From contig JAFUKD010000011.1 in assembly GCA_017467905.1 (NCBI GenBank), positions 1 through 63,557 of the forward strand: 63,557 nt of DNA, in the 5' to 3' direction. This DNA comes from Phascolarctobacterium sp. (GTDB taxonomy: Bacteria > Bacillota > Negativicutes > Acidaminococcales > Acidaminococcaceae). The notes below the pieces were generated by a model that was not told the DNA's origin, made no database searches, and worked only from the letters and a program-made list of their open reading frames with translations. This document shows, one piece after another, positions 1 through 63,557 of this stretch. Positions within the stretch are counted from its first letter, which is position 1. The number at the start of each line of letters is the position of its first letter. A program made the translations under genes and the position numbers.

Positions 1-3
1 AAC

Positions 4-129
4 ATGGCAAAAGAAAAAACGAGAGGAACGAGAAGAAGAAAACCAACAAAAGAAGAAGAGCAAGGAGAGCAAAAAAGAAAATCTCACTATAAGAGTTTAC
101 TTCAGAAAGCTAAAACGGCAAATTCATAA
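4..129 (+). CDS. Small very basic ORF, unrecognised, possibly the tail of a gene cut by the window edge
   Basis: A 41-codon reading frame rich in Lys, Arg and Glu. The codon before the ATG is also open (AAC), so this may be the 3' end of a longer gene that starts outside the window. It is followed directly by a good intrinsic terminator at 145-172, which supports transcription on the plus strand. No family is recognised. Its last third lies inside an inverted duplication (82-119 versus 211-248). Confidence 0.3.
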   Translation: MAKEKTRGTRRRKPTKEEEQGEQKRKSHYKSLLQKAKTANS

Positions 130-248
130 TAAAAAAATTTTTACAGCAGTCAATTTTTAGGACTGCTTTTTTACTTTTATTGGCTTTGGAAAATTTTTAA
201 AAATATTTTTGCCGTTTGGAGTCGCTCATGTAAACTCTTATAGTGAGA
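82..248. repeat. Inverted repeat, 19 bp perfect core in 38 bp arms
   Basis: Positions 82-100 are the exact reverse complement of 230-248. A second matching block (AAACGGC, 113-119) pairs with 211-217. The arms flank an intrinsic terminator. Since one arm is coding sequence of the small ORF at 4-129, this looks like an inverted duplication of its 3' end rather than a simple hairpin. Confidence 0.6.
145..172 (+). terminator. Intrinsic terminator of the small ORF
   Basis: Stem AGCAGTC (145-151) pairs with GACTGCT (161-167), followed by a run of six T on the plus strand. Confidence 0.8.
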
Positions 249-303
249 GGTGAAATTCAAACCGCGCGGAACACCTTGAAAATGAAAGGAGCTGACCAAA
301 CCT

Positions 304-411
304 GTGAACAACAACCAACTCATCAAACGCAGCTTAGTACTCAACGTAGAAGACGGTGTGAACACCAATGGCAGCACCACCACTTAGATAAAGGTGAAGC
401 TTAGCCAATAA
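304..411 (+). pseudogene. Possible DUF1659-like small protein remnant with an in-frame stop
   Basis: After an AAAGGAG site at 285-291, a GTG-started frame at 304 reads IKRSLVLNVEDG and then NTNG. This resembles the N-terminal strand of small Firmicute DUF1659-type proteins. It stops at TAG (385-387), but the same frame continues for seven sensible codons (IKVKLSQ) to TAA at 409-411, followed by a terminator. A point mutation to TAG in a formerly longer gene is one explanation; a real short peptide is the other. The family match is weak and made by eye only. Confidence 0.3.
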
Positions 412-415
412 CAAC

Positions 416-460
416 TGTACCCTCCTTACCTATCGCAGTAAAGAGGGTACATTGTCTTTT
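416..460 (+). terminator. Strong hairpin terminator, possibly bidirectional
   Basis: TGTACCCTC (416-424) pairs perfectly with GAGGGTACA (443-451), followed on the plus strand by ATTGTCTTTT. It separates the short plus-strand ORF from the converging tpsB-like gene and may stop both transcripts. Confidence 0.75.
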
Positions 461-490
461 AAACATCACTAATCATTCAGCGGTTTAGCT

Positions 491-2176
491 TTAGATGTTC
501 TTTTGTAAATAGAAATGAGTACGTGTCTTAGATTTATGAATATTGTCCCCGCTGTCTTCCAAGGGAATACCCAAGGCAACCTTGCCATACCAGCCCTTGT
601 AGAAAAATTCTAAACCGGCACCAGTACTCGAAATATAGCTTCTATCACTGTAAAGATTATAGCTATTATACACTGCGCCATAGTCATAGAACACAAAGCC
701 TCGCAGGCTCTGCTTGTCCTTACTCAAAGGGAAGCCGTATTCCAAGCTGGCGAAGTAACCTTTGTCCCCGCTCAGTTCGCTTTCTTCATAGCCACGCACC
801 GTAGCAATGCCACCAACGGAGAACTGTTCGGAAGAAGGCAAATCTTTTTCATTAGTGTATTGTCCGTAAGCACGCAGTAAAAGGTATGTATCATTGGGTA
901 AATTTTGGCGGCGCATCACATAGGCACCATAATAATTACCACTTACCTCCCGCTCCCGCACTTTCAGTTCAGAATCGTAATCACTTACACTCAACTGAAC
1001 AAACCACAAGCCATTCTTATCGTAGCTACGTGCGTTTAAACCTGCTTTGAGCAGATTTGTTTCATTATCAGCAATGTCCCAGCCGGAATAAGTAGTATTG
1101 GACCACTTACGATGTGCTTCCGCAAAGAAATCTACCTTGGTCAAGGCAGTAACATTTAGGGGATGGTTAATGCCAATGGCTAAATCATTAGAATATGCCT
1201 TAATATCAAAATCTTCAAATTGACCATCAATAATTTTTACCCTGTTACGGCTGTAGGAAAATGTAGCCCTCGTTCCCTCGTTGCTAATAGGCGCATCATA
1301 GGCAAGCATACCACTAACACTGCCTTCGGTAAAAATAGGATTCACTACCAGCCTGTCATCTGCACCGCTCAAACCATAGGCCGCTGACATAAAGCCTACG
1401 CGATACAAGCCACTTTCATCCTGGTTGGCATTATCCACAAAGAAGTAGCTTGACCACGGGTTTTCCAGCTCGTGCAAGGTGAGTACTAAATCAGAAGTTC
1501 CTACTTCCTTCCCCGGTACAAGCTCTGCACTTAGACGATGGTTGTTGGTATTGTTATATAAAAGCAAATCCTTTTGCAGTTGATTCAAATCGCTTAACTC
1601 TCCTTGTTTAGCAGTAACCCTGTCCTGCACATAGCCGGAAAGAATACGCTTATTGCCCTGCACTTTAATTTCTCCGTAATGACCTTCAATCAAGCGGATA
1701 TACACTACGCCATCTTTAATAACCTGCGGAGGTAAAACTGCTTGCGCAGTCTGCACGCCTTTGGCAAGATAAGCAGCGTTAATTTTATCGACAATCTCTT
1801 GTAAATCCTTAACCGTCATCATCTGCACACCCTCAAAGGCTACAAGGCTGCGCAACTCTTCTACAGAAAGCAGCTCGGACTTAGTCACGCGAACTTCCTT
1901 AACCTCAAAGCGAAGGTCTGCCTCCTGAGGAGCAGTAGCCTGCCGTTTAAACTTCACATCAGTGCTTTCAGGAAGGTTCTCTTTATATTTACTTACTTCA
2001 TAATAGCTACGCAAGGTTGCTTCATCACTTAACTGTCTGGAAGCAAAGTCAAAATCCAAATTTTCAGGTATCGCCGCACCAGTGCCACCTGCGCTACCCC
2101 CATTAGCCCAGGCTGTATTTAATAATGTACTTAAAATTGCAGCTGTAAGCAAAAAAGTTCTCGAACATTTTTTCAT
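491..2176 (-). CDS. Two-partner secretion outer-membrane transporter (TpsB; ShlB/FhaC/HecB family)
   Basis: The 561-residue product starts with a signal peptide (about residues 1-24, ending near AWANGG). A POTRA-type domain follows at about 85-165 (FEVKEVRVTKSELLS, then VVYIRLIEGHYGEIKV), and a C-terminal 16-strand barrel of the FhaC type with the conserved RGYEESELSGDKGYFASLE segment. Family members fold in the outer membrane and export one large TpsA exoprotein. The start is supported by GAGGTGAG a few bases upstream. No TpsA partner gene is adjacent inside the window; it may lie elsewhere. A -35 TTGACA is at 2231-2236, with only a weak -10. Confidence 0.9.
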   Translation of the reverse strand: MKKCSRTFLLTAAILSTLLNTAWANGGSAGGTGAAIPENLDFDFASRQLSDEATLRSYYEVSKYKENLPESTDVKFKRQATAPQEADLRFEVKEVRVTKSELLSVEELRSLVAFEGVQMMTVKDLQEIVDKINAAYLAKGVQTAQAVLPPQVIKDGVVYIRLIEGHYGEIKVQGNKRILSGYVQDRVTAKQGELSDLNQLQKDLLLYNNTNNHRLSAELVPGKEVGTSDLVLTLHELENPWSSYFFVDNANQDESGLYRVGFMSAAYGLSGADDRLVVNPIFTEGSVSGMLAYDAPISNEGTRATFSYSRNRVKIIDGQFEDFDIKAYSNDLAIGINHPLNVTALTKVDFFAEAHRKWSNTTYSGWDIADNETNLLKAGLNARSYDKNGLWFVQLSVSDYDSELKVREREVSGNYYGAYVMRRQNLPNDTYLLLRAYGQYTNEKDLPSSEQFSVGGIATVRGYEESELSGDKGYFASLEYGFPLSKDKQSLRGFVFYDYGAVYNSYNLYSDRSYISSTGAGLEFFYKGWYGKVALGIPLEDSGDNIHKSKTRTHFYLQKNI

Positions 2177-2301
2177 AACCTCACCTCGTTCTTAGTATTG
2201 TTATCTATCACAAACTTTTCAGGTAAAAATTGTCAAAACTCCACCAAAAACTAATTCGACACAGGAACTTCCTACTCCTTTAGTTTATCTTAAAATATTG
2301 A

Positions 2302-2338
2302 CAAAAAATAAAACCGCAACCCCTAAGAGCTGCGGTTT
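2302..2338 (-). terminator. Intrinsic terminator after efp
   Basis: AAACCGCA (2311-2318) pairs with TGCGGTTT (2331-2338). On the minus strand the stem is followed by TTATTTTTTGT. Confidence 0.85.
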
Positions 2339-2351
2339 AGAAAATCTTAAA

Positions 2352-2909
2352 TTATGCGCGGGAGATGTAGTCGCCGGTTCTGGTATCGATTGCGAGAACG
2401 TCGCCTTCGTTGATGAACAGAGGAACTTTTACAACGTAGCCGGTGTTCATGGTAGCGTTCTTGCTGCCGCCGGTAGCGGTATCACCTTTAATGCCGGGTT
2501 CGGTTTCAACAACGGTCAATTCTACGGTGTTGGGCAGGTCAACGCCAAGTACACGACCTTCATAGGTCATGATTTTAACATCCATGTTTTCTTGGAGGAA
2601 GTTAAGAGCGGTGCCCAAGGTTTCTTTGCTCAATTCGGTTTGGTCATAGGTTTCGTTGTCCATGAATACATACATGCCGTCAGATTCATAGAGATATTGC
2701 ATGGTACGGCGTTCGATACGAGCTTTCGGCATACGTTCGCCAGCGTTGAAGGTGCGTTCAACTACAGCACCGGTGGACATGTTACGCATTTTTGCACGCA
2801 CGAATGCAGCGCCTTTACCGGGTTTTACGTGTTGGAATTCAACTACTTGCCAGGGGTCACCGTCAATGGTAACGGTTACGTTAGTTTTGAATTCGTTGGT
2901 AGAAATCAT
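2352..2909 (-). CDS. efp: Translation elongation factor P
   Basis: 185 residues, the normal EF-P length, with the three beta-barrel domains of the family. The N-terminal KOW-like domain carries the modification loop ([14 protein letters not shown], target Lys in PGKG). The C-terminal signature region is [32 protein letters not shown]. It relieves ribosome stalling at polyproline stretches. Start chosen with TAGGAGGG upstream. It lies 34 bases after the M24 peptidase gene, the usual pepQ-efp pairing in Firmicutes, and ends in a clear terminator. Confidence 0.97.
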
Positions 2910-2943
2910 AAATAAGCCCTCCTAAATATTTGTGTTTTAAGTA

Positions 2944-4002
2944 TTAAACAATTTCAATAAGCTGTTTCTTGACACCGTTCAAAGCCTTAGCCCCATCTTC
3001 TGTCAAAACAACAGTATCTTCTATACGAACCCCGCCTTTGCCGGGAATGTATATGCCTGGTTCAATGGTAAAAATCATACCGGTTTCCAGTTTGGCGTTG
3101 CCACGCTTGTTAATATTGGGCAGCTCGTGAATTTCAAGCCCCACTCCGTGACCCAAGCCATGAACAAAATAATCGCCGTAGCCACAGGCAACAATGCAGT
3201 CACGCACAATAGCATCCAGCTCCCTGCCGGTCATGCCGGTGCGTGCAGCCTTCATACCCTTGTACTGAGCTTCCTGGACAACGGTGTAAATTTCCTTGTG
3301 CCAGTCACGAGCCATGCCAAGGACAACAGTTCTGGTCATATCAGAATGATACCCCTTGTACACAGCACCAAAGTCAAAGGTAATGAAATCTCCTACCTCT
3401 ACCACCTTGTCGCTTGCCATACCATGGGGCAATGCAGAACGCACGCCGGAAGCAACAATAGTATCGAAGGAAACCTTTTCACTGCCAAGAGCACGCATAT
3501 AATACTCCAAACGTCCTGCTAAGGAACGCTCGGTGCGACCAGGCTTAATATCATCCAGTAATTTGAAGAACGCCTCGTCTGCAATGCGGGCAGCAGTAAC
3601 CATAAGCTCCAGCTCTTTATTATCTTTAATTTGGCGAATACCGCTAAGGTCAAGGCTCTGCAGGCAAGCCTCCTCGCCCAACAGCTCCTTTAATCCAACG
3701 TATTCACAATAGGTAAAGCGCCCACCATCGAAGCCAACTACATTGGCATCCTTGGCCAGCTCTGCAGCCGCAGCCCAAATGCTGCCGGTGTATTCCAGCA
3801 CCTCAAACATTTTCATTTCGTGCTTGGCTTGCTCCGTGTAACGGCCGTCGGTAATCAAAACGCCCTTTACCCTGTCAAGGTAGAACAAGCTGGAATCGCC
3901 ACTGAATCCGGTAATGTAACGGATAGTGGTTTCATCCTTGATAATGACACAATCCACCTGTTCCTTCGCCATAATCTCCAGAACCTTGTTCAAACGTGCC
4001 AT
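2944..4002 (-). CDS. pepQ: Xaa-Pro dipeptidase / aminopeptidase P family (M24)
   Basis: 352 residues: an N-terminal creatinase-like domain (1-125) and a pita-bread M24 catalytic domain. All five metal ligands are visible: Asp210, Asp221, His285, Glu314 and Glu328. The family removes N-terminal residues preceding proline using two Mn or Co ions. The gene is immediately upstream of efp, and the two are probably cotranscribed. Whether it acts as a dipeptidase or an aminopeptidase cannot be told from sequence, so the symbol is approximate. Confidence 0.92.
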   Translation of the reverse strand: MARLNKVLEIMAKEQVDCVIIKDETTIRYITGFSGDSSLFYLDRVKGVLITDGRYTEQAKHEMKMFEVLEYTGSIWAAAAELAKDANVVGFDGGRFTYCEYVGLKELLGEEACLQSLDLSGIRQIKDNKELELMVTAARIADEAFFKLLDDIKPGRTERSLAGRLEYYMRALGSEKVSFDTIVASGVRSALPHGMASDKVVEVGDFITFDFGAVYKGYHSDMTRTVVLGMARDWHKEIYTVVQEAQYKGMKAARTGMTGRELDAIVRDCIVACGYGDYFVHGLGHGVGLEIHELPNINKRGNAKLETGMIFTIEPGIYIPGKGGVRIEDTVVLTEDGAKALNGVKKQLIEIV

Positions 4003-4090
4003 TGCTTCACCACCCTAACTAAATTAAAAGATAATCCACCTTAGTATTTTACCACTCTTGTATAAATCTTTCAAGAATTACCCCCGGAGT

Positions 4091-4327
4091 TTAGATTAAT
4101 TCTTCGCAAAACTCTTCTAAAATATCCACTTTGAAGGGCATATTCTCTAAAATGTCAATTACATCATAAAAGGTATCAGGCGTTGCGTAAAACTTAACAA
4201 TACCTGCCTTGCCGTCAATGGTTCCCACAAGCGCCAAATGCTCATAGCCTTCCATAATCCAGTTCACGTCGGCAATGCGCTCCGGCTCCACCTGCGCGTA
4301 AATCATACTTCGGTCGCCGCTACTCAT
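4091..4327 (-). CDS. DUF4911 domain small protein
   Basis: 78 residues, with no signal peptide or membrane segment. The pattern IYAQVEPERIADVNWIMEGY followed by GIVKFYATPD matches the DUF4911 family of unknown function, typically found beside U32 peptidases in Firmicutes. Its ATG overlaps the TGA of the upstream trhP-like gene by four bases (ATGA), which suggests translational coupling and a related role. Confidence 0.8.
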   Translation of the reverse strand: MSSGDRSMIYAQVEPERIADVNWIMEGYEHLALVGTIDGKAGIVKFYATPDTFYDVIDILENMPFKVDILEEFCEELI

Positions 4328-5556
4328 TTAACCTTCCTCCTGAGCAAGGAGCAAGGCAACAGCTCACACTCACTCTTAACGGTGAACTTCATTTGAGCGT
4401 GTGGTGCGCAGTCAATATGCTCACCGTCAGCATTACGCATATCTTCCAAGGTAAATTCCAAAAGCTTGCCATCCGGCATTAAAAGCTCCAGCACCTCTCC
4501 CTCTTTAACATTGTTGCGCTGTTCAAAAAGGGCACGCTTATTTTCTTTATCGTAGCCAACTACAATACCCACGAAGTCATGAGTCTGCTCGTAGCTGGAA
4601 GTTGTATATACCTGGGAATTTTCATCAGGCTTACCCAAGGCAAAGCCTGTGGTGTACGGGCGGTGCGAAACCTTTTCCAGCTCCTCGCGCCAAGCCTTGC
4701 GTACCTTGTACTTATCAATATTGGCGAAGCAGGAATCAATAGCCTTGCGATAAACACTTACCACTGTAGCAACATAGTGTACGCTCTTCATTCTGCCTTC
4801 AATCTTCAAGCTGCACACGCCTGCACGCATCAGCTCCGGCAAATAATCAATCAGGCACAAGTCCTTGCTGTTCATAATGTAAGTACCGCGTTCATCCTCT
4901 TGGATATCAAACTGCTCACCGGGGCGGTTCTTTTCCATAATGGTATAATCCCAGCGGCAAGCCTGTGCGCAGGCACCACGGTTACCATCACGACCGGTTA
5001 GGAACGCGCTTAACAGGCAACGTCCGGAATAGGAAATGCACATTGCGCCGTGGACAAAGGTTTCCAGCTCCACAGTGGTCTTAGCGCCAATCTCCCCAAT
5101 CTCCGTTAAGGAAAGCTCCCTTGCCAAAACAACACGCTCTGCTCCCAAAGCCTGCCAAGCATTGACAGTTTCAAAATTTGTAGTATTCGCTTGAGTGCTA
5201 ACGTGTAGCGGCAGGTTGGGAACAACCCTCTTCGCCACGCTCCACACTCCCAAATCAGAAATAAGGAGCGCATCTATCCCCGTCTTTTCCAAATCCAAAA
5301 GGTACTGGGGCAATTTATTAACATCTTCGTTATGAGCAAAAATATTTACGGTAACATAAACCTTTTTACCTAAATCGTGAGCGAAGGCGGTAATCTCTGC
5401 AATCTCTTCCATAGAAAAATTATTGGCAAAAGCACGCAGCCCAAAAGCCTTGCCACCTAAGTAAATAGCATCTGCTCCGTACAAAAGAGCCATCTTGCCC
5501 TTTTCCATATTTCCTGCAGGAGCAAGCAGCTCAGGTTTTTCAAAAACTCTACTCAT
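4324..5556 (-). CDS. trhP: U32 family protein, TrhP-like (prephenate-dependent tRNA uridine hydroxylation)
   Basis: 410 residues with the U32 collagenase-like core: N-terminal ELLAPAGNMEKGKMALLYGADA, then the diagnostic cysteine-rich block (FVHGAMCISYSGRCLLSAF, then GACAQACRW) and CSLKIEGRMKS. In Escherichia coli and Bacillus subtilis, members of this type (YegQ/YrrO) make 5-hydroxyuridine at tRNA position 34; older annotations call them peptidases. It begins two bases after mltG with a ribosome site inside the mltG end, matching the B. subtilis yrr order. The TrhP assignment within the U32 family is inferred. Confidence 0.85.
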   Translation of the reverse strand: MSRVFEKPELLAPAGNMEKGKMALLYGADAIYLGGKAFGLRAFANNFSMEEIAEITAFAHDLGKKVYVTVNIFAHNEDVNKLPQYLLDLEKTGIDALLISDLGVWSVAKRVVPNLPLHVSTQANTTNFETVNAWQALGAERVVLARELSLTEIGEIGAKTTVELETFVHGAMCISYSGRCLLSAFLTGRDGNRGACAQACRWDYTIMEKNRPGEQFDIQEDERGTYIMNSKDLCLIDYLPELMRAGVCSLKIEGRMKSVHYVATVVSVYRKAIDSCFANIDKYKVRKAWREELEKVSHRPYTTGFALGKPDENSQVYTTSSYEQTHDFVGIVVGYDKENKRALFEQRNNVKEGEVLELLMPDGKLLEFTLEDMRNADGEHIDCAPHAQMKFTVKSECELLPCSLLRRKVK

Positions 5557-5558
5557 TA

Positions 5559-6572
5559 TTATCTCCCGTTATAAATTTCATCAATGGCTTGCAAATGTTC
5601 CGCATAGGTTCTGGTGAAGCGGTGACGTCCATTGTTTTCTGCAACAAAATATAAATAATCTGTTTGCTCCGGTTCAAGCACAGCCTCAATAGCGCTCAGG
5701 CTGGGACTGCCAATGGGACCGGGGGGCAAGCCATAGTTTTGATAGGTGTTATACGGATTCTGAATCTCCGTATCCTTAAAGGTAATGGTTTCCTTCTGCG
5801 CACCTAAAATATATTGAATGGTGGTATCTGACTGGATGGGCATGCCAATCTCTACACGTTTTAAGAACACACCTGCAATACGAGGCTTCTCATCTGCAAA
5901 AATTGCTTCCATCTCTACCATAGCAGCCATGTTCACCACGTCACGCAGGTTCAGCTTGCGTTCTTTAACAGTACGCAGCACCCCGTTCTTTTGCATAACC
6001 TCGTTAAAATGCCTTACGAAAATGTGCAGGAACTCTTCTTCCGTAGCACCATAGGGCACTTTATAGGTAGCAGGGTAAATAAAGCCCTCGCATTTAAAAA
6101 TTACATTGGGGTCATCAGTCCGCATGTAATCGTAAGGAGCGTACTCCTTCGCGGCGGCAATGAACTCCTCTGCCTTGCCCAAGCCAAGAGCCTCCAGCTT
6201 CCTACCGGTCTTAACCACATTGAAGCCTTCCGGTACGATAAAATCAATCAGCTCAATACGACCATTGGCAAATTCATTGACAATAGCTCCATTGCTCATA
6301 CCGCCTTCGATTTTGTACATACCTGCCTGCAGCTTGTTCGCCAAGCCCTTAAAGCGAGCTTCAAACTTAAAGGCAGCAGGGTCCTTTACCAACTGCTTCT
6401 CGTGCAGCATCTCTGCAATATCAGCAGTAGTCATCCCCACCTTCACATGCACAATCTGCGCACCTTCCTTGGCGAAATCCTTATTATCACCCATAATATG
6501 CATCCAGCCCAGCAAACCGGCTACCGCCAGTACAAATACTGCGGACGCTATACAAAACAATCTTTTTATCAT
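5559..6572 (-). CDS. mltG: Endolytic murein transglycosylase MltG (YceG-like)
   Basis: 337 residues from the chosen ATG at 6572. An N-terminal membrane helix (LFCIASAVFVLAVAGLLGW) precedes a LysM-like region and the YceG catalytic domain, with the conserved glutamate in VEMEA and the block IQSDTTIQYILG and YNTYQNYGLPPGPI. It cuts nascent glycan strands at the inner membrane. An upstream TTG would extend the frame by 16 codons, but that extension is the terminator hairpin of the preceding gene, so it is rejected. GGAG lies at 6584-6587. Confidence 0.95.
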   Translation of the reverse strand: MIKRLFCIASAVFVLAVAGLLGWMHIMGDNKDFAKEGAQIVHVKVGMTTADIAEMLHEKQLVKDPAAFKFEARFKGLANKLQAGMYKIEGGMSNGAIVNEFANGRIELIDFIVPEGFNVVKTGRKLEALGLGKAEEFIAAAKEYAPYDYMRTDDPNVIFKCEGFIYPATYKVPYGATEEEFLHIFVRHFNEVMQKNGVLRTVKERKLNLRDVVNMAAMVEMEAIFADEKPRIAGVFLKRVEIGMPIQSDTTIQYILGAQKETITFKDTEIQNPYNTYQNYGLPPGPIGSPSLSAIEAVLEPEQTDYLYFVAENNGRHRFTRTYAEHLQAIDEIYNGR

Positions 6573-6590
6573 TAAAACTAATTCTCCACT

Positions 6591-6618
6591 AAAAAAATCG
6601 CCGGACAAAACGTCCGGC
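6591..6618 (-). terminator. Intrinsic terminator after the DUF1292 gene
   Basis: GCCGGAC (6600-6606) pairs with GTCCGGC (6612-6618). On the minus strand it is followed by GATTTTTTTAG. It separates the DUF1292 gene from mltG. Confidence 0.85.
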
Positions 6619-6630
6619 AATATTTTACTT

Positions 6631-6984
6631 TTACTCTTCTTCTTCCCAGTATTTTTCGTAAGCTACCTTAACAGCTTCAAACTCTTCGTCGGTAGGTCCT
6701 ACATATACGGGTTCGCCATCTTCGTCAAAGTCAATGCGGGCGATGACAACGTTTTCATCTTCATCTTCGTGGTCATGGTCGTGGTGGCAATGACATTCTT
6801 CGTCTTCGCAGCAATCTGCGCTAATGCCAACCAAAATTGCAAAGTTTTTGTCGCCAACGGGGATTACCATTTCTTCAATGAAATAGCTTTCGTTGCCTTC
6901 GTCGTCAGTCAAAACAACAATGCTTTCTTCCATATCTTCTTCAGCCATAGCTTCTAATTCTTCATTTTTAATATCTTTTTCCAT
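6631..6984 (-). CDS. DUF1292 protein (YrzB family) with a Cys/His-rich acidic insert
   Basis: 117 residues and extremely acidic. The family core (ESIVVLTDDEGNESYFIEEMVIPVGDKNFAILV) is followed by CCEDEECHCHHDHDHEDED, a dense Cys/His/Asp cluster that could bind metal, and then VIARIDFDEDGEPVYVGPTDEEF. DUF1292 genes sit next to ruvX across Firmicutes; the function is unknown. The metal-binding idea is inference from composition only. Confidence 0.85.
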   Translation of the reverse strand: MEKDIKNEELEAMAEEDMEESIVVLTDDEGNESYFIEEMVIPVGDKNFAILVGISADCCEDEECHCHHDHDHEDEDENVVIARIDFDEDGEPVYVGPTDEEFEAVKVAYEKYWEEEE

Positions 6985-7069
6985 TAGGGCACCTCTTTCG
7001 TTAAATATAATGTTATTCTATAATACCTGCCTGTTTCTGTCAATTTTTTCAAGCTCAGGCAGTACATTA

Positions 7070-7489
7070 TCAATGAGCAGGCTTGCTGTCCAAATAATTT
7101 TGCAGAATTACCACAGCAGCCATCATATCAATAATCTTCTTGCGCTTGTTACGGCGCATATCCGCATCAACCAAAACCTTCTCTGCTGCTACGGTAGAAA
7201 GCCTTTCATCCCACAGCACTACCCTGCAGGCAGGAAAGCGGCTACGCAACTCCTCTGCAAAGGCTTCGCAGATTTGCGCACGCTCGCCAATGCTGCCATT
7301 CATATTTTTAGGGTAGCCTACAACCAAAGTGCTTACCTCGTGTTCCTTAATCAGCTCCGCGATACGGGTGAAGTCACGCTCCACACTGGTTCTTCTAATA
7401 GTTTCTACGCCATTGGCAATCATCCACAGCAAATCGCTGGTGGCAATACCAATAGTCTTAGTGCCCACATCAAGGGACATTGCTCGCAT
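7070..7489 (-). CDS. ruvX: RuvX/YqgF RNase H-fold nuclease (16S rRNA processing; Holliday-junction resolvase-like)
   Basis: 139 residues, the standard length. The N-terminal strand MSLDVGTKTIGIA carries the first catalytic Asp. VVGYPKNMNGSIGERA, WDERLST and the last motif RKKIIDMMAAVVILQNYLD complete the active site. In bacteria it trims pre-16S rRNA. It follows ireB by 10 bases and precedes the DUF1292 gene, the conserved Firmicute order. Confidence 0.95.
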   Translation of the reverse strand: MRAMSLDVGTKTIGIATSDLLWMIANGVETIRRTSVERDFTRIAELIKEHEVSTLVVGYPKNMNGSIGERAQICEAFAEELRSRFPACRVVLWDERLSTVAAEKVLVDADMRRNKRKKIIDMMAAVVILQNYLDSKPAH

Positions 7490-7499
7490 ATTCTTCTCC

Positions 7500-7760
7500 T
7501 TATTTTCCCAAGGTTTTCAAATAGCTCTTTACAAGCTCTTCAATCAGTTCATAGCGTTCATGACGGCGCAGAGTTGTACGCGCGTTCTTGTAGCTGGTAA
7601 TGTAAGTAGGGTCACCGCTCAGCAAATACCCTGCCAGCTGATCCACAGGATTATAGCCCTTTTCTTCCAGCGCAGCATAAACTTCTTTTATGGTTTCCGC
7701 AACCTCTTTCTTTTCAGGGGCACGTTTAAACATCATAGTTTCTTGAGATACATCAGTCAT
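7500..7760 (-). CDS. ireB: IreB family regulatory phosphoprotein (DUF965, YrzL)
   Basis: 86 residues. The family signature is obvious: [22 protein letters not shown], then [20 protein letters not shown] and [19 protein letters not shown]. In Enterococcus the homologue is a substrate of the Ser/Thr kinase IreK. It sits between alaS and ruvX as in most Firmicutes and has its own promoter inside the alaS terminator region. Start supported by AAAGGAGG upstream. Confidence 0.95.
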
Positions 7761-7792
7761 AGCTTTCGCCTCCTTTATCTCCTATTCTATAT

Positions 7793-7822
7793 ATTTTACC
7801 ATAAAGTAAAAAACACCTGCAA
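7793..7822 (-). promoter_or_regulatory. Promoter of ireB-ruvX, overlapping the alaS terminator
   Basis: On the minus strand, -35 TTGCAG (7817-7822) and -10 TAAAAT (7793-7798, with an extended TGG) are separated by 18 bases. The -35 box lies in the downstream arm of the alaS terminator stem. Confidence 0.6.
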
Positions 7823-7841
7823 CCATTGGTTACAGGTGTTT
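7803..7841 (-). terminator. Intrinsic terminator after alaS
   Basis: AACACCTG (arm near 7812) pairs with CAGGTGTT (ending at 7841), with an inner AACCA/TGGTT pairing. On the minus strand the stem is followed by TTTTTTACTTT. Confidence 0.85.
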
Positions 7842-7888
7842 ATCCATAATATTTAAAAATTGATAGAAGTGCTTATGGCAATTTTTTA

Positions 7889-10513
7889 TTATTTAATCAT
7901 GCCTTCGATTACGCCCCAAGCAGATTCCAATGCTTCATCCAATTTGGAAACATCCTTGCCGCCAGCTTGTGCCATATCCGGACGACCACCGCCGCCGCCG
8001 CCGCAAACCTTAGCCACAGCCTTAACAATGTTACCAGCGTGCGCGCCCTTAGCGATTGCGTCCTTGGTTGCCATGGTCAAGATAGAAATCTTGCCGCCTT
8101 CCATTACAGAAGCCAGTACTACAACGCCGCCAATCTTGTCACGCATTTGGTCACCCAAATTACGGAGAGCATCAATGCTGTCAACATCAACCTTTTGTAC
8201 GAGAGCAGGCACGCCCTTCAAGTCACGTACTTGGTCAGCAACATTGCTAACCTGTGCCTTAGCGATTTGTGCAGCCAGCTCTTCTGCTTTCTTTTGAGTA
8301 GCCTTCAGCTCAGCTTGCAAAGCTTCCAGGCGAGCAGGTACATCATTTACGCGGCATTTCAGTTCCACAGCCAAGCCCTTAACCATAGCTTCGGTTGCGT
8401 TTACATGTTCAACAGCACCATGACCGGTTACTGCTTCAATACGACGAACGCCTGCGCCGGTGCTTGCTTCGGAGGTAATCTTGAACATACCGATTTGTGC
8501 AGTATTGCTTACATGGCTGCCACCGCAGAACTCCATAGAGAAACCGGGAACAGTTACTACGCGAACAATGTCACCGTATTTTTCACCGAAGAGTGCAGTT
8601 GCACCACGTTGCTTAGCTTCTTCAATAGGCAGCTCTTCAATTTGAACATTCTTCGCTGCCAAAATCTCTTCATTAACAATAGCTTCTACTTCTTTCAGCT
8701 CTGCCTCGGTTACTTGGGAGAAGTGAGAGAAGTCAAAGCGCAAACGGTCAGGACCAACATAGGAGCCTGCTTGGTTTACATGGCTGCCCAAAACTTGCTT
8801 CAAAGCAGCGTGGAGCAAGTGGGTTGCAGTGTGGTTGCGAGCAATATCATTTTTACGGGAGCCTTGTACAACAAAGGTTACGTCCTCGCCCACAGCAACA
8901 GTGCCTTCAATTACGTTACCAATCATAATGGTAGCGCCATCTGCCAGCTTCTTAGTAACGCTTACTTCAATCACACCGGTAGGAGCAGTGATGGTACCAA
9001 TATCACCCAACTGACCGCCGCCTTCTGCGTGGAAGGCAGTAACGTCGCAAATCACAGCAACTTCTGTACCGTCAGCAGCGCTTTCAATAGGTTGAGCGTC
9101 GTGAGCAGGATACAGCTTCACAATCTTGCCGGCAGTTGCAGCTTCGTCAACTTTCAAATCAGCTACCACAATACCGTTGGTGTTATAGATAACAGGACGG
9201 CCTGCCTTGTCGTCGCGTGCATCACGAGCCATCTTGCGTTGAACTTCAAGAGCAGCATCAAAGCCAGCTTTATCCATGGTCATACCATTTTCTTCTAAAA
9301 TTTCTGCAGTCAATTCCCAGGGGAAGCCAAAGGTATCGTTCAGCTTGAAGGCAGTAGCGCCATCCAGCACAGTACCATTGGATTCTTTCAGTTTTGCGAT
9401 TTCTTCATTCAAAAGCTCGCTGCCTTGCTTCAAGGTGCGCAGGAAGCTGGTTTCTTCCATTTCAATAACCTTTTGGATGTATTCGCGTTTTTCAGCCAAG
9501 TTGGTGTAAACGTGACCAAACATTTCAATTACGATATCCACTGCACCTGCAAGGAACATTTGGTTAATGCCAATCAAGCGACCGTGACGAACAGCACGAC
9601 GCAAAATGCGGCGCAATACATAGCCACGACCTTCGTTGGAAGGCAGAATACCGTCGCCAATCATAAAGGTCATGCTACGAGCGTGGTCTGCAATAACCTT
9701 CAAGGAAACCTTAGATTTTTCATCTGCACCGTATTCGATACCTGCAATCTTCGCAGCGTATTCAATGATGGGATAAATCAAATCGGTTTCAAAATTGGAA
9801 GGCTTGCCTTGCAGTACGGAAGCAAGACGTTCCAAACCTGCACCGGTATCAATGTTCTTGTTTTTAAGCGGAGTGTAGGTACCGTCTTCATTTTGGTTGT
9901 ATTGGGTAAATACCAGGTTCCACAATTCCAAGAAGCGGTCACAATCGCAGCCAGGACCACAATCGGGTTTACCACAGCCACGTTCTTCGCCTAAGTCAAT
10001 GTGAATTTCAGAGTCAGGACCGCAGGGACCACTGCCAATTTCCCAGAAGTTTTCTTCCAAGCGGGTAATATGGGAAGGGTCAACGCCAACATCCTTAGTC
10101 CAAATTTCGTAAGCTTCATCATCCTCGGTGTGGATGGTAACATAAAGCTTGTCAACAGGCAGCTCGCAAACCTTGGTCAGGAACTCCCAGCTCCAAGGGA
10201 TAATTTCTTTTTTGAAGTAATCGCCAAAGGAAAAGTTGCCAAGCATTTCAAAATAAGTATGGTGACGCGCAGTACGGCCAACATTTTCAATGTCACCGGT
10301 ACGCACGCATTTTTGGCAAGTAGTAATACGCGGAGAAGGCGGTTTCATTTTGCCGGTAAAGAAAGGCTTAAAGGGTGCCATACCTGCACCGATAATCAAC
10401 AAGGTGGGGTCGTCTTGAGGAATCAAAGACGCACTGGGAAGCATCAAATGCTGTTTCTCTTCGAAAAATTTCAGGAACTTTTCGCGGATTTCATTACCAG
10501 TCATGTATTTCAT
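7889..10513 (-). CDS. alaS: Alanyl-tRNA synthetase
   Basis: 874 residues, full length. The class II catalytic core starts at EIREKFLKFFEEKQHLMLPSASL. The editing domain has NHTATHLLHAAL and CGGSH zinc ligands, and the C-Ala/DHHA1 tail ends with the glycine-rich GGGGGGRPDMAQAGGKD. It charges tRNA-Ala. The ATG used is 15 bases from the nearest GGAG, so the ribosome site is weak or the ATG three codons later is used. A good promoter lies at 10600-10628. No T-box leader is present. Confidence 0.97.
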   Translation of the reverse strand: MKYMTGNEIREKFLKFFEEKQHLMLPSASLIPQDDPTLLIIGAGMAPFKPFFTGKMKPPSPRITTCQKCVRTGDIENVGRTARHHTYFEMLGNFSFGDYFKKEIIPWSWEFLTKVCELPVDKLYVTIHTEDDEAYEIWTKDVGVDPSHITRLEENFWEIGSGPCGPDSEIHIDLGEERGCGKPDCGPGCDCDRFLELWNLVFTQYNQNEDGTYTPLKNKNIDTGAGLERLASVLQGKPSNFETDLIYPIIEYAAKIAGIEYGADEKSKVSLKVIADHARSMTFMIGDGILPSNEGRGYVLRRILRRAVRHGRLIGINQMFLAGAVDIVIEMFGHVYTNLAEKREYIQKVIEMEETSFLRTLKQGSELLNEEIAKLKESNGTVLDGATAFKLNDTFGFPWELTAEILEENGMTMDKAGFDAALEVQRKMARDARDDKAGRPVIYNTNGIVVADLKVDEAATAGKIVKLYPAHDAQPIESAADGTEVAVICDVTAFHAEGGGQLGDIGTITAPTGVIEVSVTKKLADGATIMIGNVIEGTVAVGEDVTFVVQGSRKNDIARNHTATHLLHAALKQVLGSHVNQAGSYVGPDRLRFDFSHFSQVTEAELKEVEAIVNEEILAAKNVQIEELPIEEAKQRGATALFGEKYGDIVRVVTVPGFSMEFCGGSHVSNTAQIGMFKITSEASTGAGVRRIEAVTGHGAVEHVNATEAMVKGLAVELKCRVNDVPARLEALQAELKATQKKAEELAAQIAKAQVSNVADQVRDLKGVPALVQKVDVDSIDALRNLGDQMRDKIGGVVVLASVMEGGKISILTMATKDAIAKGAHAGNIVKAVAKVCGGGGGGRPDMAQAGGKDVSKLDEALESAWGVIEGMIK

Positions 10514-10557
10514 AACTCTTCATTCGCTCCTTAAAAATAAATTTAAAGGTGATGTAA

Positions 10558-10573
10558 TGTAAAAATTTTTACA
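10558..10573. promoter_or_regulatory. Perfect 16-bp palindrome in the alaS leader, candidate operator
   Basis: TGTAAAAATTTTTACA is fully self-complementary and lies about 20 bases downstream of the predicted alaS start of transcription. It could be a repressor site or a short RNA hairpin. No regulator is identified. Confidence 0.4.
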
Positions 10574-10599
10574 CCACTTAATTCACAACATATAGAAAA

Positions 10600-10628
10600 A
10601 TTATATAATTTTTGTTAATGAAAGTCAA
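10600..10628 (-). promoter_or_regulatory. Promoter of alaS
   Basis: -35 TTGACT (10623-10628), a 17-base spacer and -10 TATAAT (10600-10605) on the minus strand give a leader of about 80 bases. Confidence 0.8.
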
Positions 10629-10822
10629 TTATGTTGGATATAAAATAAATCACGACTACGCTCGTGTACAAAGCTAATCTGCTCCGTCGCAGGCAAAAAA
10701 GGTAAATGAGCTTTCTTCAAGCTAACGGGTAAATCCACAATAACCAAGCCTGCCCGTTCACGATATTCTTCCATTTTTTGTAGAAGATTAAACTCTAACA
10801 TATATGACTCCGGATATTTCAC
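10625..10822 (-). CDS. Small unrecognised ORF upstream of alaS
   Basis: A GTG-started frame of 65 codons (SYMLEFNLLQKMEEYRERAG, then LVIVDLPVSL) with sensible residue composition but no clear ribosome site. It may be a remnant, and no family is recognised. Its end overlaps the -35 region of alaS. The remaining sequence to 11028 holds no gene; the only structure seen is a hairpin (AAGCAG/CTGCTT) near 10970-11000. Confidence 0.25.
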   Translation of the reverse strand: MKYPESYMLEFNLLQKMEEYRERAGLVIVDLPVSLKKAHLPFLPATEQISFVHERSRDLFYIQHN

Positions 10823-11028
10823 GCAGATTTCACAACTACTCGAAATAAATTTTGATTTATTAATATGAATAGAATAAAATATTCTCAGATACTCAATGAG
10901 CTTACTTGCAAGTTTCCTCTAGTACAGAAAACTGTTACCGTTAAAACTGAATACCTTAAACTTCATTAAGCAGTAAAAAGTAATACCTTTTCGCTGCTTT
11001 ATTGTAAAAGCTACATCCTAAAATAATA

Positions 11029-11057
11029 TTGACCAAAATATTCCTGAAAGTTATAAT
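11029..11057 (+). promoter_or_regulatory. Promoter of the higBA-type pair
   Basis: -35 TTGACC (11029-11034), a 17-base spacer and -10 TATAAT (11052-11057). The transcript would begin only about 12 bases before the ATG at 11076. Confidence 0.8.
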
Positions 11058-11075
11058 TTAGGTAAAGTTAAACGG

Positions 11076-11471
11076 ATGGCAGTCACGAAAGGAGCTTCAA
11101 ATAAATTGCCTAAAAAGTTTAACATTCATTTTTACAAATCAGATTCCGGTCGAGAACCAGTAAAAGAATATTTAGAAATACTCAAGCAATCAAAAAATAC
11201 CCAAGACCAAAAACTACTGATGGAAATCAGTATGTATTTAACTTTACTTTCCGAAAGAGGTTCCAGCTTGGGAACTCCGTATGTAAAACATTTACGTAAC
11301 GACCTTTGGGAGTTACGTCCTAAAAGTGATAGAATTATATACTGTACCATAAAAAACAATAACATCTATCTACTTCACAACTTTAAAAAGACTTCCCAAA
11401 AAACTCCAATAAAAGAAATCAGAACAGCCTTATTACGCAATAAGAAATTAGTTAACAGTTCCAAGAGGTGA
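11076..11471 (+). CDS. higB: HigB/RelE-type toxin (phage Gp49-like family)
   Basis: 131 residues. The fold pattern of Gp49-like RelE-superfamily mRNA interferases is visible: GREPVKEYLEIL, then GTPYVKHLRNDLWELRPKSD and RIIYCTIKNNNIYLLHNFKKTSQKTP, where the basic residues around WELRP and FKK are the usual active surface. The toxin gene precedes the antitoxin, as in HigBA. An alternative start is the TTG near 11104, which has a much better AAAGGAG upstream and still precedes the first beta strand. Gene symbol by analogy only. Confidence 0.85.
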   Translation: MAVTKGASNKLPKKFNIHFYKSDSGREPVKEYLEILKQSKNTQDQKLLMEISMYLTLLSERGSSLGTPYVKHLRNDLWELRPKSDRIIYCTIKNNNIYLLHNFKKTSQKTPIKEIRTALLRNKKLVNSSKR

Positions 11472-11475
11472 TTTT

Positions 11476-11784
11476 ATGAAAAAAGAAACTTTCAACGCTA
11501 CTATCAATCCTCACCACGTTGGCTCCTCTTTTGAAGACTTTGTAAATGAAAACTTTTCTCCTGAAGAAATCAAACTCATAGAAGCCAAAGCCAAGATATT
11601 AGGCGAAATAATTGATGCACGCAAAGAACTATCATTAACGCAAAAACGAATTGAAGAACTTTCTGGAATAAAACAACCTATGATTGCTAAAATTGAAAAC
11701 GGCAACGCAAACCCTAGCTTGGACAGTCTTCTGCGAATTTTAATTTCTATGGGCAAAACACTGAAAGTTGTTCCAATCCAATAG
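11476..11784 (+). CDS. higA: XRE-family helix-turn-helix antitoxin (HigA-like)
   Basis: 102 residues. A C-terminal HTH_3 domain (LTQKRIEELSGIKQPMIAKI, then NPSLDSLLRILISMGKTL) follows an N-terminal segment likely to wrap the toxin. It starts four bases after the toxin stop, behind AGAGGTGA, so the pair is translationally coupled. Family knowledge says the antitoxin neutralises the toxin and represses the shared promoter at 11029. Confidence 0.9.
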   Translation: MKKETFNATINPHHVGSSFEDFVNENFSPEEIKLIEAKAKILGEIIDARKELSLTQKRIEELSGIKQPMIAKIENGNANPSLDSLLRILISMGKTLKVVPIQ

Positions 11785-11790
11785 CTTCTG

Positions 11791-11823
11791 CTCCCCACCC
11801 TCAACGGTTGGGGAGTTTTTATA
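11791..11823 (+). terminator. Intrinsic terminator of the toxin-antitoxin operon
   Basis: CTCCCCA (11791-11797) pairs with TGGGGAG (11809-11815), followed by TTTTTAT. It lies against the end of the converging polysaccharide cluster. Confidence 0.85.
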
Positions 11824-12568
11824 TTTTCAACTTTCCATCCAAAAAGGCTTGGTAGTCATCACAAATCTTTTGCACATCACTGCCAAAATTAATTTGTTTT
11901 CCCTTATGTAGCCACAAGATTTTATTGCACATGCTTCTTACCTGATGAAGCGAGTGCGAAACTAAAATAGTTGTTGCTCCACCGGTAATAATCTCTTTCA
12001 TCTTAGCTTCGCTCTTCTTACGAAAAGCACCATCACCAACAGAAAGCACTTCGTCCAAAATCAAAATGTCCGACTTAACTAAGGAAGCAATACTAAAGGC
12101 GAGGCGACTCTTCATGCCAGAAGAAAGTTGTTTGAAAGGTCTATCCTCAAACTCTTTCAGCTCTGCAAATTCTATAATCTGGTCATAAGTTTCATCCATA
12201 AACTTGCGAGTGTAACCAAGAAGTGCTCCGCGCAGGTAAGCGTTCTCCTTAACCGTAAGGTCTCCATCAAAACCACTGGCAAGCTCCAAAAGCGCAGCAA
12301 TCTTTCCAACGCGCTTAACTCTTCCCTCGGAAGGAACCATAATTCCGGAAATTGCCTTTAATAATGTAGACTTTCCCGCTCCATTTGTACCGATAATACC
12401 AAGCATATCACCTCGTTCTAATTCGAAGGTGATATTTTTATTTGCCCAAAACTCATTAACTTTATAATTGTTCTTCAACCTACGCACAACATATTCTTTT
12501 AAACCAATACTCTTAAAATCACCGGTAATATATTTTATAGATACGTTCTGCACTTTTAAAATTGACAT
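11819..12568 (-). CDS. Polysaccharide/teichoic-acid ABC exporter, ATPase subunit (TagH/KpsT/Wzt-like)
   Basis: 249 residues. Walker A is GTNGAGKSTLL, the signature is LSSGMKSRLAFS, and Walker B is ILILDEVLSVGD followed by the switch His in LVSHS. It powers export of the lipid-linked polymer across the inner membrane with the permease encoded 9 bases upstream. It lacks the C-terminal glycan-recognition domain of long Wzt proteins, so it resembles KpsT-type ATPases. It is the last gene of the cluster. Confidence 0.92.
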   Translation of the reverse strand: MSILKVQNVSIKYITGDFKSIGLKEYVVRRLKNNYKVNEFWANKNITFELERGDMLGIIGTNGAGKSTLLKAISGIMVPSEGRVKRVGKIAALLELASGFDGDLTVKENAYLRGALLGYTRKFMDETYDQIIEFAELKEFEDRPFKQLSSGMKSRLAFSIASLVKSDILILDEVLSVGDGAFRKKSEAKMKEIITGGATTILVSHSLHQVRSMCNKILWLHKGKQINFGSDVQKICDDYQAFLDGKLKI

Positions 12569-12577
12569 AGCTTCACC

Positions 12578-13351
12578 TTAGACATAGTACAAGAATTTAT
12601 AATTGTACTTTTTATAAACGTAACAGCCTGCACCAAACAAAACAATTGCATAACCCGCAAGCAAGGCATGTAACCACAGTTCAGGAATGGTATCGTTAAT
12701 GACGACACTTCTAAAATATGTAATACACACAAAGATTGGATTACAGTAAAATACATTCTGAATATGCTGCGGCAATCTATCAATGCTATAAAAAATTGCA
12801 CAGCCATACATCACAACCTGCGTGAACAAGCGATACAAATACTCAATGTCTCTAAAAAAGATAAATAGTGCTGAAAGAATTAAACCCATTCCAAGATTGA
12901 TAAAAATCAAGCACACTATTGGATAAACCAAAGTCAAAAACTTCCAAGTAAAAGTAATGCCATCTAACCAAACAAAAACAAAGTAAACTAAAAGTATAAT
13001 TCCAAAATTAATCAACGCGGAAACGTTCTTGGAGAAAAGGAACAAATACTTTGGTACATTTATTTTAGTAAATATCTTGGCATTACTCATCAGCGCGTTC
13101 ATCCCACCATTGGTAGATTCCGTATAGTAATTAAAAATTACTTGCCCACTAAATAGATACACTATGTAATGTTCGATACTTTTTCCAAAAAAATTACCAA
13201 AGATAGTAGCTAATACGCACATCATAAGCAAAGGGGACAATATGCTCCACAACATACCTAAAGCAGTTCTCTTATACTTTTGTTTAAAATCACGCTTAAC
13301 CAATTCTTCAAACATAAATTGGTACTGTCTTAATCTGTTCACGTCAAACAC
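12578..13351 (-). CDS. Polysaccharide/teichoic-acid ABC exporter, permease subunit (TagG/KpsM/Wzm-like)
   Basis: 257 residues with six predicted membrane helices of the ABC-2 type. An N-terminal amphipathic stretch (FEELVKRDFKQKYKRTALGMLW) is typical of Wzm/TagG permeases. Its ATG abuts the stop of the upstream O-antigen ligase gene. With the ATPase it forms the exporter of the polymer built by this cluster. Confidence 0.92.
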   Translation of the reverse strand: MFDVNRLRQYQFMFEELVKRDFKQKYKRTALGMLWSILSPLLMMCVLATIFGNFFGKSIEHYIVYLFSGQVIFNYYTESTNGGMNALMSNAKIFTKINVPKYLFLFSKNVSALINFGIILLVYFVFVWLDGITFTWKFLTLVYPIVCLIFINLGMGLILSALFIFFRDIEYLYRLFTQVVMYGCAIFYSIDRLPQHIQNVFYCNPIFVCITYFRSVVINDTIPELWLHALLAGYAIVLFGAGCYVYKKYNYKFLYYV

Positions 13352-14560
13352 CTATCGCAAATTTTTACTTGGATTATTTTTCAAAACTTTCAAAACTAAT
13401 AAAAAGCCAGTCATAAGCCAAATAGTTTTAGATGCAGAAGAACCATATATGGTTGTATCTATAAATCCAAAACCAGTAAAGCCCGCCCACAAAGCGAACA
13501 TCATCAATGAATAGGGATTTTTATTTTTTATCCAATCTATAAAATTAGAACACAGCACAAACACTGTAAAAGATAGATAACCTAAAAATCCTATGACGCC
13601 AGCTTCAGAAAATATTTGTAAGAAATTGTTGTGAGAATGAGGCAAATTAAACTTTACTCTCTTCAAATCATACTTCTGGTCATATTGCTTCTTAAACTGA
13701 CGCAACCCTACACCAGTCACAGGATGCTCCTTAATCATATTGATACTGCTTTCCCAAACGCTCAACCTACCAATATTAGATTTATTGGTAGTTACATTAG
13801 TAATGGAAGCTACACGATTTTTTAGCTTTGGAGTTGTCCAAAACACACCAAACAACACCACAAAAATCCCCAATGCTACCATTAAATATTTTTTGTTTTC
13901 AAGTAAATACTTATAGCCAACAAATGGAAGTACCAGCAGCAATGTAAGCCATAATCCCCTACTGCGTCCTGCAATTGCTCCCACTAATAAAACGGGTAAC
14001 AAACACATACAAACAGTGCGCAACTTAGCGCTAAAATTTTTATCCATAACCACAACGATTATCACTGGTATAACCATCGCCAAAATGCCTGCTAAATGCA
14101 TAGGGTGATTACCAAAACCACCAGGGCGATTAGTTATACCCATTACAGTTTGGTAAATAACAAGTAAACATTCCACTGCTTCCGCTGCAAAGAACCCTAC
14201 AATAACCTTTTCAATTACTTGGTAGTTTTTAGCAAACAGAGTTATTGCAAATAGAGGTACTAATCTATAGATCCAAATATCACAAAAATATTTGGCACTT
14301 TCCAACGGATTATAGGAGAATATAATGGAAGGAAACATTGTAAGAAGCATGATTCCTATCATTTTATAATAAGAAATATAGGCAGCATCTGTATCGCACA
14401 ACAAGCTACTACCACATTTACTTTTAAGATATGCCAAATACAAGAAACATAAAATTCCTATAACGAAAAAAACACTGCCTATAGCTGTAGAAATCCTATG
14501 AGTAATCAGGCTTAACCCAAAACTCCAAACCAAATATTTACTTAATTTTTCTTCCTTCAT
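13352..14560 (-). CDS. O-antigen ligase/polymerase family membrane protein (WaaL/Wzy_C)
   Basis: About 402 residues with some ten or more membrane helices. The conserved periplasmic loop is present: GVGLRQFKKQYDQKY, then LPHSHNNFLQIFSEAGVIG, containing the family His. Members join lipid-linked glycans to lipid A core or other acceptors, or polymerise repeats. Start set at the ATG that follows GGGTGA with proper spacing; a TTG at 14572 would add four residues. With an ABC exporter present, a ligase role is more likely than a Wzy role, but this is inference. Confidence 0.85.
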   Translation of the reverse strand: MKEEKLSKYLVWSFGLSLITHRISTAIGSVFFVIGILCFLYLAYLKSKCGSSLLCDTDAAYISYYKMIGIMLLTMFPSIIFSYNPLESAKYFCDIWIYRLVPLFAITLFAKNYQVIEKVIVGFFAAEAVECLLVIYQTVMGITNRPGGFGNHPMHLAGILAMVIPVIIVVVMDKNFSAKLRTVCMCLLPVLLVGAIAGRSRGLWLTLLLVLPFVGYKYLLENKKYLMVALGIFVVLFGVFWTTPKLKNRVASITNVTTNKSNIGRLSVWESSINMIKEHPVTGVGLRQFKKQYDQKYDLKRVKFNLPHSHNNFLQIFSEAGVIGFLGYLSFTVFVLCSNFIDWIKNKNPYSLMMFALWAGFTGFGFIDTTIYGSSASKTIWLMTGFLLVLKVLKNNPSKNLR

Positions 14561-14580
14561 CATTTCACCCAAACCCCAAC

Positions 14581-15549
14581 CTAAAAAAACTTGCTAAATT
14601 TAGAAAGCAACGCATATAACTTATGAACAGCTTTACAATTTTTAAAGCTCCATATTAGTACACAGTGCTTTCTTCTTAATTTACATCCTTCATACATCCC
14701 TATATTATCTTCTATAAAATTAGTAACTTCTTTAAACATAAAGTTATCATTTTCAAGACCAATAGCATAAAAGGCTGTTAACGCAGATAGTGCAGATTCT
14801 AATGCAAGCTTTCTACAATAATCTATACACACAATATTATTTTGCAAAGCAAATTCTAAACGCTCCTTATATCCTAAAAAATGTTCATACCTACTTTTAA
14901 CATTAAAGGATTGAGATATAAAATTACCCTTATGCTTCACATAAAAGTAAAAAGGCTTAGACATATACCCAACCCGTTTAGCATTAAAGATAAACTTATA
15001 AGTTGTCGCAACATCTTCGTATCTACGCTGCGCAGGAAAATCAATCCCCGTGATAACTTCCCTTTTGTAAATCTTGTTCCACACAGCATTATCCAAAGTA
15101 CCATTTAAAATTTCTACAATAGCATTACCCTGATGCCAAATAATATCCTTGTCATACCTTGGCTTAAACTTGTTCTTACCTTTTTTTACAACGTAACAAT
15201 CGGCACAAACAATATCAAGACCATTTGCCTCAAGAAAATTTACCATACCTTCACACATATCAGGTGCAATGTAATCATCTGCATCTACAAAACCAATTAA
15301 GGCTCCGGTTGCACACTGTAAACCATTATTCCTTGCTACACTTACGCCTTGGTTATGTTGATGAATAACCTTAACACGTTTATCTATAGAAACATACTCA
15401 TCACAAATAGCCCCACAGGAATCTGTGGAGCCATCGTTTACTAAAATAAGTTCAAAATCTTTATAACTCTGAGCCAAAATAGAATCTATGCATTTGTGAA
15501 TGAAATGTTCTGCATTATAAACAGGAACGATGATAGAAAGTTTGGGCAT
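14581..15549 (-). CDS. Family 2 glycosyltransferase
   Basis: 322 residues. The GT-A nucleotide-sugar domain is at the N terminus: SIIVPVYNAEHFIHKCIDSI, VNDGSTDSCGAICDEY and the metal-binding DADD motif (GFVDADDYIAPDM). The C-terminal third is helical and unassigned. The sugar donor and acceptor cannot be read from sequence. It lies in the capsule/O-antigen cluster, 11 bases after the CDP-glycerol transferase fusion gene. Confidence 0.9.
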   Translation of the reverse strand: MPKLSIIVPVYNAEHFIHKCIDSILAQSYKDFELILVNDGSTDSCGAICDEYVSIDKRVKVIHQHNQGVSVARNNGLQCATGALIGFVDADDYIAPDMCEGMVNFLEANGLDIVCADCYVVKKGKNKFKPRYDKDIIWHQGNAIVEILNGTLDNAVWNKIYKREVITGIDFPAQRRYEDVATTYKFIFNAKRVGYMSKPFYFYVKHKGNFISQSFNVKSRYEHFLGYKERLEFALQNNIVCIDYCRKLALESALSALTAFYAIGLENDNFMFKEVTNFIEDNIGMYEGCKLRRKHCVLIWSFKNCKAVHKLYALLSKFSKFF

Positions 15550-15560
15550 GAAGAGAACTC

Positions 15561-18227
15561 CTAAATTTTACATATATTTTCATATATGCGAAGACAATTA
15601 TTCTTATCATTGAAAGCAAAAAATTTATCTATTCTTTCCCTATACTTATCTTTAAGCTCACAACCACTTTCCATATACTCAATTATTCTATCTATTGTAG
15701 ATTTTAAATTATACTCAACTTCGCCAAAGCCATCTCTTTCGTAATCAAAATAACCTTGATCATAAGTATGTCCAGCAAAAAACTCTTCTTTATCAAATTG
15801 AGCATAAACAACAGGTTTTCTCAAATAGGCAAAATCAAAAGCGATTGAGGAATAATCAGTAACTACTAATCCACTTGTAGAAAAAATATCACGATATTTG
15901 GTAGATATGTTAAGAAACTCAACGTAATCGTTTCTATCAAACCAATCAATATAATTTATTACATTTGGATGTGGCATAAAACGAATTTTATACCCTAAGC
16001 TATCAGCTCTATTCAATAATCTTTCATCATTCAATAAATCATTATAAAAATTAAAGTATGCTGTAGTGTTAAAATCTTCATTATATTTCTTTAATCCGTC
16101 AATCGCAGAACTATCATTGTTGACAAAATAACTTCTCCACGTTGGCATTATTGTAATAATTCTTTTTGAATTATTAACCAATCTATCAAACCTAGGTAAG
16201 CCTGTTAGCTTCACAACACTATCATCATAATAGTACTCTCCATTTTTAATAGATTTATACTCCATTTCAGCACTAGTAACAATCATAGATAAATTTTTAT
16301 TATATCTATTTAGCCATCCAGATAAATCATCTTTCGTAATACCATGTTGCAAAAATATATGCTTCTTCCTCCACAAAATATCACGATAAAACTTTTCACT
16401 GCTACCAAAAGGATAATAGACAAAATTATCAGCAGCAGAAGATACGGTTTTATCAGCTAACAAATGAAAAAACTTATGTTTCAATGTAGAATAATCCAAT
16501 ACTTTTCCAATCTTTGCTACTATCGGATAATCAGCACTATCTTTACGTATAACAAAATATGAATTAACAGGAAGTTTATTTTCATTAATGTATTTGAAGA
16601 AAGCCTCACCATTATCATCAGCTTTATTAATACGGTCAGATATCAGCCACATTTCTTTTCTAAAAAATGGCTTTAAAATATGGTAAGCAATTCTGGAAAC
16701 TATAGCCTTCTTAGCTGCAGGTATGTTTAAAGTAGAATATTCATTCAACAACTTAAATTCTGCTGCTATTTTTTTCATAATAGAGCATTTTTCAATATTT
16801 ATGGCCCCATTCTTTAACGTTACAAATAAATTCCCTATCGCAACATAATTATTTTTAAATTCATCTACCACAGGAAAAAACTTTCCGCTCACTAAATTAT
16901 TTCTCTCATAAAGAACACCATCTATATATTCTAAAATTTTTAGTTGACTTACTTCGTGTATATCCGCTATCCCAACATATGTAATTAAGGTAGCAACGAG
17001 TTCATCAAAGCACACTTCTTCTAATACTCTACCAGTACTTTCACATAGAACATTGCCAGAAGGAGTTCCTAAAAACAACTTGTGATTTAAACCTTGTAAC
17101 CCATTAATATAAGAATAAGTAAATTCTATTTTTATTTTATCTTTTGCAAGCGTCAAAAATTCTAATCTTATAGCGTAATCCTTCAGCATAGCAACACGAG
17201 TATCATTCACATAAACGTACCTTTGATTATCCATATTGTTAACTATATACGCCTTTTTATTATATTTTTTGCTTAACAAAAAAGTTTTTAACTCCATTGA
17301 AGAATTACGCTGTTGCAAAATGATATCATCATCAAAATAATTTAGAAAACTAAATATCTTATCTTTAAACTCCTTTACTTCATCATCTTTCAATACTCTA
17401 CGAATATCCTTTAAACTGGTTTTAAATCTCCACTGCAAATCATACATTAATGTATATTGCACAAACTTAGGGATTTTTTCATAAGTTTCTTGCATCTTCT
17501 TTAAAGTATTTTCAGTAAAATACTTTAAAGAAGGCATGTACCATGCCTTATTTGATAAAGAATTTTGAAGTAAAGACTTTTCACCATTAGAACGTTTTCG
17601 GTAGTTGTATGACGTTTCGCAACAAACTCCTAATGCCTCTTTTTTCGCCAAAACTTTAATAACTTCATTAGCATCTTCCGCATACGATAACCTATAATCA
17701 AACTGCATATTTTTGGCATCTGAAAATTTAATAAAACTGGAAGCTATTTGTAATTGAATACAATCGTATTCTTGTTGTAAGTCAATAACTCTAGAACCTT
17801 TAATATATTTATAATTTAAAATATGTTCACCACTTCTACCATCAAAGAATTTAATTGGTATCGAAACCAAATCAACACTTTCATAATTATTTTCAAAAAA
17901 TTTATATACACTACTCAAAGTATTTTTAGATAGCTTATCATCACTATCTAAAAAATTCACATACTTACCTTGAATATGTTTTAATCCCTCATTACGAGCA
18001 GAAGATACACCACCATTTTCTTTATGTATAACTAAAATATTATTAGGATATTTAGCTGCATATGCATCACAAATTTTACCAGAAGAATCTTTTGAACCAT
18101 CATCAACTAAAATAAGCTGTACATTATCCTTAAAGCCAATATCTTGTTTTATGACGCTTTCAATAGCATCAGCTAAAAACTGCTCAACATTATAGACAGC
18201 AGTAACTATAGAAAATTTGAATTTCAT
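15561..18227 (-). CDS. Fusion of family 2 glycosyltransferase and CDP-glycerol/ribitol polyol-phosphotransferase
   Basis: 888 residues in two parts. Residues 1-230 form a GT2 domain (FSIVTAVYNVEQFLADAIES, VDDGSKDSSGKICD, FLDSDDKLS). About 530-888 is a TagB/TagF-type Glyphos_transf domain with LQHGITKDDLSGWLNR, GLPRFDRLV, and ending VVTDYSSIAFDFAYLRKPVVY. The middle region is beta-rich and unassigned. This predicts transfer of a polyol phosphate such as glycerol phosphate combined with sugar addition. It starts in a four-base ATGA overlap with the Stealth gene upstream. Confidence 0.88.
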   Translation of the reverse strand: MKFKFSIVTAVYNVEQFLADAIESVIKQDIGFKDNVQLILVDDGSKDSSGKICDAYAAKYPNNILVIHKENGGVSSARNEGLKHIQGKYVNFLDSDDKLSKNTLSSVYKFFENNYESVDLVSIPIKFFDGRSGEHILNYKYIKGSRVIDLQQEYDCIQLQIASSFIKFSDAKNMQFDYRLSYAEDANEVIKVLAKKEALGVCCETSYNYRKRSNGEKSLLQNSLSNKAWYMPSLKYFTENTLKKMQETYEKIPKFVQYTLMYDLQWRFKTSLKDIRRVLKDDEVKEFKDKIFSFLNYFDDDIILQQRNSSMELKTFLLSKKYNKKAYIVNNMDNQRYVYVNDTRVAMLKDYAIRLEFLTLAKDKIKIEFTYSYINGLQGLNHKLFLGTPSGNVLCESTGRVLEEVCFDELVATLITYVGIADIHEVSQLKILEYIDGVLYERNNLVSGKFFPVVDEFKNNYVAIGNLFVTLKNGAINIEKCSIMKKIAAEFKLLNEYSTLNIPAAKKAIVSRIAYHILKPFFRKEMWLISDRINKADDNGEAFFKYINENKLPVNSYFVIRKDSADYPIVAKIGKVLDYSTLKHKFFHLLADKTVSSAADNFVYYPFGSSEKFYRDILWRKKHIFLQHGITKDDLSGWLNRYNKNLSMIVTSAEMEYKSIKNGEYYYDDSVVKLTGLPRFDRLVNNSKRIITIMPTWRSYFVNNDSSAIDGLKKYNEDFNTTAYFNFYNDLLNDERLLNRADSLGYKIRFMPHPNVINYIDWFDRNDYVEFLNISTKYRDIFSTSGLVVTDYSSIAFDFAYLRKPVVYAQFDKEEFFAGHTYDQGYFDYERDGFGEVEYNLKSTIDRIIEYMESGCELKDKYRERIDKFFAFNDKNNCLRIYENICKI

Positions 18228-19216
18228 CTTTCAAACTCACTTTTACAAGGAAACCTTAATATAAATGCTTCCTTTAACCTTTCTTGTAATTTTTCTATCT
18301 CACCAGTATCTTCATTATCGTTAATGCACAACAACCTAAATTGTTTTTTCTTAACTATGTCTATACATTCATCTACATTGGTATTTTTAAGGTTTATTCT
18401 AATACCAAATCTATCACATCTATTTTTGCAAATACCTTTAATAATCTGTACATCTTTAATCAACCATTGATTAACATTATTTTTTTCTCTAATTTTAGAC
18501 CTACATGTATCATCTAACACTTTAGGAAAACAATTCCACACATATTCATAGGAGCTCTTCAAAAACGAACTGGATAAATGGTGGTTGTAGAATCCTGTGA
18601 AGAACGGGAAGGGCATCAAAAGAATATTCTTTATTACTTTCTTTATTCCAATAATCGGATTTAATAATTCTTTCCAGTTAGATTTTATAAATCTTCTCTT
18701 ATCAAACTTGTCATTAAGTAACGCAACATTATTAGCATCAATAAATGCGATAGATTTACTACAGAATTTTAAAGCATCTAATGCTATGGTATCTCTCGCC
18801 TTACCATTCTCAAAAAAATCTTCTGGCTTTACTTCACCTAATAAAAATATATCATCATTAAAATATACAAACTGTTCTTCTAATCCTTTTATTCTATGTA
18901 AATTAAGTTCTATCGTATGGGAGTTAAATGTTGGTAAATATTGCTTTGGTATAAAATCTTTATGATTAACAATATTTAATTTAGGATGTTCGGTATTCAA
19001 CCACTCTGGTAAGTGTCCGTAAGTGACAAAATGTATTCTGTTTACCCACGGTGCAAATTTTTCTACACCTCTAAACCAGTAGCGCAATAAATCCCAATCC
19101 CTATATCTGCAAGCATCAACGTTTGCTTTTATGCCTGTAAACTTTTCTTTGTCTGCCTGCCACTTTGGGTCAGAACCATCAACCCAGGCTATAACAAAAT
19201 CAATTTTGCTTTCCAT
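18224..19216 (-). CDS. Stealth family sugar-phosphate transferase (second copy)
   Basis: 330 residues. The Stealth conserved regions are clear: CR1 KIDFVIAWVDGSDPKW, CR2 RDWDLLRYWFRGVEKFAPWV and RIHFVTYGHLPEWL, then FVYFNDDIFL, and CR3/4 with FFTGFYNHHLSSSF. Stealth proteins transfer hexose-1-phosphate or similar groups to make phosphodiester-linked capsules. It is a paralogue of the gene immediately upstream, which suggests tandem duplication. Confidence 0.92.
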   Translation of the reverse strand: MESKIDFVIAWVDGSDPKWQADKEKFTGIKANVDACRYRDWDLLRYWFRGVEKFAPWVNRIHFVTYGHLPEWLNTEHPKLNIVNHKDFIPKQYLPTFNSHTIELNLHRIKGLEEQFVYFNDDIFLLGEVKPEDFFENGKARDTIALDALKFCSKSIAFIDANNVALLNDKFDKRRFIKSNWKELLNPIIGIKKVIKNILLMPFPFFTGFYNHHLSSSFLKSSYEYVWNCFPKVLDDTCRSKIREKNNVNQWLIKDVQIIKGICKNRCDRFGIRINLKNTNVDECIDIVKKKQFRLLCINDNEDTGEIEKLQERLKEAFILRFPCKSEFER

Positions 19217-19227
19217 ATAAATACACC

Positions 19228-20205
19228 CTATTTTTCAAACTTTGATTTATCAGGTAAAATCATTTCGAAAACACATTGTAATTCATTTTTATAAACTTCA
19301 AAGTCAATATTTTCATCTATATCATTACAACAAACTATTTTCCCTTCTTGCCTTGATATAAACCTAACTAAATTTCTATCTCCAATAACAAAATACTTTC
19401 CTAACACCTTATGAGGGTAAAAACTACAACTAGCTATTTGCCAATACCTAACTAACCAAGGACTAACATCATTTCGTGACCGAAACTTATTACTACAAGT
19501 CTTGTGTAATAACTCATTTTCTGCCAACCATACTTTCTTAAATGTCTCTTTATTGAATGAAACGCATAGATGGTGATCGAAAAAGCCAGTATGTTTACGA
19601 AAAGGACATAATAAAATAGTACGTATTATATTTTTTCCATAACACCAATTGAAAGCATGCCACCAACCATCATTCACATAGCTTTCTTTATTAAAATATT
19701 TGTTTATTATTTGTAAATTATTTAGCACTACATTGGATACTATTTTATCACCAGGAGATATACATCCTAAAACCCCAATATCACATGGTAATCCATCAAC
19801 AAAAAAATCTTCTGGCTTTACTTTATTAATCAAAAACACGTCATCATTGAAATACACAAATCGCTCTTCTAATTCTTCTATTCTATGTAAATTAAGTTCT
19901 ATAGTATGAGAATTAAATGTTGGTAAATATTTTTCTGGTATATAATCTTTATGATTAACGATATGCAATTTGGGATGATTTATATTCAACCATTCTGGCA
20001 AATGACCACAAGTTACAAAATGTATTCTATTTACCCAAGGTGCAAACTTCTCTACGCCTCTAAACCAATACCTAAGCAAATCCCATTCTCTAAATCTAAT
20101 GTTACGACTATCGCCTAAATTACTATTGTATGAATCCCTAAGATTTCTCCACTCTTCATCATTTCCATCCACCCATGTAATAACAAAATCAATTTTTTCG
20201 TTCAT
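19228..20205 (-). CDS. Stealth family sugar-phosphate transferase (first copy)
   Basis: About 325 residues from the ATG at 20205, chosen because AAAAGG has good spacing and the start then matches the neighbouring paralogue (NEKIDFVITWVDGND against ESKIDFVIAWVDGSD). The same CR1-CR4 blocks are present (WDLLRYWFRGVEKFAPWVNR, YFNDDVFL, HTGFFDHHLCVSF). The N-terminal halves of the two copies are far more alike than the C-terminal parts, as expected if acceptor specificity has diverged. Confidence 0.92.
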   Translation of the reverse strand: MNEKIDFVITWVDGNDEEWRNLRDSYNSNLGDSRNIRFREWDLLRYWFRGVEKFAPWVNRIHFVTCGHLPEWLNINHPKLHIVNHKDYIPEKYLPTFNSHTIELNLHRIEELEERFVYFNDDVFLINKVKPEDFFVDGLPCDIGVLGCISPGDKIVSNVVLNNLQIINKYFNKESYVNDGWWHAFNWCYGKNIIRTILLCPFRKHTGFFDHHLCVSFNKETFKKVWLAENELLHKTCSNKFRSRNDVSPWLVRYWQIASCSFYPHKVLGKYFVIGDRNLVRFISRQEGKIVCCNDIDENIDFEVYKNELQCVFEMILPDKSKFEK

Positions 20206-20250
20206 CATATGCCTTTTCATTTTCCTATTTTCTTTCAGAACCTCAAAACA

Positions 20251-20643
20251 CTACTTTTTGTTCAAATCACTCTTAATCTGAGTAGTACTTATCTCTGGTG
20301 TTCTCTCCAAATAAACTACCTCACAATAATCTTTCAGGAAATCAAACTCACCTTCCCAGTCATCACCCATAACGAAAGTATCAACTCTAAATTCCTTAAC
20401 ATCAGAAATTTTCTGTTCCCAACATTCCTCTGGAATAACCAAATCAACATACCTAATTGATTCTAAAAGCTGTTTCCTTATTTCATAGGAAAAATAACAC
20501 TTTTTCTGCTTACTATTCCAATTAAACTCATCCGTTGATAAAGCGACAATAAGATAATCACCTTGTGCTTTTGCACGTTTTAAAAGATTTATATGACCAT
20601 AATGTAATAAATCGAAAGTTCCATAAGTTATTACTTTTTTCAT
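20251..20643 (-). CDS. tagD: Glycerol-3-phosphate cytidylyltransferase
   Basis: 130 residues, the usual TagD size. The cytidylyltransferase motif [18 protein letters not shown] and the [11 protein letters not shown] motif are intact. It makes CDP-glycerol from glycerol 3-phosphate and CTP, the donor for the two polyol-phosphotransferase domains in this cluster. Its presence is the best evidence that the polymer contains glycerol phosphate. Confidence 0.95.
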
Positions 20644-20710
20644 TTATATTCAATCTCCTCAATACAACATCATTATTTGACCATATCAAAAACTAATGCC
20701 TTATTGTTGC

Positions 20711-21820
20711 TTATATTATATCCAAATCGTCTAAAATTCTTTTAGTAGCCAATCCATCATTACAATTTATAAATTTACCTCTATATTTATCAATATCCAT
20801 ATCACTTAGATTGTTATATCTACAAATTACATTAAACAAATCTTTTGTTTCATATACCATAGGAAAATTAAACTCTGACCTATAATCAATGTACATACCA
20901 CGAGCTTCAGTATATTCTTCATAATCTGGCACATAAAATATCACTTTCTTCTTTAACAAAAGAAAATCATAAAAAACAGAAGAGTAATCAGTAATCAAAA
21001 TATCTGTTACTGGATACAATTCTTCTGTTTTTATTTTGCAGTTATCCACTTTGTACTTTTCTTGCAAGTGAGGGTGAAGCTTTATGACGAGAAAGTAATC
21101 ATCATTTAACCGTTCCTTTAGGTTCAACATCTCCTCTATTCCGTCTATATTTGCATTACTACCATTGCCTCTAAAGGAAGGTGCCCATAAAATTACTGTT
21201 TTACCTTTCGCAGCAGGATATTCTTCGTAAAATTGTTTCTCACATCGCTCTACATATCCCTCTTCAAAAAAGAAATCACTTCTGCTATGTCCCAAAGCTT
21301 TAACTTTTTCTTTGTCCATTCTCCAATTGTTAGATACAACATTCACCATAATCTCAGAACTAACACTAACCAAGTCAAAGTTTTTAGTTGGATTTATCCA
21401 TCGTAAATTTCCTAAATCATCAGGTGCATCATATCCAAATTTCTTTTGCAAACCGCTTGCGTGCCACAGTTGCACAACTTTCGTTTCCTCTTTTTTATTG
21501 CAAGAAGATACTGGCAGATAATAATCACAAATAAAAACATATTTAGCCCGCGCGTAGTACTTCATAAATAAAATACTCTTAGCTAATTTCTGAAAAACAT
21601 TTAACTTATCATAGTTATGACACCAAACTAAGGTATTGTAATTTCTTGCTTGCAATTCTTTATGCATTGCTTGTAGACTAAATGGAATCCCATCAGATTT
21701 TGAATCTGCCAATATTACAAAGTTGTTATCTACTTTTTGATAACTAAAAATCCGATACACAAAAGGCAACAGCAAATATTGTAAAAAAGCCTTTTGTAAT
21801 TCTCTAACTAACAATTTCAT
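20711..21820 (-). CDS. CDP-glycerol glycerophosphotransferase family protein (TagB/TarF-like)
   Basis: 369 residues from the ATG at 21820, which overlaps the upstream stop as ATGA. An upstream frame extension of 19 codons into the previous gene is less likely. Typical motifs are VVQLWHASGLQKKFGYDAP, LGHSRSDFFFE, ILWAPSFRGNG, IKLHPHLQ and ILITDYSSVFYDFLLLKKKV. The family transfers glycerol phosphate from CDP-glycerol onto a lipid-linked acceptor. It sits between a GT2 gene and tagD. Confidence 0.93.
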   Translation of the reverse strand: MKLLVRELQKAFLQYLLLPFVYRIFSYQKVDNNFVILADSKSDGIPFSLQAMHKELQARNYNTLVWCHNYDKLNVFQKLAKSILFMKYYARAKYVFICDYYLPVSSCNKKEETKVVQLWHASGLQKKFGYDAPDDLGNLRWINPTKNFDLVSVSSEIMVNVVSNNWRMDKEKVKALGHSRSDFFFEEGYVERCEKQFYEEYPAAKGKTVILWAPSFRGNGSNANIDGIEEMLNLKERLNDDYFLVIKLHPHLQEKYKVDNCKIKTEELYPVTDILITDYSSVFYDFLLLKKKVIFYVPDYEEYTEARGMYIDYRSEFNFPMVYETKDLFNVICRYNNLSDMDIDKYRGKFINCNDGLATKRILDDLDII

Positions 21821-22575
21821 CCGTACTTCTTCAATCCATTCACTATATATTGGAAGAAAAAATAAAAGCTTTCCCACATATTCAGATGTAGGAATTCTCT
21901 ATAAATCTTCCACCTGTGCTTTGCAGCACCAATTTTATTAAAAGATCTGCCTTGAGTATGTACTCGGTACTTCACTAAGTACTCATCAATACCGCTAAAG
22001 ATCAATCCTCTTTGTAAACATTCCAGTAGAAAAATATAATCTTCGTGAAACCAGTGAGCATTGAACCTAATATTTCCAATGGCTCTACTTCTAAAGAAAG
22101 TCGTTGAAAATATCACTGAGTTTTCTCGAAGCAAGTCATCCATTGAAATTTTTTCTTTTACATTTCTATATTTGATTAGCTTTCCGCTACCATCAATCAT
22201 TTCATAAGCAGTAAAGACCATATCAACATCATTTTCTTTGATATGGTTTAACTGCTTTTCTATTTTATTTTCTGCCCAAACGTCGTCACTATCACAAAAT
22301 GCAATGTACTCACCCTTTGCGATAGCCAATGCTCTATTTCTCGACTCCGCACATCCTAAGTTAAATGAGTTATTTATAACCACTACTCTTTTATCTTTTT
22401 GAGCAATGTTTTCAACAAGTTTCAGTGTATTATCTGTTGGGCAATCATTAACGATAATCAGTTCTATATTTTTATGCGATTGATTCAGAACAGAAGTAAT
22501 ACCTTCTTCTATATATCTTTCTGCGTTGTATGCAGGCATTATAACTGAAACTAACGCATTTACTTTAAGCATCAT
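21817..22575 (-). CDS. Family 2 glycosyltransferase
   Basis: 252 residues. It has a GT-A domain with VSVIMPAYNAERYIEEGI, IIVNDCPTDNTL, ESRNRALAIAKGEYIAFCDS followed by DDVW (the metal motif DSDD), and a helical C terminus. It could add an early sugar after the WbaP step. The start follows AAGGGG. A 235-base spacer with a long hairpin separates it from wbaP. Confidence 0.92.
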   Translation of the reverse strand: MMLKVNALVSVIMPAYNAERYIEEGITSVLNQSHKNIELIIVNDCPTDNTLKLVENIAQKDKRVVVINNSFNLGCAESRNRALAIAKGEYIAFCDSDDVWAENKIEKQLNHIKENDVDMVFTAYEMIDGSGKLIKYRNVKEKISMDDLLRENSVIFSTTFFRSRAIGNIRFNAHWFHEDYIFLLECLQRGLIFSGIDEYLVKYRVHTQGRSFNKIGAAKHRWKIYREFLHLNMWESFYFFFQYIVNGLKKYG

Positions 22576-22658
22576 ATACCCCTTAGCTACACTGCCTACA
22601 AATCAAAATTTATCTGCTTTCCAAGCAACGATTCGAAATAAGCAGCGACACAGATTCA

Positions 22659-22748
22659 AAAAAATATCGCGAAGCTCCACATCCTGAGCTGTATTTTCTA
22701 AAAGCTTCTAAAAACTACGAAGCGAATATGTGGACAGCGATATTTTTA
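22659..22748 (-). terminator. Long interrupted hairpin between wbaP and the next glycosyltransferase gene
   Basis: Blocks AAAATATCGC (22661-22670) and TCCACAT (22676-22682) pair with GCGATATTTT (22737-22746) and ATGTGGA (22728-22734). On the minus strand the structure is followed by a T run. It may be a leaky terminator that lowers expression of the genes after wbaP, or a mobile repeat. The rest of 22576-22810 shows nothing else. Confidence 0.5.
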
Positions 22749-22810
22749 TACTAAAAGGAGCGTTGCGTTTGAGTGTTGCAGGAAAGCAATAAATTTTGTG
22801 ATTAAGTTAA

Positions 22811-24256
22811 TCAGTATGCACCTTTTCTTCTAATAACAACATCAAACGTTCTCCACAACAGCATCACGTCTATCCAAACACTCCAGTTATGCACATACCA
22901 AGTGTCAAGGGCAACGCGTTCTGCGTAATCTATATCGCTACGCCCGCTTACCTGCCACATACCTGTAATGCCAGGCTTTACCATCAGGTAATCTGCAGCG
23001 TGCTCGCCGTAACGTTCCAGTTCTTCTTGGATTATTGGTCTTGGTCCAACAAGGCTCATCTCTCCGCGCAGTACGTTAAATATTTGCGGAAGTTCATCCA
23101 AGCTGGTCTTACGCAGGAAGGCTCCGGATTTTGTTATTCTGGGGTCGTTCTTTAATTTAAAGTCACGTTCCCATTCCGCACGTGCTTCTGCATCGTTTGC
23201 CAATAGCTCTTCTAATTTTTCCTTAGCATCCACGCACATACTGCGGAACTTGTAGCAGGGGAAGGGCTTGCCATCCTTACCAATGCGGGTATGCTTGAAG
23301 ATAACTGGCCCCGGAGAATCCTTGTAAATCCAAATGGCAATAATTGCCAAAATTGGAGAGATTGCTATGGTTCCAACAATGGTCAGCATGTAATCAAAGA
23401 TTGTCTTCAAAAATCTATTGAATGGTCTGGCGAGGTTGTTCTTAACCCGCAGTAACATGAGCTTTTCGTTAAAAAGACTTTCAACTTCTATTCCACCCAT
23501 GGGAATACCAATCAGATTGGGAATTATGGCAAGATTCTTCACCAAGGGCTGTACCCTGTAAACAAGGCTGACAAGTTTTTCCTGCTCCATTCCCGGTGCG
23601 GCAATGAAAACATTTTTTACACCTGTTTCCTTTATTACCCGTTCCGCATCTTGGAAAGTGCCGAGCACTCTATATTTTCCAAGGGCTTTGCTTTTTACAG
23701 GCTTATCTTCCAAAAAGCCAAGGATGTGATAGCCCAAGCCTGCGTCCTTCGTGATGCCTTGTACTAAAATTTCTGCAGTCTTGCCTGCGCCAATGATTAG
23801 TACCGGAATTTGCAAAACATTGTATTTTTCCAAGACCTTCTTAAAAAAATAGCGGAAGCTTGTTATATAAAGGAAGCTAAAGCTCCACAGCAAGCCTACG
23901 AAAAGACGAGAGGTTGACGCGGCAAGCCTGCCAACGTAAAGCTCAATAATAATGGCAATGGTGGCATACATTGTCGCTTGAAAAATCTTTTGGATGATTT
24001 TGTAGAAAGGGCTTCTGCGATTGTAAGGGTGCTCTACGTTTAGGAAGAGGATGTAAACCGCAGGGAACACCACCCAAAAGTTAAGCCAGGAGATGTGCAG
24101 CCTGCCATTGTTTTCTACAATGAAGTTGCGCAAGCTAAAAGCAGTTTGCTCTGCGCAGACCACAGCGAGGTAATCTATAACAAGAAGCAGCAGCGGCAAA
24201 AGAAAGGTTATATTTTTATTTGTTCCTGCCATTTGGCTACGATTGTTTTCCAGCAC
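22811..24256 (-). CDS. wbaP: Undecaprenyl-phosphate sugar phosphotransferase (WbaP-type initiating enzyme)
   Basis: 481 residues. Five N-terminal membrane helices and a CoA-binding-like domain (PVLIIGAGKTAEIL) lead into the catalytic bacterial sugar transferase domain: FKHTRIGKDGKPFPCYKFRS, KSGAFLRKTSLDELPQIFNV, MSLVGPRP and KPGITGMWQVSGRSD. It places a sugar 1-phosphate on undecaprenyl phosphate, starting the polymer. A GTG start with AGGGG upstream is used. It is the first gene of the cluster and sits behind the poly-G promoter. Confidence 0.95.
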   Translation of the reverse strand: MLENNRSQMAGTNKNITFLLPLLLLVIDYLAVVCAEQTAFSLRNFIVENNGRLHISWLNFWVVFPAVYILFLNVEHPYNRRSPFYKIIQKIFQATMYATIAIIIELYVGRLAASTSRLFVGLLWSFSFLYITSFRYFFKKVLEKYNVLQIPVLIIGAGKTAEILVQGITKDAGLGYHILGFLEDKPVKSKALGKYRVLGTFQDAERVIKETGVKNVFIAAPGMEQEKLVSLVYRVQPLVKNLAIIPNLIGIPMGGIEVESLFNEKLMLLRVKNNLARPFNRFLKTIFDYMLTIVGTIAISPILAIIAIWIYKDSPGPVIFKHTRIGKDGKPFPCYKFRSMCVDAKEKLEELLANDAEARAEWERDFKLKNDPRITKSGAFLRKTSLDELPQIFNVLRGEMSLVGPRPIIQEELERYGEHAADYLMVKPGITGMWQVSGRSDIDYAERVALDTWYVHNWSVWIDVMLLWRTFDVVIRRKGAY

Positions 24257-24343
24257 GCCCTACCCCTGTTTTTTAAGCAAGCTCTTTGCTTTGTTTATGT
24301 CATTCTTTTTATTCATTTATATTTTCTTTATACTTACTAAACA

Positions 24344-24372
24344 TTATAGCACTGTTGTCCCCCCCCGTAAAG
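24344..24372 (-). promoter_or_regulatory. Promoter of the polysaccharide cluster with a G8 tract in the spacer
   Basis: On the minus strand -10 is TATAAT, preceded by TGC (extended -10), and TTTACG lies 17 bases upstream as a -35. The spacer begins with a homopolymeric run of G (the C8 at 24359-24366 on the plus strand). Gain or loss of a G would change the -35/-10 spacing. Confidence 0.65.
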
Positions 24373-24520
24373 ACACTTCGGTTTAGAAACTGCCCTAATT
24401 TTACCGTCTGCCCGAAGTGACTTACTATTGTTCCCAATGGTAGCCAGTTCGTTTTAAGGCGAGCCTTTAATTTTACAGCTCTCTTTGCCACAGCTGAACG
24501 CCAGTAAAGTGGGACAACAG
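24352..24520. mobile_element. Possible MITE or invertible segment with 10-bp inverted ends
   Basis: CTGTTGTCCC (24352-24361) and GGGACAACAG (24511-24520) form inverted ends of a 169-bp segment upstream of wbaP. An internal inverted pair CACTTCGG/CCGAAGTG lies at about 24374-24381 and 24412-24419. One end supplies the -35 and the poly-G spacer of the cluster promoter. No target-site duplication is evident, so the mobile-element reading is uncertain. Confidence 0.35.
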
Positions 24521-24564
24521 CCGGCAAATTTTCTCAAGGCTTGGCAAATTCTAAAGAGAGCATA

Positions 24565-24599
24565 AAAAAATAACACCACTCTAAAATTTAGAATGGTGT
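24565..24599 (-). terminator. Intrinsic terminator after nhaC
   Basis: A 13-bp stem (ACACCATTCTAAA with its near-complement ending TGGTGT, one mismatch) is followed on the minus strand by TATTTTTTTATG. Confidence 0.88.
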
Positions 24600-24645
24600 C
24601 ATATAAAAGATAGTCTATTAAATTTTACAAGAGTTTACTTTTTGC

Positions 24646-26127
24646 TTACGCCCTTTTCAAAAGCACAGCCATGCAGCAGCCCAACGCACCCAAGCCTGCA
24701 AAAAGTCCTGTCATACCGCTAGCAGTAACACCTGCCACAATGTAAGCAAAAAGGCAGCAAGCAGATACAACCAAAACGTAGGGAATTTGTGTAGAAACAT
24801 GGTCCAAGTGATTACATTGCGCACCTGCAGAAGCCAAGATGGTGGTATCAGAAATGGGAGAAACGTGGTCGCCGCCAACAGCGCCAGCCAAAACTGCTGC
24901 GATGGTTACAATGGTCAGCTCGTTGTAGTCGCCAATTACTGCCAGCACAATGGGAATCAAGATGCCGAAGGTACCCCAGGAGGTGCCGGTTGCAAACGCC
25001 AAGCCAATGGAAACCAAGAAGAACATTGCGGGCAGGAACATGCCCAAGGTTGCATTGTTATCTACAACTTGGCTAACGTAACCGCCAATGTTAAGATATT
25101 CTTCGCCGCACACACCGGACAGGGACCAAGCCAAGCACAGAATGAAGAGTGCCGGAGTCATTGCCTTGAAGCCAATGCTGAAACATTCGCAAAAATTTTC
25201 GAAGCGCAGTACGCCACGGGGTATATAAAGGAAGAAAGTGAACATCAACGCCATAAAGGAACCAATTACCAAGCCCTTAGAGGAGTTGCAATCTGCGAAG
25301 GCTTGTGCCACACCTGCACCTTCAAGGATGCCGCCAGTGTAGAGCATGCCAAATACGCAGCCTGCAATCAGCACTGCCAAAGGCAGAACCAAGTCAAGGA
25401 TTTTACCGTTGCCGGTGATGGTTTCAGCTTCTTCATCCTTGTACTCGTCAGGAGTGAGAGCGCCGGTGCCATACTTTTCTTCAAAGGCTTTCATGGTTGA
25501 AAAGTCCTTGCCACTCCAGATAAGGAACATTAAGAACGCCAAGGTAAACCAAGCGTAGTAGTTGTACGGAATGGTTTGCAGGAACAGCTGGAAGCCGTCA
25601 ATCTTACTGTCTTCCGGCAGGGAAGAGCTTACTGCTGCTGCCCAGCTGGAAACAGGAGCGATAATGCAGATGGGCGCTGCGGTAGCGTCAATGATGTACG
25701 CCAGCTTAGCGCGGGTAACTTTAAATTTATCAGTTACAGGGCGCATTACCGTACCAACGGTTAAGCAGTTAAAGTAATCGTCGATGAAGATGAGCATTCC
25801 CAAAAAGGAAGTTACAAAAAGAGCACTTGCCTTACTTCTAATGCTGCGCACTGCCCATTCGCCATAAGCCTTGGATGCGCCGGATTTAGAGATTGCTGCA
25901 ACCAAAATGCCCAGCAATACTAAGAATACTAAAATATTTACGTTGCCGCCAACCTTTACTTCCATAATGGTAAACATAGTGTCAATGGCAGAAACAAGAT
26001 TGAAATCGCAGAACATTAACGCACCGGTCAGGATGCCTACGATTAAGGAGATGTAAACCTCCTTGGTGTACAATGCCAGGGCAATTGTAATAAGCGGCGG
26101 TACTAAAGACCAAATTGTTTGTGACAT
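24646..26127 (-). CDS. nhaC: Na+/H+ antiporter, NhaC family
   Basis: 493 residues with about 11-12 membrane helices. Typical NhaC-family segments include FIDDYFNCLTVGTVMRPVTD, ATAAPICIIAPVSSWAA, TGTSWGTFGILIPI and AVLAGAVGGDHVSPISDTTI. It probably exchanges cytoplasmic Na+ (or a metabolite, as in the related malate/lactate exchangers) for protons. It is a single-gene unit with an RBS (AGGGGA), an upstream -10 TATAAT and a strong terminator. Confidence 0.9.
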   Translation of the reverse strand: MSQTIWSLVPPLITIALALYTKEVYISLIVGILTGALMFCDFNLVSAIDTMFTIMEVKVGGNVNILVFLVLLGILVAAISKSGASKAYGEWAVRSIRSKASALFVTSFLGMLIFIDDYFNCLTVGTVMRPVTDKFKVTRAKLAYIIDATAAPICIIAPVSSWAAAVSSSLPEDSKIDGFQLFLQTIPYNYYAWFTLAFLMFLIWSGKDFSTMKAFEEKYGTGALTPDEYKDEEAETITGNGKILDLVLPLAVLIAGCVFGMLYTGGILEGAGVAQAFADCNSSKGLVIGSFMALMFTFFLYIPRGVLRFENFCECFSIGFKAMTPALFILCLAWSLSGVCGEEYLNIGGYVSQVVDNNATLGMFLPAMFFLVSIGLAFATGTSWGTFGILIPIVLAVIGDYNELTIVTIAAVLAGAVGGDHVSPISDTTILASAGAQCNHLDHVSTQIPYVLVVSACCLFAYIVAGVTASGMTGLFAGLGALGCCMAVLLKRA

Positions 26128-26195
26128 AATTCCCCTACTTTCTCAAATTCATAATCAGCTTTTTTATTATATCATCTTTGGCTAATTATTAAAAT

Positions 26196-26225
26196 AAAAT
26201 TATCAGAATTTTTCCTGCTAATTTT
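26196..26225 (-). terminator. Terminator after rmuC
   Basis: AAAATTA and TAATTTT pair around an inner CAG/CTG. On the minus strand it is followed by ATTTTAAT. Confidence 0.6.
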
Positions 26226-26232
26226 CCTTCTA

Positions 26233-27366
26233 TTATATATGCTCTTCGCTTTCCACATCCTGCAGGCGTTTGCCAATGCTCTGCACCCTTCTGCTTGCCG
26301 TCGCTACGCTCGTTCCTGCTTCTTCTAACTTTTTGCCTGTCTTATCAAGCGCAGCAGCCAAGGCTTCCATGTCCTGCTTCACTGCTGCCAAAAGTCGCCA
26401 CACCTCGTCGGTGCGCTGCTGCACTGCCAAAGTTCTAAAGCCCATTTGCAAGCTGTTCAAAAGCGCCGCCAAGGTGGAAGGCCCTGCGATACACACCCTG
26501 TACCCACGCTGCAGCTCTTCTGCCACGCCGGTCATGTTCAAGGCTTCTAAGAACAAGCCCTCGCTGGGCAGGTACATCACAGCGAAATCCGTAGAGTACG
26601 GCGGGCAAATATATTTTTCGCTAATGGTTTTGGCCTCATTTTTAAGACGGCGCTCCAAAAGCTTTAAGGCCTCTTCCGCTTCGGCGGTACGCCCTTCTTC
26701 CCTCGCCTGCTGCAAGCGCTGATAATCTTCCAAGGGGAACTTGGCATCTATGGGCAGATATATTTCCTGCAAGTCATCTGCTCCCGGAAGGCGCAGGGCA
26801 AATTCAACTCTGGCATTGCTGTGGGGAACAACCTCTACGTTTTCTGCCACCCGGTTCTTGGGCAAAACGTCGTAGAGCAATTTCGCCAGCTGCATTTCTC
26901 CCCAAATGCCACGAGTCTTAACATTGGTAAGGATGCGCTTCAGCTCGTCCACACCTCCGGCAAGGCTTTGCAGCTCGCCCATATTGCGGTGCAGTGCTTC
27001 CAGCCGCTTGCTGACGATTGTAAAACGCTGCTCTAAATTTTCGGCGAGCTTGTCATCAACGGTGGTGCGGATGCGCTCTAAATTTTTATCGGTTAAATCT
27101 GCCAAACGGGCAACCCGCTTGTCAATCTGCTCGCTAAGCCTGTCGTTGGCAGCTTGGCTTTCCATGCGTGCTGCCCTTGCAAGGGTGCTCTGCTCCCCAC
27201 GCAAATCCTTCAGAGCTTCACTTAGGCTACGCTCCAAAAATTCCAGGCGCTGTTCTAAATTATTTTTTTCTGCTTCACGCCCACGCCTTATAACCAATAC
27301 AATCAGCACCAAAAGCGCTACCAAGATTGCTCCTAAGAGGGCGGGCAAAATAATTTGCATATCCAT
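26233..27366 (-). CDS. rmuC: DNA recombination protein RmuC
   Basis: 377 residues. An N-terminal membrane anchor (ILPALLGAILVALLVLIVLV) and a long coiled coil (30-140) precede the RmuC nuclease-like domain (TRGIWGEMQLAKLLYDVLP, LPIDAKFPLEDYQRL, GPSTLAALLNSLQMGFRTLA). RmuC limits recombination at inverted repeats. The start follows GAGG with eight-base spacing. It is transcribed divergently from the tetR-efflux operon. Confidence 0.93.
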   Translation of the reverse strand: MDMQIILPALLGAILVALLVLIVLVIRRGREAEKNNLEQRLEFLERSLSEALKDLRGEQSTLARAARMESQAANDRLSEQIDKRVARLADLTDKNLERIRTTVDDKLAENLEQRFTIVSKRLEALHRNMGELQSLAGGVDELKRILTNVKTRGIWGEMQLAKLLYDVLPKNRVAENVEVVPHSNARVEFALRLPGADDLQEIYLPIDAKFPLEDYQRLQQAREEGRTAEAEEALKLLERRLKNEAKTISEKYICPPYSTDFAVMYLPSEGLFLEALNMTGVAEELQRGYRVCIAGPSTLAALLNSLQMGFRTLAVQQRTDEVWRLLAAVKQDMEALAAALDKTGKKLEEAGTSVATASRRVQSIGKRLQDVESEEHI

Positions 27367-27465
27367 TTTTACGACCTCGCTTCTTTTCTTTCCTATATTA
27401 TAGCAAATACGAAAAAATTTTTCTGTAAATCTACACCATTTTTACAGCAAACAGTCCTTACCCAT

Positions 27466-27505
27466 TTGCTATATGTTTCCGCGTAGTATATAATTAATAT
27501 ATATT
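27466..27505 (+). promoter_or_regulatory. Promoter and palindromic operator of the tetR-RND operon
   Basis: -35 TTGCTA (27466-27471), a 17-base spacer and -10 TATAAT (27489-27494). A perfect 14-bp palindrome TTAATATATATTAA (about 27492-27505) overlaps the -10 and start point, a typical place for autorepression by the TetR protein encoded just downstream. Confidence 0.6.
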
Positions 27506-27543
27506 AAATATATGGTTAATTTACTCAAGTGAGGTATTTGTTT

Positions 27544-28152
27544 ATGATGATCGGTTCCGAAAACATTGCTACCAGTGCTGAAAAGATTTTACAAGCAGCG
27601 ACTGGTCTTTTTGCCTTGAATAACTTTAATGCAGTTTCCATTAAGCAGATTGCTAATGCCAGCGGCTGCAACAGTGCTTTGATTTCTTATTATTTTGGCG
27701 GCAAAAAGAATTTGTACCAAGAGGTGTTGAACGCTCAGGCGGTGGTGTTCTTTAAATTGATTGATGACATCCGCAAAATGGATATGTCTCCTTTGTCCAA
27801 GCTGCGCCATTATGTAGATGCTCTTTCTAAAATTCAAGAAACCAATCCGGAAAGCATCCCCCTTATTTGCCGCGAGCTGCTTGCACCCCAACCCATTTTC
27901 GAGAAATTCGTCAAAAACAAATTATATGCCTTACATCAATTTATGACTGAACTGGTTACGGAAGCTATTGAATGTAATGAAATCCACACAGAGATTAAGC
28001 CTACCCATGTAGCCTTCACTCTGGAAAGCACCATTATGTTCTTCTTCCTAACCCAAAACCAAGTACGTGAACTGGGCAACTACGCTCCCGGTGAACAAGG
28101 AGCTTACTTAACCCAAGTTTTAAATACATACCTTGCTTCTTTAAGCAGATAA
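27544..28152 (+). CDS. TetR/AcrR family repressor
   Basis: About 202 residues from the ATG at 27544, which has GAGG nine bases upstream; a GTG at 27529 lies on that site and is less likely. The N-terminal HTH is clear: AEKILQAATGLFALNNFNAV, then SIKQIANASGCNSALISYYF and GGKKNLYQEV. The C-terminal ligand domain resembles CerR/YbiH-type members. It precedes the efflux genes on the same strand and probably represses them and itself. Confidence 0.92.
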   Translation: MMIGSENIATSAEKILQAATGLFALNNFNAVSIKQIANASGCNSALISYYFGGKKNLYQEVLNAQAVVFFKLIDDIRKMDMSPLSKLRHYVDALSKIQETNPESIPLICRELLAPQPIFEKFVKNKLYALHQFMTELVTEAIECNEIHTEIKPTHVAFTLESTIMFFFLTQNQVRELGNYAPGEQGAYLTQVLNTYLASLSR

Positions 28153-28174
28153 GGAGCAAGCGAGGAGGGTTATT

Positions 28175-29296
28175 ATGACTTTAAAAGCTTTTTTCGAAAA
28201 AATTCCGCAGAAAAAGGTTGTCGCCCTCTCTACATCGGCATTGCTTATCGCTGCAGGCTGGCAGCTGTACAATGTTATAGCTGTTAAGCCCCAGCCCGCT
28301 AAGGTTATCCCCCTGGTGCGCACCGTTACAGTTGGTAACAGCAGCACCAGTATTAGGGATGTTTACCCCGGTGAAGTGCGTGGACGTTACGAAAGCAATC
28401 TTGCTTTTCAGGTTGCAGGCAAAATCAATAACCGCTACGTCAATATTGGCGATACGGTTACGGCAGGACAGGTTTTGATGACCATTGACCCCAAGGATGT
28501 TGAACAGGCCTTGGCTGCCAGCGAAGCTCAGCTTGCCAGCGCCCTTGCCAATCAAAAGTTGGCAGCAGATAACGCAGAACGCTTTACCGCTCTTTACCAG
28601 GGCGGCGCCATTAGCCAGGCGGTTTACGACCAGTACCAAACTCAGCTGAAAGCAGCTAACGCGGCACTGCGCCAAGCCCAAGCGCAAGCAAATGTTAATT
28701 TTAACCAAAAGGAATATACCAAACTGCGCAGTGATGCCAACGGTGTTGTTGCCAATATTAGCGGAGAAATAGGACAAGTGACAGCAGCAGGCACACCCCT
28801 TGTAACTGTTGTGCAAAACGGCGAACGTGAGGTACAGATTAACGTGCCCGAAAATAAGCTACCGGCTCTACGATTAGGGCAGGTGGCTTTTGTTAATTTT
28901 TGGGCGCTTCCCGGTGTAGAAGCTAAGGGTACAATTTCTGAAATTGCTCCCATGGCGGATGCCGTTACCAAAACCTACCGCGTGCGCGTGGCGCTCGACA
29001 GCTTCCCGGCAGAAGCCAAGCTTGGCATGACCACCAAGGTTACCCTTGACAATGGCAGCGCTGAACATTTTTTGCTGCCTGCTACCGCCATTTACCAGAT
29101 AGATTCCCAGCCCAAGGTATGGCTTGTGCAAGATAACAAGGCAAGCCTCACTGATATTACCATTGCCGGTTACGCAGGTAACCAGGTTGTAATTGCCAAT
29201 GGCGTTCAGGCTGGCGATATTGTAATTACCGCAGGCCTGAACAAGCTTACACCCCAACAACCCGTCCGTCTTATGGAAAGCGGTGATGGCAAATGA
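28175..29296 (+). CDS. RND efflux periplasmic adaptor (membrane fusion protein)
   Basis: 373 residues: an N-terminal membrane anchor (VVALSTSALLIAAGWQLY), a barrel-sandwich lipoyl half-motif (VAGKINNRYVNIGDTVTAGQ), an alpha-helical hairpin (about 105-170) and a beta-barrel (VPENKLPALRLGQVAFVNFW). It links the inner-membrane pump to an outer-membrane channel. AGGAGGG precedes the ATG, and the stop overlaps the pump ATG by four bases. Confidence 0.93.
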   Translation: MTLKAFFEKIPQKKVVALSTSALLIAAGWQLYNVIAVKPQPAKVIPLVRTVTVGNSSTSIRDVYPGEVRGRYESNLAFQVAGKINNRYVNIGDTVTAGQVLMTIDPKDVEQALAASEAQLASALANQKLAADNAERFTALYQGGAISQAVYDQYQTQLKAANAALRQAQAQANVNFNQKEYTKLRSDANGVVANISGEIGQVTAAGTPLVTVVQNGEREVQINVPENKLPALRLGQVAFVNFWALPGVEAKGTISEIAPMADAVTKTYRVRVALDSFPAEAKLGMTTKVTLDNGSAEHFLLPATAIYQIDSQPKVWLVQDNKASLTDITIAGYAGNQVVIANGVQAGDIVITAGLNKLTPQQPVRLMESGDGK

Positions 29297-32200
29297 AGAA
29301 TACCAACTGGGCAGATTGGTCCATAAAACACAAGCAGATAGTTTATTTCTTTGCCTTTCTTGTTTTGGTGATGGGTATCTTTTCTTTTCGCACTCTTGGC
29401 CGCAGTGAAGACCCCAGCTTTACCGTAAAGCAAATGGTAATTTCTGCAGCTTGGCCAGGCGCCAGCGCCAAACAGGTAGAGATGCACCTGACGGACGAAA
29501 TTGAAAAGCAGGTACAAACCCTACCGGACTTGGACAAGGTCACCAGCTACTCCCGTCCCGGAGTTTCTGTTATAACTGCCTACCTTAAAGACGAAGTGCA
29601 GGGCAAGGATGTGCGTACCCACTGGTTTGAGCTGCGTAATTTGATTGACGATATCAAAAGCAATTTACCTGAGGGCGTAGTAGGACCTTACTACAACGAC
29701 CACTTCGACGATGTTTACGGTAATATTTACGCACTTACAGGCGCAAGCTTTTCTTACGAGGAAATGCGCCAGTACGCAGAAAAAATTAAGCTGCAATTTT
29801 ACGGCATCCCCGATGTCAAGAAGGTAGAGCTCGTAGGCGTGCAGCCTGAAAAAATTTATGTGCAGATGGATACGGATAAGCTGGCGCAGTTGGGCTTGGA
29901 CATTAACGCTCTTGCCAGCATCATCAAGGCGCAAACTGCAGTTACCCCCTCCGGCATGATTGAAACGGAAACCAATAACGCTTACCTGCGCATTACAGGT
30001 TCCCCTGACAGCTTAGAAAATATCCGCGCCATTCCCATCAACGGTAACGGCAAGGTATTCCGTTTAGGTGACATTGCCCAAATTACCCGTGGCTACGCTG
30101 ACCCGCCGGAATACAAAATGTATTTTAACGGCGAGCCTGCCATTGGCATTGCCCTTTCCATGGAGGACGGAGGCAATAACATTCAGTTGGGCGAAAACTT
30201 AGCCGTCGCCATTGCCAAAATAAAAAAGAACCTTCCTTTAGGCTTGGAGCTGAACCAGGTTGCCAACCAGCCTGAGGTTGTGAAGAAATCCATTGACGAA
30301 TTTTCCCAAAGCCTTTACGAAGCAATTATTATCGTTTTGGGCGTAAGCCTTTTTTCCTTGGGCAGACGTTGCGGCTATATTATTTCCTGCTGCATTCCCC
30401 TTATTCTTTTGGGGACCTTCTGCGCCATGTACGCCCTCAATATAGATTTGCACAAGGTTTCCCTCGGCGCCTTGATAATTTCCTTAGGGATGCTGGTTGA
30501 CGATGCCATTGTGGTCGTAGAGCTGATGGAAGTTAAAATCTCCGAAGGCTGGGAGCGCACCAAGGCAGCAACCTATGCCTTTCAAACCTGCGCTTGGCCA
30601 CTGCTTACAGGTACAGTGATTACCTGCCTAGGCTTCATGCCCATTGCCTTTTCTAAATCCAGCTCCTCGGAATTTGCCTCTTCCCTCTTTCCTGTTATAA
30701 GCATTACCCTGCTTTTGTCATGGCTTGTTTCTGCAAGCCTTGCTCCCATTTTGGGTTACGAATGGCTACGCCCCACTATTATAAAGGAAGAAAGTTATAA
30801 CACTCCCTTTTACCAAAGGTTCCGTAGCCTGCTTACCTTCTCCTTAAACCACCGCTGGTTAGTCTTGGGGGCTACTCTTATTTTGTTCTGCGTTTCCATT
30901 TTCATGATGCGCTTCATCAAGCAGGAGTTCTTCCCTCCTTCCGTAAGGCCGGAGCTTTTAGTGGAGCTTAACCTGCCCGAAGGCAGCTCCCTGAAATCTA
31001 CGGATGCTGCCGCTCAGAAATTAACCAAGCTTATTTTGCAGGACGAGGATTTGGACAGCGTTTCTACCTACGTTGGCAAGAGCGCTCCTCGCTTCGTCCT
31101 AGTTATAGACCCGGTACAGCCTCGCGATAATTATGCCCAATTAGTTGCTGTAGCCAAGGACATTGAAGGGCGCAAGCGGCTGGAAAAGAAAATTGCAGCA
31201 CTTACCCAGGAACATTTGCCGGAAGTAATCGCAATCTCCCGTTCCATTCCCTTAGGTCCCCCTGCTCCCTATCCTGTAATGCTGCGAGTTAAGGGCGCAG
31301 ATGCGCAATTAGTAAAAGAGTACGCTCAAAAGGTGCGCCAGGTAATGACCGCCAACCCAAACATCACCCAAACCCGTTACGATTGGCTGGAACAATCCGG
31401 CGCAGTGCAGGTTACCATTGATAACGACAAGCTTCTGCAGATGGGTATCACCCGCCAAAGCGTTGCCATTGCTTTGCAGGCGCAGGTTTCCGGCTACACC
31501 ATTGCTAATTATCTGGAAGGCGATCAGGATATTGACATTGTCTTTCGTTTAGAGCCTAACCAAAGAGCAACCATTACCCAGCTGGAAACCGTTTCCATCC
31601 CCACCTCCAAGGGAGCAGTACCCTTGGCGCAGGTGGCACGCATTGGCTACACCAGCGAGGATAATATGATTTGGCGGCGCAACCTGCAGCCTACCATCAC
31701 TGTTTGCGGTAACATCATTGATGGCGTTACCGGCAACGACGTTACCCAAGAGGTTTACAACCAGCTGGCAGAGGTACGCTCCAATTTGCCTGATGACCTT
31801 ACCATTGAAATTGGTGGCAGCCTTGAAGACAGCAAAAAGACCTTGGCTCATCTTATGAAGCCCGTACCCGTTATGCTCATCCTGATGGCAGTACTCCTTA
31901 TGCTGGAGCTGCAGGACGTGCGCAAGCTGTTCATTATAGTTTGCACTGTTCCCTTGGGCATCATTGGTGTTGTTTGGGGATTGCTGCTCTTCAACTCTAC
32001 CTTGGGCTTCATGGCAGAGCTGGGTATCCTTGCTCTGGCAGGCATCATCATCCGTAACAGCGTTGTACTCATTGACCAAATTAAGCAGCACTTGGATGCG
32101 GGCATAGAGCCCTTGGAAGCAATCAAGGAATCTGCCATTGTGCGCTTCCGTCCCATTATACTGGCAGCCTTCACTACGGTTTTAGGGCTTATCCCCCTTT

Positions 32201-32322
32201 TCGCCAGCGACTTCTGGAATGCCATGGCTGTTTCCATAGCGGCAGGCTTAACGGGTGCAACCCTGCTTACCTTAATTATTTTGCCTGTATTGTACGCGAT
32301 AATCTTTAAAGTTAAAAACTAA
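29293..32322 (+). CDS. RND efflux pump inner-membrane transporter
   Basis: 1009 residues, the HAE1-type size, with twelve membrane helices in two halves and two large periplasmic loops. The helix-4 proton relay Asp pair is present (SLGMLVDDAIVVVELM, near residues 401-402). PASPP-type substrate export is expected, but specificity cannot be read. It is translationally coupled to the adaptor. No TolC/OprM-type gene follows in the window, so a channel encoded elsewhere must be shared. Confidence 0.95.
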   Translation: MKNTNWADWSIKHKQIVYFFAFLVLVMGIFSFRTLGRSEDPSFTVKQMVISAAWPGASAKQVEMHLTDEIEKQVQTLPDLDKVTSYSRPGVSVITAYLKDEVQGKDVRTHWFELRNLIDDIKSNLPEGVVGPYYNDHFDDVYGNIYALTGASFSYEEMRQYAEKIKLQFYGIPDVKKVELVGVQPEKIYVQMDTDKLAQLGLDINALASIIKAQTAVTPSGMIETETNNAYLRITGSPDSLENIRAIPINGNGKVFRLGDIAQITRGYADPPEYKMYFNGEPAIGIALSMEDGGNNIQLGENLAVAIAKIKKNLPLGLELNQVANQPEVVKKSIDEFSQSLYEAIIIVLGVSLFSLGRRCGYIISCCIPLILLGTFCAMYALNIDLHKVSLGALIISLGMLVDDAIVVVELMEVKISEGWERTKAATYAFQTCAWPLLTGTVITCLGFMPIAFSKSSSSEFASSLFPVISITLLLSWLVSASLAPILGYEWLRPTIIKEESYNTPFYQRFRSLLTFSLNHRWLVLGATLILFCVSIFMMRFIKQEFFPPSVRPELLVELNLPEGSSLKSTDAAAQKLTKLILQDEDLDSVSTYVGKSAPRFVLVIDPVQPRDNYAQLVAVAKDIEGRKRLEKKIAALTQEHLPEVIAISRSIPLGPPAPYPVMLRVKGADAQLVKEYAQKVRQVMTANPNITQTRYDWLEQSGAVQVTIDNDKLLQMGITRQSVAIALQAQVSGYTIANYLEGDQDIDIVFRLEPNQRATITQLETVSIPTSKGAVPLAQVARIGYTSEDNMIWRRNLQPTITVCGNIIDGVTGNDVTQEVYNQLAEVRSNLPDDLTIEIGGSLEDSKKTLAHLMKPVPVMLILMAVLLMLELQDVRKLFIIVCTVPLGIIGVVWGLLLFNSTLGFMAELGILALAGIIIRNSVVLIDQIKQHLDAGIEPLEAIKESAIVRFRPIILAAFTTVLGLIPLFASDFWNAMAVSIAAGLTGATLLTLIILPVLYAIIFKVKN

Positions 32323-32326
32323 AAGC

Positions 32327-32372
32327 AAAAGTGTGCTATAATATCCTTATGGATTTATAACACACTTTTTGT
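32327..32372 (+). terminator. Terminator of the RND operon containing a -10-like box
   Basis: An 18-bp interrupted stem (AAAAGTGTG, TATAA and ATCC with their complements) closes on a TTAT loop and is followed by TTTGTTTT. The ascending arm contains TGCTATAAT (-10 TATAAT at 32337-32342), so comB could be started from within the terminator. Confidence 0.75.
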
Positions 32373-32390
32373 TTTAGAGGAGATGGGGAA

Positions 32391-33095
32391 ATGAAAAAGT
32401 TTCACGGCAAGGTGAACATCTTGCATTTAATTGACGGTGCCAAGCAGGCAGAAGGACTGACCGTAATTATTGACGTGTTCAGAGCCTTCTCCTTAGAAAA
32501 TTATTTATACGACATGGATGTTGAGCTGATTCGCCCTGTAGGAACCATTGAAGATGCCTTTCGCTTGAAGGAAACCACCCCCAACAGCCTGCTTTTTGGC
32601 GAGCGCAACGGTATTAAGGTAGAAGGCTTCGATTTTGGCAACTCCCCTTCTTCCGTTACGCCGGAAATCGTAAAAGGCAAAACCATTTTGCACACTACCA
32701 GCGCCGGTACTCAGGGTGTTGTTAATGCTAAAAACGCTACTAAAATTCTTGCAGGCAGCTTGGTAAATGCTAAAGCCGTTGCAGAATACATCATTGAAAC
32801 TCAACCAGAAGTTGTTTCCTTAGTTTGCATGGGCTGGAACGCAGAAGTACTGGCGGCAGAAGACGAGCTGTGCGCTGAATACATCAAGAGTATTCTTGAC
32901 GGCGAGGAGCTTCCCAATATGGATGAACGCGTTGCAGATTTACAGTTCCACGGCGGCGAACACTTCTTTAACCCGGAAACCCAAGAAGTATTCCCGGAGC
33001 CTGACTTCTGGCTGTGCATTAAGTATAACCGCTTCCCCTACATATTAGAAATTACTAAAGACGAAATCGGTTATGTAACCAAAAGAATAAGATAA
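32391..33095 (+). CDS. comB: 2-phosphosulfolactate phosphatase family protein (ComB)
   Basis: 234 residues matching the ComB family: TVIIDVFRAFSLENYLYD, LFGERNGIKVEGFDFGNSP and TILHTTSAGTQGVVNA. In methanogens ComB acts in coenzyme M synthesis; bacterial homologues are common, but no other coenzyme M or sulfolactate gene is seen here, so the true substrate is unknown. RBS GAGGAG/GGGG precedes the ATG, and a good terminator follows. Confidence 0.88.
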   Translation: MKKFHGKVNILHLIDGAKQAEGLTVIIDVFRAFSLENYLYDMDVELIRPVGTIEDAFRLKETTPNSLLFGERNGIKVEGFDFGNSPSSVTPEIVKGKTILHTTSAGTQGVVNAKNATKILAGSLVNAKAVAEYIIETQPEVVSLVCMGWNAEVLAAEDELCAEYIKSILDGEELPNMDERVADLQFHGGEHFFNPETQEVFPEPDFWLCIKYNRFPYILEITKDEIGYVTKRIR

Positions 33096-33099
33096 TAGC

Positions 33100-33138
33100 A
33101 AAAGCTTCCCTCAAAATTGAGAGAAGCTTTTATTTTTT
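33100..33138 (+). terminator. Terminator after comB
   Basis: AAAAGCTTCCCTCA pairs with TGAGAGAAGCTTTT (one bulge), followed by ATTTTTTAA. The same stem may also weakly stop the converging racemase transcript. Confidence 0.85.
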
Positions 33139-33191
33139 AATCCGTTATCCTAAAATTTTAGAAGCACCAAAGGGCACGGAGCACAACGCGC

Positions 33192-33911
33192 TTACAACAC
33201 TTCGTCATATAATGCTTTCACCGTAGCGTCAGCAAGCGCCCCAATACTGGAAACAGTTCTTTCCTGCGGCAAGCCGGAAGCATCATATCCTAAGGGGAGC
33301 TCTGTGCAGGCAGTCATCACCGGCAGGTTACGTTCTGCCCACAGCTCTTCTACCAATTCCTTACAGAGAGCACCTGCTTCTACCATCTTATTAGCCTTCA
33401 CAAAATTGATAACCTGCTGAGATTTATCGCTTTGCTCTTCGTTAGGAATGTACAGGGTAAAATTATATTTTTCTGCAACCTTTTGGTAGATGCCTGTAGC
33501 ACGAGTGCCTTTAGTAGAAAGCATCCACGCTCCTTCGGGTGAAAGACGTTGAGCTGCCAAAACAGTTTCTTCAACAATATGTACCAGGGGAATGGGAAGC
33601 TCATCCTTAAATTGGTCAATGAAGTAGTGAGCAGTGTTGCAGGGTACGGCAAGCACGTCTGCTCCCATATCGCACAGCTGCAATAAATTCTTTTTCAGTT
33701 TGGGCAAAGGGCTTTCCCCCGCACCGAAGATGGCAGTGCTGCGGTCAGGAGTTTCGCAGTCGCCAATCATATAGATTACGGGATGCTCCTGGTCGATAGT
33801 AGCAGGGCACTTCACCGCCAGCTGGCGCAAGAACTCTGCAGCAGCAGCAGGCCCCATACCGCCCAGCACACCTAATTTCTTACCATTCTTTACATATTTT
33901 ACTTCGCTCAT
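33192..33911 (-). CDS. Aspartate/glutamate racemase family protein
   Basis: 239 residues. Both catalytic cysteines are in their motifs (VLAVPCNTAHYF and MTACTELPLG), with the N-terminal GVLGGMGPAAAAEFLRQL. These enzymes interconvert L- and D-amino acids without cofactor; Asp versus Glu specificity is not clear. It is the last gene of the thiD-thiM-thiE-ybaK unit, starting 15 bases after ybaK. Confidence 0.9.
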   Translation of the reverse strand: MSEVKYVKNGKKLGVLGGMGPAAAAEFLRQLAVKCPATIDQEHPVIYMIGDCETPDRSTAIFGAGESPLPKLKKNLLQLCDMGADVLAVPCNTAHYFIDQFKDELPIPLVHIVEETVLAAQRLSPEGAWMLSTKGTRATGIYQKVAEKYNFTLYIPNEEQSDKSQQVINFVKANKMVEAGALCKELVEELWAERNLPVMTACTELPLGYDASGLPQERTVSSIGALADATVKALYDEVL

Positions 33912-33926
33912 AATTTTAGCCTTCCT

Positions 33927-34403
33927 TTATTCGTTCCAACCCTTGCACAAATCAACCCAGCCCTGACAGTTGCAGGAATACTTTTCCAATTCTTCCGGAG
34001 TAAGCTCTATGGCGCTGTTGGAGCTGCCGCACGCCGGAAAGAAGGTGGTAAAGCGTTTCAGGGAAATGTCCAAGTAAACCTTAACGCCTTCGTTAATACC
34101 GAAGGGACACACGCCGCCAATGGCATGACCAATCGTAGGCTCTACCTCTTCCGCGCTGAGCATCTTTGCCTTTACACCAAAGAAGTGCTTGTACTTGGGG
34201 TTATCTATTTTGCCATCGCCTGCGGTAACGATAAGCACGCAGCCCTCGCCAACCTTGAAGGAAAGCGTTTTGGCAATGCGCGCCGGCTCACAGCCTGCTG
34301 CCTGAGCGGCAAGCTCTACCGTTGCGCTAGATGTTGCAAATTCAATGACACGGTCTTCCATATCAAATTGTTTAAAATAAGCACGAACTTTCTCTATGGA
34401 CAA
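33927..34403 (-). CDS. ybaK: YbaK/EbsC family Cys-tRNA(Pro)/aminoacyl-tRNA deacylase
   Basis: 158 residues. The YbaK fold motifs are visible: CEPARIAKTLSFKVGEGCVL, GHAIGGVCPFGINEGVKVYL and FFPACGSSNSAIELTPEEL. Such proteins hydrolyse mischarged tRNA. It sits in the thiamine gene run, 15 bases from thiE. The exact substrate is uncertain. Confidence 0.9.
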   Translation of the reverse strand: MSIEKVRAYFKQFDMEDRVIEFATSSATVELAAQAAGCEPARIAKTLSFKVGEGCVLIVTAGDGKIDNPKYKHFFGVKAKMLSAEEVEPTIGHAIGGVCPFGINEGVKVYLDISLKRFTTFFPACGSSNSAIELTPEELEKYSCNCQGWVDLCKGWNE

Positions 34404-34418
34404 GGTAATGCCTCCGTT

Positions 34419-35048
34419 CTACATATTCTTCTTAATTTTAACGAACTCTTGAGTAGTGGCAGTAACGTCTTGCGCACCAAGGATGGCACGCACAATGGCA
34501 ATACCCTCTACGCCAGTAGCGAGCACGTCTTTGGCATTGGTCAAGTCAACGCCGCCAATGCCAACCATGGGAATCTGCACTGCCTTTCGGATAGCAGCAA
34601 GGCCATCCAAGCCCAGGGCAGTTACCTTCTCCTTGGTAGTTGTAGCGTACACTGCGCCGCAGCCTAAGTAGTCTGCTCCGTCGTCAATGGCTTGCTGTGC
34701 TTCCGCAGGGTTGTGAGCAGATACGCCAATAATGAAGTCATCACCCAAAACCTGGCGGGCAATCTTGCAGGGAATGTCATCCTGCCCAATATGCACCCCT
34801 GCCGCACCAACGGCAATGGCAATATCAAGCCTGTCATCTATAATTAAAGGTACGTTATATTTATCGCATAGCTTTTTCAAAGCAAGAGCTTCTGCATACA
34901 GCTTGCCGCCTTCCCCATTCTTGTTGCGGTATTGCAGCAGGGTAACTCCTCCCTGCAAAGCTTCTTCAACGACGGGGAGCAGCTCCCTGCCCTTTAAGGC
35001 AACCTCATCCGTTACCAAATAAATGCTGTAATCTATCTTTGCTTTCAT
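34419..35048 (-). CDS. thiE: Thiamine-phosphate synthase
   Basis: 209 residues, a TIM barrel with the phosphate-binding motifs LLQYRNKNGEGGKLYAEA, LIIDDRLDIAIAVGAAGVHI, GQDDIPCKIAR and GIGGVDLTNA. It joins HMP-diphosphate and thiazole phosphate to give thiamine phosphate. It starts one base after the thiM stop. Confidence 0.96.
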   Translation of the reverse strand: MKAKIDYSIYLVTDEVALKGRELLPVVEEALQGGVTLLQYRNKNGEGGKLYAEALALKKLCDKYNVPLIIDDRLDIAIAVGAAGVHIGQDDIPCKIARQVLGDDFIIGVSAHNPAEAQQAIDDGADYLGCGAVYATTTKEKVTALGLDGLAAIRKAVQIPMVGIGGVDLTNAKDVLATGVEGIAIVRAILGAQDVTATTQEFVKIKKNM

Positions 35049-35049
35049 T

Positions 35050-35874
35050 TTAGTTTTGCCTTTCCGGATTAAGGTTAATCACATTCCACTTGGTAGTAAC
35101 GTGATACACACCATCCAACAGGCGCACCTTAAACATGCCGGGGCCATCCTTCTTTTCCAAAAAGTTTGCGGCAAGCTCTGCGCTCTGTCCCATTACCACT
35201 ACGCCCAAGGCAGCAGCAGCAAGCATATCCCTTGTTACCGCAGCACAGCAGGCGCACAAGGTAGAAGTCATACAGCCGCTTCCGGTAATATCTTCCAATA
35301 AAGGATGTCCGTTGTTCAAGACAATTCCCTGTTTGCCATTACTAATGCTATCCACTGCTCCGGTTACGGCAAAAACGCAGCCAAATTTTGCAGCAGCATC
35401 CTTGGCAAGCTTCAAGCCTTCGCCTTGGTTAGTTGTTTCTACAATATTATCTACACCGTAGCCATCAACCTCGCCACTGTACAAGGCAGCACATTCACTA
35501 AAATTACCGCGCACAATGCTAATGTACCCCTTCTGCAAAAGCTTCAGGACAAATTTCAGACGCATGGAAGAAGCCATAACGCCAACAGGGTCTAAGATTA
35601 CGGGAATACCATCCTCTTTGGCAAGGGCAGCAGCCTTTTCCATAGCAATCATCTTGTTGAAGCTAATGGTTCCCAAATTCAGTACCAGGGCATCTGCGCT
35701 GCCAACAATCTCTTCCACTTCCTCCGGGTCATCTGCCATAACAGGGGAAGCACCTGCAGCAAGAGCAATATCCGCACAGCTTTCTGCAGTAACGTAATTG
35801 GTTATGTGATGAATAACAGGCTTTTGTCTGCGCAGCTTATCAATTATTTCGCCAAATTGAGCTTTCAAATCCAT
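35050..35874 (-). CDS. thiM: Hydroxyethylthiazole kinase
   Basis: 274 residues with the ribokinase-like fold typical of ThiM: KPVIHHITNYVTAESCADIA, VILDPVGVMAS, VRGNFSECAAL and EDITGSGCMTSTLCAC. It phosphorylates salvaged thiazole alcohol. The ATG overlaps the thiD TAA by one base (TAATG). With thiD and thiE it completes a salvage route; no thiC, thiG or thiH is in the window. Confidence 0.96.
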   Translation of the reverse strand: MDLKAQFGEIIDKLRRQKPVIHHITNYVTAESCADIALAAGASPVMADDPEEVEEIVGSADALVLNLGTISFNKMIAMEKAAALAKEDGIPVILDPVGVMASSMRLKFVLKLLQKGYISIVRGNFSECAALYSGEVDGYGVDNIVETTNQGEGLKLAKDAAAKFGCVFAVTGAVDSISNGKQGIVLNNGHPLLEDITGSGCMTSTLCACCAAVTRDMLAAAALGVVVMGQSAELAANFLEKKDGPGMFKVRLLDGVYHVTTKWNVINLNPERQN

Positions 35875-36677
35875 TATTCCAAAATGCCTGCCTTTCTGTA
35901 TAAATCTACAAAGTGATGGGTAGGTCCGCAGCCGCTACCAATTTCCAGACTATGTTCAATGGCTTCTGTAACATATGCCTTAGAAGCAGCAACAGCTTCG
36001 ACAATGCTCAAGCCCTTTGCCAAATTAGCAGCCAAGGAGCTGGAAAGAGTACAGCCGGTACCATGGGTGTTCTTAGTTTCAATGCGCTCACCTTTAAACC
36101 ATTGTTCAACGGCACCATCAAAAAGCAGGTCATCAGCGCTGTCATCTAAATGCCCACCCTTCACCAGCACAGCCTTTGCTCCCAATGCCAAGATTTTTTC
36201 TGCAACGGGACGCATCTCTGCTTTGGTTGTTACCTTCATTCCGGTAATCGCTTCTGCTTCCGGAAGATTGGGTGTCACAAGAGTTGCCAAGGGCAACAGC
36301 TCCTTAATAAGGGTAGCGCAGGCTTCCGGTGCCAACAAGGGGTAACCACTTTTGGAAATCATCACCGGGTCTACAACTATAATTTGTGGCTTGTACTTGC
36401 GCAGGCAGGCTGCAATGGTTTCGATAATTTCCGGACGGGATACCATGCCAATTTTCACAGCATCAACGTGGATGTCGTCAAAAACCGCTTCGATTTGTCC
36501 ACGCACAACGTCGCAGTCAATATCCTGTACCATGGTTACGCCACAGGTGTTTTGCGCGGTAACAGCGGTGATAACACTCATGCCAAAGGTTCCGTGGGCA
36601 GCAAAGGTTTTCAAATCTGCTTGAATACCTGCGCCACCACTGCTGTCGCTACCGGCGATTGTAAGTAAGTTTTTCAT
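35874..36677 (-). CDS. thiD: Hydroxymethylpyrimidine (phosphate) kinase
   Basis: 267 residues: LLTIAGSDSSGGAGIQADLK, TFAAHGTFGMSVITAVTAQN, VVDPVMISKSGYPLL, and the catalytic THGTGCTLSSSLAANLA. It performs both phosphorylations of HMP. It is first in the operon. Only 51 bases, mostly the transketolase terminator, lie upstream, and no TPP riboswitch is present there. Confidence 0.96.
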   Translation of the reverse strand: MKNLLTIAGSDSSGGAGIQADLKTFAAHGTFGMSVITAVTAQNTCGVTMVQDIDCDVVRGQIEAVFDDIHVDAVKIGMVSRPEIIETIAACLRKYKPQIIVVDPVMISKSGYPLLAPEACATLIKELLPLATLVTPNLPEAEAITGMKVTTKAEMRPVAEKILALGAKAVLVKGGHLDDSADDLLFDGAVEQWFKGERIETKNTHGTGCTLSSSLAANLAKGLSIVEAVAASKAYVTEAIEHSLEIGSGCGPTHHFVDLYRKAGILE

Positions 36678-36688
36678 ATCTATTACTC

Positions 36689-36720
36689 CTAAAAAACCCC
36701 GACGTTCTCACATCGGGGTT
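36689..36720 (-). terminator. Terminator between transketolase and thiD
   Basis: CCCCGA and TCGGGG pair; on the minus strand TTTTTTAG follows and runs directly into the thiD ribosome site (AGGAG). Readthrough of this stem may be how the thi genes are transcribed, because no separate promoter could be seen. Confidence 0.85.
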
Positions 36721-36728
36721 TTGTTTTA

Positions 36729-38717
36729 TTATTTAAGTACTTCGTGTACTTTGGCTACAACGTTTTCCACAGTGAAGCCATATTTTTCCATCAGCAAATC
36801 GCCAGGTGCGGAAGCGCCGAAGGTGGTAATACCGATAGCATTGTTTTCATTACCGGTGTAACGGCTCCAGCCATAGGGAACGCCAGCTTCGATGGCAATC
36901 TTAGCAACGCCAGCGGGAAGCACTGCTTCTTTATATTCTGCGCCTTGATTTTCAAAAGCATCCCAGCTGGGCATGGATACTACGCTAACGTCAATGCCTT
37001 CTTCTGCCAATTTAGCTTGCGCTTCGAGAGCAAGGTGAACCTCGCTGCCGGTACCGATAAGGATTGCTTGAGCTTCTGCCTTCGCAGGACTCAGTACGTA
37101 AGCGCCTTTGTAAGCATTTTCGTGAACAACCTCTGCGTAGTCGTGGAGCACGGGTAATTTTTGACGGCTCAACAGCAAGCAGGTAGGCTTGTGCAGGTTC
37201 AGGCAAGCTTGTTGCCAAGCAGTTGCAGTTTCCAAAGCATCAGCAGGACGGATTACGCTAACATTAGGAATGAGACGCAAGCCCATGGTAGTTTCGATAG
37301 GTTGATGAGTAGGACCATCTTCACCCAGGGCAATGCTGTCGTGAGTCAAAACATAAATTACACGTTGACCCATCAAAGCGGACATACGGATTGCCGGACG
37401 GAGGAAATCTGCAAATACGAGGAAGGTGCCGCCAAAGGGAATGAAGCCGCCGTGAAGAGCGATACCATTCATGATTACGCCCATTGCGTGCTCGCGTACA
37501 CCATAGTGAATGTTGCGGCCTTTTCTATCCAGTTTGGAGAAGAAGCCTTCTGCTTTGATGATGGTTTTATTGGAAGGACCAAGGTCAGCACTGCCGCCAA
37601 CCAGTTCAGGCAGCTGCATTGCCAATTTTTGGATGATTTCACCGGAAGCTTCGCGGGTTGCAGTCTTAGCAGTTTCCTTGAAGATATCTTCCAAAGCGGA
37701 AAGGTTCACCATAAATTTATCGTCTTTGCGGTTATTCAATTCTTTTGCCAGTTCAGGATAGATAGCCGCGTAATCTTCCATCAATGCGTTCCAGTTCTTT
37801 TGAGCTTCTGCGCAAGCAGGCAGCTTAGCTGCGAAGTGAGCAGCAACTTCTTCGGGAACGTAGAACATTTTTTCCGGATCCCAGCCTGCTTTCTCTTTGG
37901 TTGCTTTAAGAGCATCAGCACCAAGAGGTTCGCCGTGACAGGAAGCATTGTCCTGTTTGGGACTGCCGTAACCAATGTGGGTACGTACAATAATCAAAGA
38001 AGGATGCATGGTATCTGCTTGAGCTTCTTTAATTGCAGCTTCCATAGCTTCAACGTCTTCGGAATCAGCTACGCGCAGTACTTGCCAGCCGTATGCTTTG
38101 AAACGTGCTTCAACATCTTCTGCGAAAGCAATATCAGTGCTGCCTTCGATGGTAATTTTGTTATCGTCATATAAGTAAATCAGTTTGCCAAGACCAAGAG
38201 TACCAGCCAAGGAAGCAGCTTCACAGGAAACGCCTTCCATCAAGTCACCATCAGAGGTGATGCCATAGGTATAGTGGTCAACAACTGCAAAATCAGGTTT
38301 ATTGTAACGAGCTGCCAGCATAGCTTCTGCCATTGCAAAGCCTACGCCCATTGCAAAGCCATGACCCAAAGGACCGGTAGAAGCATCTACGCCGGGAGTA
38401 TGACCGTTTTCCGGATGACCGGGAGTTTTGCTGCCCCATTGACGGAAGTTTTTGAGTTCTTCCATGGGCAGGTCGTAACCTGCAACGTGAAGCATAGCAT
38501 ACATCAAGGCACTGCCATGACCGGGAGAAAGAATGAAGCGGTCGCGGTTGAACCAGTTAGGGTCTGCGGGATTGTAGTTCATAAAACGATCCCAGATAGT
38601 ATACATCAAGGGAGCTGTACCCAAGGGGAAGCCGGGATGACCGGACTTAGCCTTTTCAACTTGGTCAGCTGCCAAAAAGCGCAAAGTATTTACACAAGCT
38701 TGGTCGATTGTTTGCAT
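36729..38717 (-). CDS. tkt: Transketolase
   Basis: 662 residues, the full single-chain form. The TPP domain has SGHPGFPLGTAPLMYTIWD, SPGHGSALMYAMLHVAGYDL and GDGDLMEGVS-type metal binding (TSDGDLMEGVSCEA). The Pyr domain has GVREHAMGVIMNGIALHGGF and ALGEDGPTHQPIE. It is part of the non-oxidative pentose phosphate pathway. The upstream promoter is well formed. Confidence 0.97.
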   Translation of the reverse strand: MQTIDQACVNTLRFLAADQVEKAKSGHPGFPLGTAPLMYTIWDRFMNYNPADPNWFNRDRFILSPGHGSALMYAMLHVAGYDLPMEELKNFRQWGSKTPGHPENGHTPGVDASTGPLGHGFAMGVGFAMAEAMLAARYNKPDFAVVDHYTYGITSDGDLMEGVSCEAASLAGTLGLGKLIYLYDDNKITIEGSTDIAFAEDVEARFKAYGWQVLRVADSEDVEAMEAAIKEAQADTMHPSLIIVRTHIGYGSPKQDNASCHGEPLGADALKATKEKAGWDPEKMFYVPEEVAAHFAAKLPACAEAQKNWNALMEDYAAIYPELAKELNNRKDDKFMVNLSALEDIFKETAKTATREASGEIIQKLAMQLPELVGGSADLGPSNKTIIKAEGFFSKLDRKGRNIHYGVREHAMGVIMNGIALHGGFIPFGGTFLVFADFLRPAIRMSALMGQRVIYVLTHDSIALGEDGPTHQPIETTMGLRLIPNVSVIRPADALETATAWQQACLNLHKPTCLLLSRQKLPVLHDYAEVVHENAYKGAYVLSPAKAEAQAILIGTGSEVHLALEAQAKLAEEGIDVSVVSMPSWDAFENQGAEYKEAVLPAGVAKIAIEAGVPYGWSRYTGNENNAIGITTFGASAPGDLLMEKYGFTVENVVAKVHEVLK

Positions 38718-38755
38718 TGAGAAAAACCTCCAATACTGTACTATAATTCCCTACC

Positions 38756-38784
38756 ATTATAACATTATCCCAACCGCAGTGCAA
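38756..38784 (-). promoter_or_regulatory. Promoter of tkt
   Basis: -35 TTGCAC (38779-38784), a 17-base spacer and -10 TATAAT (38756-38761) on the minus strand. Confidence 0.8.
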
Positions 38785-38824
38785 AGATTTTGCCACGGTT
38801 TTGTCATAAAAATAAGTAGTGTGT

Positions 38825-38859
38825 AAGATAAAATACAGCCTGCCACAGGACAGGCTGTA
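38825..38859 (-). terminator. Terminator after the EF-G-like gene
   Basis: TACAGCCTG (38834-38842) pairs with CAGGCTGTA (38851-38859); on the minus strand TTTTATCTT follows. Confidence 0.8.
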
Positions 38860-38873
38860 CTAGAAATTTTTAA

Positions 38874-40937
38874 TTATGCTTCTTTACGGTCAGCAATGAT
38901 TTTTTCTGCCATTTTAGCGGGTACGTCTTCGTAATGGTCAAATTTCATTTCGAAGGTGCCCAAGCCTTGGGTAAGAGCACGCAGGTCAACAGCGTATTCG
39001 GAGATTTCAGCATAAGGAACTTGTGCAGTTACAACGCTCATGCCTTCTTCAACAGATTGCATACCCAAAATGCGACCGCGTTTGGAGTTCAAGTCACCAA
39101 TTACGTCACCCATCATGGAATCAGCGCAGGTTACTTCCAAATTGTAGATAGGTTCGAGCAGTACAGGCTTGGACATTTCCATAGCTTTCTTGAACGCAAT
39201 GTTGGAAGCAGTTTTGAATGCCATTTCAGAGGAGTCAACGGTGTGGTAAGAACCATCAATCAAGGTGATACGCATATCAACTACAGGATAGCCAGCGAGG
39301 ATACCTTTTTCCATTGCTTCGCGCATGCCTTTTTCAACTGCGGGGATGTATTGACGAGGAACAGCGCCACCGAAGATTTTATCAACAAATTCGAAGCCGC
39401 CTCCGGGGGGCAACGGTTCCATAGTAATCTTAACGTGACCATATTGACCATGACCACCGGATTGTTTCTTGTGCTTGCCTTCAACTTCTGCTCTGCCACG
39501 GATGGTTTCGCGATATTCGATGATGGGAGCTCTCAAATCAGCTTCAACACCAAATTTACGTTGCATACGTTCCATAATGATTTCAATGTGTTGGTCGCCC
39601 ATACCGGAAATCAAGGATTCTTTGGTTACAGGGTTCTTAGTAACGATAATGGTCGGGTCTTCGTCCATCAGGCGGTTAAGAGCAGTCATAATCTTGTCTT
39701 CGTCGCCTTTTTTCTTAGCATAAATAGCACGGGTGTACATGGGCAGCGGGAATGCGATTGGCGGGAACTCTACATGAGCAGCGTTCTTGTCGCACAGGGT
39801 ATCGCCAGTGGAAGTGAATTGCAATTTAGCAACAACACCGATATCGCCAGCTACAACTTCTTTCATAGGGATTTGGTTCTTGCCGCGCATAGTAAAGATG
39901 TTGCCAATGCGTTCTTCTTCTTCACGACGAGAGTTATAAACTACGCTGTCGCTCTTGATAGAACCGGAGAACACACGGAAGAAGCTCAAACGGCCTACGA
40001 AGGGGTCAGAGGTAGTTTTGAATACCAAAGCGGACATAGGAGCGTTGGCGTCGCGTACTTCTTCTTCACCAGTTTCTTTGTCCATTACGATAAAGTCGTT
40101 CAAAATTGCAGGATAAGTAAAGTCAACGATTGCATTCATGCAACGGCCCAAGCCAATGTTTTTGTAAGCACTACCGCAAACCATCGGGAAGATGGTAGCT
40201 TGGCGGATACCTTTAATGAGGCATTTCATGATTTCTTCATCAGAAATGGTTTCGCCTTCCAGGTAACGCATCATGCAGTCATCATCAGCTTCTACTGCTG
40301 CTTCAATCATTTTTTCACGAGCTTCTTCAGCAGCTGTCTTGTATTCATCAGGAATTTCGATTTCGTCAGAGCCATTGTCATGAGCACGATAAGCTTTCAT
40401 TTTGAAAAGGTCAATCAAGCCTTCAAAGTTTTCAGCGGAGCCCAAGGGTAATTGCAGCGGCAGAACGCATTTGCCAAATTTACCACGCAGGTTATCAAGA
40501 ATGCCGTCAAAGTCAGCATTTTCACGATCCATTTTATTTACGAAAATAATACGGGGAAGGTTAGCTTCTTCCGCAAGTTTCCAGCATTGTTCAGTACCAA
40601 CTTGTACGCCGGAAGTAGCGCAAACTACAATCAAAGCACTGTCTACTGCTCTGAAAGCACCTTTAACTTCTGCAACGAAGTCAGCAAAGCCCGGAGTATC
40701 AATGAAGTTAATTTTGGTATCGCGCCATTCAACAGGTGCAAGAGTTGCATTTACGGAAACTTTACGTTTAATTTCTTCCGGTTCGTAGTCAGTGGTGGTA
40801 GCACCGTCTTCAACTTTGCACATTCTGGAGATAGCACCGGAACGGTACAGTAATGCTTCGGTTACAGACGTAGTTCCTGCCCCACCGTGACCCACAATAG
40901 CCACGTTTCTAATTTTATCGCCAGTATATTCTTTCAT
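38874..40937 (-). CDS. Elongation factor G-like GTPase (EF-G2 type)
   Basis: 687 residues covering all EF-G domains: GTPase domain, with G3 DTPGFADF and G4 NKMD; domain II; domain III-V with GQYGHVKITMEPL, GYPVVDMRITLIDGSYH and the C-terminal ferredoxin-like fold. The P loop is GHGGAGTTS, so the usual Lys of GxxxxGK[ST] is Thr at residue 22. It is monocistronic rather than in the rpsL-rpsG-tufA context of canonical fusA. It is likely a paralogous EF-G whose role in elongation, recycling or neither is unknown. Confidence 0.88.
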   Translation of the reverse strand: MKEYTGDKIRNVAIVGHGGAGTTSVTEALLYRSGAISRMCKVEDGATTTDYEPEEIKRKVSVNATLAPVEWRDTKINFIDTPGFADFVAEVKGAFRAVDSALIVVCATSGVQVGTEQCWKLAEEANLPRIIFVNKMDRENADFDGILDNLRGKFGKCVLPLQLPLGSAENFEGLIDLFKMKAYRAHDNGSDEIEIPDEYKTAAEEAREKMIEAAVEADDDCMMRYLEGETISDEEIMKCLIKGIRQATIFPMVCGSAYKNIGLGRCMNAIVDFTYPAILNDFIVMDKETGEEEVRDANAPMSALVFKTTSDPFVGRLSFFRVFSGSIKSDSVVYNSRREEEERIGNIFTMRGKNQIPMKEVVAGDIGVVAKLQFTSTGDTLCDKNAAHVEFPPIAFPLPMYTRAIYAKKKGDEDKIMTALNRLMDEDPTIIVTKNPVTKESLISGMGDQHIEIIMERMQRKFGVEADLRAPIIEYRETIRGRAEVEGKHKKQSGGHGQYGHVKITMEPLPPGGGFEFVDKIFGGAVPRQYIPAVEKGMREAMEKGILAGYPVVDMRITLIDGSYHTVDSSEMAFKTASNIAFKKAMEMSKPVLLEPIYNLEVTCADSMMGDVIGDLNSKRGRILGMQSVEEGMSVVTAQVPYAEISEYAVDLRALTQGLGTFEMKFDHYEDVPAKMAEKIIADRKEA

Positions 40938-41088
40938 AAAAAACTTCCCCCTTACGGTTCAAAATTTGATACATATACTATTCTATAACAGCCAATAATC
41001 TCCTCTATTTTTGAAAAAAACTTCCGCAATAGTTTTTTATTTGCTCTAAACTGTTACAGTGTTTACACTTTTTCTGCGTTTCTTCCTG

Positions 41089-41117
41089 TTGACAAATTAC
41101 CATCAGATGATTATAAT
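41089..41117 (+). promoter_or_regulatory. Promoter of tRNA-Asn
   Basis: Consensus -35 TTGACA (41089-41094), a 17-base spacer and -10 TATAAT (41112-41117), 13 bases before the mature tRNA. Confidence 0.9.
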
Positions 41118-41130
41118 AATCAATGTAAAT

Positions 41131-41206
41131 TCCCCGATAGTTCAGCCGGTAGAACGGCGGACTGTTAATCCGTATGTCGTAGGTTCGAGTCCTACTCGGG
41201 GAGCCA
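41131..41206 (+). tRNA. tRNA-Asn (GUU)
   Basis: 76 bases with encoded CCA. The acceptor arm TCCCCGA pairs with TCGGGGA, the anticodon loop is CTGTTAA with anticodon GTT, and the T loop is GGTTCGAGTCC. It is a single-gene transcript. Confidence 0.97.
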
Positions 41207-41213
41207 GTAAATA

Positions 41214-41248
41214 TCACCGATTGCTTAGGCAGTCGGTGTTTTTTATTT
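41214..41248 (+). terminator. Terminator after tRNA-Asn
   Basis: CACCGATTGC pairs with GCAGTCGGTG around TTAG, followed by TTTTTTATTT. Confidence 0.9.
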
Positions 41249-41306
41249 CTTGCTGTAAATTCAAAGGGCAGCCAAGCCGAAGCCCACCTGCCCTAAAGAA
41301 CAACTT

Positions 41307-42233
41307 TTATTTTTTGATGTGACGGGAAACAAGATACAAGGGTCTGTGCTTAATCTCTTCAAAAATCCTGCCAATGTATTCACCCAAAATGCCAATGCCA
41401 ATAAGGTTAATGCCACCAAGGAACAAAATGCTGACAGTAGTTGTTGCCCAACCGGGAACTGCATCCGGAGTAAAGTATCTAACATAAACAACGTGGCACA
41501 GCAAGCCCAAGCTACACAAACCAATTACCAAGCCAGTGTAAAATGCCCAACGCAAGGGCAAATTAGAAAAAGCAGTAATGCCATCCAGGGCGAAATGCAG
41601 CATCTTGCGTAAATTAAATTTAGAAGTACCGGCGAAGCGAGGCGGTGCTACGAAATCAACCTTGGCAACCTTAAAACCAAGGGTACTTACCAAACCGCGA
41701 ATAAAGCGGGCACGTTCACGGTACTGCTTAAAGGCATCTACCGCAATCCTATCCATCAGGCGAAAATCAGAACCGCCAGGAGTTATCTCCACCTTGGATA
41801 AAATATTAATAAGCTTGTAATAGGTTGCAGAGGTTAGATTCTTAAAGAAGCCTGCGTCCTCCGTTGCCAACCTTTTGGTAATAACAATCTCGTTGCCTTC
41901 TTCCCACAAACGTAACAGCTGGGGAACAACCTCTGGCGGGTGCTGCATATCACCGTCCATGGTTATTACCGCATCCCCTTCCGCATTATCCAAGCCACAA
42001 GTCAACGCCATCTGGTGTCCATAATTACGAGAAAGCAGGTACGCTTCCACATGCTTATCCTCACTGGCAAGCTCGTTTAAAATTACTGCGCTGCCATCAG
42101 AAGAACCATCATTAACAAACACAATGCTGTATTCGTAAGGCTCTTTACTCATGACCTCGGTAATACGCTTATGAAATTCTCTTAAATTGTCCTCTTCATT
42201 ATAAACAGGAACAACAATGGAAACCTTTTTCAT
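41307..42233 (-). CDS. Polyprenyl-phosphate glycosyltransferase (GtrB/ArnC/DPM1-like)
   Basis: About 308 residues from the ATG at 42233, which has AGGGG upstream; a TTG eight codons earlier is less likely. The GT2 domain has VSIVVPVYNEEDNLREFHKR, VNDGSSDGSA and MDGDMQHPPEVVP. Two C-terminal membrane helices follow (WAFYTGLVIGLCSLGLLCHV and TVSILFLGGINLIGIGILG). Such enzymes load a sugar onto undecaprenyl phosphate for later transfer on the outer face of the membrane. No flippase or acceptor transferase is adjacent. Confidence 0.92.
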   Translation of the reverse strand: MKKVSIVVPVYNEEDNLREFHKRITEVMSKEPYEYSIVFVNDGSSDGSAVILNELASEDKHVEAYLLSRNYGHQMALTCGLDNAEGDAVITMDGDMQHPPEVVPQLLRLWEEGNEIVITKRLATEDAGFFKNLTSATYYKLINILSKVEITPGGSDFRLMDRIAVDAFKQYRERARFIRGLVSTLGFKVAKVDFVAPPRFAGTSKFNLRKMLHFALDGITAFSNLPLRWAFYTGLVIGLCSLGLLCHVVYVRYFTPDAVPGWATTTVSILFLGGINLIGIGILGEYIGRIFEEIKHRPLYLVSRHIKK

Positions 42234-42269
42234 TCCATTCCCCTCTATTCCATTCAAAAAATTGCCTTC

Positions 42270-42303
42270 TACCTAAAAAAGCTGCCCCATTGGAGCAGCT
42301 TTT
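42270..42303 (-). terminator. Terminator of RNase P RNA
   Basis: AAAAGCTGC pairs with GCAGCTTTT around an AATGG-containing loop; on the minus strand TTTTTTAG follows. Confidence 0.85.
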
Positions 42304-42311
42304 CCTTTTCG

Positions 42312-42666
42312 AAAAATGAGTGTTCAATAAGCCGAGTTCTGTTCCGCAAAGCGGCGATAATCATTTATCTAGACTTACAGTTACCTGCAAGTTCAAGCGA
42401 CACAACCCGGAAGGCTCAGCGGGCAACTTCATCCCTTCCCTATTTGGTCTTGCTCCGGATGGGGTTTACCTAGCCAGCCTGTTACCAAACTGCTGGTGCG
42501 CTCTTACCGCACCGTTCCACCCTTACCTGCTTGCGCAGGCGGTACACATTTCTGTGGCACTATCCCTAAGATCACTCTCGCCGGACGTTATCCGGCATCC
42601 TGCCCTATGGAGCTCGGACTTTCCTCATCTGGCTTATGCCAGCCGCGATTATCTTTCACACTCACC
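42312..42666 (-). ncRNA. rnpB: RNase P RNA (class A-like)
   Basis: On the minus strand the 5' part contains GAGGAAAGTCCGAGCTCC (P4 and CR-I) and the 3' part ends with ACAGAACTCGGCTTAT. The segment AGAGTGATCTTAGG and GTGCCACAGAAA is also diagnostic. It is the catalytic RNA that matures tRNA 5' ends. Ends are set by the promoter and terminator and are accurate to a few bases only. Confidence 0.96.
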
Positions 42667-42671
42667 AAAAT

Positions 42672-42699
42672 AGTATATCATAATTTTTGACTAAGTCAA
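42672..42699 (-). promoter_or_regulatory. Promoter of rnpB
   Basis: -35 TTGACT (42694-42699), a 16-base spacer and -10 TATACT (42672-42677). Confidence 0.8.
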
Positions 42700-42757
42700 T
42701 AAAATATATAAATAGTTTTTCTAAAACTTTTACAAAGCATTAAGTACATTGCAACCA

Positions 42758-42793
42758 AAAAACAAAGAAGCGGTTCACCTTTCGATGAACCGC
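42758..42793 (-). terminator. Terminator after tRNA-Leu
   Basis: GCGGTTCA pairs with TGAACCGC; on the minus strand TTCTTTGTTTTTTGG follows. Confidence 0.88.
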
Positions 42794-42801
42794 ATATTTG
42801 C

Positions 42802-42888
42802 TGGTGCCGAAGGCCGGACTCGAACCGGCACGAGCGTGAACCCGCTTGATTTTGAGTCAAGTGCGTCTGCCAATTCCGCCACTTCGGC
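42802..42888 (-). tRNA. tRNA-Leu (CAA)
   Basis: 87 bases including encoded CCA, with a long variable arm as expected for a class II tRNA. The acceptor arm GCCGAAG pairs with CTTCGGC. The anticodon loop CTCAAAA gives anticodon CAA (plus-strand 42852-42854). Confidence 0.97.
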
Positions 42889-42924
42889 ATTTCTCGTGGT
42901 TCCAAGTAACTCGGAACAATGATT

Positions 42925-42953
42925 ATTATACAGACAAGGTATCAAAATGTCAA
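42925..42953 (-). promoter_or_regulatory. Promoter of tRNA-Leu
   Basis: Consensus -35 TTGACA (42948-42953), a 17-base spacer and -10 TATAAT (42925-42930). Confidence 0.9.
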
Positions 42954-42991
42954 CACCTTTTTCAAAAAAATTTTCAAGATTTTTTTGAAGC

Positions 42992-43750
42992 CTATTCCAT
43001 CCAGTATGTCATCACCAGCATCGTACAAAAGCCTACCAGCAAAGCATAGGTTGCCCAATCTTCATCACTATGGTGAGTTTCAGGAATCATCTCGTCGCTG
43101 ATAACATACATCATCGTGCCACCTGCAAACGCCAACGCAAAGGGAAGAATAGTTGTAGAAATAGTTACAGCAAAATAACCAAGCAAAGTTCCCAACACTT
43201 CTACCAAGCCAGTAGCCATAGCACACCAAAAGGTACGCCACTGGCTCATACCTGCCGCTAACATAGGCGCAATGATAACCATACCTTCAGGAATGTTTTG
43301 TAAAGCGATACCAACAGCAATACTCATAGCCTGTCCAATATTTTCCGTACCAAAGCCTACGCCAGCCGCAATGCCTTCCGGCAAATTATGGATGCCAATA
43401 GCCATTACGAAAAGCAGTACCTTGTTAATGCGTTTAGCCTTATCTGGATGCGCTTCGTGTTCTACGCCAGCCAACCTGTGCAAGTGAGGAACAACCTTAT
43501 CCATAAAATTCAAGCACATCGCACCACAAAAGATACCTGCAACCGTCATCAAGAGCCCATCCTTACCGCCACCATATTCCAGAGACGGAAGAATCAAACC
43601 AATAATAGCAGCGCACAGCATAACGCCAGCCGCAAACGAAAGAACAATGTCGCTAAATTTATGAGAGATATGTTTAAATATAAATCCTAAGAGCGCACCA
43701 AAAACAGTAGCACCGCCAATACCAAGAGCGGTCATAAAAACTAATTCCAT
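42992..43750 (-). CDS. ZIP family metal transporter
   Basis: About 252 residues from the ATG at 43750; the ATG three codons earlier lies directly against AAGGA, so the later one has better spacing. Eight membrane helices are predicted. The binuclear metal-site motifs of helices 4 and 5 are present (GIHNLPEGIAAGVGFG and ALQNIPEGMVIIAP), and a His-containing cytoplasmic loop (GVEHEAHPDKAKR) lies between. It probably imports zinc or other divalent metals, like ZupT. It has a monocistronic promoter. Confidence 0.93.
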   Translation of the reverse strand: MELVFMTALGIGGATVFGALLGFIFKHISHKFSDIVLSFAAGVMLCAAIIGLILPSLEYGGGKDGLLMTVAGIFCGAMCLNFMDKVVPHLHRLAGVEHEAHPDKAKRINKVLLFVMAIGIHNLPEGIAAGVGFGTENIGQAMSIAVGIALQNIPEGMVIIAPMLAAGMSQWRTFWCAMATGLVEVLGTLLGYFAVTISTTILPFALAFAGGTMMYVISDEMIPETHHSDEDWATYALLVGFCTMLVMTYWME

Positions 43751-43788
43751 AAATATCATTCCTTATTTTTATATGCTTAACCAACTCT

Positions 43789-43817
43789 ATTGTAAAAGCT
43801 CCCTGTACCTTAGTCAA
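43789..43817 (-). promoter_or_regulatory. Promoter of the ZIP transporter gene
   Basis: -35 TTGACT (43812-43817), a 17-base spacer and -10 TACAAT (43789-43794). Confidence 0.75.
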
Positions 43818-43961
43818 GACATTCTACCCTATGTAAGATAAAAGTACGCCCTTTCTTTCACGCACTGCTGTTATATCATAAAACATTCTTTAATTCTTCA
43901 AAGGCACGTCACATAAAACACTTTCCTTCAATATATAATGAAGCTAAAGGCAAGCACTCAC

Positions 43962-43985
43962 CAAATGTTTCACGTGAAACATTTG
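43962..43985. other. parS: parS chromosome-partitioning site (24-bp perfect palindrome)
   Basis: The core TGTTTCACGTGAAACA at 43966-43981 equals the bacterial parS consensus bound by ParB/Spo0J, and the symmetry extends to 24 bp (CAAATG ... CATTTG). parS sites load ParB and condensin near the origin. It lies in the intergenic region, between a -10-like TATAAT (43934-43939) and the start of the next gene, so ParB spreading could affect that gene. Confidence 0.9.
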
Positions 43986-44014
43986 AATACAACTCTCTCT
44001 ACGAGGTGATTACA

Positions 44015-44782
44015 TTGAAAAAATACGCACTCATTGCCTGCACCTTGGCAACAATTCTTTACGCCAATGTCAGCGCTGCCCAAACAATAACTCTCGACAA
44101 GACAACCAAGCTTGTACCCGTAGGCTGGAGCGTTGCCGAAGACATCAAGTTCCAAAAGGACACCACCGTTGAGCTTACCCCCGACGGTCAAGTAATTACC
44201 GGTGTCTTAGACACTGCCACCTACCTACGCCCCACAGGCTGGCGCAATATGATTAACGATTTTTACTACGCAGCGGCAGGCCCTGCCTTTTACCCACCAA
44301 CCTTCTGGCCGCCCTTTGACGACTTTGGTCCGGGTCCTGCACCTGCCATGCTTGTCCCCACTTACGGACATGTTCGCTACAAAAGTGAAACTCCCGTTAC
44401 CTTCGCTTCTGATGGCACGGTAATATCCGGCACGTTGGACGAGGACATTACTCTAAGCCTTCAACCCGGCAAATATGGCTTCGTTAATTTTAAAGGAGGC
44501 AACTCCCTTATCTTCTATCCCAACGGAGCAATCCAGACTGCCACCTTAGCAGAGGACACCCGCCTGCGCCCCTTAGGCTGGCAAAACAATAACATTGATG
44601 CCAGCGCAGGCTTCGTAGAATTTAAAGGTGGAACAGAAATAAGCTTCACTCAAGATGGTTACGTTACTAATGGTACCTTAAATGAAAGTACACTTTGGTT
44701 TAACCAAAACGGCAGCAGCGCAACCCTTCCTCCCAAAACCGTAGTAAGCTTTACCCCCACAGGCATAGAGGTTGTAGATTAA
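44015..44782 (+). CDS. Secreted protein with repeated beta-strand motifs, unknown function
   Basis: 255 residues from TTG at 44015, chosen because GAGGTG sits at the right distance and the product then begins with a clean signal peptide (KKYALIACTLATILYANVSA, cut near AAQT). The mature part holds about four to five imperfect repeats of the form V.F..DG.VI.GTL.EDT.L.P.GW (for example FASDGTVISGTLDEDITLSL and FTQDGYVTNGTLNESTLWF). A Pro/Phe-rich insert lies near residues 88-112. I do not recognise the family. It is probably periplasmic or surface-exposed. Confidence 0.8.
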   Translation: MKKYALIACTLATILYANVSAAQTITLDKTTKLVPVGWSVAEDIKFQKDTTVELTPDGQVITGVLDTATYLRPTGWRNMINDFYYAAAGPAFYPPTFWPPFDDFGPGPAPAMLVPTYGHVRYKSETPVTFASDGTVISGTLDEDITLSLQPGKYGFVNFKGGNSLIFYPNGAIQTATLAEDTRLRPLGWQNNNIDASAGFVEFKGGTEISFTQDGYVTNGTLNESTLWFNQNGSSATLPPKTVVSFTPTGIEVVD

Positions 44783-44847
44783 ATCGGAGCAGCAATCTAC
44801 ATACCGCTTTCCCTGTTATAAATCTCATATCTAAGTAAATAGAAGCA

Positions 44848-44882
44848 CAAAAGGCGCAGACCGCGAGGTTTGCGCCTTTTAG
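44848..44882. terminator. Bidirectional terminator
   Basis: AAAAGGCGCA pairs with TGCGCCTTTT between two converging genes, with T-rich flanks on both strands. Confidence 0.8.
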
Positions 44883-44887
44883 TTTAA

Positions 44888-45235
44888 TTAAAATCTGTCA
44901 CGTTTTGCTTTAAGGATTTTGCCGCTTTCTGCATCAATGTCGTATTCATATTCGGTGAAGCCAACATCAAACTCCAGCTCGTATTTCAGCCAGCCGTCAT
45001 CCCAATCCAATTCAAAGCTTTCCATACGCACATCTTTAGTATCAACACCAGCGTGGTTAAAAGCAATGCGTTTGGCATCAGCGGGAGAAATTTTTGCTTC
45101 GCAACGGCTTTCGTGACGGCATCTGCCATTGCCATGTCTAAGATAGAAATCATCATCCGCAGCAGCAATACCGCTAAAACCAAAGGAAGCTACTGCCACA
45201 GAAGCTGCAATCAAAAACATATTAAACTTTTTCAT
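44888..45235 (-). CDS. Secreted PepSY domain protein
   Basis: 115 residues. The signal peptide (MFLIAASVAVASFGFSGIAA) is followed by one PepSY domain (ISPADAKRIAFNHAGVDTKD, then WLKYELEFDVGFTEYEYDID and SGKILKAKRD). PepSY domains are often protease-inhibitor-like modules; the role here is unknown. Promoter: extended -10 TGCTATAAT at 45262-45267. The 270 bases between this gene and the TonB receptor stop show no other gene. Confidence 0.92.
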   Translation of the reverse strand: MKKFNMFLIAASVAVASFGFSGIAAADDDFYLRHGNGRCRHESRCEAKISPADAKRIAFNHAGVDTKDVRMESFELDWDDGWLKYELEFDVGFTEYEYDIDAESGKILKAKRDRF

Positions 45236-45504
45236 AAAATCCCCACCTTTCTTTTTTTAACATTATAGCATATGGTAAAAGCTTTTCATATCCTATAACT
45301 GTGAATTATTTTAGAACTTTCACAGGCAAGACATACACTCTCTACAAAAAGTTCTAAAACTTAATTTAAAGAACGCCACCACTTTCAAGCTTCTAAAGTT
45401 AATTCAAAAGATAATGCTCCGTTAATCGCCTCAAGCTACCATTAAAGAACACTGCTTGCTATGCCACATACCTACGGCTCGCATAAGGGAACACCCTACG
45501 AAAA

Positions 45505-47553
45505 TTAGAATTTATATTCCGCACCGATGATAAAGTGACGAGATTGAGCAGGGCTGTTGTAATGTCCATCAACAGCACCAACATAGTCAGTATAAGCTTC
45601 GTTAAAGAGATTGTATACTTTGGCATAAAGGCTGAAATCATCACTTGCTTTATAGGTAACAGCCATATCAACAGTAACAAAGTTATTATCTAAATATCTT
45701 ACTTGCGGCAAATAGCTACCCATGAAGTACCAAGCACTCCCCATTTCACAACCACTAGTATAGCGTAACCATACATTACTATCCCATTTACCATCCTTGT
45801 AGTTTACACCAATACGATAAACATTAGGACTATAGTTTCTATCTCTTACATAACCACTATTTTTATAATCTTCAACCCGAAGATAAGTGTAACTTGCGTT
45901 TACAGAAACATTATCATTTAATTCATGGCTAAGGCTTACCTCCATACCACGTTTTTTCTGCTTAGCCATATTCTCAACATGTCTATTAGCCCAGCTACTA
46001 TCCCACACCCAATTAATAGCATCTTCTAAATCACTTTCAAAATAATTAATAATAAAGTCAGTTTTATCATTAAATTTGGTGGCATATCCTAAAGTCCATG
46101 TATCACCAGTTTCAGGTTTCAAATCAGGATTCCCCTTCATTTTTCCTCCACCAGCCATAGTACCTTCATAGAACAAATCATCAGTAGTAGGTGCGCGGAA
46201 CACTTCACTCCAGTTAAAGTAAACGTGGCTATCTTCATCAAGTTTTTTATTCAAGCCTGCACTCATGGTTGTATCATCGCCAGCATGGCTATGGTCATCA
46301 TAACGAACACCAGCATTCAATGTCCAGGTAGGTGCAAACTCCCAAGTATCGCTAACGAATATTGCAGTGTTATCAATTCCTTCGTCATAGGTATTGTCAC
46401 CCTTAGCAGTTACATCAGATTCTCTCCAAGAAGCCCCAACAACTAATTTATTGGTATCAGAAGTCGTAAAAGCTTGTTGAATATCCAAACCATTTACTTT
46501 TTCTTTCATATATCCAATTGACGGCGTATCACTTCTTTTATTAAATTCGCCTTTATCATTATAATATGACACAAGATTTATTTTAGATACATTATTATAT
46601 TCTAATTCATTATGGTAAATCTGCACATAACCTTGGTCTCTACCATTAATTACCCAATCATATTTAGCATATATATTTTGAGTTTCTTTGTCTTGTTTAT
46701 ATACACCATAGTCTATTTGCTCCTCGCCAGCACCATCAGGATACCACGGAAGAGTAGGACTCATACCTTCATACTTACTGTAATCAAAGCCTACAGAAAG
46801 ATTGGTTGTATCAGTAATCTCTTGAGTCAGATTAAGAGAGAACTTTTTATTTTCAAAGTCAGTAGGTCCTTCCCATCTCTTAGTGGTATCAGTTTTATGG
46901 TCTCTATATTTGTAATAGTCTTGTTCATATTGACTTGCAGAAACAGTTACGCCTGTCTTGCCTTGTTTAGCAGAATACATAATCTTTTTATCTTCTGCCC
47001 CAAAGGAACCAAAGCCAAGAGAGATTTTACCATTGGTCATATCAGCCTTTTTGGTAATAATGTTGATTACACCACCAACAGCTTCAGAACCATAGAGTGC
47101 ACCGCCTGCACCCTTCAAAACTTCCACACGCTCAATCATACTGGTATCAGGCAACATATTCATATCAATACTACCTCTACCACCATCGTTAGAGCCCATA
47201 TCAGTGGTTACTCTACGACCATCAACCAAAACGAGTACGCGGTCATCACCATTGAGTTTAATCTTTTTTTCTTTGGTACCTATGCCATTATCTAAAACGG
47301 TTACACCACTTACATCTTTAAGCACTTCACCCATGTCTTGGTATTTACGTTGCTCAATTTGCTCCGCACCAACAACAGAAATATTTGCTGGAGTATCTAC
47401 TAAACGAGTTTCGGTTCTCGCTGCAGTTACGACAAACTCGTCCATCTCAAAGGTTTGCAGTTCATTCGCATGTACCGGTGTTCCCCCCCATTGTACAGCG
47501 CCACAAATAAGAGCTGCCATCAGCACGCCCTTGCTCATTTTATTTTGCATCAT
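45505..47553 (-). CDS. TonB-dependent outer-membrane receptor
   Basis: 682 residues. Signal peptide (GVLMAALICGAVQWGGTPVHA), TonB box EFVVTAARTETR, plug domain (IEQRKYQDMGEVLKDVSGVT, VLVDGRRVTTD, VEVLKGAGGALYGSEAVGGV), then a 22-strand barrel ending in YNSPAQSRHFIIGAEYKF with the usual terminal Phe. The substrate is not evident; CirA/BtuB-like siderophore, heme or corrinoid uptake are options. No cobalamin riboswitch or obvious Fur box is seen upstream. It lies downstream of exbB-exbD-tonB but has its own promoter. Confidence 0.95.
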   Translation of the reverse strand: MMQNKMSKGVLMAALICGAVQWGGTPVHANELQTFEMDEFVVTAARTETRLVDTPANISVVGAEQIEQRKYQDMGEVLKDVSGVTVLDNGIGTKEKKIKLNGDDRVLVLVDGRRVTTDMGSNDGGRGSIDMNMLPDTSMIERVEVLKGAGGALYGSEAVGGVINIITKKADMTNGKISLGFGSFGAEDKKIMYSAKQGKTGVTVSASQYEQDYYKYRDHKTDTTKRWEGPTDFENKKFSLNLTQEITDTTNLSVGFDYSKYEGMSPTLPWYPDGAGEEQIDYGVYKQDKETQNIYAKYDWVINGRDQGYVQIYHNELEYNNVSKINLVSYYNDKGEFNKRSDTPSIGYMKEKVNGLDIQQAFTTSDTNKLVVGASWRESDVTAKGDNTYDEGIDNTAIFVSDTWEFAPTWTLNAGVRYDDHSHAGDDTTMSAGLNKKLDEDSHVYFNWSEVFRAPTTDDLFYEGTMAGGGKMKGNPDLKPETGDTWTLGYATKFNDKTDFIINYFESDLEDAINWVWDSSWANRHVENMAKQKKRGMEVSLSHELNDNVSVNASYTYLRVEDYKNSGYVRDRNYSPNVYRIGVNYKDGKWDSNVWLRYTSGCEMGSAWYFMGSYLPQVRYLDNNFVTVDMAVTYKASDDFSLYAKVYNLFNEAYTDYVGAVDGHYNSPAQSRHFIIGAEYKF

Positions 47554-47616
47554 TACACCTCATTTTTATAAATTCGCTAAATTCTTATTTCATCTAATTT
47601 TTTCAGATTTGTTAAT

Positions 47617-47646
47617 ATTATACACTCTCTATCCGCATAACTACAA
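47617..47646 (-). promoter_or_regulatory. Promoter of the TonB-dependent receptor gene
   Basis: -35 TTGTAG (47641-47646), an 18-base spacer and -10 TATAAT (47617-47622). Confidence 0.7.
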
Positions 47647-47777
47647 GGCTAATTAAGAAGTAATGTTAAAAATAAGAAGCAAATTTTTAAATGGAGAATT
47701 TTCATAACATTTATTTTTCGTTCCAAATTTTAAACTTCTTGTAAGCGGAAACCAGTCTGAAAAAATTGCTATAGCCT

Positions 47778-47815
47778 AAAAAATTAACGACCTTCCAAAA
47801 TTGAAAGGTCGTTAG
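47778..47815 (-). terminator. Terminator after tonB
   Basis: TAACGACCTT pairs with AAGGTCGTTA; on the minus strand ATTTTTTAG follows. It separates tonB from the receptor gene. Confidence 0.85.
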
Positions 47816-47818
47816 AAA

Positions 47819-48469
47819 TTATCTGCGCAATTTAAATTTAATGGGCATGGTAATATAGCAGTCTATCTTCTGTTTAAGCTTGTTTCTTGCCGGGCTAAAG
47901 CGCCATTTGTAAACTGCTTCCAAAGCATTGGCGTCCATCTCTGCGTGTCCGGAAGATTGCACAATGCTTGCTTCCGTCACCTTACCTTCATAGGTAATGA
48001 GCATTTTAATTTTAACCAAGCCTTCAACAGAGGCATTGCGTGCGGAAGCGGGGTATTTAGGCTCTACAGTACGGATGGGACGGGGCGGAGTTACAGGAAC
48101 ACCTTGTCCATCACCTATGCCATCACCTTTTCCGACAGTTTTATGGTCTCCCTTTTTAGGACTGGGATTTGGATTTGGATTTTTATCAGGCTTTTTGTCT
48201 GCAACAGGCTTCTTAGGCTCTACCTTAGGTTTCTCCTTTGTTTCGACAATTTGATCCTCTTCCTCAATTACAGGCTCCGCTTCTTCCACAACTTCTTCCT
48301 GCGGTTCTTCGGGAGCGCCACCGCCTGCCACCAAGGAAACCTCTAAAATTTCCGGTGGGCGGTTGCTGTTAAAGGAAAAGCCAAACACACCTAACAACAA
48401 AGCAAAAATAACGTGAGCAACAATTGCAACAGCAAAGCCTTTGCCTAATCTATTGCGTTCGTCATTCAT
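47819..48469 (-). CDS. tonB: Energy transducer TonB
   Basis: 216 residues: an N-terminal membrane anchor (GFAVAIVAHVIFALLLGVFG), a Pro/Glu/Lys-rich periplasmic spacer (about 50-115) and the C-terminal TonB domain (VEPKYPASARNASVEGLVKI, then MDANALEAVYKWRFSPA). It couples the ExbBD proton motor to outer-membrane receptors. The start overlaps the exbD stop by four bases. Confidence 0.95.
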   Translation of the reverse strand: MNDERNRLGKGFAVAIVAHVIFALLLGVFGFSFNSNRPPEILEVSLVAGGGAPEEPQEEVVEEAEPVIEEEDQIVETKEKPKVEPKKPVADKKPDKNPNPNPSPKKGDHKTVGKGDGIGDGQGVPVTPPRPIRTVEPKYPASARNASVEGLVKIKMLITYEGKVTEASIVQSSGHAEMDANALEAVYKWRFSPARNKLKQKIDCYITMPIKFKLRR

Positions 48470-48882
48470 TTTTTGCCACCTATATCAGTTGCCAAGCCAA
48501 AGCGAGTTACACCTGCGCCTTTAAGTTTATCCATCAGCTCAATTACAAGCTTGTAATCAGCATCCCCATCCGCACGAATAATTACGGAGAAGGAAGAATC
48601 GCGCTTGCTTTCCATAGCTGCGTTGGTTACCAGCAGGTCAATGTCAATTTGGTCTTCATCTAAATATACGCTACCATCCTTTTTGATAGTAACAGAAAAA
48701 TTACTTTTACTAACAGTCTCAGAATTTTGTGCTACCGGCAAGCGAATGGGAATAGTTTTAATTTCACTCATGTACATGGTACTTACAATAAAGAACACCA
48801 GCAGCAGGAAAATCATATCAATCATGGGACTGAGCATGATTTCAGGCGGAGTTATAACTCTCTTACGTCTTCTACTACGCAT
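48466..48882 (-). CDS. exbD: Biopolymer transport protein ExbD
   Basis: 138 residues with one N-terminal helix (LSPMIDMIFLLLVFFIVSTM) that carries the essential proton-carrying Asp (in PMIDM) and a periplasmic domain. It lies 15 bases after exbB and is coupled to tonB. Confidence 0.95.
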   Translation of the reverse strand: MRSRRRKRVITPPEIMLSPMIDMIFLLLVFFIVSTMYMSEIKTIPIRLPVAQNSETVSKSNFSVTIKKDGSVYLDEDQIDIDLLVTNAAMESKRDSSFSVIIRADGDADYKLVIELMDKLKGAGVTRFGLATDIGGKK

Positions 48883-48897
48883 TTATCGCACCGCCTC

Positions 48898-49533
48898 TCA
48901 ACAGCATTTATGGTTATCGTTCTTAGCTTGAATGATGTCGGATAAGATACTGGAAACTTCGTAGATATTCAGGGTTTCAGTTTTAATTTTGTTGGACAGC
49001 CAAGCGTGAATGCACATACCTAAAATTGCGATGCACAAACCGAACACGGTGGTAATCAAGGCTTCGCCAATACCTGCGGTAACAGCCATAGGGTTCTGCG
49101 CTCTTTCGTTAAGAGCGTTGAAGGAAGAAATCATACCGGTAATAGTACCCAGCAAGCCAAGCATAGGAGCAAGACCAATGATTACGCCAAGGTAATTGAT
49201 ATTCTTTTCAAAGCCGTCAATGATGCGGTCAGCTTTTGCATAAACAATGGATTCCAAACGGGGACCCATATCTTCTTTAATATCCAAAATCTCTGCAGCC
49301 ATAGCAGCAGCTTCGCCCTTGCTTTCACCAGCATAATCCCTTGCAGCAACAAGATTAAAATCATTCATCAAGCGTGCAAAATTATGGACGAACTCCACGC
49401 CGGAAACAGCCTTCTTGTAATACAAGTAACGCTCTACGCCAACAGCGATTGCTCCAATGGAGCACAGCAGCAAAGGCCACATGCACGGACCGCCTTTAAT
49501 AAAATAATCAATAGCACTACCAAAAATACCCAT
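48898..49533 (-). CDS. exbB: MotA/TolQ/ExbB proton channel protein
   Basis: About 211 residues from the ATG at 49533 with AGAGGG upstream; the TTG seven codons earlier covers that site. Three membrane helices; the conserved cytosolic-to-helix segment is LGVIIGLAPMLGLLGTITGM, followed by GIGEALITTVFGLCIAI. It forms the ExbB pentamer of the TonB motor. It is first in exbB-exbD-tonB. Confidence 0.95.
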   Translation of the reverse strand: MGIFGSAIDYFIKGGPCMWPLLLCSIGAIAVGVERYLYYKKAVSGVEFVHNFARLMNDFNLVAARDYAGESKGEAAAMAAEILDIKEDMGPRLESIVYAKADRIIDGFEKNINYLGVIIGLAPMLGLLGTITGMISSFNALNERAQNPMAVTAGIGEALITTVFGLCIAILGMCIHAWLSNKIKTETLNIYEVSSILSDIIQAKNDNHKCC

Positions 49534-49599
49534 TTGTATCCCTCTTTCATTCAAGACTAATATTTTTATTGAGAAACATTCCGAATAAAATACACGTCT

Positions 49600-49628
49600 A
49601 TTATACTACCTTGGATATTTTCAGTCAA
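49600..49628 (-). promoter_or_regulatory. Promoter of exbB-exbD-tonB
   Basis: -35 TTGACT (49623-49628), a 17-base spacer and -10 TATAAT (49600-49605). Confidence 0.8.
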
Positions 49629-49659
49629 CAACTTGTGTCACGACTATGTTATTTTTTAA

Positions 49660-49711
49660 AACAATAAAAAGCAAACACTTCCTGCTTCACAGAAACAAGA
49701 AGTGTTTTTTA
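49660..49711 (-). terminator. Terminator after ilvB
   Basis: AAACACTTC and GAAGTGTTT form the outer stem with an inner GTTTC/GAAGC pairing; on the minus strand TGCTTTTTATTG follows. Repeat copy A lies between the ilvB stop and this terminator, so it is part of the transcript. Confidence 0.75.
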
Positions 49712-49729
49712 TGTAATACGCTATATACA

Positions 49730-49844
49730 CGTCAGAAGTGCTGTATAACGAGGCGGAGCAAAATTATGAAGCGATGGTGTACTGGTAGTACGTCCAGCAA
49801 ATAAGATGTGCTGTGACAAAGTATAACGGCGCTTATCACGCGTT
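49730..49844. repeat. Structured intergenic repeat, copy A
   Basis: About 115 bases nearly matching 52296-52409 in the same orientation (about 90 percent over the first 71 bases by eye). It contains a small hairpin (GTAC-TGGTA-GTAC) and repeated GTATAAC words. It directly follows ilvB. Confidence 0.85.
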
Positions 49845-51494
49845 TTATTCAGTAAATTTTACGTAGTCGCCAATCCCCGCCCCCGGCACCACCATCGGCA
49901 GCACCATATTCTTCGGATCAACAGTTACCTCAATAATATAGGGCTCATCCATTTCCATAGCCTTTTCTACTGCGGCAGCAAGCTCTTCGGGAGTAGTAAC
50001 GTGCTCGCCCTTTACGCCAAAGGCTTCGCCGTATTTGACAAAGTCCACATAACCGGGGAACTCGCAGGCGGTAAAACGCTTCGCAAAGGAAACAGTTTGC
50101 AGCTGGCGAATCATCCCCAAGCCGCTGTTATTGAAAACAATGGCAGTAACGGGAAGCTTGTAGCTGGCAATGGTGAACAGCTCGGAGCCAGTCATCTTAA
50201 AACCGCCATCACCGCTGAGGCTAATTACCCTGCTCTTGGGACGAGCAAGCTGCGCCCCCATTGCTGCAGGCAAGCCAAAGCCCATTGTACCCAAGCCGCC
50301 GGAGGTAATCCATTGGCGGGCAAACTGGATACGCAAATGCTGAGCCGCCCACATTTGATGTTGTCCAACGTCGGTAGTAATGATATAATCCTTATCCTTA
50401 ATAACAGGGTTCAATGCTTTGAAAAATTCCGGTGCAGATTCGTCACCAAAATCCTCGTCCATACTGGGCCAGCCTTCAATGCGCTGCCACCAAGCACTTA
50501 AATCGTGGGGTTCACTGCCTGCCTCGAGGCGTTGCAGTGTTTTATTCATATTGGCAGAGATACCAATGGTTGAAAAAATATTTTTATCCAGCTCTGCCGG
50601 GTCTATATCAAGGTGAATAATAACCTTGTTTTCATTATAGGTCTTGCGCTCGCCGGTAACACGGTCGTTGAAGCGGGTACCAACTGCGAGAATCAAATCC
50701 GCTTCCTTAACTGCGTTGTTTGCACGCTCGTGACCATGCAAGCCTGTCATTCCAAGGAACAAGCTGCGATAAGCGCTGATTGCGCCCAAGCCCATCAAGG
50801 TACTTACTACGGGAATGCGCAGCTTCTCGCACAAGTGCATGGCATCGTATTCAGCATCCGCACTAATTACACCGCCGCCAATAAGCATAACAGGGCGTTC
50901 TGCTTTACTGATGGCTTCAACTGCAGCAGCAATCACTTCATCAGAAGGCTCATCTTCGGGAACAGGAGGCAACACTCCTTCAACGTAATCTACAATAGCT
51001 GTTTGCACATCACGGGGAACGTCTACAAGAACTGGACCAGGACGTCCGGTTTTTGCCATTTGGAAAGCGAGGCGCAGGGTTTGCGCCAAATGAGCAGGGT
51101 CTTTTACAAGGAAGTTATGCTTGGTAATAGGCATGGCAATACCTGTGATGTCAACCTCTTGGAAAGCATCGCGGCCAATCATAACAGTGGGAACCTGTCC
51201 TGTAATTGCAACCACAGGAATAGAATCCAAGAAAGCAGTTGCCAAGCCGGTAACCAAATTAGTAGCCCCCGGTCCGGAGGTTGCAATGCAAACGCCCACC
51301 TTGCCTGACGCACGGGCAAAGCCATCTGCCGCGTGGGCTGCGCCCTGCTCGTGAGCAACTAAAATATGCTGAACCTTAGATTCCCTTAACGCATCATAAA
51401 AAGGAAGAATAGCGCCGCCGGGATAACCAAAAACTGTAGATACTCCTTCTTCTTCGAGGCAACGTACCATTACCTCAGCACCGGTCATCTGCAT
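49845..51494 (-). CDS. ilvB: Acetolactate synthase, large catalytic subunit
   Basis: About 549 residues from the ATG at 51494, four bases after the ilvH stop, with GGGGGTG upstream. Features: TVFGYPGGAILPFYDALRES with the catalytic Glu in VAHEQGAAHAADGFAR, FAD/central domain VMLIGGGVISADAEYDA, and TPP motif LSGDGGFKMTGSELFTIASY. It makes acetolactate for valine, leucine and isoleucine. It is encoded after its regulatory subunit, the reverse of the common ilvB-ilvH order. Confidence 0.96.
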   Translation of the reverse strand: MQMTGAEVMVRCLEEEGVSTVFGYPGGAILPFYDALRESKVQHILVAHEQGAAHAADGFARASGKVGVCIATSGPGATNLVTGLATAFLDSIPVVAITGQVPTVMIGRDAFQEVDITGIAMPITKHNFLVKDPAHLAQTLRLAFQMAKTGRPGPVLVDVPRDVQTAIVDYVEGVLPPVPEDEPSDEVIAAAVEAISKAERPVMLIGGGVISADAEYDAMHLCEKLRIPVVSTLMGLGAISAYRSLFLGMTGLHGHERANNAVKEADLILAVGTRFNDRVTGERKTYNENKVIIHLDIDPAELDKNIFSTIGISANMNKTLQRLEAGSEPHDLSAWWQRIEGWPSMDEDFGDESAPEFFKALNPVIKDKDYIITTDVGQHQMWAAQHLRIQFARQWITSGGLGTMGFGLPAAMGAQLARPKSRVISLSGDGGFKMTGSELFTIASYKLPVTAIVFNNSGLGMIRQLQTVSFAKRFTACEFPGYVDFVKYGEAFGVKGEHVTTPEELAAAVEKAMEMDEPYIIEVTVDPKNMVLPMVVPGAGIGDYVKFTE

Positions 51495-51498
51495 ACCA

Positions 51499-52044
51499 CT
51501 ACACCCCCACACTTGTCTTCGCTGCGTTAGCCTTAGGCCATTCGTAACGAGATTTATCTACACTCATATGCGTGTCGCCGCGTTCCAGCGCCACCAAACC
51601 TGTTTGCACCATTTCTAAAATTCCATAGGGACGCATTACTTCTACAAAAGCATTCAGCTTGTCATCAACGCCCGTAGCCAAAAAGGTTAAAGATTCACCG
51701 GTAACATCCACCGCATGAGCACGGAATACATCTGCCAAGCGGAGCAGCTCCAAACGCTTTTCGCCAGCGTGAACCTTAACCATAACCATACTGCGCTTAG
51801 CACTTGCTTTCGGCGGAAGGACTTTCACGGATTCTACCTCCACCAATTTTTCCAGCTGCTTGCAGACTTGGACGATGGTTAGATCGTCAGCCTTCATTGT
51901 TACAGTCATTCTGGAAAATTCCGGGTTTTGCGTAATACCAACGGCAAGACTGTCAATGTTAAAGCCACGACGAGAGAACATGCCGGATACACGCATCAGA
52001 ACGCCCGGTTGGTTGCGTACTAAAATAGATAAAATCTGTTCCAC
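51499..52044 (-). CDS. ilvH: Acetolactate synthase, small regulatory subunit
   Basis: 181 residues with an N-terminal ACT domain (QILSILVRNQPGVLMRVSGM, then SRRGFNIDSLAVGITQNPEF) and the C-terminal ALS_ss_C domain. It gives valine feedback to IlvB. GTG start behind GAGGAGGAAG. The leader holds a hairpin TTCGCCA/TGGCGAA at about 52065-52088, and no leader peptide rich in branched-chain codons was found. Confidence 0.95.
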   Translation of the reverse strand: MEQILSILVRNQPGVLMRVSGMFSRRGFNIDSLAVGITQNPEFSRMTVTMKADDLTIVQVCKQLEKLVEVESVKVLPPKASAKRSMVMVKVHAGEKRLELLRLADVFRAHAVDVTGESLTFLATGVDDKLNAFVEVMRPYGILEMVQTGLVALERGDTHMSVDKSRYEWPKANAAKTSVGV

Positions 52045-52112
52045 GTTTCTTCCTCCTCAAAACATTTTCGCCAAGCAATATGGCGAACACAAAATAGCAT
52101 AATATCGTTTAC

Positions 52113-52141
52113 ATTATGCCAACATCAGGAGGCTTTGTCAA
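52113..52141 (-). promoter_or_regulatory. Promoter of ilvH-ilvB
   Basis: -35 TTGACA (52136-52141), a 17-base spacer and -10 CATAAT (52113-52118). Confidence 0.8.
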
Positions 52142-52209
52142 ATTATTTTGTATCACAAACAAGGACAATGCTCACAATGTAACAGAATAAACATTCTAAG
52201 TAAAGGTTA

Positions 52210-52290
52210 CGTCAAAAGCGTTAGGAGCGCGGAAGACGCGAAGCAGTGAGCTTGTGCCGTGAAAGCGTACTGTATTAAGAAAGCTTCGTC
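52210..52290. repeat. Degenerate copy C of the intergenic repeat
   Basis: Shares the word order of copies A and B (ACGTCAAAAGCGTTAGGAG, then GCGAAG, GTGCCG and AGCGTACTG) but is strongly diverged. It lies directly upstream of copy B, giving a tandem arrangement before ilvH. Confidence 0.45.
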
Positions 52291-52295
52291 AAAAT

Positions 52296-52409
52296 CGTTA
52301 GAAGTGCTGTATAACAAGGCGGAGCAAAATTATGCAGCGAAGGCGTACTGGTGGTACGTCAAGCAAGCAAGCGAGCTGCGACAAAGTATAACGGTGCGTA
52401 TAACGCTTT
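52296..52409. repeat. Structured intergenic repeat, copy B
   Basis: Matches copy A at 49730-49844. The hairpin is CGTAC-TGGTG-GTACG. Together the copies bracket ilvH-ilvB. The 52142-52420 region holds only these repeats. Confidence 0.85.
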
Positions 52410-52412
52410 ACT

Positions 52413-52446
52413 AAAGAAAAAAGCAGCTCTTACGAGCTGCTTTTAT
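52413..52446 (-). terminator. Terminator after the zinc-ribbon gene
   Basis: AAAAGCAGCTC pairs with GAGCTGCTTTT around GTAA; on the minus strand TTTCTTT follows. Confidence 0.88.
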
Positions 52447-52455
52447 TATATCCAA

Positions 52456-52743
52456 TTAACCCTTACGAGCGTTGAAGCATTCACGGCAATATACCGGACG
52501 ATCCATGGAAGGACGGAACGGTACCATGGTTTCTTGACCACATTCTGCGCAGGTTGCAGGGAACATTTCGCGTTGCGGACGTTCGGTTGCAATGCCCATA
52601 CGTTGTTTACGAGCTTGACGGCAGGTGGGGCAACGACGCGGTTCGTTGGTGAAACCTTTTTCTTCGTAGAATTCTTGCTCGGAAGCAGTGAATACGAATT
52701 CAGAGCTGCATTCGCAGCAGGTTAAAGTTTTGTCTTCTTTCAT
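52456..52743 (-). CDS. Small zinc-ribbon protein with two CxxC-pair modules
   Basis: 95 residues from the ATG at 52743 (AGGAG upstream); 13 further codons are possible. Module one is CCEC...CPTCRQARKQ and matches the probable zinc-ribbon family common in Firmicutes. Module two is CAECGQETMVPFRPSMDRPV followed by CRECF. The product is a cytosolic metal-binding protein of unknown function, possibly nucleic-acid binding. It has a well-formed promoter. Confidence 0.85.
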   Translation of the reverse strand: MKEDKTLTCCECSSEFVFTASEQEFYEEKGFTNEPRRCPTCRQARKQRMGIATERPQREMFPATCAECGQETMVPFRPSMDRPVYCRECFNARKG

Positions 52744-52873
52744 TGTTTGATCACTCCTAATCATAGATACAGGATACCCCAAAGAGGAACTTAAAGATGT
52801 TACATCGCTCCCATGTCCTATGATACAGAAGAAGACGGAACCCTAAACGGACCAACTGAGATACACTACTACA

Positions 52874-52902
52874 AGTATATATAACCCGTAGGTAAAAGTC
52901 AA
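52874..52902 (-). promoter_or_regulatory. Promoter of the zinc-ribbon gene
   Basis: -35 TTGACT (52897-52902), a 17-base spacer and -10 TATACT (52874-52879), giving a leader of more than 100 bases. Confidence 0.75.
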
Positions 52903-52930
52903 TAATAGTTAAAAAATTTACTTTGCCGCC

Positions 52931-53566
52931 TTAAAGTACAGGAGAAAATTCCTTTTGCTCGTTTAAGAAATGGTAATCGTTGATAGTATCAGAGATAAAT
53001 TTGCCATTCCATTCGTTGAAGCTGCTTACAGAAACATTGGCAACGCTCAAACGCCACATGAAATCCAAATCCAAACCAAGCAAGGTGCAAAGCAGCACAC
53101 GGATTACGCCTCCGTGGCATACAATGGCAATATTTTTATCGTGGCCTTCCTTTTCCATAATGCGCATCAACGCGCCGTAGCAGCGTTCTTGCGCGTGGGG
53201 CAAGGTTTCGCCTCCGGGAGGAGTCCAGTGCATGGGATGAACAAAGTAAGTCTTAAAGCCTTCCGGCCAGCGACGTTCAATCTCTGTAAATTCCACGCCT
53301 TCCCATTCGCCAAAGGTAATCTCGCGCAGCTCGTCCATGGGAGTAACGTCCAAGCCCTTCACTTTGGAAAGCTCTTCTGCCGTTCTGCGAGCACGTCCCA
53401 TAGAACTGCAATAGATTGCATCCAAGGGAATATCCTTAAAATAAGCAGCCATCTTTTCTGCTTGCTCAATGCCCTTTGCGTTTAAAGGCATTTCAATGCA
53501 GCCTTGAATGGTCTTGCCCTTGTTTCCATCAGTTTCACCATGACGAATGAGATAAATTCTTGCCAT
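52931..53566 (-). CDS. cobC: Histidine phosphatase, probable alpha-ribazole phosphatase
   Basis: 211 residues. Phosphoglycerate-mutase fold with the catalytic RHG motif (YLIRHGETDGN), the second His in CHGGVIRVLL and Glu in the FGEWEG segment. Members in cobalamin operons dephosphorylate alpha-ribazole phosphate or the cobamide phosphate. Its position as the last gene of cobU-cobT-cobS-cobT2 supports this. Confidence 0.88.
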   Translation of the reverse strand: MARIYLIRHGETDGNKGKTIQGCIEMPLNAKGIEQAEKMAAYFKDIPLDAIYCSSMGRARRTAEELSKVKGLDVTPMDELREITFGEWEGVEFTEIERRWPEGFKTYFVHPMHWTPPGGETLPHAQERCYGALMRIMEKEGHDKNIAIVCHGGVIRVLLCTLLGLDLDFMWRLSVANVSVSSFNEWNGKFISDTINDYHFLNEQKEFSPVL

Positions 53567-53579
53567 TTACGTTCCCCCT

Positions 53580-54365
53580 CTATTTTCCCTTTATTTGTTC
53601 TGCCAAAGAAAACTCTTTTACTTCTACGTGCACGCCTGCTTCCGCAAAGGTTTCCATTTCCTTGTACGCCTTAATGCCTGCGTTGAACAAGGTCATGGCA
53701 ACTGCAGCGCCTTCCCCTGTGCCGCAGCTAATGTTCAAACGCAGCGGTGCAGAAAGTCCCAAGGAAGCCAGTGCCTCCTCTGCTCCTTCTTCCGCAGAAA
53801 CGTGCCCGGCAAAACAGTACTTAACAACTTCCGGCGCAAGCTTACTAGCAAGCTGCGCTGCCCTACAGGTTGCAACGCCGTCAAGCATTACCCCCACCTT
53901 CAAAGCAGCAGCCTGCAAAATTCCTCCTGCCATGGCAGCCAGCACAAGCTTATCATCCTGCAGGCAGCCATACCCCAAAAGTCCCAAGCCTTCCTTTTTA
54001 ACGTACTCGTTTACCAGCATAGCACCTTCCAGCATAGCAGCCTCTTCGTCCTCTGACAAAACCAATAAAGGAATAGCCTCTGCTCCGGTCTCTGCCGCCA
54101 GTACATTAATGGGCAAAGAACCATTCATAATCTTCTCTGCCTCTTGAGTATTTACAATACTCCCCCATATTAACATTTTCCTCTTAGGATAGTCAATATC
54201 GTTCTTATTTGTTTTTCCTATGATGCCTGTGTAACGGGAAGTCATCTCTTCTAACTTCGCCAAAGAGCCTACAGGCTTAATCAAATCATCAAAGCGCTTC
54301 TGCGCAATACGGCAGCACTCTTCATCTATGGGAGTAATCTGCTCAATAATTTCATTTATATTCAT
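53580..54365 (-). CDS. Short CobT homologue, possible partner subunit for lower-ligand activation
   Basis: 261 residues, shorter than full CobT (about 340). The N terminus (KRFDDLIKPVGSLAKLEEM) and C terminus (CGTGEGAAVAMTLFNAGIKA, then YKEMETFAEAGV) align with CobT, but the DMB-binding middle (MCGDHGIAK-type region) is replaced or missing. At the active site GEGTGA reads GTGEGA, placing Thr at the catalytic Glu position. It is probably inactive alone; pairing with the full CobT, as described for ArsA/ArsB phenolic-cobamide enzymes of Sporomusa, is my inference. Confidence 0.78.
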   Translation of the reverse strand: MNINEIIEQITPIDEECCRIAQKRFDDLIKPVGSLAKLEEMTSRYTGIIGKTNKNDIDYPKRKMLIWGSIVNTQEAEKIMNGSLPINVLAAETGAEAIPLLVLSEDEEAAMLEGAMLVNEYVKKEGLGLLGYGCLQDDKLVLAAMAGGILQAAALKVGVMLDGVATCRAAQLASKLAPEVVKYCFAGHVSAEEGAEEALASLGLSAPLRLNISCGTGEGAAVAMTLFNAGIKAYKEMETFAEAGVHVEVKEFSLAEQIKGK

Positions 54366-54394
54366 ATTTTAATCCATCTTTCATAAAATTACTC

Positions 54395-54498
54395 CACCCG
54401 TCAATGCCTCGCATTGCCACCCTCCTCAAGAGAAGGGCTTTCACAAAACTACTAGGCTCCCTCGTGAGGGAGCTGTCAGCATTGCGGACTGAAGGAGT
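54395..54498. repeat. Intergenic palindromic element (GGCTCCCTC type)
   Basis: Between cobS and the short cobT-like gene a compact element contains CTCCCTC-GT-GAGGGAG followed by CTGTCAGCATTGCGGACTGA. Elements of this shape are common dispersed repeats in gut Firmicutes. Other copies were not found in this window. Confidence 0.5.
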
Positions 54499-55239
54499 TT
54501 ATCTTAGTAAATACACTGCTGCCAACATATACACAACATGTCCGCACTCTGTCAAAAAGCCGTAGGTATCACCTGTCAAACCGCCAAGCTGTCCACTCAA
54601 AAAATGGGCAATGCCCAAGCTAATGAAGAAGGCAACGAAAGCAGTGTACAAACAGGGCAAGCCGCAGGCATAAACCAAGGCAAGGCAAATACCAAAGGCA
54701 ATAAAAACATAGCTTTGCTTGGAATACTGCTTAAACATATGGCCAATGCCAGTTTCGCGGGCGTATTTAAAATTTACAATGTAGTTTACCATGAAGGTAC
54801 GGGTAGCAACGTACATAGCAACCAAGGCGTAGCATAGCTTCATACCATCAATGGAAGTGTAGGCAGCAATTTTCAAAAGCACCAGGCACACCAAGGCGAC
54901 GACCGCATTACTTCCCACGTGACTATCCTTCATAATTTCCAGCATCCGCTCCCTATTACGAGCGCTGAACACCCCGTCGGAGGTATCCATAAAGCCGTCG
55001 TACATCAGCACCCCGATGATAAGAAGCTCTGCCAAAATCAGAAGCACCGCCCTCATAAAGAGAGGAGTGTTGATATAAAGCAAGCCGTAATTAACAGCAG
55101 CCATAAAAATTCCCATCACTAGTCCCACTAATGGGAAGCAGGGTACACTTCTGGCAAAATCATCCTCACGCCAGTCACTACGGTTAGAAAAGCGAAGCCT
55201 TGTCAAAAACTCCAAGCATGTAATAAAATCACGCATCAT
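54499..55239 (-). CDS. cobS: Adenosylcobinamide-GDP ribazoletransferase (cobalamin synthase)
   Basis: 246 residues and several membrane helices. Signature: CLEFLTRLRF, FPLVGLVMG, YDGFMDTSDGVFSARNRERM and MKDSHVGSNAVVAL with the metal-binding Asp residues. It joins the activated lower ligand to adenosylcobinamide-GDP. It starts one base after the cobT stop. Confidence 0.95.
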   Translation of the reverse strand: MMRDFITCLEFLTRLRFSNRSDWREDDFARSVPCFPLVGLVMGIFMAAVNYGLLYINTPLFMRAVLLILAELLIIGVLMYDGFMDTSDGVFSARNRERMLEIMKDSHVGSNAVVALVCLVLLKIAAYTSIDGMKLCYALVAMYVATRTFMVNYIVNFKYARETGIGHMFKQYSKQSYVFIAFGICLALVYACGLPCLYTAFVAFFISLGIAHFLSGQLGGLTGDTYGFLTECGHVVYMLAAVYLLR

Positions 55240-55240
55240 C

Positions 55241-56251
55241 TCACCTGCTCAGCTTGTTATAAACATCAAGAGCACTTTGCAAAACTACAACCGCCAGGTT
55301 CGCACCTGTACCCTCGCCCAAACGCATACCTGCATCAACGATGGGTTGCAGCTGTAAAATCTCTAACATCTTTTTATGAGAAATATCACTGCTCAAATGG
55401 GAAACCAACATATATTTTGCACATTCCGGATACAAACCGTAAGCAAGAAGCGCCGCCGCAGTAGCGTTCACCCCATCAACCATAGTGGGAACGCGGCGCT
55501 TAGCTCCGGCAATAATCATACCTGCAAGTCCTGCGTGGTCGTAGCCTCCCACCTTGCACAAAACATCCATAGCGTCGCCAAGCTTAGGCTTATTCTTGGC
55601 TAAACCATCAATAACAACCTGGCGCTTAATCTTCATACGCTCATCATTGATACCACTGCCACGTCCAACGGTCAGCTCCGGGTCAATACCTAAAAAGCCG
55701 GAAACGATTGCAGAAGTAGAAGTAGTATTGCCAATACCCATCTCCGCAGTTTCCAAAAGATTGTAGCCTTTATCAATACACTCATTTGCAACGCGCATGC
55801 CAACCTGCAAAGCTTCTTCCGCCTGCTGCTGCGTCATGGCAGGGCCTTGGGTAAAATCTTCTGTTCCCCAAGCCACCTTGCACTGGTGTACCTTCTGCAG
55901 ATGACTTAAATCGAAGGTAGTGCCAACATCCACAACAAAAACATCTGCACCTGAGTGGCGCGCCATTACATTTGCCCCTGCGGTCTCACGCATATAACCG
56001 TTAATCATCTGCATAGTAACTTCCTGGGGGTAAGCGCTTACGCCATATTTAGCAATGCCGTGGTCGCCACACATCAAAAGCATAGCAGTCTTAATCTTTT
56101 CCGGCAAAGCCTTACCGGTCATGGCAGCGTACTTAACCACCATATCTTCCAGCTTGCCCAAGCTGCCAGCAGGCTTGTCCATATTCGCCCAGCCTGCCCT
56201 AACCTTATCCGCCATCTCTAAATCAAGGGGCGGTATCATTATCTTTTCCAT
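55241..56251 (-). CDS. cobT: Nicotinate-nucleotide-dimethylbenzimidazole phosphoribosyltransferase
   Basis: 336 residues. Core motifs are present: MDKPAGSLGKLEDMVVKYAA, LMCGDHGIAKYGVSAYPQEV, EMGIGNTTSTSAI, VGRGSGINDE and the catalytic Glu in RLGEGTGANLAV. It ends earlier than typical CobT, missing the last EMATFAEAGV-like helix that the short paralogue retains. It activates the lower ligand base (DMB or another, possibly phenolic). It starts three bases after cobU. Confidence 0.93.
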   Translation of the reverse strand: MEKIMIPPLDLEMADKVRAGWANMDKPAGSLGKLEDMVVKYAAMTGKALPEKIKTAMLLMCGDHGIAKYGVSAYPQEVTMQMINGYMRETAGANVMARHSGADVFVVDVGTTFDLSHLQKVHQCKVAWGTEDFTQGPAMTQQQAEEALQVGMRVANECIDKGYNLLETAEMGIGNTTSTSAIVSGFLGIDPELTVGRGSGINDERMKIKRQVVIDGLAKNKPKLGDAMDVLCKVGGYDHAGLAGMIIAGAKRRVPTMVDGVNATAAALLAYGLYPECAKYMLVSHLSSDISHKKMLEILQLQPIVDAGMRLGEGTGANLAVVVLQSALDVYNKLSR

Positions 56252-56254
56252 TAT

Positions 56255-56833
56255 TTATTCCTCATCTTCAAACTTAAACGCAAACCTTTTCATATCAATG
56301 GTTTGCCCTGCCACGCAGTAAAAAACATTCTCGCAGGCATCAGCAACCTTTTGGTTTACCCAGCCGGCAAGGTCACGGTACTCGCGTGCCATCACATTAT
56401 CAGGCACAATGCCGGCGCCAACCTCGTTACTTACGAACACAACCAGCTTGCCGCACTTGCGTGCTGCTTCCAAAACCTTGTCCACCTCGCCAAGCACGAA
56501 GGCAACTCTTTCTTCAAAGCTTCCTTCAATAGCGGTCTTGCCATACATCTGATTAGTCATATACAGCGTCATACAGTCAAACAGCACCGCACCGGTCTCT
56601 TCACCTAAAACAGCAAAGACCTCTTCCGCATGATAAGGCGCCTCGTGGTTCACCCACCGCCCGTCATTACGACGTTCACGATGCAAACGCACACGCTCCG
56701 CCATCTCATCATCTAAAATTTCTGCAGTGGCAATGTAATCGCACTTGGGAGAATAGTGCAACACATAACGCTCAGCAAAGGTGCTCTTACCACTGCGAGC
56801 ACCACCGGTAACTAAAACTAATTTGTTACTCAT
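56255..56833 (-). CDS. cobU: Adenosylcobinamide kinase / guanylyltransferase
   Basis: 192 residues from ATG at 56833, set by GGGAGG eight bases upstream; an extension into the riboswitch terminator is rejected. P loop GGARSGKSTFAERYV, HRERRNDGRWVNHEAP with the guanylylated His, FDCMTLYMTNQM and VSNEVGAGIVPDNVMAREYR. It is the first gene of the riboswitch-controlled operon. Confidence 0.96.
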   Translation of the reverse strand: MSNKLVLVTGGARSGKSTFAERYVLHYSPKCDYIATAEILDDEMAERVRLHRERRNDGRWVNHEAPYHAEEVFAVLGEETGAVLFDCMTLYMTNQMYGKTAIEGSFEERVAFVLGEVDKVLEAARKCGKLVVFVSNEVGAGIVPDNVMAREYRDLAGWVNQKVADACENVFYCVAGQTIDMKRFAFKFEDEE

Positions 56834-56850
56834 TTTATAAACCTCCCTTC

Positions 56851-56882
56851 TAAAAGAAAAACCTCCCACTACACGCGGGAGG
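56851..56882 (-). terminator. Riboswitch expression-platform terminator before cobU
   Basis: CCTCCC pairs with GGGAGG and is followed on the minus strand by TTTTTCTTTTA, just before the cobU ribosome site. Ligand binding would favour this terminator. Confidence 0.85.
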
Positions 56883-56894
56883 AATAATTCTAAA

Positions 56895-57100
56895 ATACAA
56901 AAACCAGCCTATCTCCCGTAGGCCTCACGGTTTCAGTGATAGGCAGGTCTCCTGGCTTAGCTTCATCACCTAACGCGCCTTCCCAGTTTTAACCAGTGAC
57001 ATAATTGCGTAGGCTCCACTTACAGTAGCGGGAAACTGCTCCGGATTCACACCGGCATTCCCTTTTAAGCACCAACCTCGATTGGCGCACCCATCAAAAG
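56895..57100 (-). promoter_or_regulatory. Cobalamin riboswitch
   Basis: On the minus strand the conserved core is visible: GGTGTGAATCCGGAGCAG, CCGCTACTGTAAG and the B12 box AAGCCAGGAGACCTGCC. It lies directly upstream of the terminator and cobU, so corrinoids should repress the operon. Confidence 0.95.
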
Positions 57101-57120
57101 TTTTCCAAGTTAATACATTC

Positions 57121-57164
57121 TATATAAAACAAAAAAATCCTGCAAGGCTACTTGCAGGATTTTT
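57121..57164 (-). terminator. Terminator after tsf
   Basis: AAATCCTGCAAG pairs with CTTGCAGGATTT; on the minus strand TTTTGTTTT follows. Confidence 0.88.
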
Positions 57165-57182
57165 GTAAGCTTAAAAGCTAAA

Positions 57183-58064
57183 TTATTTAATTTGAGCCAT
57201 TACTTCAGCAGCAAAGTCTTCTTGTTTCTTTTCGATGCCTTCGCCCAATTGGAAACGAGTGAATTCGTTTACGGAAGCATTAGCAGCAGCTACCAATTTA
57301 CCAACGGTAACATCCGGGTCTTTAACGAATTCTTGGTCAACCAAGCATACTTCTTTGTAGTATTTTTGGATGCGGCCCAAAACCATTTTTTCAATGATTT
57401 TTTCCGGTTTGCCTTCGTTACGAGCTTGTTCGGTCAAAACAGCTTTTTCGTGTTCCAGTTCAGCAGTCGGAACTTGTTCACGGTTCAGGTAGCCCGGGTT
57501 AGCAGCAGCAACGTGCATTGCAACGTCTTTGCCGAGTTCTGCGTTACCGCCATTCATGGATACCAATACACCAATTTTGCCGCCGCCATGGATGTAAGCA
57601 GCAACCAAACCTTCAGCTACTTCGTAACGAGCGAAGCGGCGGAGGGAAATGTTTTCGCCAATTTTAGCGATGCTTTCGGTAATCAAAGCAGCAACGGTTT
57701 TGCCTTCTTCGATTTCAGAAGCGTTCAAAGCTTCCAAATCAGCAGGGTTGGATTTAGCGATGAAAGCAGCAATACCGCCTACCAATTCTTGGAAGTTTTC
57801 GGTTTTAGCAACGAAGTCGGTTTCGCAGTTAACTTCTACGATAACGCCAACTTTAGCATCTTCGGAAACATAGGATGCAACGAGACCTTCTGCAGCGATA
57901 CGGCCAGCTTTCTTAGCAGCAGCAGCCAAGCCTTTTTCACGCAGGAAGTCAATTGCTTTGTCCATATCGCCTTCGGTAGCAGTCAAAGCTTTTTTGCAGT
58001 CCATCATACCTGCGCCAGTACGTTCACGCAGTTCTTTAACTAAACCAGCAGTAATTTGTGCCAT
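57183..58064 (-). CDS. tsf: Elongation factor Ts
   Basis: 293 residues. The N-terminal UBA-like module [20 protein letters not shown] and the motif [20 protein letters not shown] are classical. It recycles EF-Tu. It lies 23 bases after rpsB, as in nearly all bacteria. Confidence 0.98.
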
Positions 58065-58087
58065 TGTTAGTTCCTCCTAAATATAAA

Positions 58088-58822
58088 TTATTCAGCGTCT
58101 TCAGCAACAACTTCTTCGGTTGCAGCTTCTTCGGTTTGCATACCTTGACGGCCTTCCAAAACAGCGTCAGCCATTTTAGCGGTCAACAGTTTTACAGCGC
58201 GGATAGCGTCGTCGTTAGCCGGAATTACATGATCGATTTCGTCCGGATCGCAGTTGGTGTCAACAGTTGCAACGATGGGGATGTTCAGTTTGCGAGCTTC
58301 GAGAACAGCAATATGTTCTTTGCGGGGGTCAACAATGAACAGAGCGCCCGGCAATTTTTTCATATCTTTAATGCCGCCCAAGTATTTGGTCAGTTTTTCC
58401 ATTTCATGACGCAGGCCGATAACTTCTTTTTTCGGCAACAGGTCGAAGGTGCCGTCAGCTTCCATTGCTTCCAATTTACGCAGACGAGCGATACGGGTTT
58501 GGATGGTTTTGAAGTTGGTCAGCATGCCGCCCAACCAACGTTCGTTAACGAAGAACATGTTGCAACGGATAGCTTCGTCTTTCATAGCTTCTTGAGCTTG
58601 TTTTTTGGTACCAACGAACAAAATGTTTTCGCCTTGAGCTGCTACTTCACGGATGAAGTTGTAAGCTTCGTCAACTTTTTTAACGGTTTTTTGCAAGTCG
58701 ATGATGTAGATGCCGTTACGTTCGGTGAAAATGTACGGAGCCATTTTCGGGTTCCAACGACGGGTTTGGTGACCAAAGTGAACACCAGCTTCGAGTAATT
58801 GTTTCATAGAGATAATAGCCAT
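58088..58822 (-). CDS. rpsB: 30S ribosomal protein S2
   Basis: 244 residues: [20 protein letters not shown] at the N terminus, [20 protein letters not shown], then [20 protein letters not shown] and [20 protein letters not shown]. The C-terminal tail is short and acidic. It has a structured leader of about 105 bases. Confidence 0.98.
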
Positions 58823-58848
58823 TTTAAATTCCTCCTGTTTTTACCTCC

Positions 58849-58912
58849 GCAGGAATGGTATTTTCATTTCAGTGCGTGGCTAAACGCATTCAACAGATGA
58901 ATTTTCCTGCGT
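58849..58912 (-). promoter_or_regulatory. Structured rpsB leader, candidate autoregulatory element
   Basis: On the minus strand CGCAGGAA (58905-58912) can pair with TTCCTGCG (58849-58856), which runs into GGAGG. Inside lies a hairpin TGCG-TTTAGCCA-CGCA (58874-58889). Ribosomal protein leaders often bind their own product; this is inferred from structure only. Confidence 0.5.
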
Positions 58913-58935
58913 GTGTATTTTTACACCGTGTGGTA

Positions 58936-58964
58936 TTATATCACAAAAGTTGTACCAGAGCAAG
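58936..58964 (-). promoter_or_regulatory. Promoter of rpsB-tsf
   Basis: -35 TTGCTC (58959-58964), a 17-base spacer and -10 TATAAT (58936-58941). Confidence 0.75.
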
Positions 58965-58994
58965 AAAAAAGTAAAGTTTTGTGATAAGTTTGTT

Positions 58995-59029
58995 ACAGAA
59001 AGAAAGCTGCCCCACGAAAGGCAGCTTGG
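58995..59029 (-). terminator. Terminator downstream of the Cas9-like gene
   Basis: AAGCTGCC pairs with GGCAGCTT around TTTCGTGG; on the minus strand TTCTTTCTGT follows. It separates the Cas9-like transcript from the rpsB promoter. Confidence 0.75.
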
Positions 59030-59035
59030 GAATGT

Positions 59036-59110
59036 AAGTTCATCAATATCCAACAAGGGACTAAAATTAATAAATACAAAATTAAGCATAAGCTTATCAA
59101 CATCCAACAG
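59036..59110 (-). repeat. Two imperfect 21-bp direct repeats, 54 bases apart, after the Cas9-like gene
   Basis: Minus-strand TGTTGGATRTTGATRARCTTA occurs at 59090-59110 and 59036-59056 (18 of 21 identical). The period is 54 bases (18 codons). In the Cas9 frame the two copies read LLDVDKL and LLDIDEL just beyond the TGA stop. Confidence 0.6.
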
Positions 59111-59119
59111 AGCTTTAAA

Positions 59120-61477
59120 TCATTTTCCTTCAAATTCCGAAAGCATTTTAAAGGGAATACTGCTCTTTACTTCCCCTCCAAGCTTACCAAGAACATCAAC
59201 ACTATACTTTTTAAAAACATCCTTCTGAGTTACATAGATGGCAACATCATTTATTTCCCTACTATTTCTTACATTAAGCAGATTTCTGGTAATGGCTTTT
59301 ACATTTCGGTAATAGCCTTCAAATTTTTCATTACCCTTTCTATCAAAAATTTTAATGTAATCATTTTGGAAAAGGTACATCAAATGTTTCTTATAACCTT
59401 CTGGATAATCAACAGCTAAATATAACTTCTTATTACGCTTAACTAAATCCACATAACGGATTCCACGCAACGCAGTTCTGCCTTCCCTATCCTTATAAAG
59501 CTCAACGCAATAATACTTATTGGCACTCAAAACAGTTTTATTGCCCAAATTGTCTTCCTTTATAATAGAACTGCTCTTACGCTTAGTTTTAGGTAAAGGA
59601 TGATGTTCCACCACTTCGCCTTTAAACTTTTTATTCTGTTTATAAGAAATATGTGACGAAGCAAAATCTTTGCACAACCCACGATACTCGCCTAAATTTG
59701 TAAATACATCTTCCAAATTGGAGGTAATGCTCTTTTTAAAGATGTGGACATGCCTTGCCTCATCACCTGTAAACAAAAGATGACTTTCCAAATAATTTGC
59801 TATATACCTACTAATGTACCTACCGTATTTAAAATCCTGCTTCTTCCATTCCTCATAAGGCTTATTATCAGCAGCACGTTTAAGCCTTAAAAGCCTTTGG
59901 CGCTCCTTGTAACTGCGGCCAAAATTTTCATGAATTCCTACATTAATATATGTAGGTGAACCATACAGGCGAATTATTGCATTTAGCACCTTACGCATCT
60001 CATTAAGCGCTTTAATTAAAACTACGTTATAAGCAAAATCTTCAACAACCTCTTTTTCCATAACAGGTAAAAGTATTTGCTTTTGTTTTAGTTCATTACC
60101 TGCGTGCAACTTCCGCAAACTTCTTGCCTTAAAATCACCATAAGCTTCACCATCACAAAACGCCTTAATGGCATCTACCATATAACGCTCGCATACACTT
60201 ACTGTGCCGGCAAAACTCTTTCCGGATAAATATTTGCACAGGCTTTCATTCCAGCCATTCTGCTTCAACAACGTTTCCCTACGTTTAATAGTAATATTTT
60301 CCGTAAGCAGCTTACACAAGCCATTCAATTTAGAAGGATGCTCCAAATCAAAATGGTTTTCTGCAATAAGCTTTTCATAATCATAACCACTGGCAAGCAG
60401 GGCAGCTTTCAACACTCGCAAGGTCTTTAAAGAATCAGCAAGCTTCTTTTCAGCTTTACCGTTCCTAACCATCTCTAAATCATAGCGTTTTAAAATAGCC
60501 TGTACATCTTTTTCAGTAACCTTAGCATTCTGCAAGGCAAATTCTAAAATCTCCTTGCCTGCTTCAATTGGCAAGATACTCTTACCACTCACCACATCAA
60601 CAAAGGAAAACTGCCCCAACCAATTAACCAGAGCAAAAACATCCGCAATAATCGTGCTTCTAAAAGCACGCTTTTCTTCCTTATAATATATGCACTTGCC
60701 AATAGAATCTAAGAACCCCATAAACTTACGAGTCTTATCATTTTCATCACCGGGACCAGTTTCAAAATCCCTTTGAGCAAAAACAATCCTATCGCACAAA
60801 AAATTTATGTTTTGATTTGTAAGCTGAGGATAAAACTCTTGTTGCTTATGTAAAATAGCAAGCAGTTCCTTCCTTTGATAAGAACGCTTAATCAAAATAT
60901 TTCTATCACCAGTTTTGTGATTATGGTAATCAGGATAATCCGTTTCAGTCTTAAATGCTTCATCATTTAAAATCATATCTGCAACACTGCGATAATTCCC
61001 CAGGCTAAACCGTCTTTCAAATTCCGCCAAACCTGCTTCCACAATCCCAGCATCCTTATACTTATTATCATCATAAAATTCTTGGTAACCTCGATGATTA
61101 CAAATATGAATAATGCAGGCAGCAAGCTCCTCCACAGAAAGCTTTTCATCCAAACCCTTTACCCTAATGGCAAAAATATTTTGAGCACCATTCTTTTCTT
61201 GCCAAGCTTTCAACCTGTTGCAATCTACAAGCTCAAGCTTTTGCAAATAATTCTTAACCCGTTCCTTACGATGCGCCTTGCGACGCAACACCCTTCTAAC
61301 ATTACGGAACATTCTTCTATCTTGATTCTTCAACCTTTTATAATCATTGGTCTCACCGGAATCAAACAAACGTAAACCAAAATCTTTAACACAATCACCT
61401 TCAACATTGTTAGAAGTAACAACGAAGCTAATATAACCAATACCAATTTCTAAATTGATACCATATCGTTTATCCAT
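59120..61477 (-). CDS. Cas9 homologue lacking HNH and RuvC catalytic residues (naturally nuclease-dead, orphan)
   Basis: 785 residues from ATG at 61477; GGAGG ends six bases before it, while the ATG two codons earlier abuts the ribosome site. RuvC-I reads YGINLEIGIGYISFVV: Glu10 replaces the catalytic Asp. Arg-rich bridge helix 47-78 (RRMFRNVRRVLRRKAHRKER). REC lobe about 80-485 with the Cas9 blocks RVKGLDEKLSVEELAACIIH, ICNHRG, IVFAQRDFETG and GKCIYYKEEKRAF. RuvC-II (GSPTYINVGIHENFGRSYKE) has Gly514 instead of Glu. Only about 24 residues join it to RYISRYIANYLESHL (553-567), where Cas9 carries HNH. No HHxxDA motif follows. The 650-765 region (SANKYYCVELY, YFQN-like, KKYSVDVLG) matches the II-C WED/PI end. 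Guide and DNA binding may persist without cleavage; function is inferred. It lies 52 bases after rfbB, same strand. Confidence 0.9.
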   Translation of the reverse strand: MDKRYGINLEIGIGYISFVVTSNNVEGDCVKDFGLRLFDSGETNDYKRLKNQDRRMFRNVRRVLRRKAHRKERVKNYLQKLELVDCNRLKAWQEKNGAQNIFAIRVKGLDEKLSVEELAACIIHICNHRGYQEFYDDNKYKDAGIVEAGLAEFERRFSLGNYRSVADMILNDEAFKTETDYPDYHNHKTGDRNILIKRSYQRKELLAILHKQQEFYPQLTNQNINFLCDRIVFAQRDFETGPGDENDKTRKFMGFLDSIGKCIYYKEEKRAFRSTIIADVFALVNWLGQFSFVDVVSGKSILPIEAGKEILEFALQNAKVTEKDVQAILKRYDLEMVRNGKAEKKLADSLKTLRVLKAALLASGYDYEKLIAENHFDLEHPSKLNGLCKLLTENITIKRRETLLKQNGWNESLCKYLSGKSFAGTVSVCERYMVDAIKAFCDGEAYGDFKARSLRKLHAGNELKQKQILLPVMEKEVVEDFAYNVVLIKALNEMRKVLNAIIRLYGSPTYINVGIHENFGRSYKERQRLLRLKRAADNKPYEEWKKQDFKYGRYISRYIANYLESHLLFTGDEARHVHIFKKSITSNLEDVFTNLGEYRGLCKDFASSHISYKQNKKFKGEVVEHHPLPKTKRKSSSIIKEDNLGNKTVLSANKYYCVELYKDREGRTALRGIRYVDLVKRNKKLYLAVDYPEGYKKHLMYLFQNDYIKIFDRKGNEKFEGYYRNVKAITRNLLNVRNSREINDVAIYVTQKDVFKKYSVDVLGKLGGEVKSSIPFKMLSEFEGK

Positions 61478-61529
61478 TGTCATCCTCCAAACTTTGTTGA
61501 TATGTTAATTTGAAAGTGTTAATTTTTAC

Positions 61530-62549
61530 TCACCTATTCCCATACATCTTTTCATAATAATTTTGATACTCACCGCTGATGATGTTCTCCCACCAATCGC
61601 GATTATCCAAATACCATTGAATTGTTTTCTTAATACCATCCGCAAACTTAGTTTCCGGCAACCAACCTAATTCGCTATGAATCTTAGTCGGGTCAATGGC
61701 GTAACGCATGTCATGACCCTTGCGATCAGTGACGTAAGTAATCAAGCTTTCCGGCTTGCCCAGTTCCTTGCAAATAATCTTAACGATATCAATATTGCGC
61801 ATCTCGTTATGACCGCCAATATTATAAACTTCGCCAACTTTGCCTTTATGCAGAATCAAATCAATTGCCTTGCAATGGTCTTCAACATAAAGCCAGTCTC
61901 GCACGTTAATTCCTTCACCGTAAACTGGCAGCGGCTTGTCGTTTAAAGCATTGGCAATCATCAAAGGAATAAGCTTTTCTGGAAAATGGTACGGGCCATA
62001 GTTATTAGAACAGCGGGAGATAGTCACAGGCAAACCATAAGTGCGGTGATAAGCCAACACCAATAAATCTGCACCAGCCTTAGAACTGCTGTAGGGAGAG
62101 CTAGTGTGTATAGGAGTTTCTTCCGTAAAGAACAAGTCCGGTCTATCCAACGGAAGATCACCATAAACTTCGTCAGTAGATACTTGATGGTAACGTTTAA
62201 TGCCAAACTTACGGCAAGCATCCATCAAGACAGCAGTACCCATTACGTTAGTCTGTAAGAAAATTCCAGGGTCTTCAATGGAACGATCAACATGGCTTTC
62301 CGCAGCAAAGTTAACTACGATGTCAGGACGCTCCTCCTCAAAAAGCTGTTCCACTGCCTCGCGGTCACAGATATCTGCCTTCACAAAACGGAAGTTAGGA
62401 GCATCCATCACGCTTGCCAATGTAGAAAGGTTGCCTGCATAAGTAAGCTTATCCAAGCAGATGATGCGATAATCAGGATACTTCGCAAACATATGAAATA
62501 TAAAATTAGAACCTATAAATCCGGCACCGCCGGTAATGATGATTGTCAT
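61530..62549 (-). CDS. rfbB: dTDP-glucose 4,6-dehydratase
   Basis: 339 residues from ATG at 62549 (AGGAG eight bases upstream; a GTG three codons earlier is rejected). NAD-binding ITGGAGFIGSNFIFHM, catalytic STDEVYG and YSSSKAGADLLVLAYHRTYG (YxxxK), and RCSNNYGPYHFPEKLIPLMI. It makes dTDP-4-keto-6-deoxyglucose, a precursor of rhamnose and other deoxysugars. No rfbA, rfbC or rfbD lies in the window; they may be to the right. It sits between the cyclase-like and Cas9-like genes. Confidence 0.96.
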   Translation of the reverse strand: MTIIITGGAGFIGSNFIFHMFAKYPDYRIICLDKLTYAGNLSTLASVMDAPNFRFVKADICDREAVEQLFEEERPDIVVNFAAESHVDRSIEDPGIFLQTNVMGTAVLMDACRKFGIKRYHQVSTDEVYGDLPLDRPDLFFTEETPIHTSSPYSSSKAGADLLVLAYHRTYGLPVTISRCSNNYGPYHFPEKLIPLMIANALNDKPLPVYGEGINVRDWLYVEDHCKAIDLILHKGKVGEVYNIGGHNEMRNIDIVKIICKELGKPESLITYVTDRKGHDMRYAIDPTKIHSELGWLPETKFADGIKKTIQWYLDNRDWWENIISGEYQNYYEKMYGNR

Positions 62550-62560
62550 GTGTACCACTC

Positions 62561-63223
62561 CTAAATTACAGTTTCCTGCAACGCCTCTAATTGCAATTTA
62601 AAAACAGAATCTTCCGCCTCCTTATATTTTCTTTCAAAATCTATAATCTGTTTAGCATTTTCTAAATTCCAATAAAAATAAATATGCTCTTTCCCATTTT
62701 TCTTCAAAACGTGTTTATCAGACAATTTCATGCAAGATTCCTTGAAATTAATATCAGTTTTATCACTATATACGATTCTACATTGTCCTGGTTTTAATCT
62801 ATTGGATTTACTTTCATTATCTAAATATGCATTTAGATACGCATTACCAATAAACATGTTTTTTTCAATACCTTTAAACTCAAATCTTGCATTATATGTA
62901 AAATCACCAAATGCAATTGAAGTGGTCAACATATAATTTTCTTTCAACATATTTATATTTAATTCTCTTATTACACGCAAAAGCTCATTTAGCTTTTCTA
63001 ATATATCATTTTCTTCTTCAGACACACATTGCGATATCAATATTCCACAATCAGATACAAATATCCCTTGTACACTATTACTATGTCGTAAACTTTCATA
63101 CCCATTATTATAAAAACAATCCAAAGCTTTCATTGCTTTTTCTTTAGTATTCATTAATTTCTTAAATCCTGAAATATCTACAAATGCTACAAGTGCTTTC
63201 CCCGAAATATTATTCAAAGGCAT
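62561..63223 (-). CDS. Class III nucleotidyl cyclase-like protein, unknown function
   Basis: 220 residues from ATG at 63223, which shares its A with the upstream TGA; GGAGG lies nine bases before. The fold pattern of class III cyclase domains is visible: ALVAFVDISGFKKLM with Asp16, GIFVSDCGILIS with Asp58 (both metal-binding positions), and TTSIAFGDFTYNARF followed by FIGNAYLNAYLDNES, which matches the G-[DN]-x-V-N-x-A block. The Arg expected three residues after the catalytic Asn position is Asp. Activity is therefore doubtful, and a sensor or pseudo-cyclase is possible. This family call is by eye. Confidence 0.55.
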   Translation of the reverse strand: MPLNNISGKALVAFVDISGFKKLMNTKEKAMKALDCFYNNGYESLRHSNSVQGIFVSDCGILISQCVSEEENDILEKLNELLRVIRELNINMLKENYMLTTSIAFGDFTYNARFEFKGIEKNMFIGNAYLNAYLDNESKSNRLKPGQCRIVYSDKTDINFKESCMKLSDKHVLKKNGKEHIYFYWNLENAKQIIDFERKYKEAEDSVFKLQLEALQETVI

Positions 63224-63557
63224 CACTCATCACCTCCTATACTACCGACATAACCCAAATCAACCACACAGCCACCCCAAGATAGCCCAACACCAAAGCC
63301 AATAGCTAAAACATTTTTGATTTCTTTATCCATATTGGCTTTCATCATATCAGCTATTGCAATCGGGACGCTTGAAGAAACGGTGTTTCCATATTCCTTG
63401 ACATCATTCCAATACGGATAGCCAAGCAAATCACATTTCATCTGCAAAAACTCAAGCATAAATTTATTTGCTTGATGGAATACAAAATAGTCAATATCAC
63501 CTTTAATCAAGTTTGTTTTTACCAAAACTTTTTCTAAAGTATCCGGCACTACTTCGA
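63223..63557 (-). CDS. 3-oxoacyl-ACP synthase III-like (FabH family), C-terminal part, cut by the window edge
   Basis: About 111 residues are visible and the frame is open to the window end. The catalytic His is in DYFVFHQANKFMLEFLQMKC and the Asn in VKEYGNTVSSSVPIAIADMM. The C terminus GFGVGLSWGGCVVDLG is typical of the thiolase fold. Standalone FabH-like proteins in glycan clusters often make acyl groups for modified sugars. It overlaps the cyclase-like gene by one base. Confidence 0.9.
   Translation of the reverse strand, partial: EVVPDTLEKVLVKTNLIKGDIDYFVFHQANKFMLEFLQMKCDLLGYPYWNDVKEYGNTVSSSVPIAIADMMKANMDKEIKNVLAIGFGVGLSWGGCVVDLGYVGSIGGDE

Follow-up and report, generated by a model that had tools for sequence, protein, structure and literature searches.

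Does a run of eight guanines between the −35 and −10 elements of a promoter make a surface-polysaccharide cluster of Phascolarctobacterium switchable? The best-known examples of surface genes switched by slippage come from pathogens, among them Neisseria and Treponema, and a random switch of this kind would let a gut bacterium vary its coat. The question is raised by a stretch of 63,557 nucleotides from Phascolarctobacterium sp., called the window below, in which a first-pass annotation had predicted a phase-variable promoter in front of a 12-kb polysaccharide cluster.

The promoter and the cluster behind it

On the minus strand, the window reads TTTACG-GGGGGGG-ACAACAGTGC-TATAAT, and this reading (24343-24371) confirmed the annotated G8 in the 17-bp spacer of a predicted promoter, between TTTACG and an extended −10. 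The −35-like hexamer TTTACG is located at 24366-24371 (minus strand), directly after a GTC conserved in the promoter class described below (GTCTTTAC), and its last base is the first G of the homopolymer at 24359-24366 (minus strand), the predicted slippage tract. The extended −10, TGC-TATAAT (TGCTATAAT; 24343-24351, minus strand), consists of the hexamer at 24348-24343 and a TG extension. The distance from the −10 to the GTG start of the first gene, encoding a WbaP-type protein, is about 86-87 bp, and an 18-codon open frame read from the sequence (ATG...TAG; 24260-24316, minus strand), a putative leader, stops 3 bp before this GTG. A known structured RNA at the promoter was rejected, since an Rfam scan around it returned no family at gathering score. 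Further upstream, a terminator-like hairpin with a T-run (24570-24602, minus strand) closes the preceding antiporter gene (24646-26127), and the polysaccharide cluster therefore needs its own promoter.

The cluster consists of 11 genes on the minus strand, from 24256 down to 11819, with small gaps; only the first gene is followed by a larger one, of 235 bp. This first gene (22811-24256, GTG start, 481 aa) encodes a WbaP-type undecaprenyl-phosphate sugar transferase (Pfam Bac_transf, 1.7e-67; NCBIfam TIGR03022, 478 bits with a cut-off of 403). Beyond the 235-bp gap, the genes encode a family 2 glycosyltransferase (GT2; 21817-22575), a CDP-glycerol:polyglycerophosphate glycerophosphotransferase-like protein (20711-21877; Pfam PF04464, 1.2e-55), a TagD-like glycerol-3-phosphate cytidylyltransferase (20251-20643; TIGR01518, 203.5 bits with a cut-off of 165.4), two Stealth-family sugar-phosphate transferases (19228-20220 and 18224-19216; Stealth_CR2, 2.8e-45 and 1.5e-45), a fusion of GT2 and glycerophosphotransferase (15561-18227), another GT2 (14581-15549), an O-antigen-ligase-like Wzy_C protein (13352-14572), and an ABC-2 export permease (12578-13351) and an ABC ATPase (11819-12568), both Wzm/Wzt or TagGH-like, the latter at the cluster end. 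With 11 co-directional genes and mostly small gaps, it is plausible that the promoter would toggle the whole 12-kb cluster, as first proposed; this is unproven because the 235-bp gap holds a weak promoter-like match. A short repeat, AAAATTTATTGCTTTC, is found at 22740-22800 (minus strand) in the window and also at L132 and L091, that is, in leaders or gaps of several poly-G loci, and YTGCAACA-like bases come next in two of the copies. Convergent to the cluster end, a gene pair of Gp49-like (RelE/HigB type) and HTH proteins at 11076-11784 (plus strand) is probably a toxin-antitoxin module.

A promoter class at surface loci

A lone G8 is unremarkable in the window, where one is seen against 0.71 expected under a dinucleotide model, and scaling this shuffle figure gives about 20 G8 matches expected genome-wide. 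In the window's own genome (1.84 Mb, Phascolarctobacterium-like, Acidaminococcaceae), about 20 distinct sites match the pattern G6+...GTGNTATAAT while the reversed control pattern has no match, so that the placement of the G8 is not due to chance. Moreover, 10 of the 11 tracts of at least eight G in this genome reside in spacers of the promoter class and one (C28:15497) resides outside it. Tracts of at least seven G number 32, and these counts, like the others made genome-wide, derive from pattern searches: 21 are in promoter spacers, including those with the variant −10s CATAAT (C1:134694), TACAAT (C5:68241), and TAAACT (C12:110090), six in signal-peptide codons of TonB receptors, one at the N-terminus of a lipid A biosynthesis acyltransferase (G7, C13:19801; Pfam 4.1e-48), and four elsewhere. 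The G8 spacer of the first-pass annotation is thus real, but it is not a single site, as about 20 more promoters have the same build and the window itself harbors a second tract at 47483-47489.

This second tract (minus strand), a contingency-like G7, falls within the codons (QWGGT) for the signal peptide of a TonB-dependent receptor (gene 45505-47553). In five paralogues of the genome (L081, L089, L090, L096, and L097), the QWGGT/HWGGT codons at this place likewise contain G7. Of the six receptor genes, all but L097 (C19:43896) are in frame at G7, and the out-of-frame L097 could be a pseudogene or a copy in the “off” state. The G7 receptor genes are candidate translational contingency genes.

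The targets of the promoter class in the genome are four glycosyltransferase/polysaccharide clusters, a sulfatase-domain membrane protein, an MBOAT acyltransferase, OmpM/SLH porins, and a FadL-type protein behind a small HTH gene. At four loci (L122, L128, L133, and L134), a small Xre-type HTH gene comes first after the poly-G promoter and is followed by a large secreted autotransporter-like protein, an order that recurs across several species. Among 80 downstream proteins from Acidaminococcaceae, autotransporter beta-domain (15), SLH (14), GT2 (6), YadA (4), and MBOAT (3) proteins are found besides others, and downstream genes of the family also include those for FadL, CpsB, and Wzz; two matches at DNA polymerase I in genus g7 are exceptions to the surface targets. 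A crude signal-peptide test was positive for 52 of 77 proteins behind poly-G promoters in contrast to 3 of 24 behind the ordinary extended −10 promoters that these genomes also have (p 2.7e-6), which mostly precede housekeeping genes such as those for a class-V aminotransferase, a tRNA synthetase, and lexA. Other identities of the class were rejected: a class of rRNA/tRNA promoters does not fit, with no rRNA and only one nearby tRNA at the sites, a lineage-wide consensus would require a G tract that is missing from the ordinary extended −10 promoters in these genomes, and the core motif has no match in 2.9 million viral contigs, which speaks against a viral or mobile origin.

In a sample of one consensus assembly per genome and one genome per species, the pattern matches in 21 of 59 genomes of the family Acidaminococcaceae and in 56 of 380 genomes of the class, with two matches only for the reversed controls. 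The matches, for example in Phascolarctobacterium sp. and uncultured Acidaminococcaceae, are concentrated in a few genera (g1, g2, g3, g7, and g17) and are sparse in one other large family. The relative S34M_St_78 has at least five paralogous polysaccharide loci (L109, L112, L113, L114, and L116) with a poly-G promoter at each; other polysaccharide loci in relatives have fixed promoters.

Spacer length, tract polymorphism, and competing readings

When each site is anchored at CTT[GT], an anchor picked by motif, the spacer is 16 bp in 87 and 17 bp in 16 of 110 sites. A 16-bp spacer is also modal in the ordinary TTGAC...TGNTATAAT promoters of the family (98 of the 150 listed). The tract itself ranges from 7 to 10 G and is exactly G7 in 79 of 115 sites, which were selected mainly by a tract of at least seven G, so that short tracts are under-sampled and few of G5 or G6 are listed; because of this selection and the narrow range, strongly “off” lengths are rarely seen. 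Shorter flanks go with longer tracts (rho −0.68), and the variance is below that of all 10,000 permutations. The length of the G run thus offsets that of the flanks around 16 bp, and the tract therefore sets the functional distance; such compensation implies selection.

This bears on the alternative that the sites are ordinary constitutive promoters and the poly-G was spread by duplication of a promoter cassette alone, without switching. Several copies do have long upstream homology in common: a DNA search with the upstream region returned repeated copies in the window's own genome and the sister species, and homology with most paralogous promoters stops exactly at the −10 hexamer. Duplication alone is nevertheless very improbable in view of the compensation just described, of the near absence of tracts of at least eight G elsewhere in the genome, and of the fact that different genera retain G7 or more in a spacer whose other bases have been replaced.

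Furthermore, tract length varies between closely related copies. In groups of near-identical promoters, the G count differs in 6 of 11 cases compared with none of 12 for A/T runs of six or more (p 0.0046), a polymorphism that is partly between paralogues and is to be read with G runs being intrinsically more mutable than shorter A/T runs. In a comparison with its five closest homologues, the window G8 is longer by one G than the G7 of three paralogues and of a sister-species copy. The direct sister-species orthologue of the window site has A+G6 and the −10 TATTAT, and judging from these bases this promoter may be locked.

There are features that spacer length does not account for. An element of about 115 bp upstream of the window promoter (24372-24487, minus strand; alignment), which contains direct repeats GTAAAATTA, recurs at three more glycosyltransferase operons of this genome and in the sister species. 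Just upstream of the −35, an inverted repeat, AAGACACTTCGG / CCGAAGTGACTT, with a 30-nt loop (24370-24423) is a candidate operator or upstream hairpin, and its arms co-vary in the sister species from CACTTCG/CGAAGTG to CGCTTCG/CGAAGCG. Different inverted repeats (CAAGCAAAAG.., TGTGAAGTAGT..) are found in other promoter subclasses. In addition, GT precedes CTT[GT] in about 80% of the poly-G sites of Acidaminococcaceae and about 90% of those in a second family, and is absent from the ordinary TTGAC control promoters. Both the upstream element and the GTCTT kept in front of the tract indicate a constraint beyond spacer length. These features, together with the strong mode at G7, would fit a G tract that belongs to a site (GTCTT-N-G7) recognized by a regulator dedicated to envelope genes, with its length kept for binding and not as a mutation counter. 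We consider this unlikely, as the tract follows flank length over 7-10 G and differs between near-identical copies, the bases after it are not conserved between genera, and the G7 of the TonB receptor genes is in the coding sequence, which does not call for a promoter site. Even less likely is that both hold at once, with slippage deciding which loci of a regulated promoter class are able to respond; this reading draws on the data for both readings and on the Xre-type HTH genes that come first in several transcription units, although no regulator is tied to the motif.

A perfect 10-bp inverted repeat, CTGTTGTCCC / GGGACAACAG, flanks the window promoter (24352-24361 and 24511-24520), so that switching by inversion of the promoter might also be considered, and invertons are common in Negativicutes-like genomes (PMC11892184). 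The repeat is short at 10 bp and is absent from the homologous promoters at C14 and C37, however, and an inverton was rejected as having hardly any likelihood.

Probably, the G8 promoter is best explained by phase variation through its spacer, as in porA or tp0126. The site would be a sigma-70-type extended −10 promoter in which a slippage-prone G tract sets the distance between −35 and −10. Gain or loss of a G in replication would bring the spacer to about 15 to 18 bp, and transcription of the surface-polysaccharide cluster would be switched or graded accordingly (on/off or high/low). G7 with a spacer of 16 bp, the class norm, is probably the most active form, and the assembled G8 with its 17 bp would be one step off. 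This explanation builds on what is observed in the architecture, the genome- and family-wide class, the 16-bp set point, the length polymorphism between copies, and the surface targets; from these we infer that tracts slip often in a population, that promoter activity is not the same with G7 as with G8, and that all genes of the cluster respond together. The phase variation predicted at the outset has thus gained indirect support from a class found almost entirely in front of surface genes, from G tracts that are polymorphic while A/T runs are constant, and from the fixed spacer. A wider proposal is more tentative: the class GTCTT[G/T]-N-G7+-...-TGNTATAAT might form a contingency regulon in Acidaminococcaceae and some other Negativicutes, in which about 20 surface loci and the TonB receptors slip independently, around 16 bp at the promoters, and a shared regulator reads the same promoters.

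Comparison with known systems

The mechanism is already known. In the papers searched, a collection short of many subscription titles, neither a genome-wide use in diderm Firmicutes nor poly-G phase variation in Negativicutes was found described. If such slippage does run about 20 surface loci in each genome of Phascolarctobacterium and its relatives, which are common gut bacteria, a single clone could hold very many surface states; this would be relevant to phage resistance, IgA targeting, and the persistence of strains.

In porA (and fetA) of Neisseria meningitidis, a poly-G between −35 and −10 sets the spacer and thereby the transcription of an outer-membrane protein (PMC2791445, PMC7864442). 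The window promoter has its poly-G at the same place in the spacer, and it shares three marks of porA-type phase variation: a homopolymer between the predicted −35 and −10, as also at about 20 sites of its own genome, a surface locus as its target, and a tract whose length differs between copies or relatives. In contrast to porA and fetA, here 20-odd promoters have one architecture with a 16-bp set point and an extended −10, the host is a diderm Firmicutes, and polysaccharide and autotransporter loci are targets besides porins. Several outer-membrane genes with poly-G are found in the one genome of Treponema pallidum, where the poly-G in the spacer of tp0126 (OmpW) tunes transcription through the −35/−10 spacing, with an optimal distance (PMC7864442). 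The best spacing of tp0126 is 17 bp, compared with the set point of 16 bp here, and the tract of Treponema tprL is outside the spacer, unlike that of the window promoter.

Translational contingency genes with poly-G or poly-C, such as the iron-uptake receptors of Neisseria, have their likeness in the TonB receptor genes described above, with the same G7 in signal-peptide codons and one copy out of frame, although switching here is at the level of a candidate. In Bacteroides, multiple capsular polysaccharide loci have invertible promoters. There, as in S34M_St_78 with its at least five poly-G loci, a gut commensal has several surface-polysaccharide loci with independent switches, which are thrown by DNA inversion in Bacteroides and would be thrown by homopolymer slippage here.

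What the first reader, a model, noticed from the sequence alone, without database searches (positions are those of the whole stretch)
59120..61477. Naturally nuclease-dead Cas9 homologue without an HNH domain
Seen: a Cas9-type protein of 785 residues with bridge helix, REC blocks and a II-C-like C-terminal domain. All the recognisable nuclease elements are altered: RuvC-I Asp is Glu10, RuvC-II Glu is Gly514, HNH is deleted (about 24 residues between the flanking RuvC segments), and RuvC-III HHxxDA is missing. Known: these residues (D10, E762, H983/D986 and HNH in SpCas9) are required for cutting, while guide loading and DNA binding do not need them. The frame is intact over 2.3 kb and has a good ribosome site and terminator, so this does not look like a decaying pseudogene. 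Inference: selection has kept an RNA-guided DNA-binding function, for example transcriptional repression.
Basis: partly seen in the sequence, partly recalled or inferred. Interest (0 to 1): 0.96.

Follow-up and report, generated by a model that had tools for sequence, protein, structure and literature searches.

The report
Natural dead Cas9 with built-in guide
Two related gut bacteria carry a family of Cas9 proteins that have naturally lost the DNA-cutting parts but are still kept intact by selection, each next to one short conserved guide RNA, so they very probably bind chosen DNA sites to regulate genes instead of cutting invaders.

Summary
Window 59120-61483 (-) encodes a 787-residue Cas9 (NCBIfam cas_Csn1, E 5.5e-77) without an HNH domain and with RuvC Asp->Glu, Glu->Gly and no HHxxDA. 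It is no one-off: the same genome has two more HNH-less paralogues (58-59% identity), and a congeneric genome has syntenic orthologues of two of the three. All five form one clade (100/100), sister to ordinary full-length II-C Cas9s. dN/dS is about 0.2. Beside each gene, on the same strand, lies a two-repeat mini-array with one short (14-20 nt) "spacer". Its repeats pair fully with a single conserved tracrRNA per genome, encoded elsewhere for the window copy. The spacer's repeat-proximal end, RTATTTATTW, is shared by all five, so the guide is fixed, not adaptive. cas1 and cas2 are gone. Best reading: a Cas9-derived RNA-guided DNA-binding regulator, analogous to TldR (from TnpB) and scaRNA/tracr-L regulation, but using a naturally nuclease-dead Cas9. 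The target is not established; the best candidate is a divergent promoter conserved in both carriers and mutated in two non-carriers. I found no report of an HNH-less natural Cas9 in the searchable literature (few preprints or subscription papers held).

The parts
59120..61483 (-). HNH-less, RuvC-dead Cas9 homologue (787 aa; alternative start at 61477 gives 785 aa)
   Evidence: intact ORF; TIGR01865 E 5.5e-77; catalytic residues lost; dN/dS 0.21
59087..59112 (-). degenerate CRISPR repeat 1, CTCTGTTGGATGTTGATAAGCTTATG
   Evidence: related to the 36-nt repeats of the full-length relatives (GTTTTAGTACTCTGTTGGATATTGATAAACTTACAC in G004)
59068..59086 (-). 19-nt fixed guide ('spacer') CTTAATTTTGTATTTATTA; 3' seed GTATTTATTA
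   Evidence: coordinates; seed RTATTTATTW shared with the four other HNH-less loci
59032..59067 (-). CRISPR repeat 2, ATTTTAGTCCCTTGTTGGATATTGATGAACTTACAT, the crRNA handle
   Evidence: matches the tracrRNA anti-repeat; pairs with it at -48.8 kcal/mol
59004..59027 (-). terminator-like hairpin AAGCTGCCTTTCGTGGGGCAGCTT with T-rich tail, after repeat 2
61530..62558 (-). dTDP-glucose 4,6-dehydratase-like gene 47 nt upstream, same strand; stands where the G003 orthologue has the tracrRNA gene

Best explanation
The protein is a type II-C Cas9 that has lost both nuclease activities and its adaptation genes and is kept as an RNA-guided DNA-binding regulator. Proposed mechanism: (1) the gene and the adjacent mini-array are transcribed together up to the terminator [inferred from layout]; (2) a single tracrRNA, encoded at the C14 paralogue, pairs with repeat 2 of each mini-array and, with RNase III, frees a crRNA carrying a short fixed guide [pairing computed; processing inferred from type II biology]; (3) Cas9, tracrRNA and crRNA bind DNA matching the seed GTATTTATTA next to a PAM [inferred; HNH and RuvC-III deletions of SpCas9 still bind and repress]; (4) without a nuclease, the complex stays bound and blocks transcription from the host promoter it recognises [inferred; target not established].
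For: Strong Cas9 homology with loss of all catalytic elements. Five members in two species form one clade, 100/100, sister to active Cas9s. dN/dS 0.21 at dS 0.22 and 0.23 at dS 0.60. A mini-array lies just 3' of every member. For C30 versus G003b (dS 0.60) repeat 1 is 26/26, guide 13/14 and repeat 2 32/35, while flanks are about 50%. One tracrRNA was found per genome, 96% identical over 200 nt between species. Repeat 2 pairs fully with it at -45 to -49 kcal/mol, against -40 for G004's own pair, with matched CCC/GGG (G000) and CCU/AGG (G003) differences. The seed is the same in all five guides, unlike adaptive spacers. Engineered dCas9 with HNH or RuvC deletions still represses transcription (PMC8476515). 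Best candidate target: a divergent promoter with a 12-nt seed match in G000 and 11 nt in G003, seed mutated in the two congeners without the gene.
Against: No full guide has a match above chance in its own genome, and the seed occurs at chance frequency (41 hits in G000 against 36 for the reversed control). The candidate promoter was picked after looking; I estimate a few per cent for one such site by chance. The PAM is unknown. The window copy has lost the neighbouring tracrRNA and depends on one in trans. The AlphaFold model was unusable (pLDDT 34). There are no expression data.
Confidence: 0.72

Rival explanations
1. Degraded remnant of a CRISPR-Cas locus: the nuclease and adaptation genes were lost and what is left has no function.
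For: cas1 and cas2 are gone, the array is down to two repeats, and the tracrRNA neighbour is missing at three of five loci. The two carriers are the only ones among 380 genomes of the class.
Against: Open frames of 751-812 codons in five genes; dN/dS about 0.2 in two orthologue pairs; guide and repeats conserved at dS 0.60 while flanks are not; one tracrRNA kept per genome.
Confidence: 0.06
2. Silencing-type defence: the complex represses a common promoter motif of mobile elements without cutting, as type IV-A does.
For: No long guide match in the host genome. One locus lies near a DcdV-like dCTPase and some near toxin-antitoxin genes.
Against: A fixed short guide shared by all copies and no adaptation genes are unlike adaptive defence. 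The HNH-less protein was not found in viral contigs, plasmids or phages.
Confidence: 0.1
3. Autoregulator or antagonist of related II-C systems: the guide derives from the cas9/tracrRNA promoter of an ancestral G004-like locus and represses such promoters.
For: The G004 and G066 cas9-tracrRNA intergenic regions contain TAATTTGTATTTATTT, close to the C36 guide's TAATTTTGTATTTATTA and with a 10-nt match to the C14 guide.
Against: The corresponding sequence in the tracrRNA promoters of the carriers does not match the guides. The active Cas9 of the same genome uses a different repeat.
Confidence: 0.08
4. The protein binds its RNAs but acts on RNA or on RNA supply (tracrRNA sponge, post-transcriptional control) and not on DNA.
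For: No DNA target could be fixed. A II-C scaRNA of Neisseria meningitidis was reported as a post-transcriptional regulator (PMC13431127, abstract).
Against: The C-terminal region that in Cas9 contacts the PAM is among the most conserved parts (dN/dS 0.09-0.15 over residues 601-787, C36 versus G003a).
Confidence: 0.04

Closest known systems
Type II-C Cas9 (full-length relatives G004, G066, G107, G111, G119 found here)
   Same: RuvC-I segment, bridge helix, REC, RuvC-II segment, C-terminal domain, dual crRNA:tracrRNA and the same repeat family; array downstream of and co-directional with cas9
   Different: HNH and RuvC-III deleted; cas1 and cas2 absent; array cut to two degenerate repeats with one 14-20 nt spacer instead of about 30 nt; guide conserved between copies
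TldR (TnpB-like nuclease-dead repressors; PMC13418256 and Wiegand et al. 2024 cited there)
   Same: nuclease-dead descendant of an RNA-guided nuclease, adjacent fixed short guide, promoter repression with a short seed (inferred here)
   Different: derived from Cas9 and not TnpB; dual RNA with tracrRNA in trans; not linked here to a phage or flagellin gene
Regulation by active Cas9: F. novicida scaRNA and streptococcal long tracrRNA (reviewed in PMC8730458)
   Same: a degenerate repeat-derived RNA with a short match turns Cas9 into a repressor
   Different: there Cas9 remains a nuclease for immunity; here it should be unable to cut and has no adaptive array
II-C2 variant, phage Cas9 with inactivated RuvC but apparently active HNH (PMC12669027)
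   Same: naturally inactivated RuvC in a II-C-like Cas9
   Different: keeps HNH and is phage-encoded; here HNH is deleted and the genes are chromosomal
Engineered minimal dCas9 (MISER, PMC8476515)
   Same: HNH and RuvC-III deletions that keep DNA binding and repression
   Different: engineered from SpCas9; here evolution made similar deletions

Membership tests
Cas9 protein family | significant match to Cas9 profile models over the N-terminal half | tested here: met
   TIGR01865 E 5.5e-77, residues 8-538, above the curated cut-off; PADLOC Cas9 E 6e-57
Cas9 protein family | HNH nuclease domain | tested here: not met
   absent in all five members
Cas9 protein family | RuvC catalytic residues D, E, HHxxD | tested here: not met
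   window copy E, G, absent; C14 keeps D and E but has L, R, N for H, H, D
Cas9 protein family | crRNA repeat pairs with a tracrRNA | tested here: met
   computed duplexes, -45 to -49 kcal/mol
Type II-C CRISPR-Cas immune system | cas1 and cas2 beside cas9 | tested here: not met
   absent from the flanks of all five genes; present in the G004 and G017 loci
Type II-C CRISPR-Cas immune system | array with diverse spacers | tested here: not met
   one spacer, repeat-proximal part conserved across five loci
TldR (works like) | nuclease-dead, linked guide, purifying selection | tested here: met
TldR (membership) | descends from TnpB | tested here: not met
   nested among II-C Cas9s, 100/100
RNA-guided transcriptional repressor | guide matches a conserved host promoter | tested here: inconclusive
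   one conserved promoter with an 11-12 nt match; chance not excluded
RNA-guided transcriptional repressor | represses transcription in vivo | not testable with these tools
   needs experiment
Pseudogene or decayed locus | relaxed selection (dN/dS near 1), broken frames | tested here: not met
   dN/dS 0.21 and 0.23, intact frames

The most novel reading that the evidence does not exclude
A new class of natural transcription factors: nuclease-dead Cas9s that arose once, multiplied into a small paralogous family in one lineage, and share one tracrRNA while each keeps its own built-in short guide, giving a native CRISPRi network in a gut commensal.
Probability: 0.5. Interest if true: 0.93.

Novelty: new variant of a known kind. 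Interest (0 to 1): 0.88.

Why it matters
Nuclease-dead RNA-guided regulators are known from TnpB, and active Cas9 can moonlight as a repressor, but I found no report of a Cas9 that evolution itself turned into a dead DNA-binding protein by removing HNH and RuvC-III, which is close to what engineers did to make minimal dCas9. C14, with RuvC-I and RuvC-II residues kept and a vestigial RuvC-III, looks like an intermediate, so the order of losses can be studied. At 751-812 residues these are compact, naturally selected Cas9s that should bind without cutting, possibly useful for CRISPRi. The claim can be tested directly with purified protein, one tracrRNA and three short crRNAs.

Tried and rejected
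Guide targets: the 19-20 nt guides have no match beyond chance in G000 or G003 at up to 3 mismatches. A perfect 14/14 match of the C30 guide lies in purF coding sequence and was rejected as a coding coincidence. A match in a glycosyltransferase gene near the G003b cluster has an apparently covarying base but is coding and mismatched at the PAM-proximal base. Seed sites in the leaders of an autotransporter family and beside parS-like sequences are multi-copy by shared descent and thus weak. A search of the dCas9 neighbourhoods found nothing. A promoter reading of the seed (-10 box behind TTGATA of repeat 1) was rejected because that spacing is 13, 18 or 19 nt, whereas the distance to repeat 2 is constant.

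Full report
Observation. The window holds an intact 787-codon ORF at 59120-61483 on the minus strand. NCBIfam's Cas9 model matches residues 8-538 at E 5.5e-77; solved Cas9s are the only matches in the PDB; PADLOC agrees; Pfam gave nothing up to E 1. Against full-length relatives the RuvC-I aspartate is Glu, the RuvC-II glutamate is Gly, HNH is missing and RuvC-III HHxxDA is missing.

Not a one-off. The window's genome (G000, 1.84 Mb, 41 contigs) has two further HNH-less copies, on C14 (812 aa) and C30 (751 aa), and one ordinary full-length II-C Cas9 with cas1, cas2 and an array of a different repeat. A congeneric genome, G003 (Phascolarctobacterium sp. RGIG3958, roe deer cecum), has a 91% orthologue of the window gene and an orthologue of the C30 gene, at the same chromosomal places: beside tsf/rpsB and beside priA/def/fmt (gene names from my reading of the translations). 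Two other congeners lack the gene. Among 380 genomes of the class only these two carry HNH-less forms; the other hits at E 1e-60 lie in frames of more than 1000 codons. None was found in viral contigs, plasmids or phages.

Evolution. The five HNH-less proteins form one clade with 100/100 support, sister to the full-length Cas9s of G004 and G066. All lack HNH and a working RuvC-III, but the losses are graded: C14 keeps RuvC-I Asp and RuvC-II Glu and has a vestige of RuvC-III (LRAVNA for HHAADA); C30 and G003b keep Asp but have Ala for Glu; C36 (window) and G003a have lost both. Nei-Gojobori dN/dS is 0.21 (C36 versus G003a, dS 0.22) and 0.23 (C30 versus G003b, dS 0.60). These proteins are under purifying selection.

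The guide. Immediately 3' of every HNH-less gene, on its strand, lie two degenerate copies of the repeat used by the full-length relatives, separated by 14-20 nt; ordinary spacers in these relatives are about 30 nt. In the window: repeat 1 at 59087-59112, guide CTTAATTTTGTATTTATTA at 59068-59086, repeat 2 at 59032-59067, terminator-like hairpin at 59004-59027. The guides of C36, C14, C30, G003a and G003b end in GTATTTATTA, GTATTTATTT, ATATTTATTT, GTATTTATTA and ATATTTATTT. For C30 and G003b, which differ at dS 0.60, repeat 1 is 26/26, guide 13/14 and repeat 2 32/35 identical, while 5' and 3' flanks are about 50%. C36 and C14 share their terminator almost exactly (29/31), so gene conversion within G000 may have homogenised them and they are not fully independent; G003a, C30 and G003b still support the shared seed.

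The tracrRNA. One tracrRNA gene per genome was found: upstream of C14 in G000 and upstream of the window gene's orthologue in G003, 96% identical over 200 nt; the window gene itself has none. By reading, it has a promoter TTGACA-17-TAGAAT in C14. Repeat 2 of all five loci pairs with it over nearly its whole length at -45 to -49 kcal/mol, compared with -40 for G004's own pair, and a species difference in the repeat (CCC versus CCU) is matched in the tracrRNA (GGG versus AGG); C30 bridges that difference by a G-U pair. Hence C36 and C30 probably use a tracrRNA made in trans [inference].

What it does. A protein that can be loaded with guide RNA but has no nuclease, carries a fixed guide, has lost adaptation genes and is under selection most plausibly binds DNA to regulate. 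Known biology supports feasibility: SpCas9 with HNH or RuvC-III deletions still binds and represses (PMC8476515), TldR represses with guides as short as 6 nt (PMC13418256), and long tracrRNA guides Cas9 to the cas promoter with a 9-bp match (PMC8730458).

Target. Not established. Full guides have no match above chance, and the seed occurs 41 times in G000 against 36 for the reversed pattern. Among sites with at least 11 guide-matching bases, one is intergenic and present in both carriers: TTGTATTTATTA|TACAGGCA, between a Na+/H+ exchanger family gene (PF00999) and a class IV aminotransferase gene (PF01063). It lies in the spacer of one predicted promoter and just after the -10 box of the other. 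The congeners without the gene have TCTGTAATTATTA and TCTATTATTATTA there. This is what repression of that promoter would look like, but it was chosen after inspection, and I would give it about one chance in four.

Context. The gene sits at or near surface-polysaccharide genes in all five loci (dTDP-sugar dehydratase, glycosyltransferase, LicD, UDP-galactopyranose mutase; a dehydratase remnant at C14 by reading), with toxin-antitoxin genes at some loci and a DcdV-like dCTPase at one. This may be a general insertion region and is not evidence of function.

Novelty. The 2025 classification describes a II-C2 phage Cas9 with dead RuvC but apparently active HNH (PMC12669027). In the searches of the held library I found no natural Cas9 without HNH. 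Subscription papers and most preprints are not held, so an existing report cannot be excluded. I rate it a new variant of a known kind: nuclease-dead RNA-guided regulators are known, but not from Cas9 as far as I could see.

Noticed in passing
L008:7027-9465 (C14) and L009:7130-9385 (C30): Two further HNH-less Cas9 paralogues in the same genome with graded loss of catalytic residues; C14 looks like an evolutionary intermediate.
   Followed up: yes
L010:8124-13883: The same genome also has a complete full-length II-C locus (cas9, cas1, cas2, array with 66-bp period) with an unrelated repeat.
   Followed up: partly
L026:7390-7475, L147, L148, L149, L150, L151: Full-length relatives all have two repeat-like elements in tandem, 40-44 bp apart, upstream of cas9; one is the tracrRNA anti-repeat, the role of the second is unknown.
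   Followed up: no
L043, L044, L047-L049, L070, L081, L083, L087, L097, L098: A large family of surface proteins (one shown to be an autotransporter, PF03797) shares a highly conserved 5' leader with a hairpin GCTTCT..AGAAGC followed by TTTGTAATAAATAT, in both carrier genomes.
   Followed up: partly
L058, L059, L075, L084, L085: Several parS-like sites (TGTTTCACGTGAAACA) share a conserved flank of about 60 nt containing TATTTATTTTTA, in two genomes.
   Followed up: no
L024:13144-15567: DcdV/AvcD-like NTPase-deaminase (PADLOC dCTPase E 1e-120) near the G003 orthologue of the window gene.
   Followed up: partly
window 63223-63557 and L009:10482-10801: Contigs C36 and C30 end in nearly the same ketoacyl-synthase-like sequence next to nearly identical dTDP-sugar dehydratase genes, suggesting that these regions recombine and break the assembly.
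   Followed up: no
window 56925-57109: Cobalamin riboswitch (RF00174), on the strand of the cobalamin-biosynthesis-like genes next to it (55241-56869).
   Followed up: no
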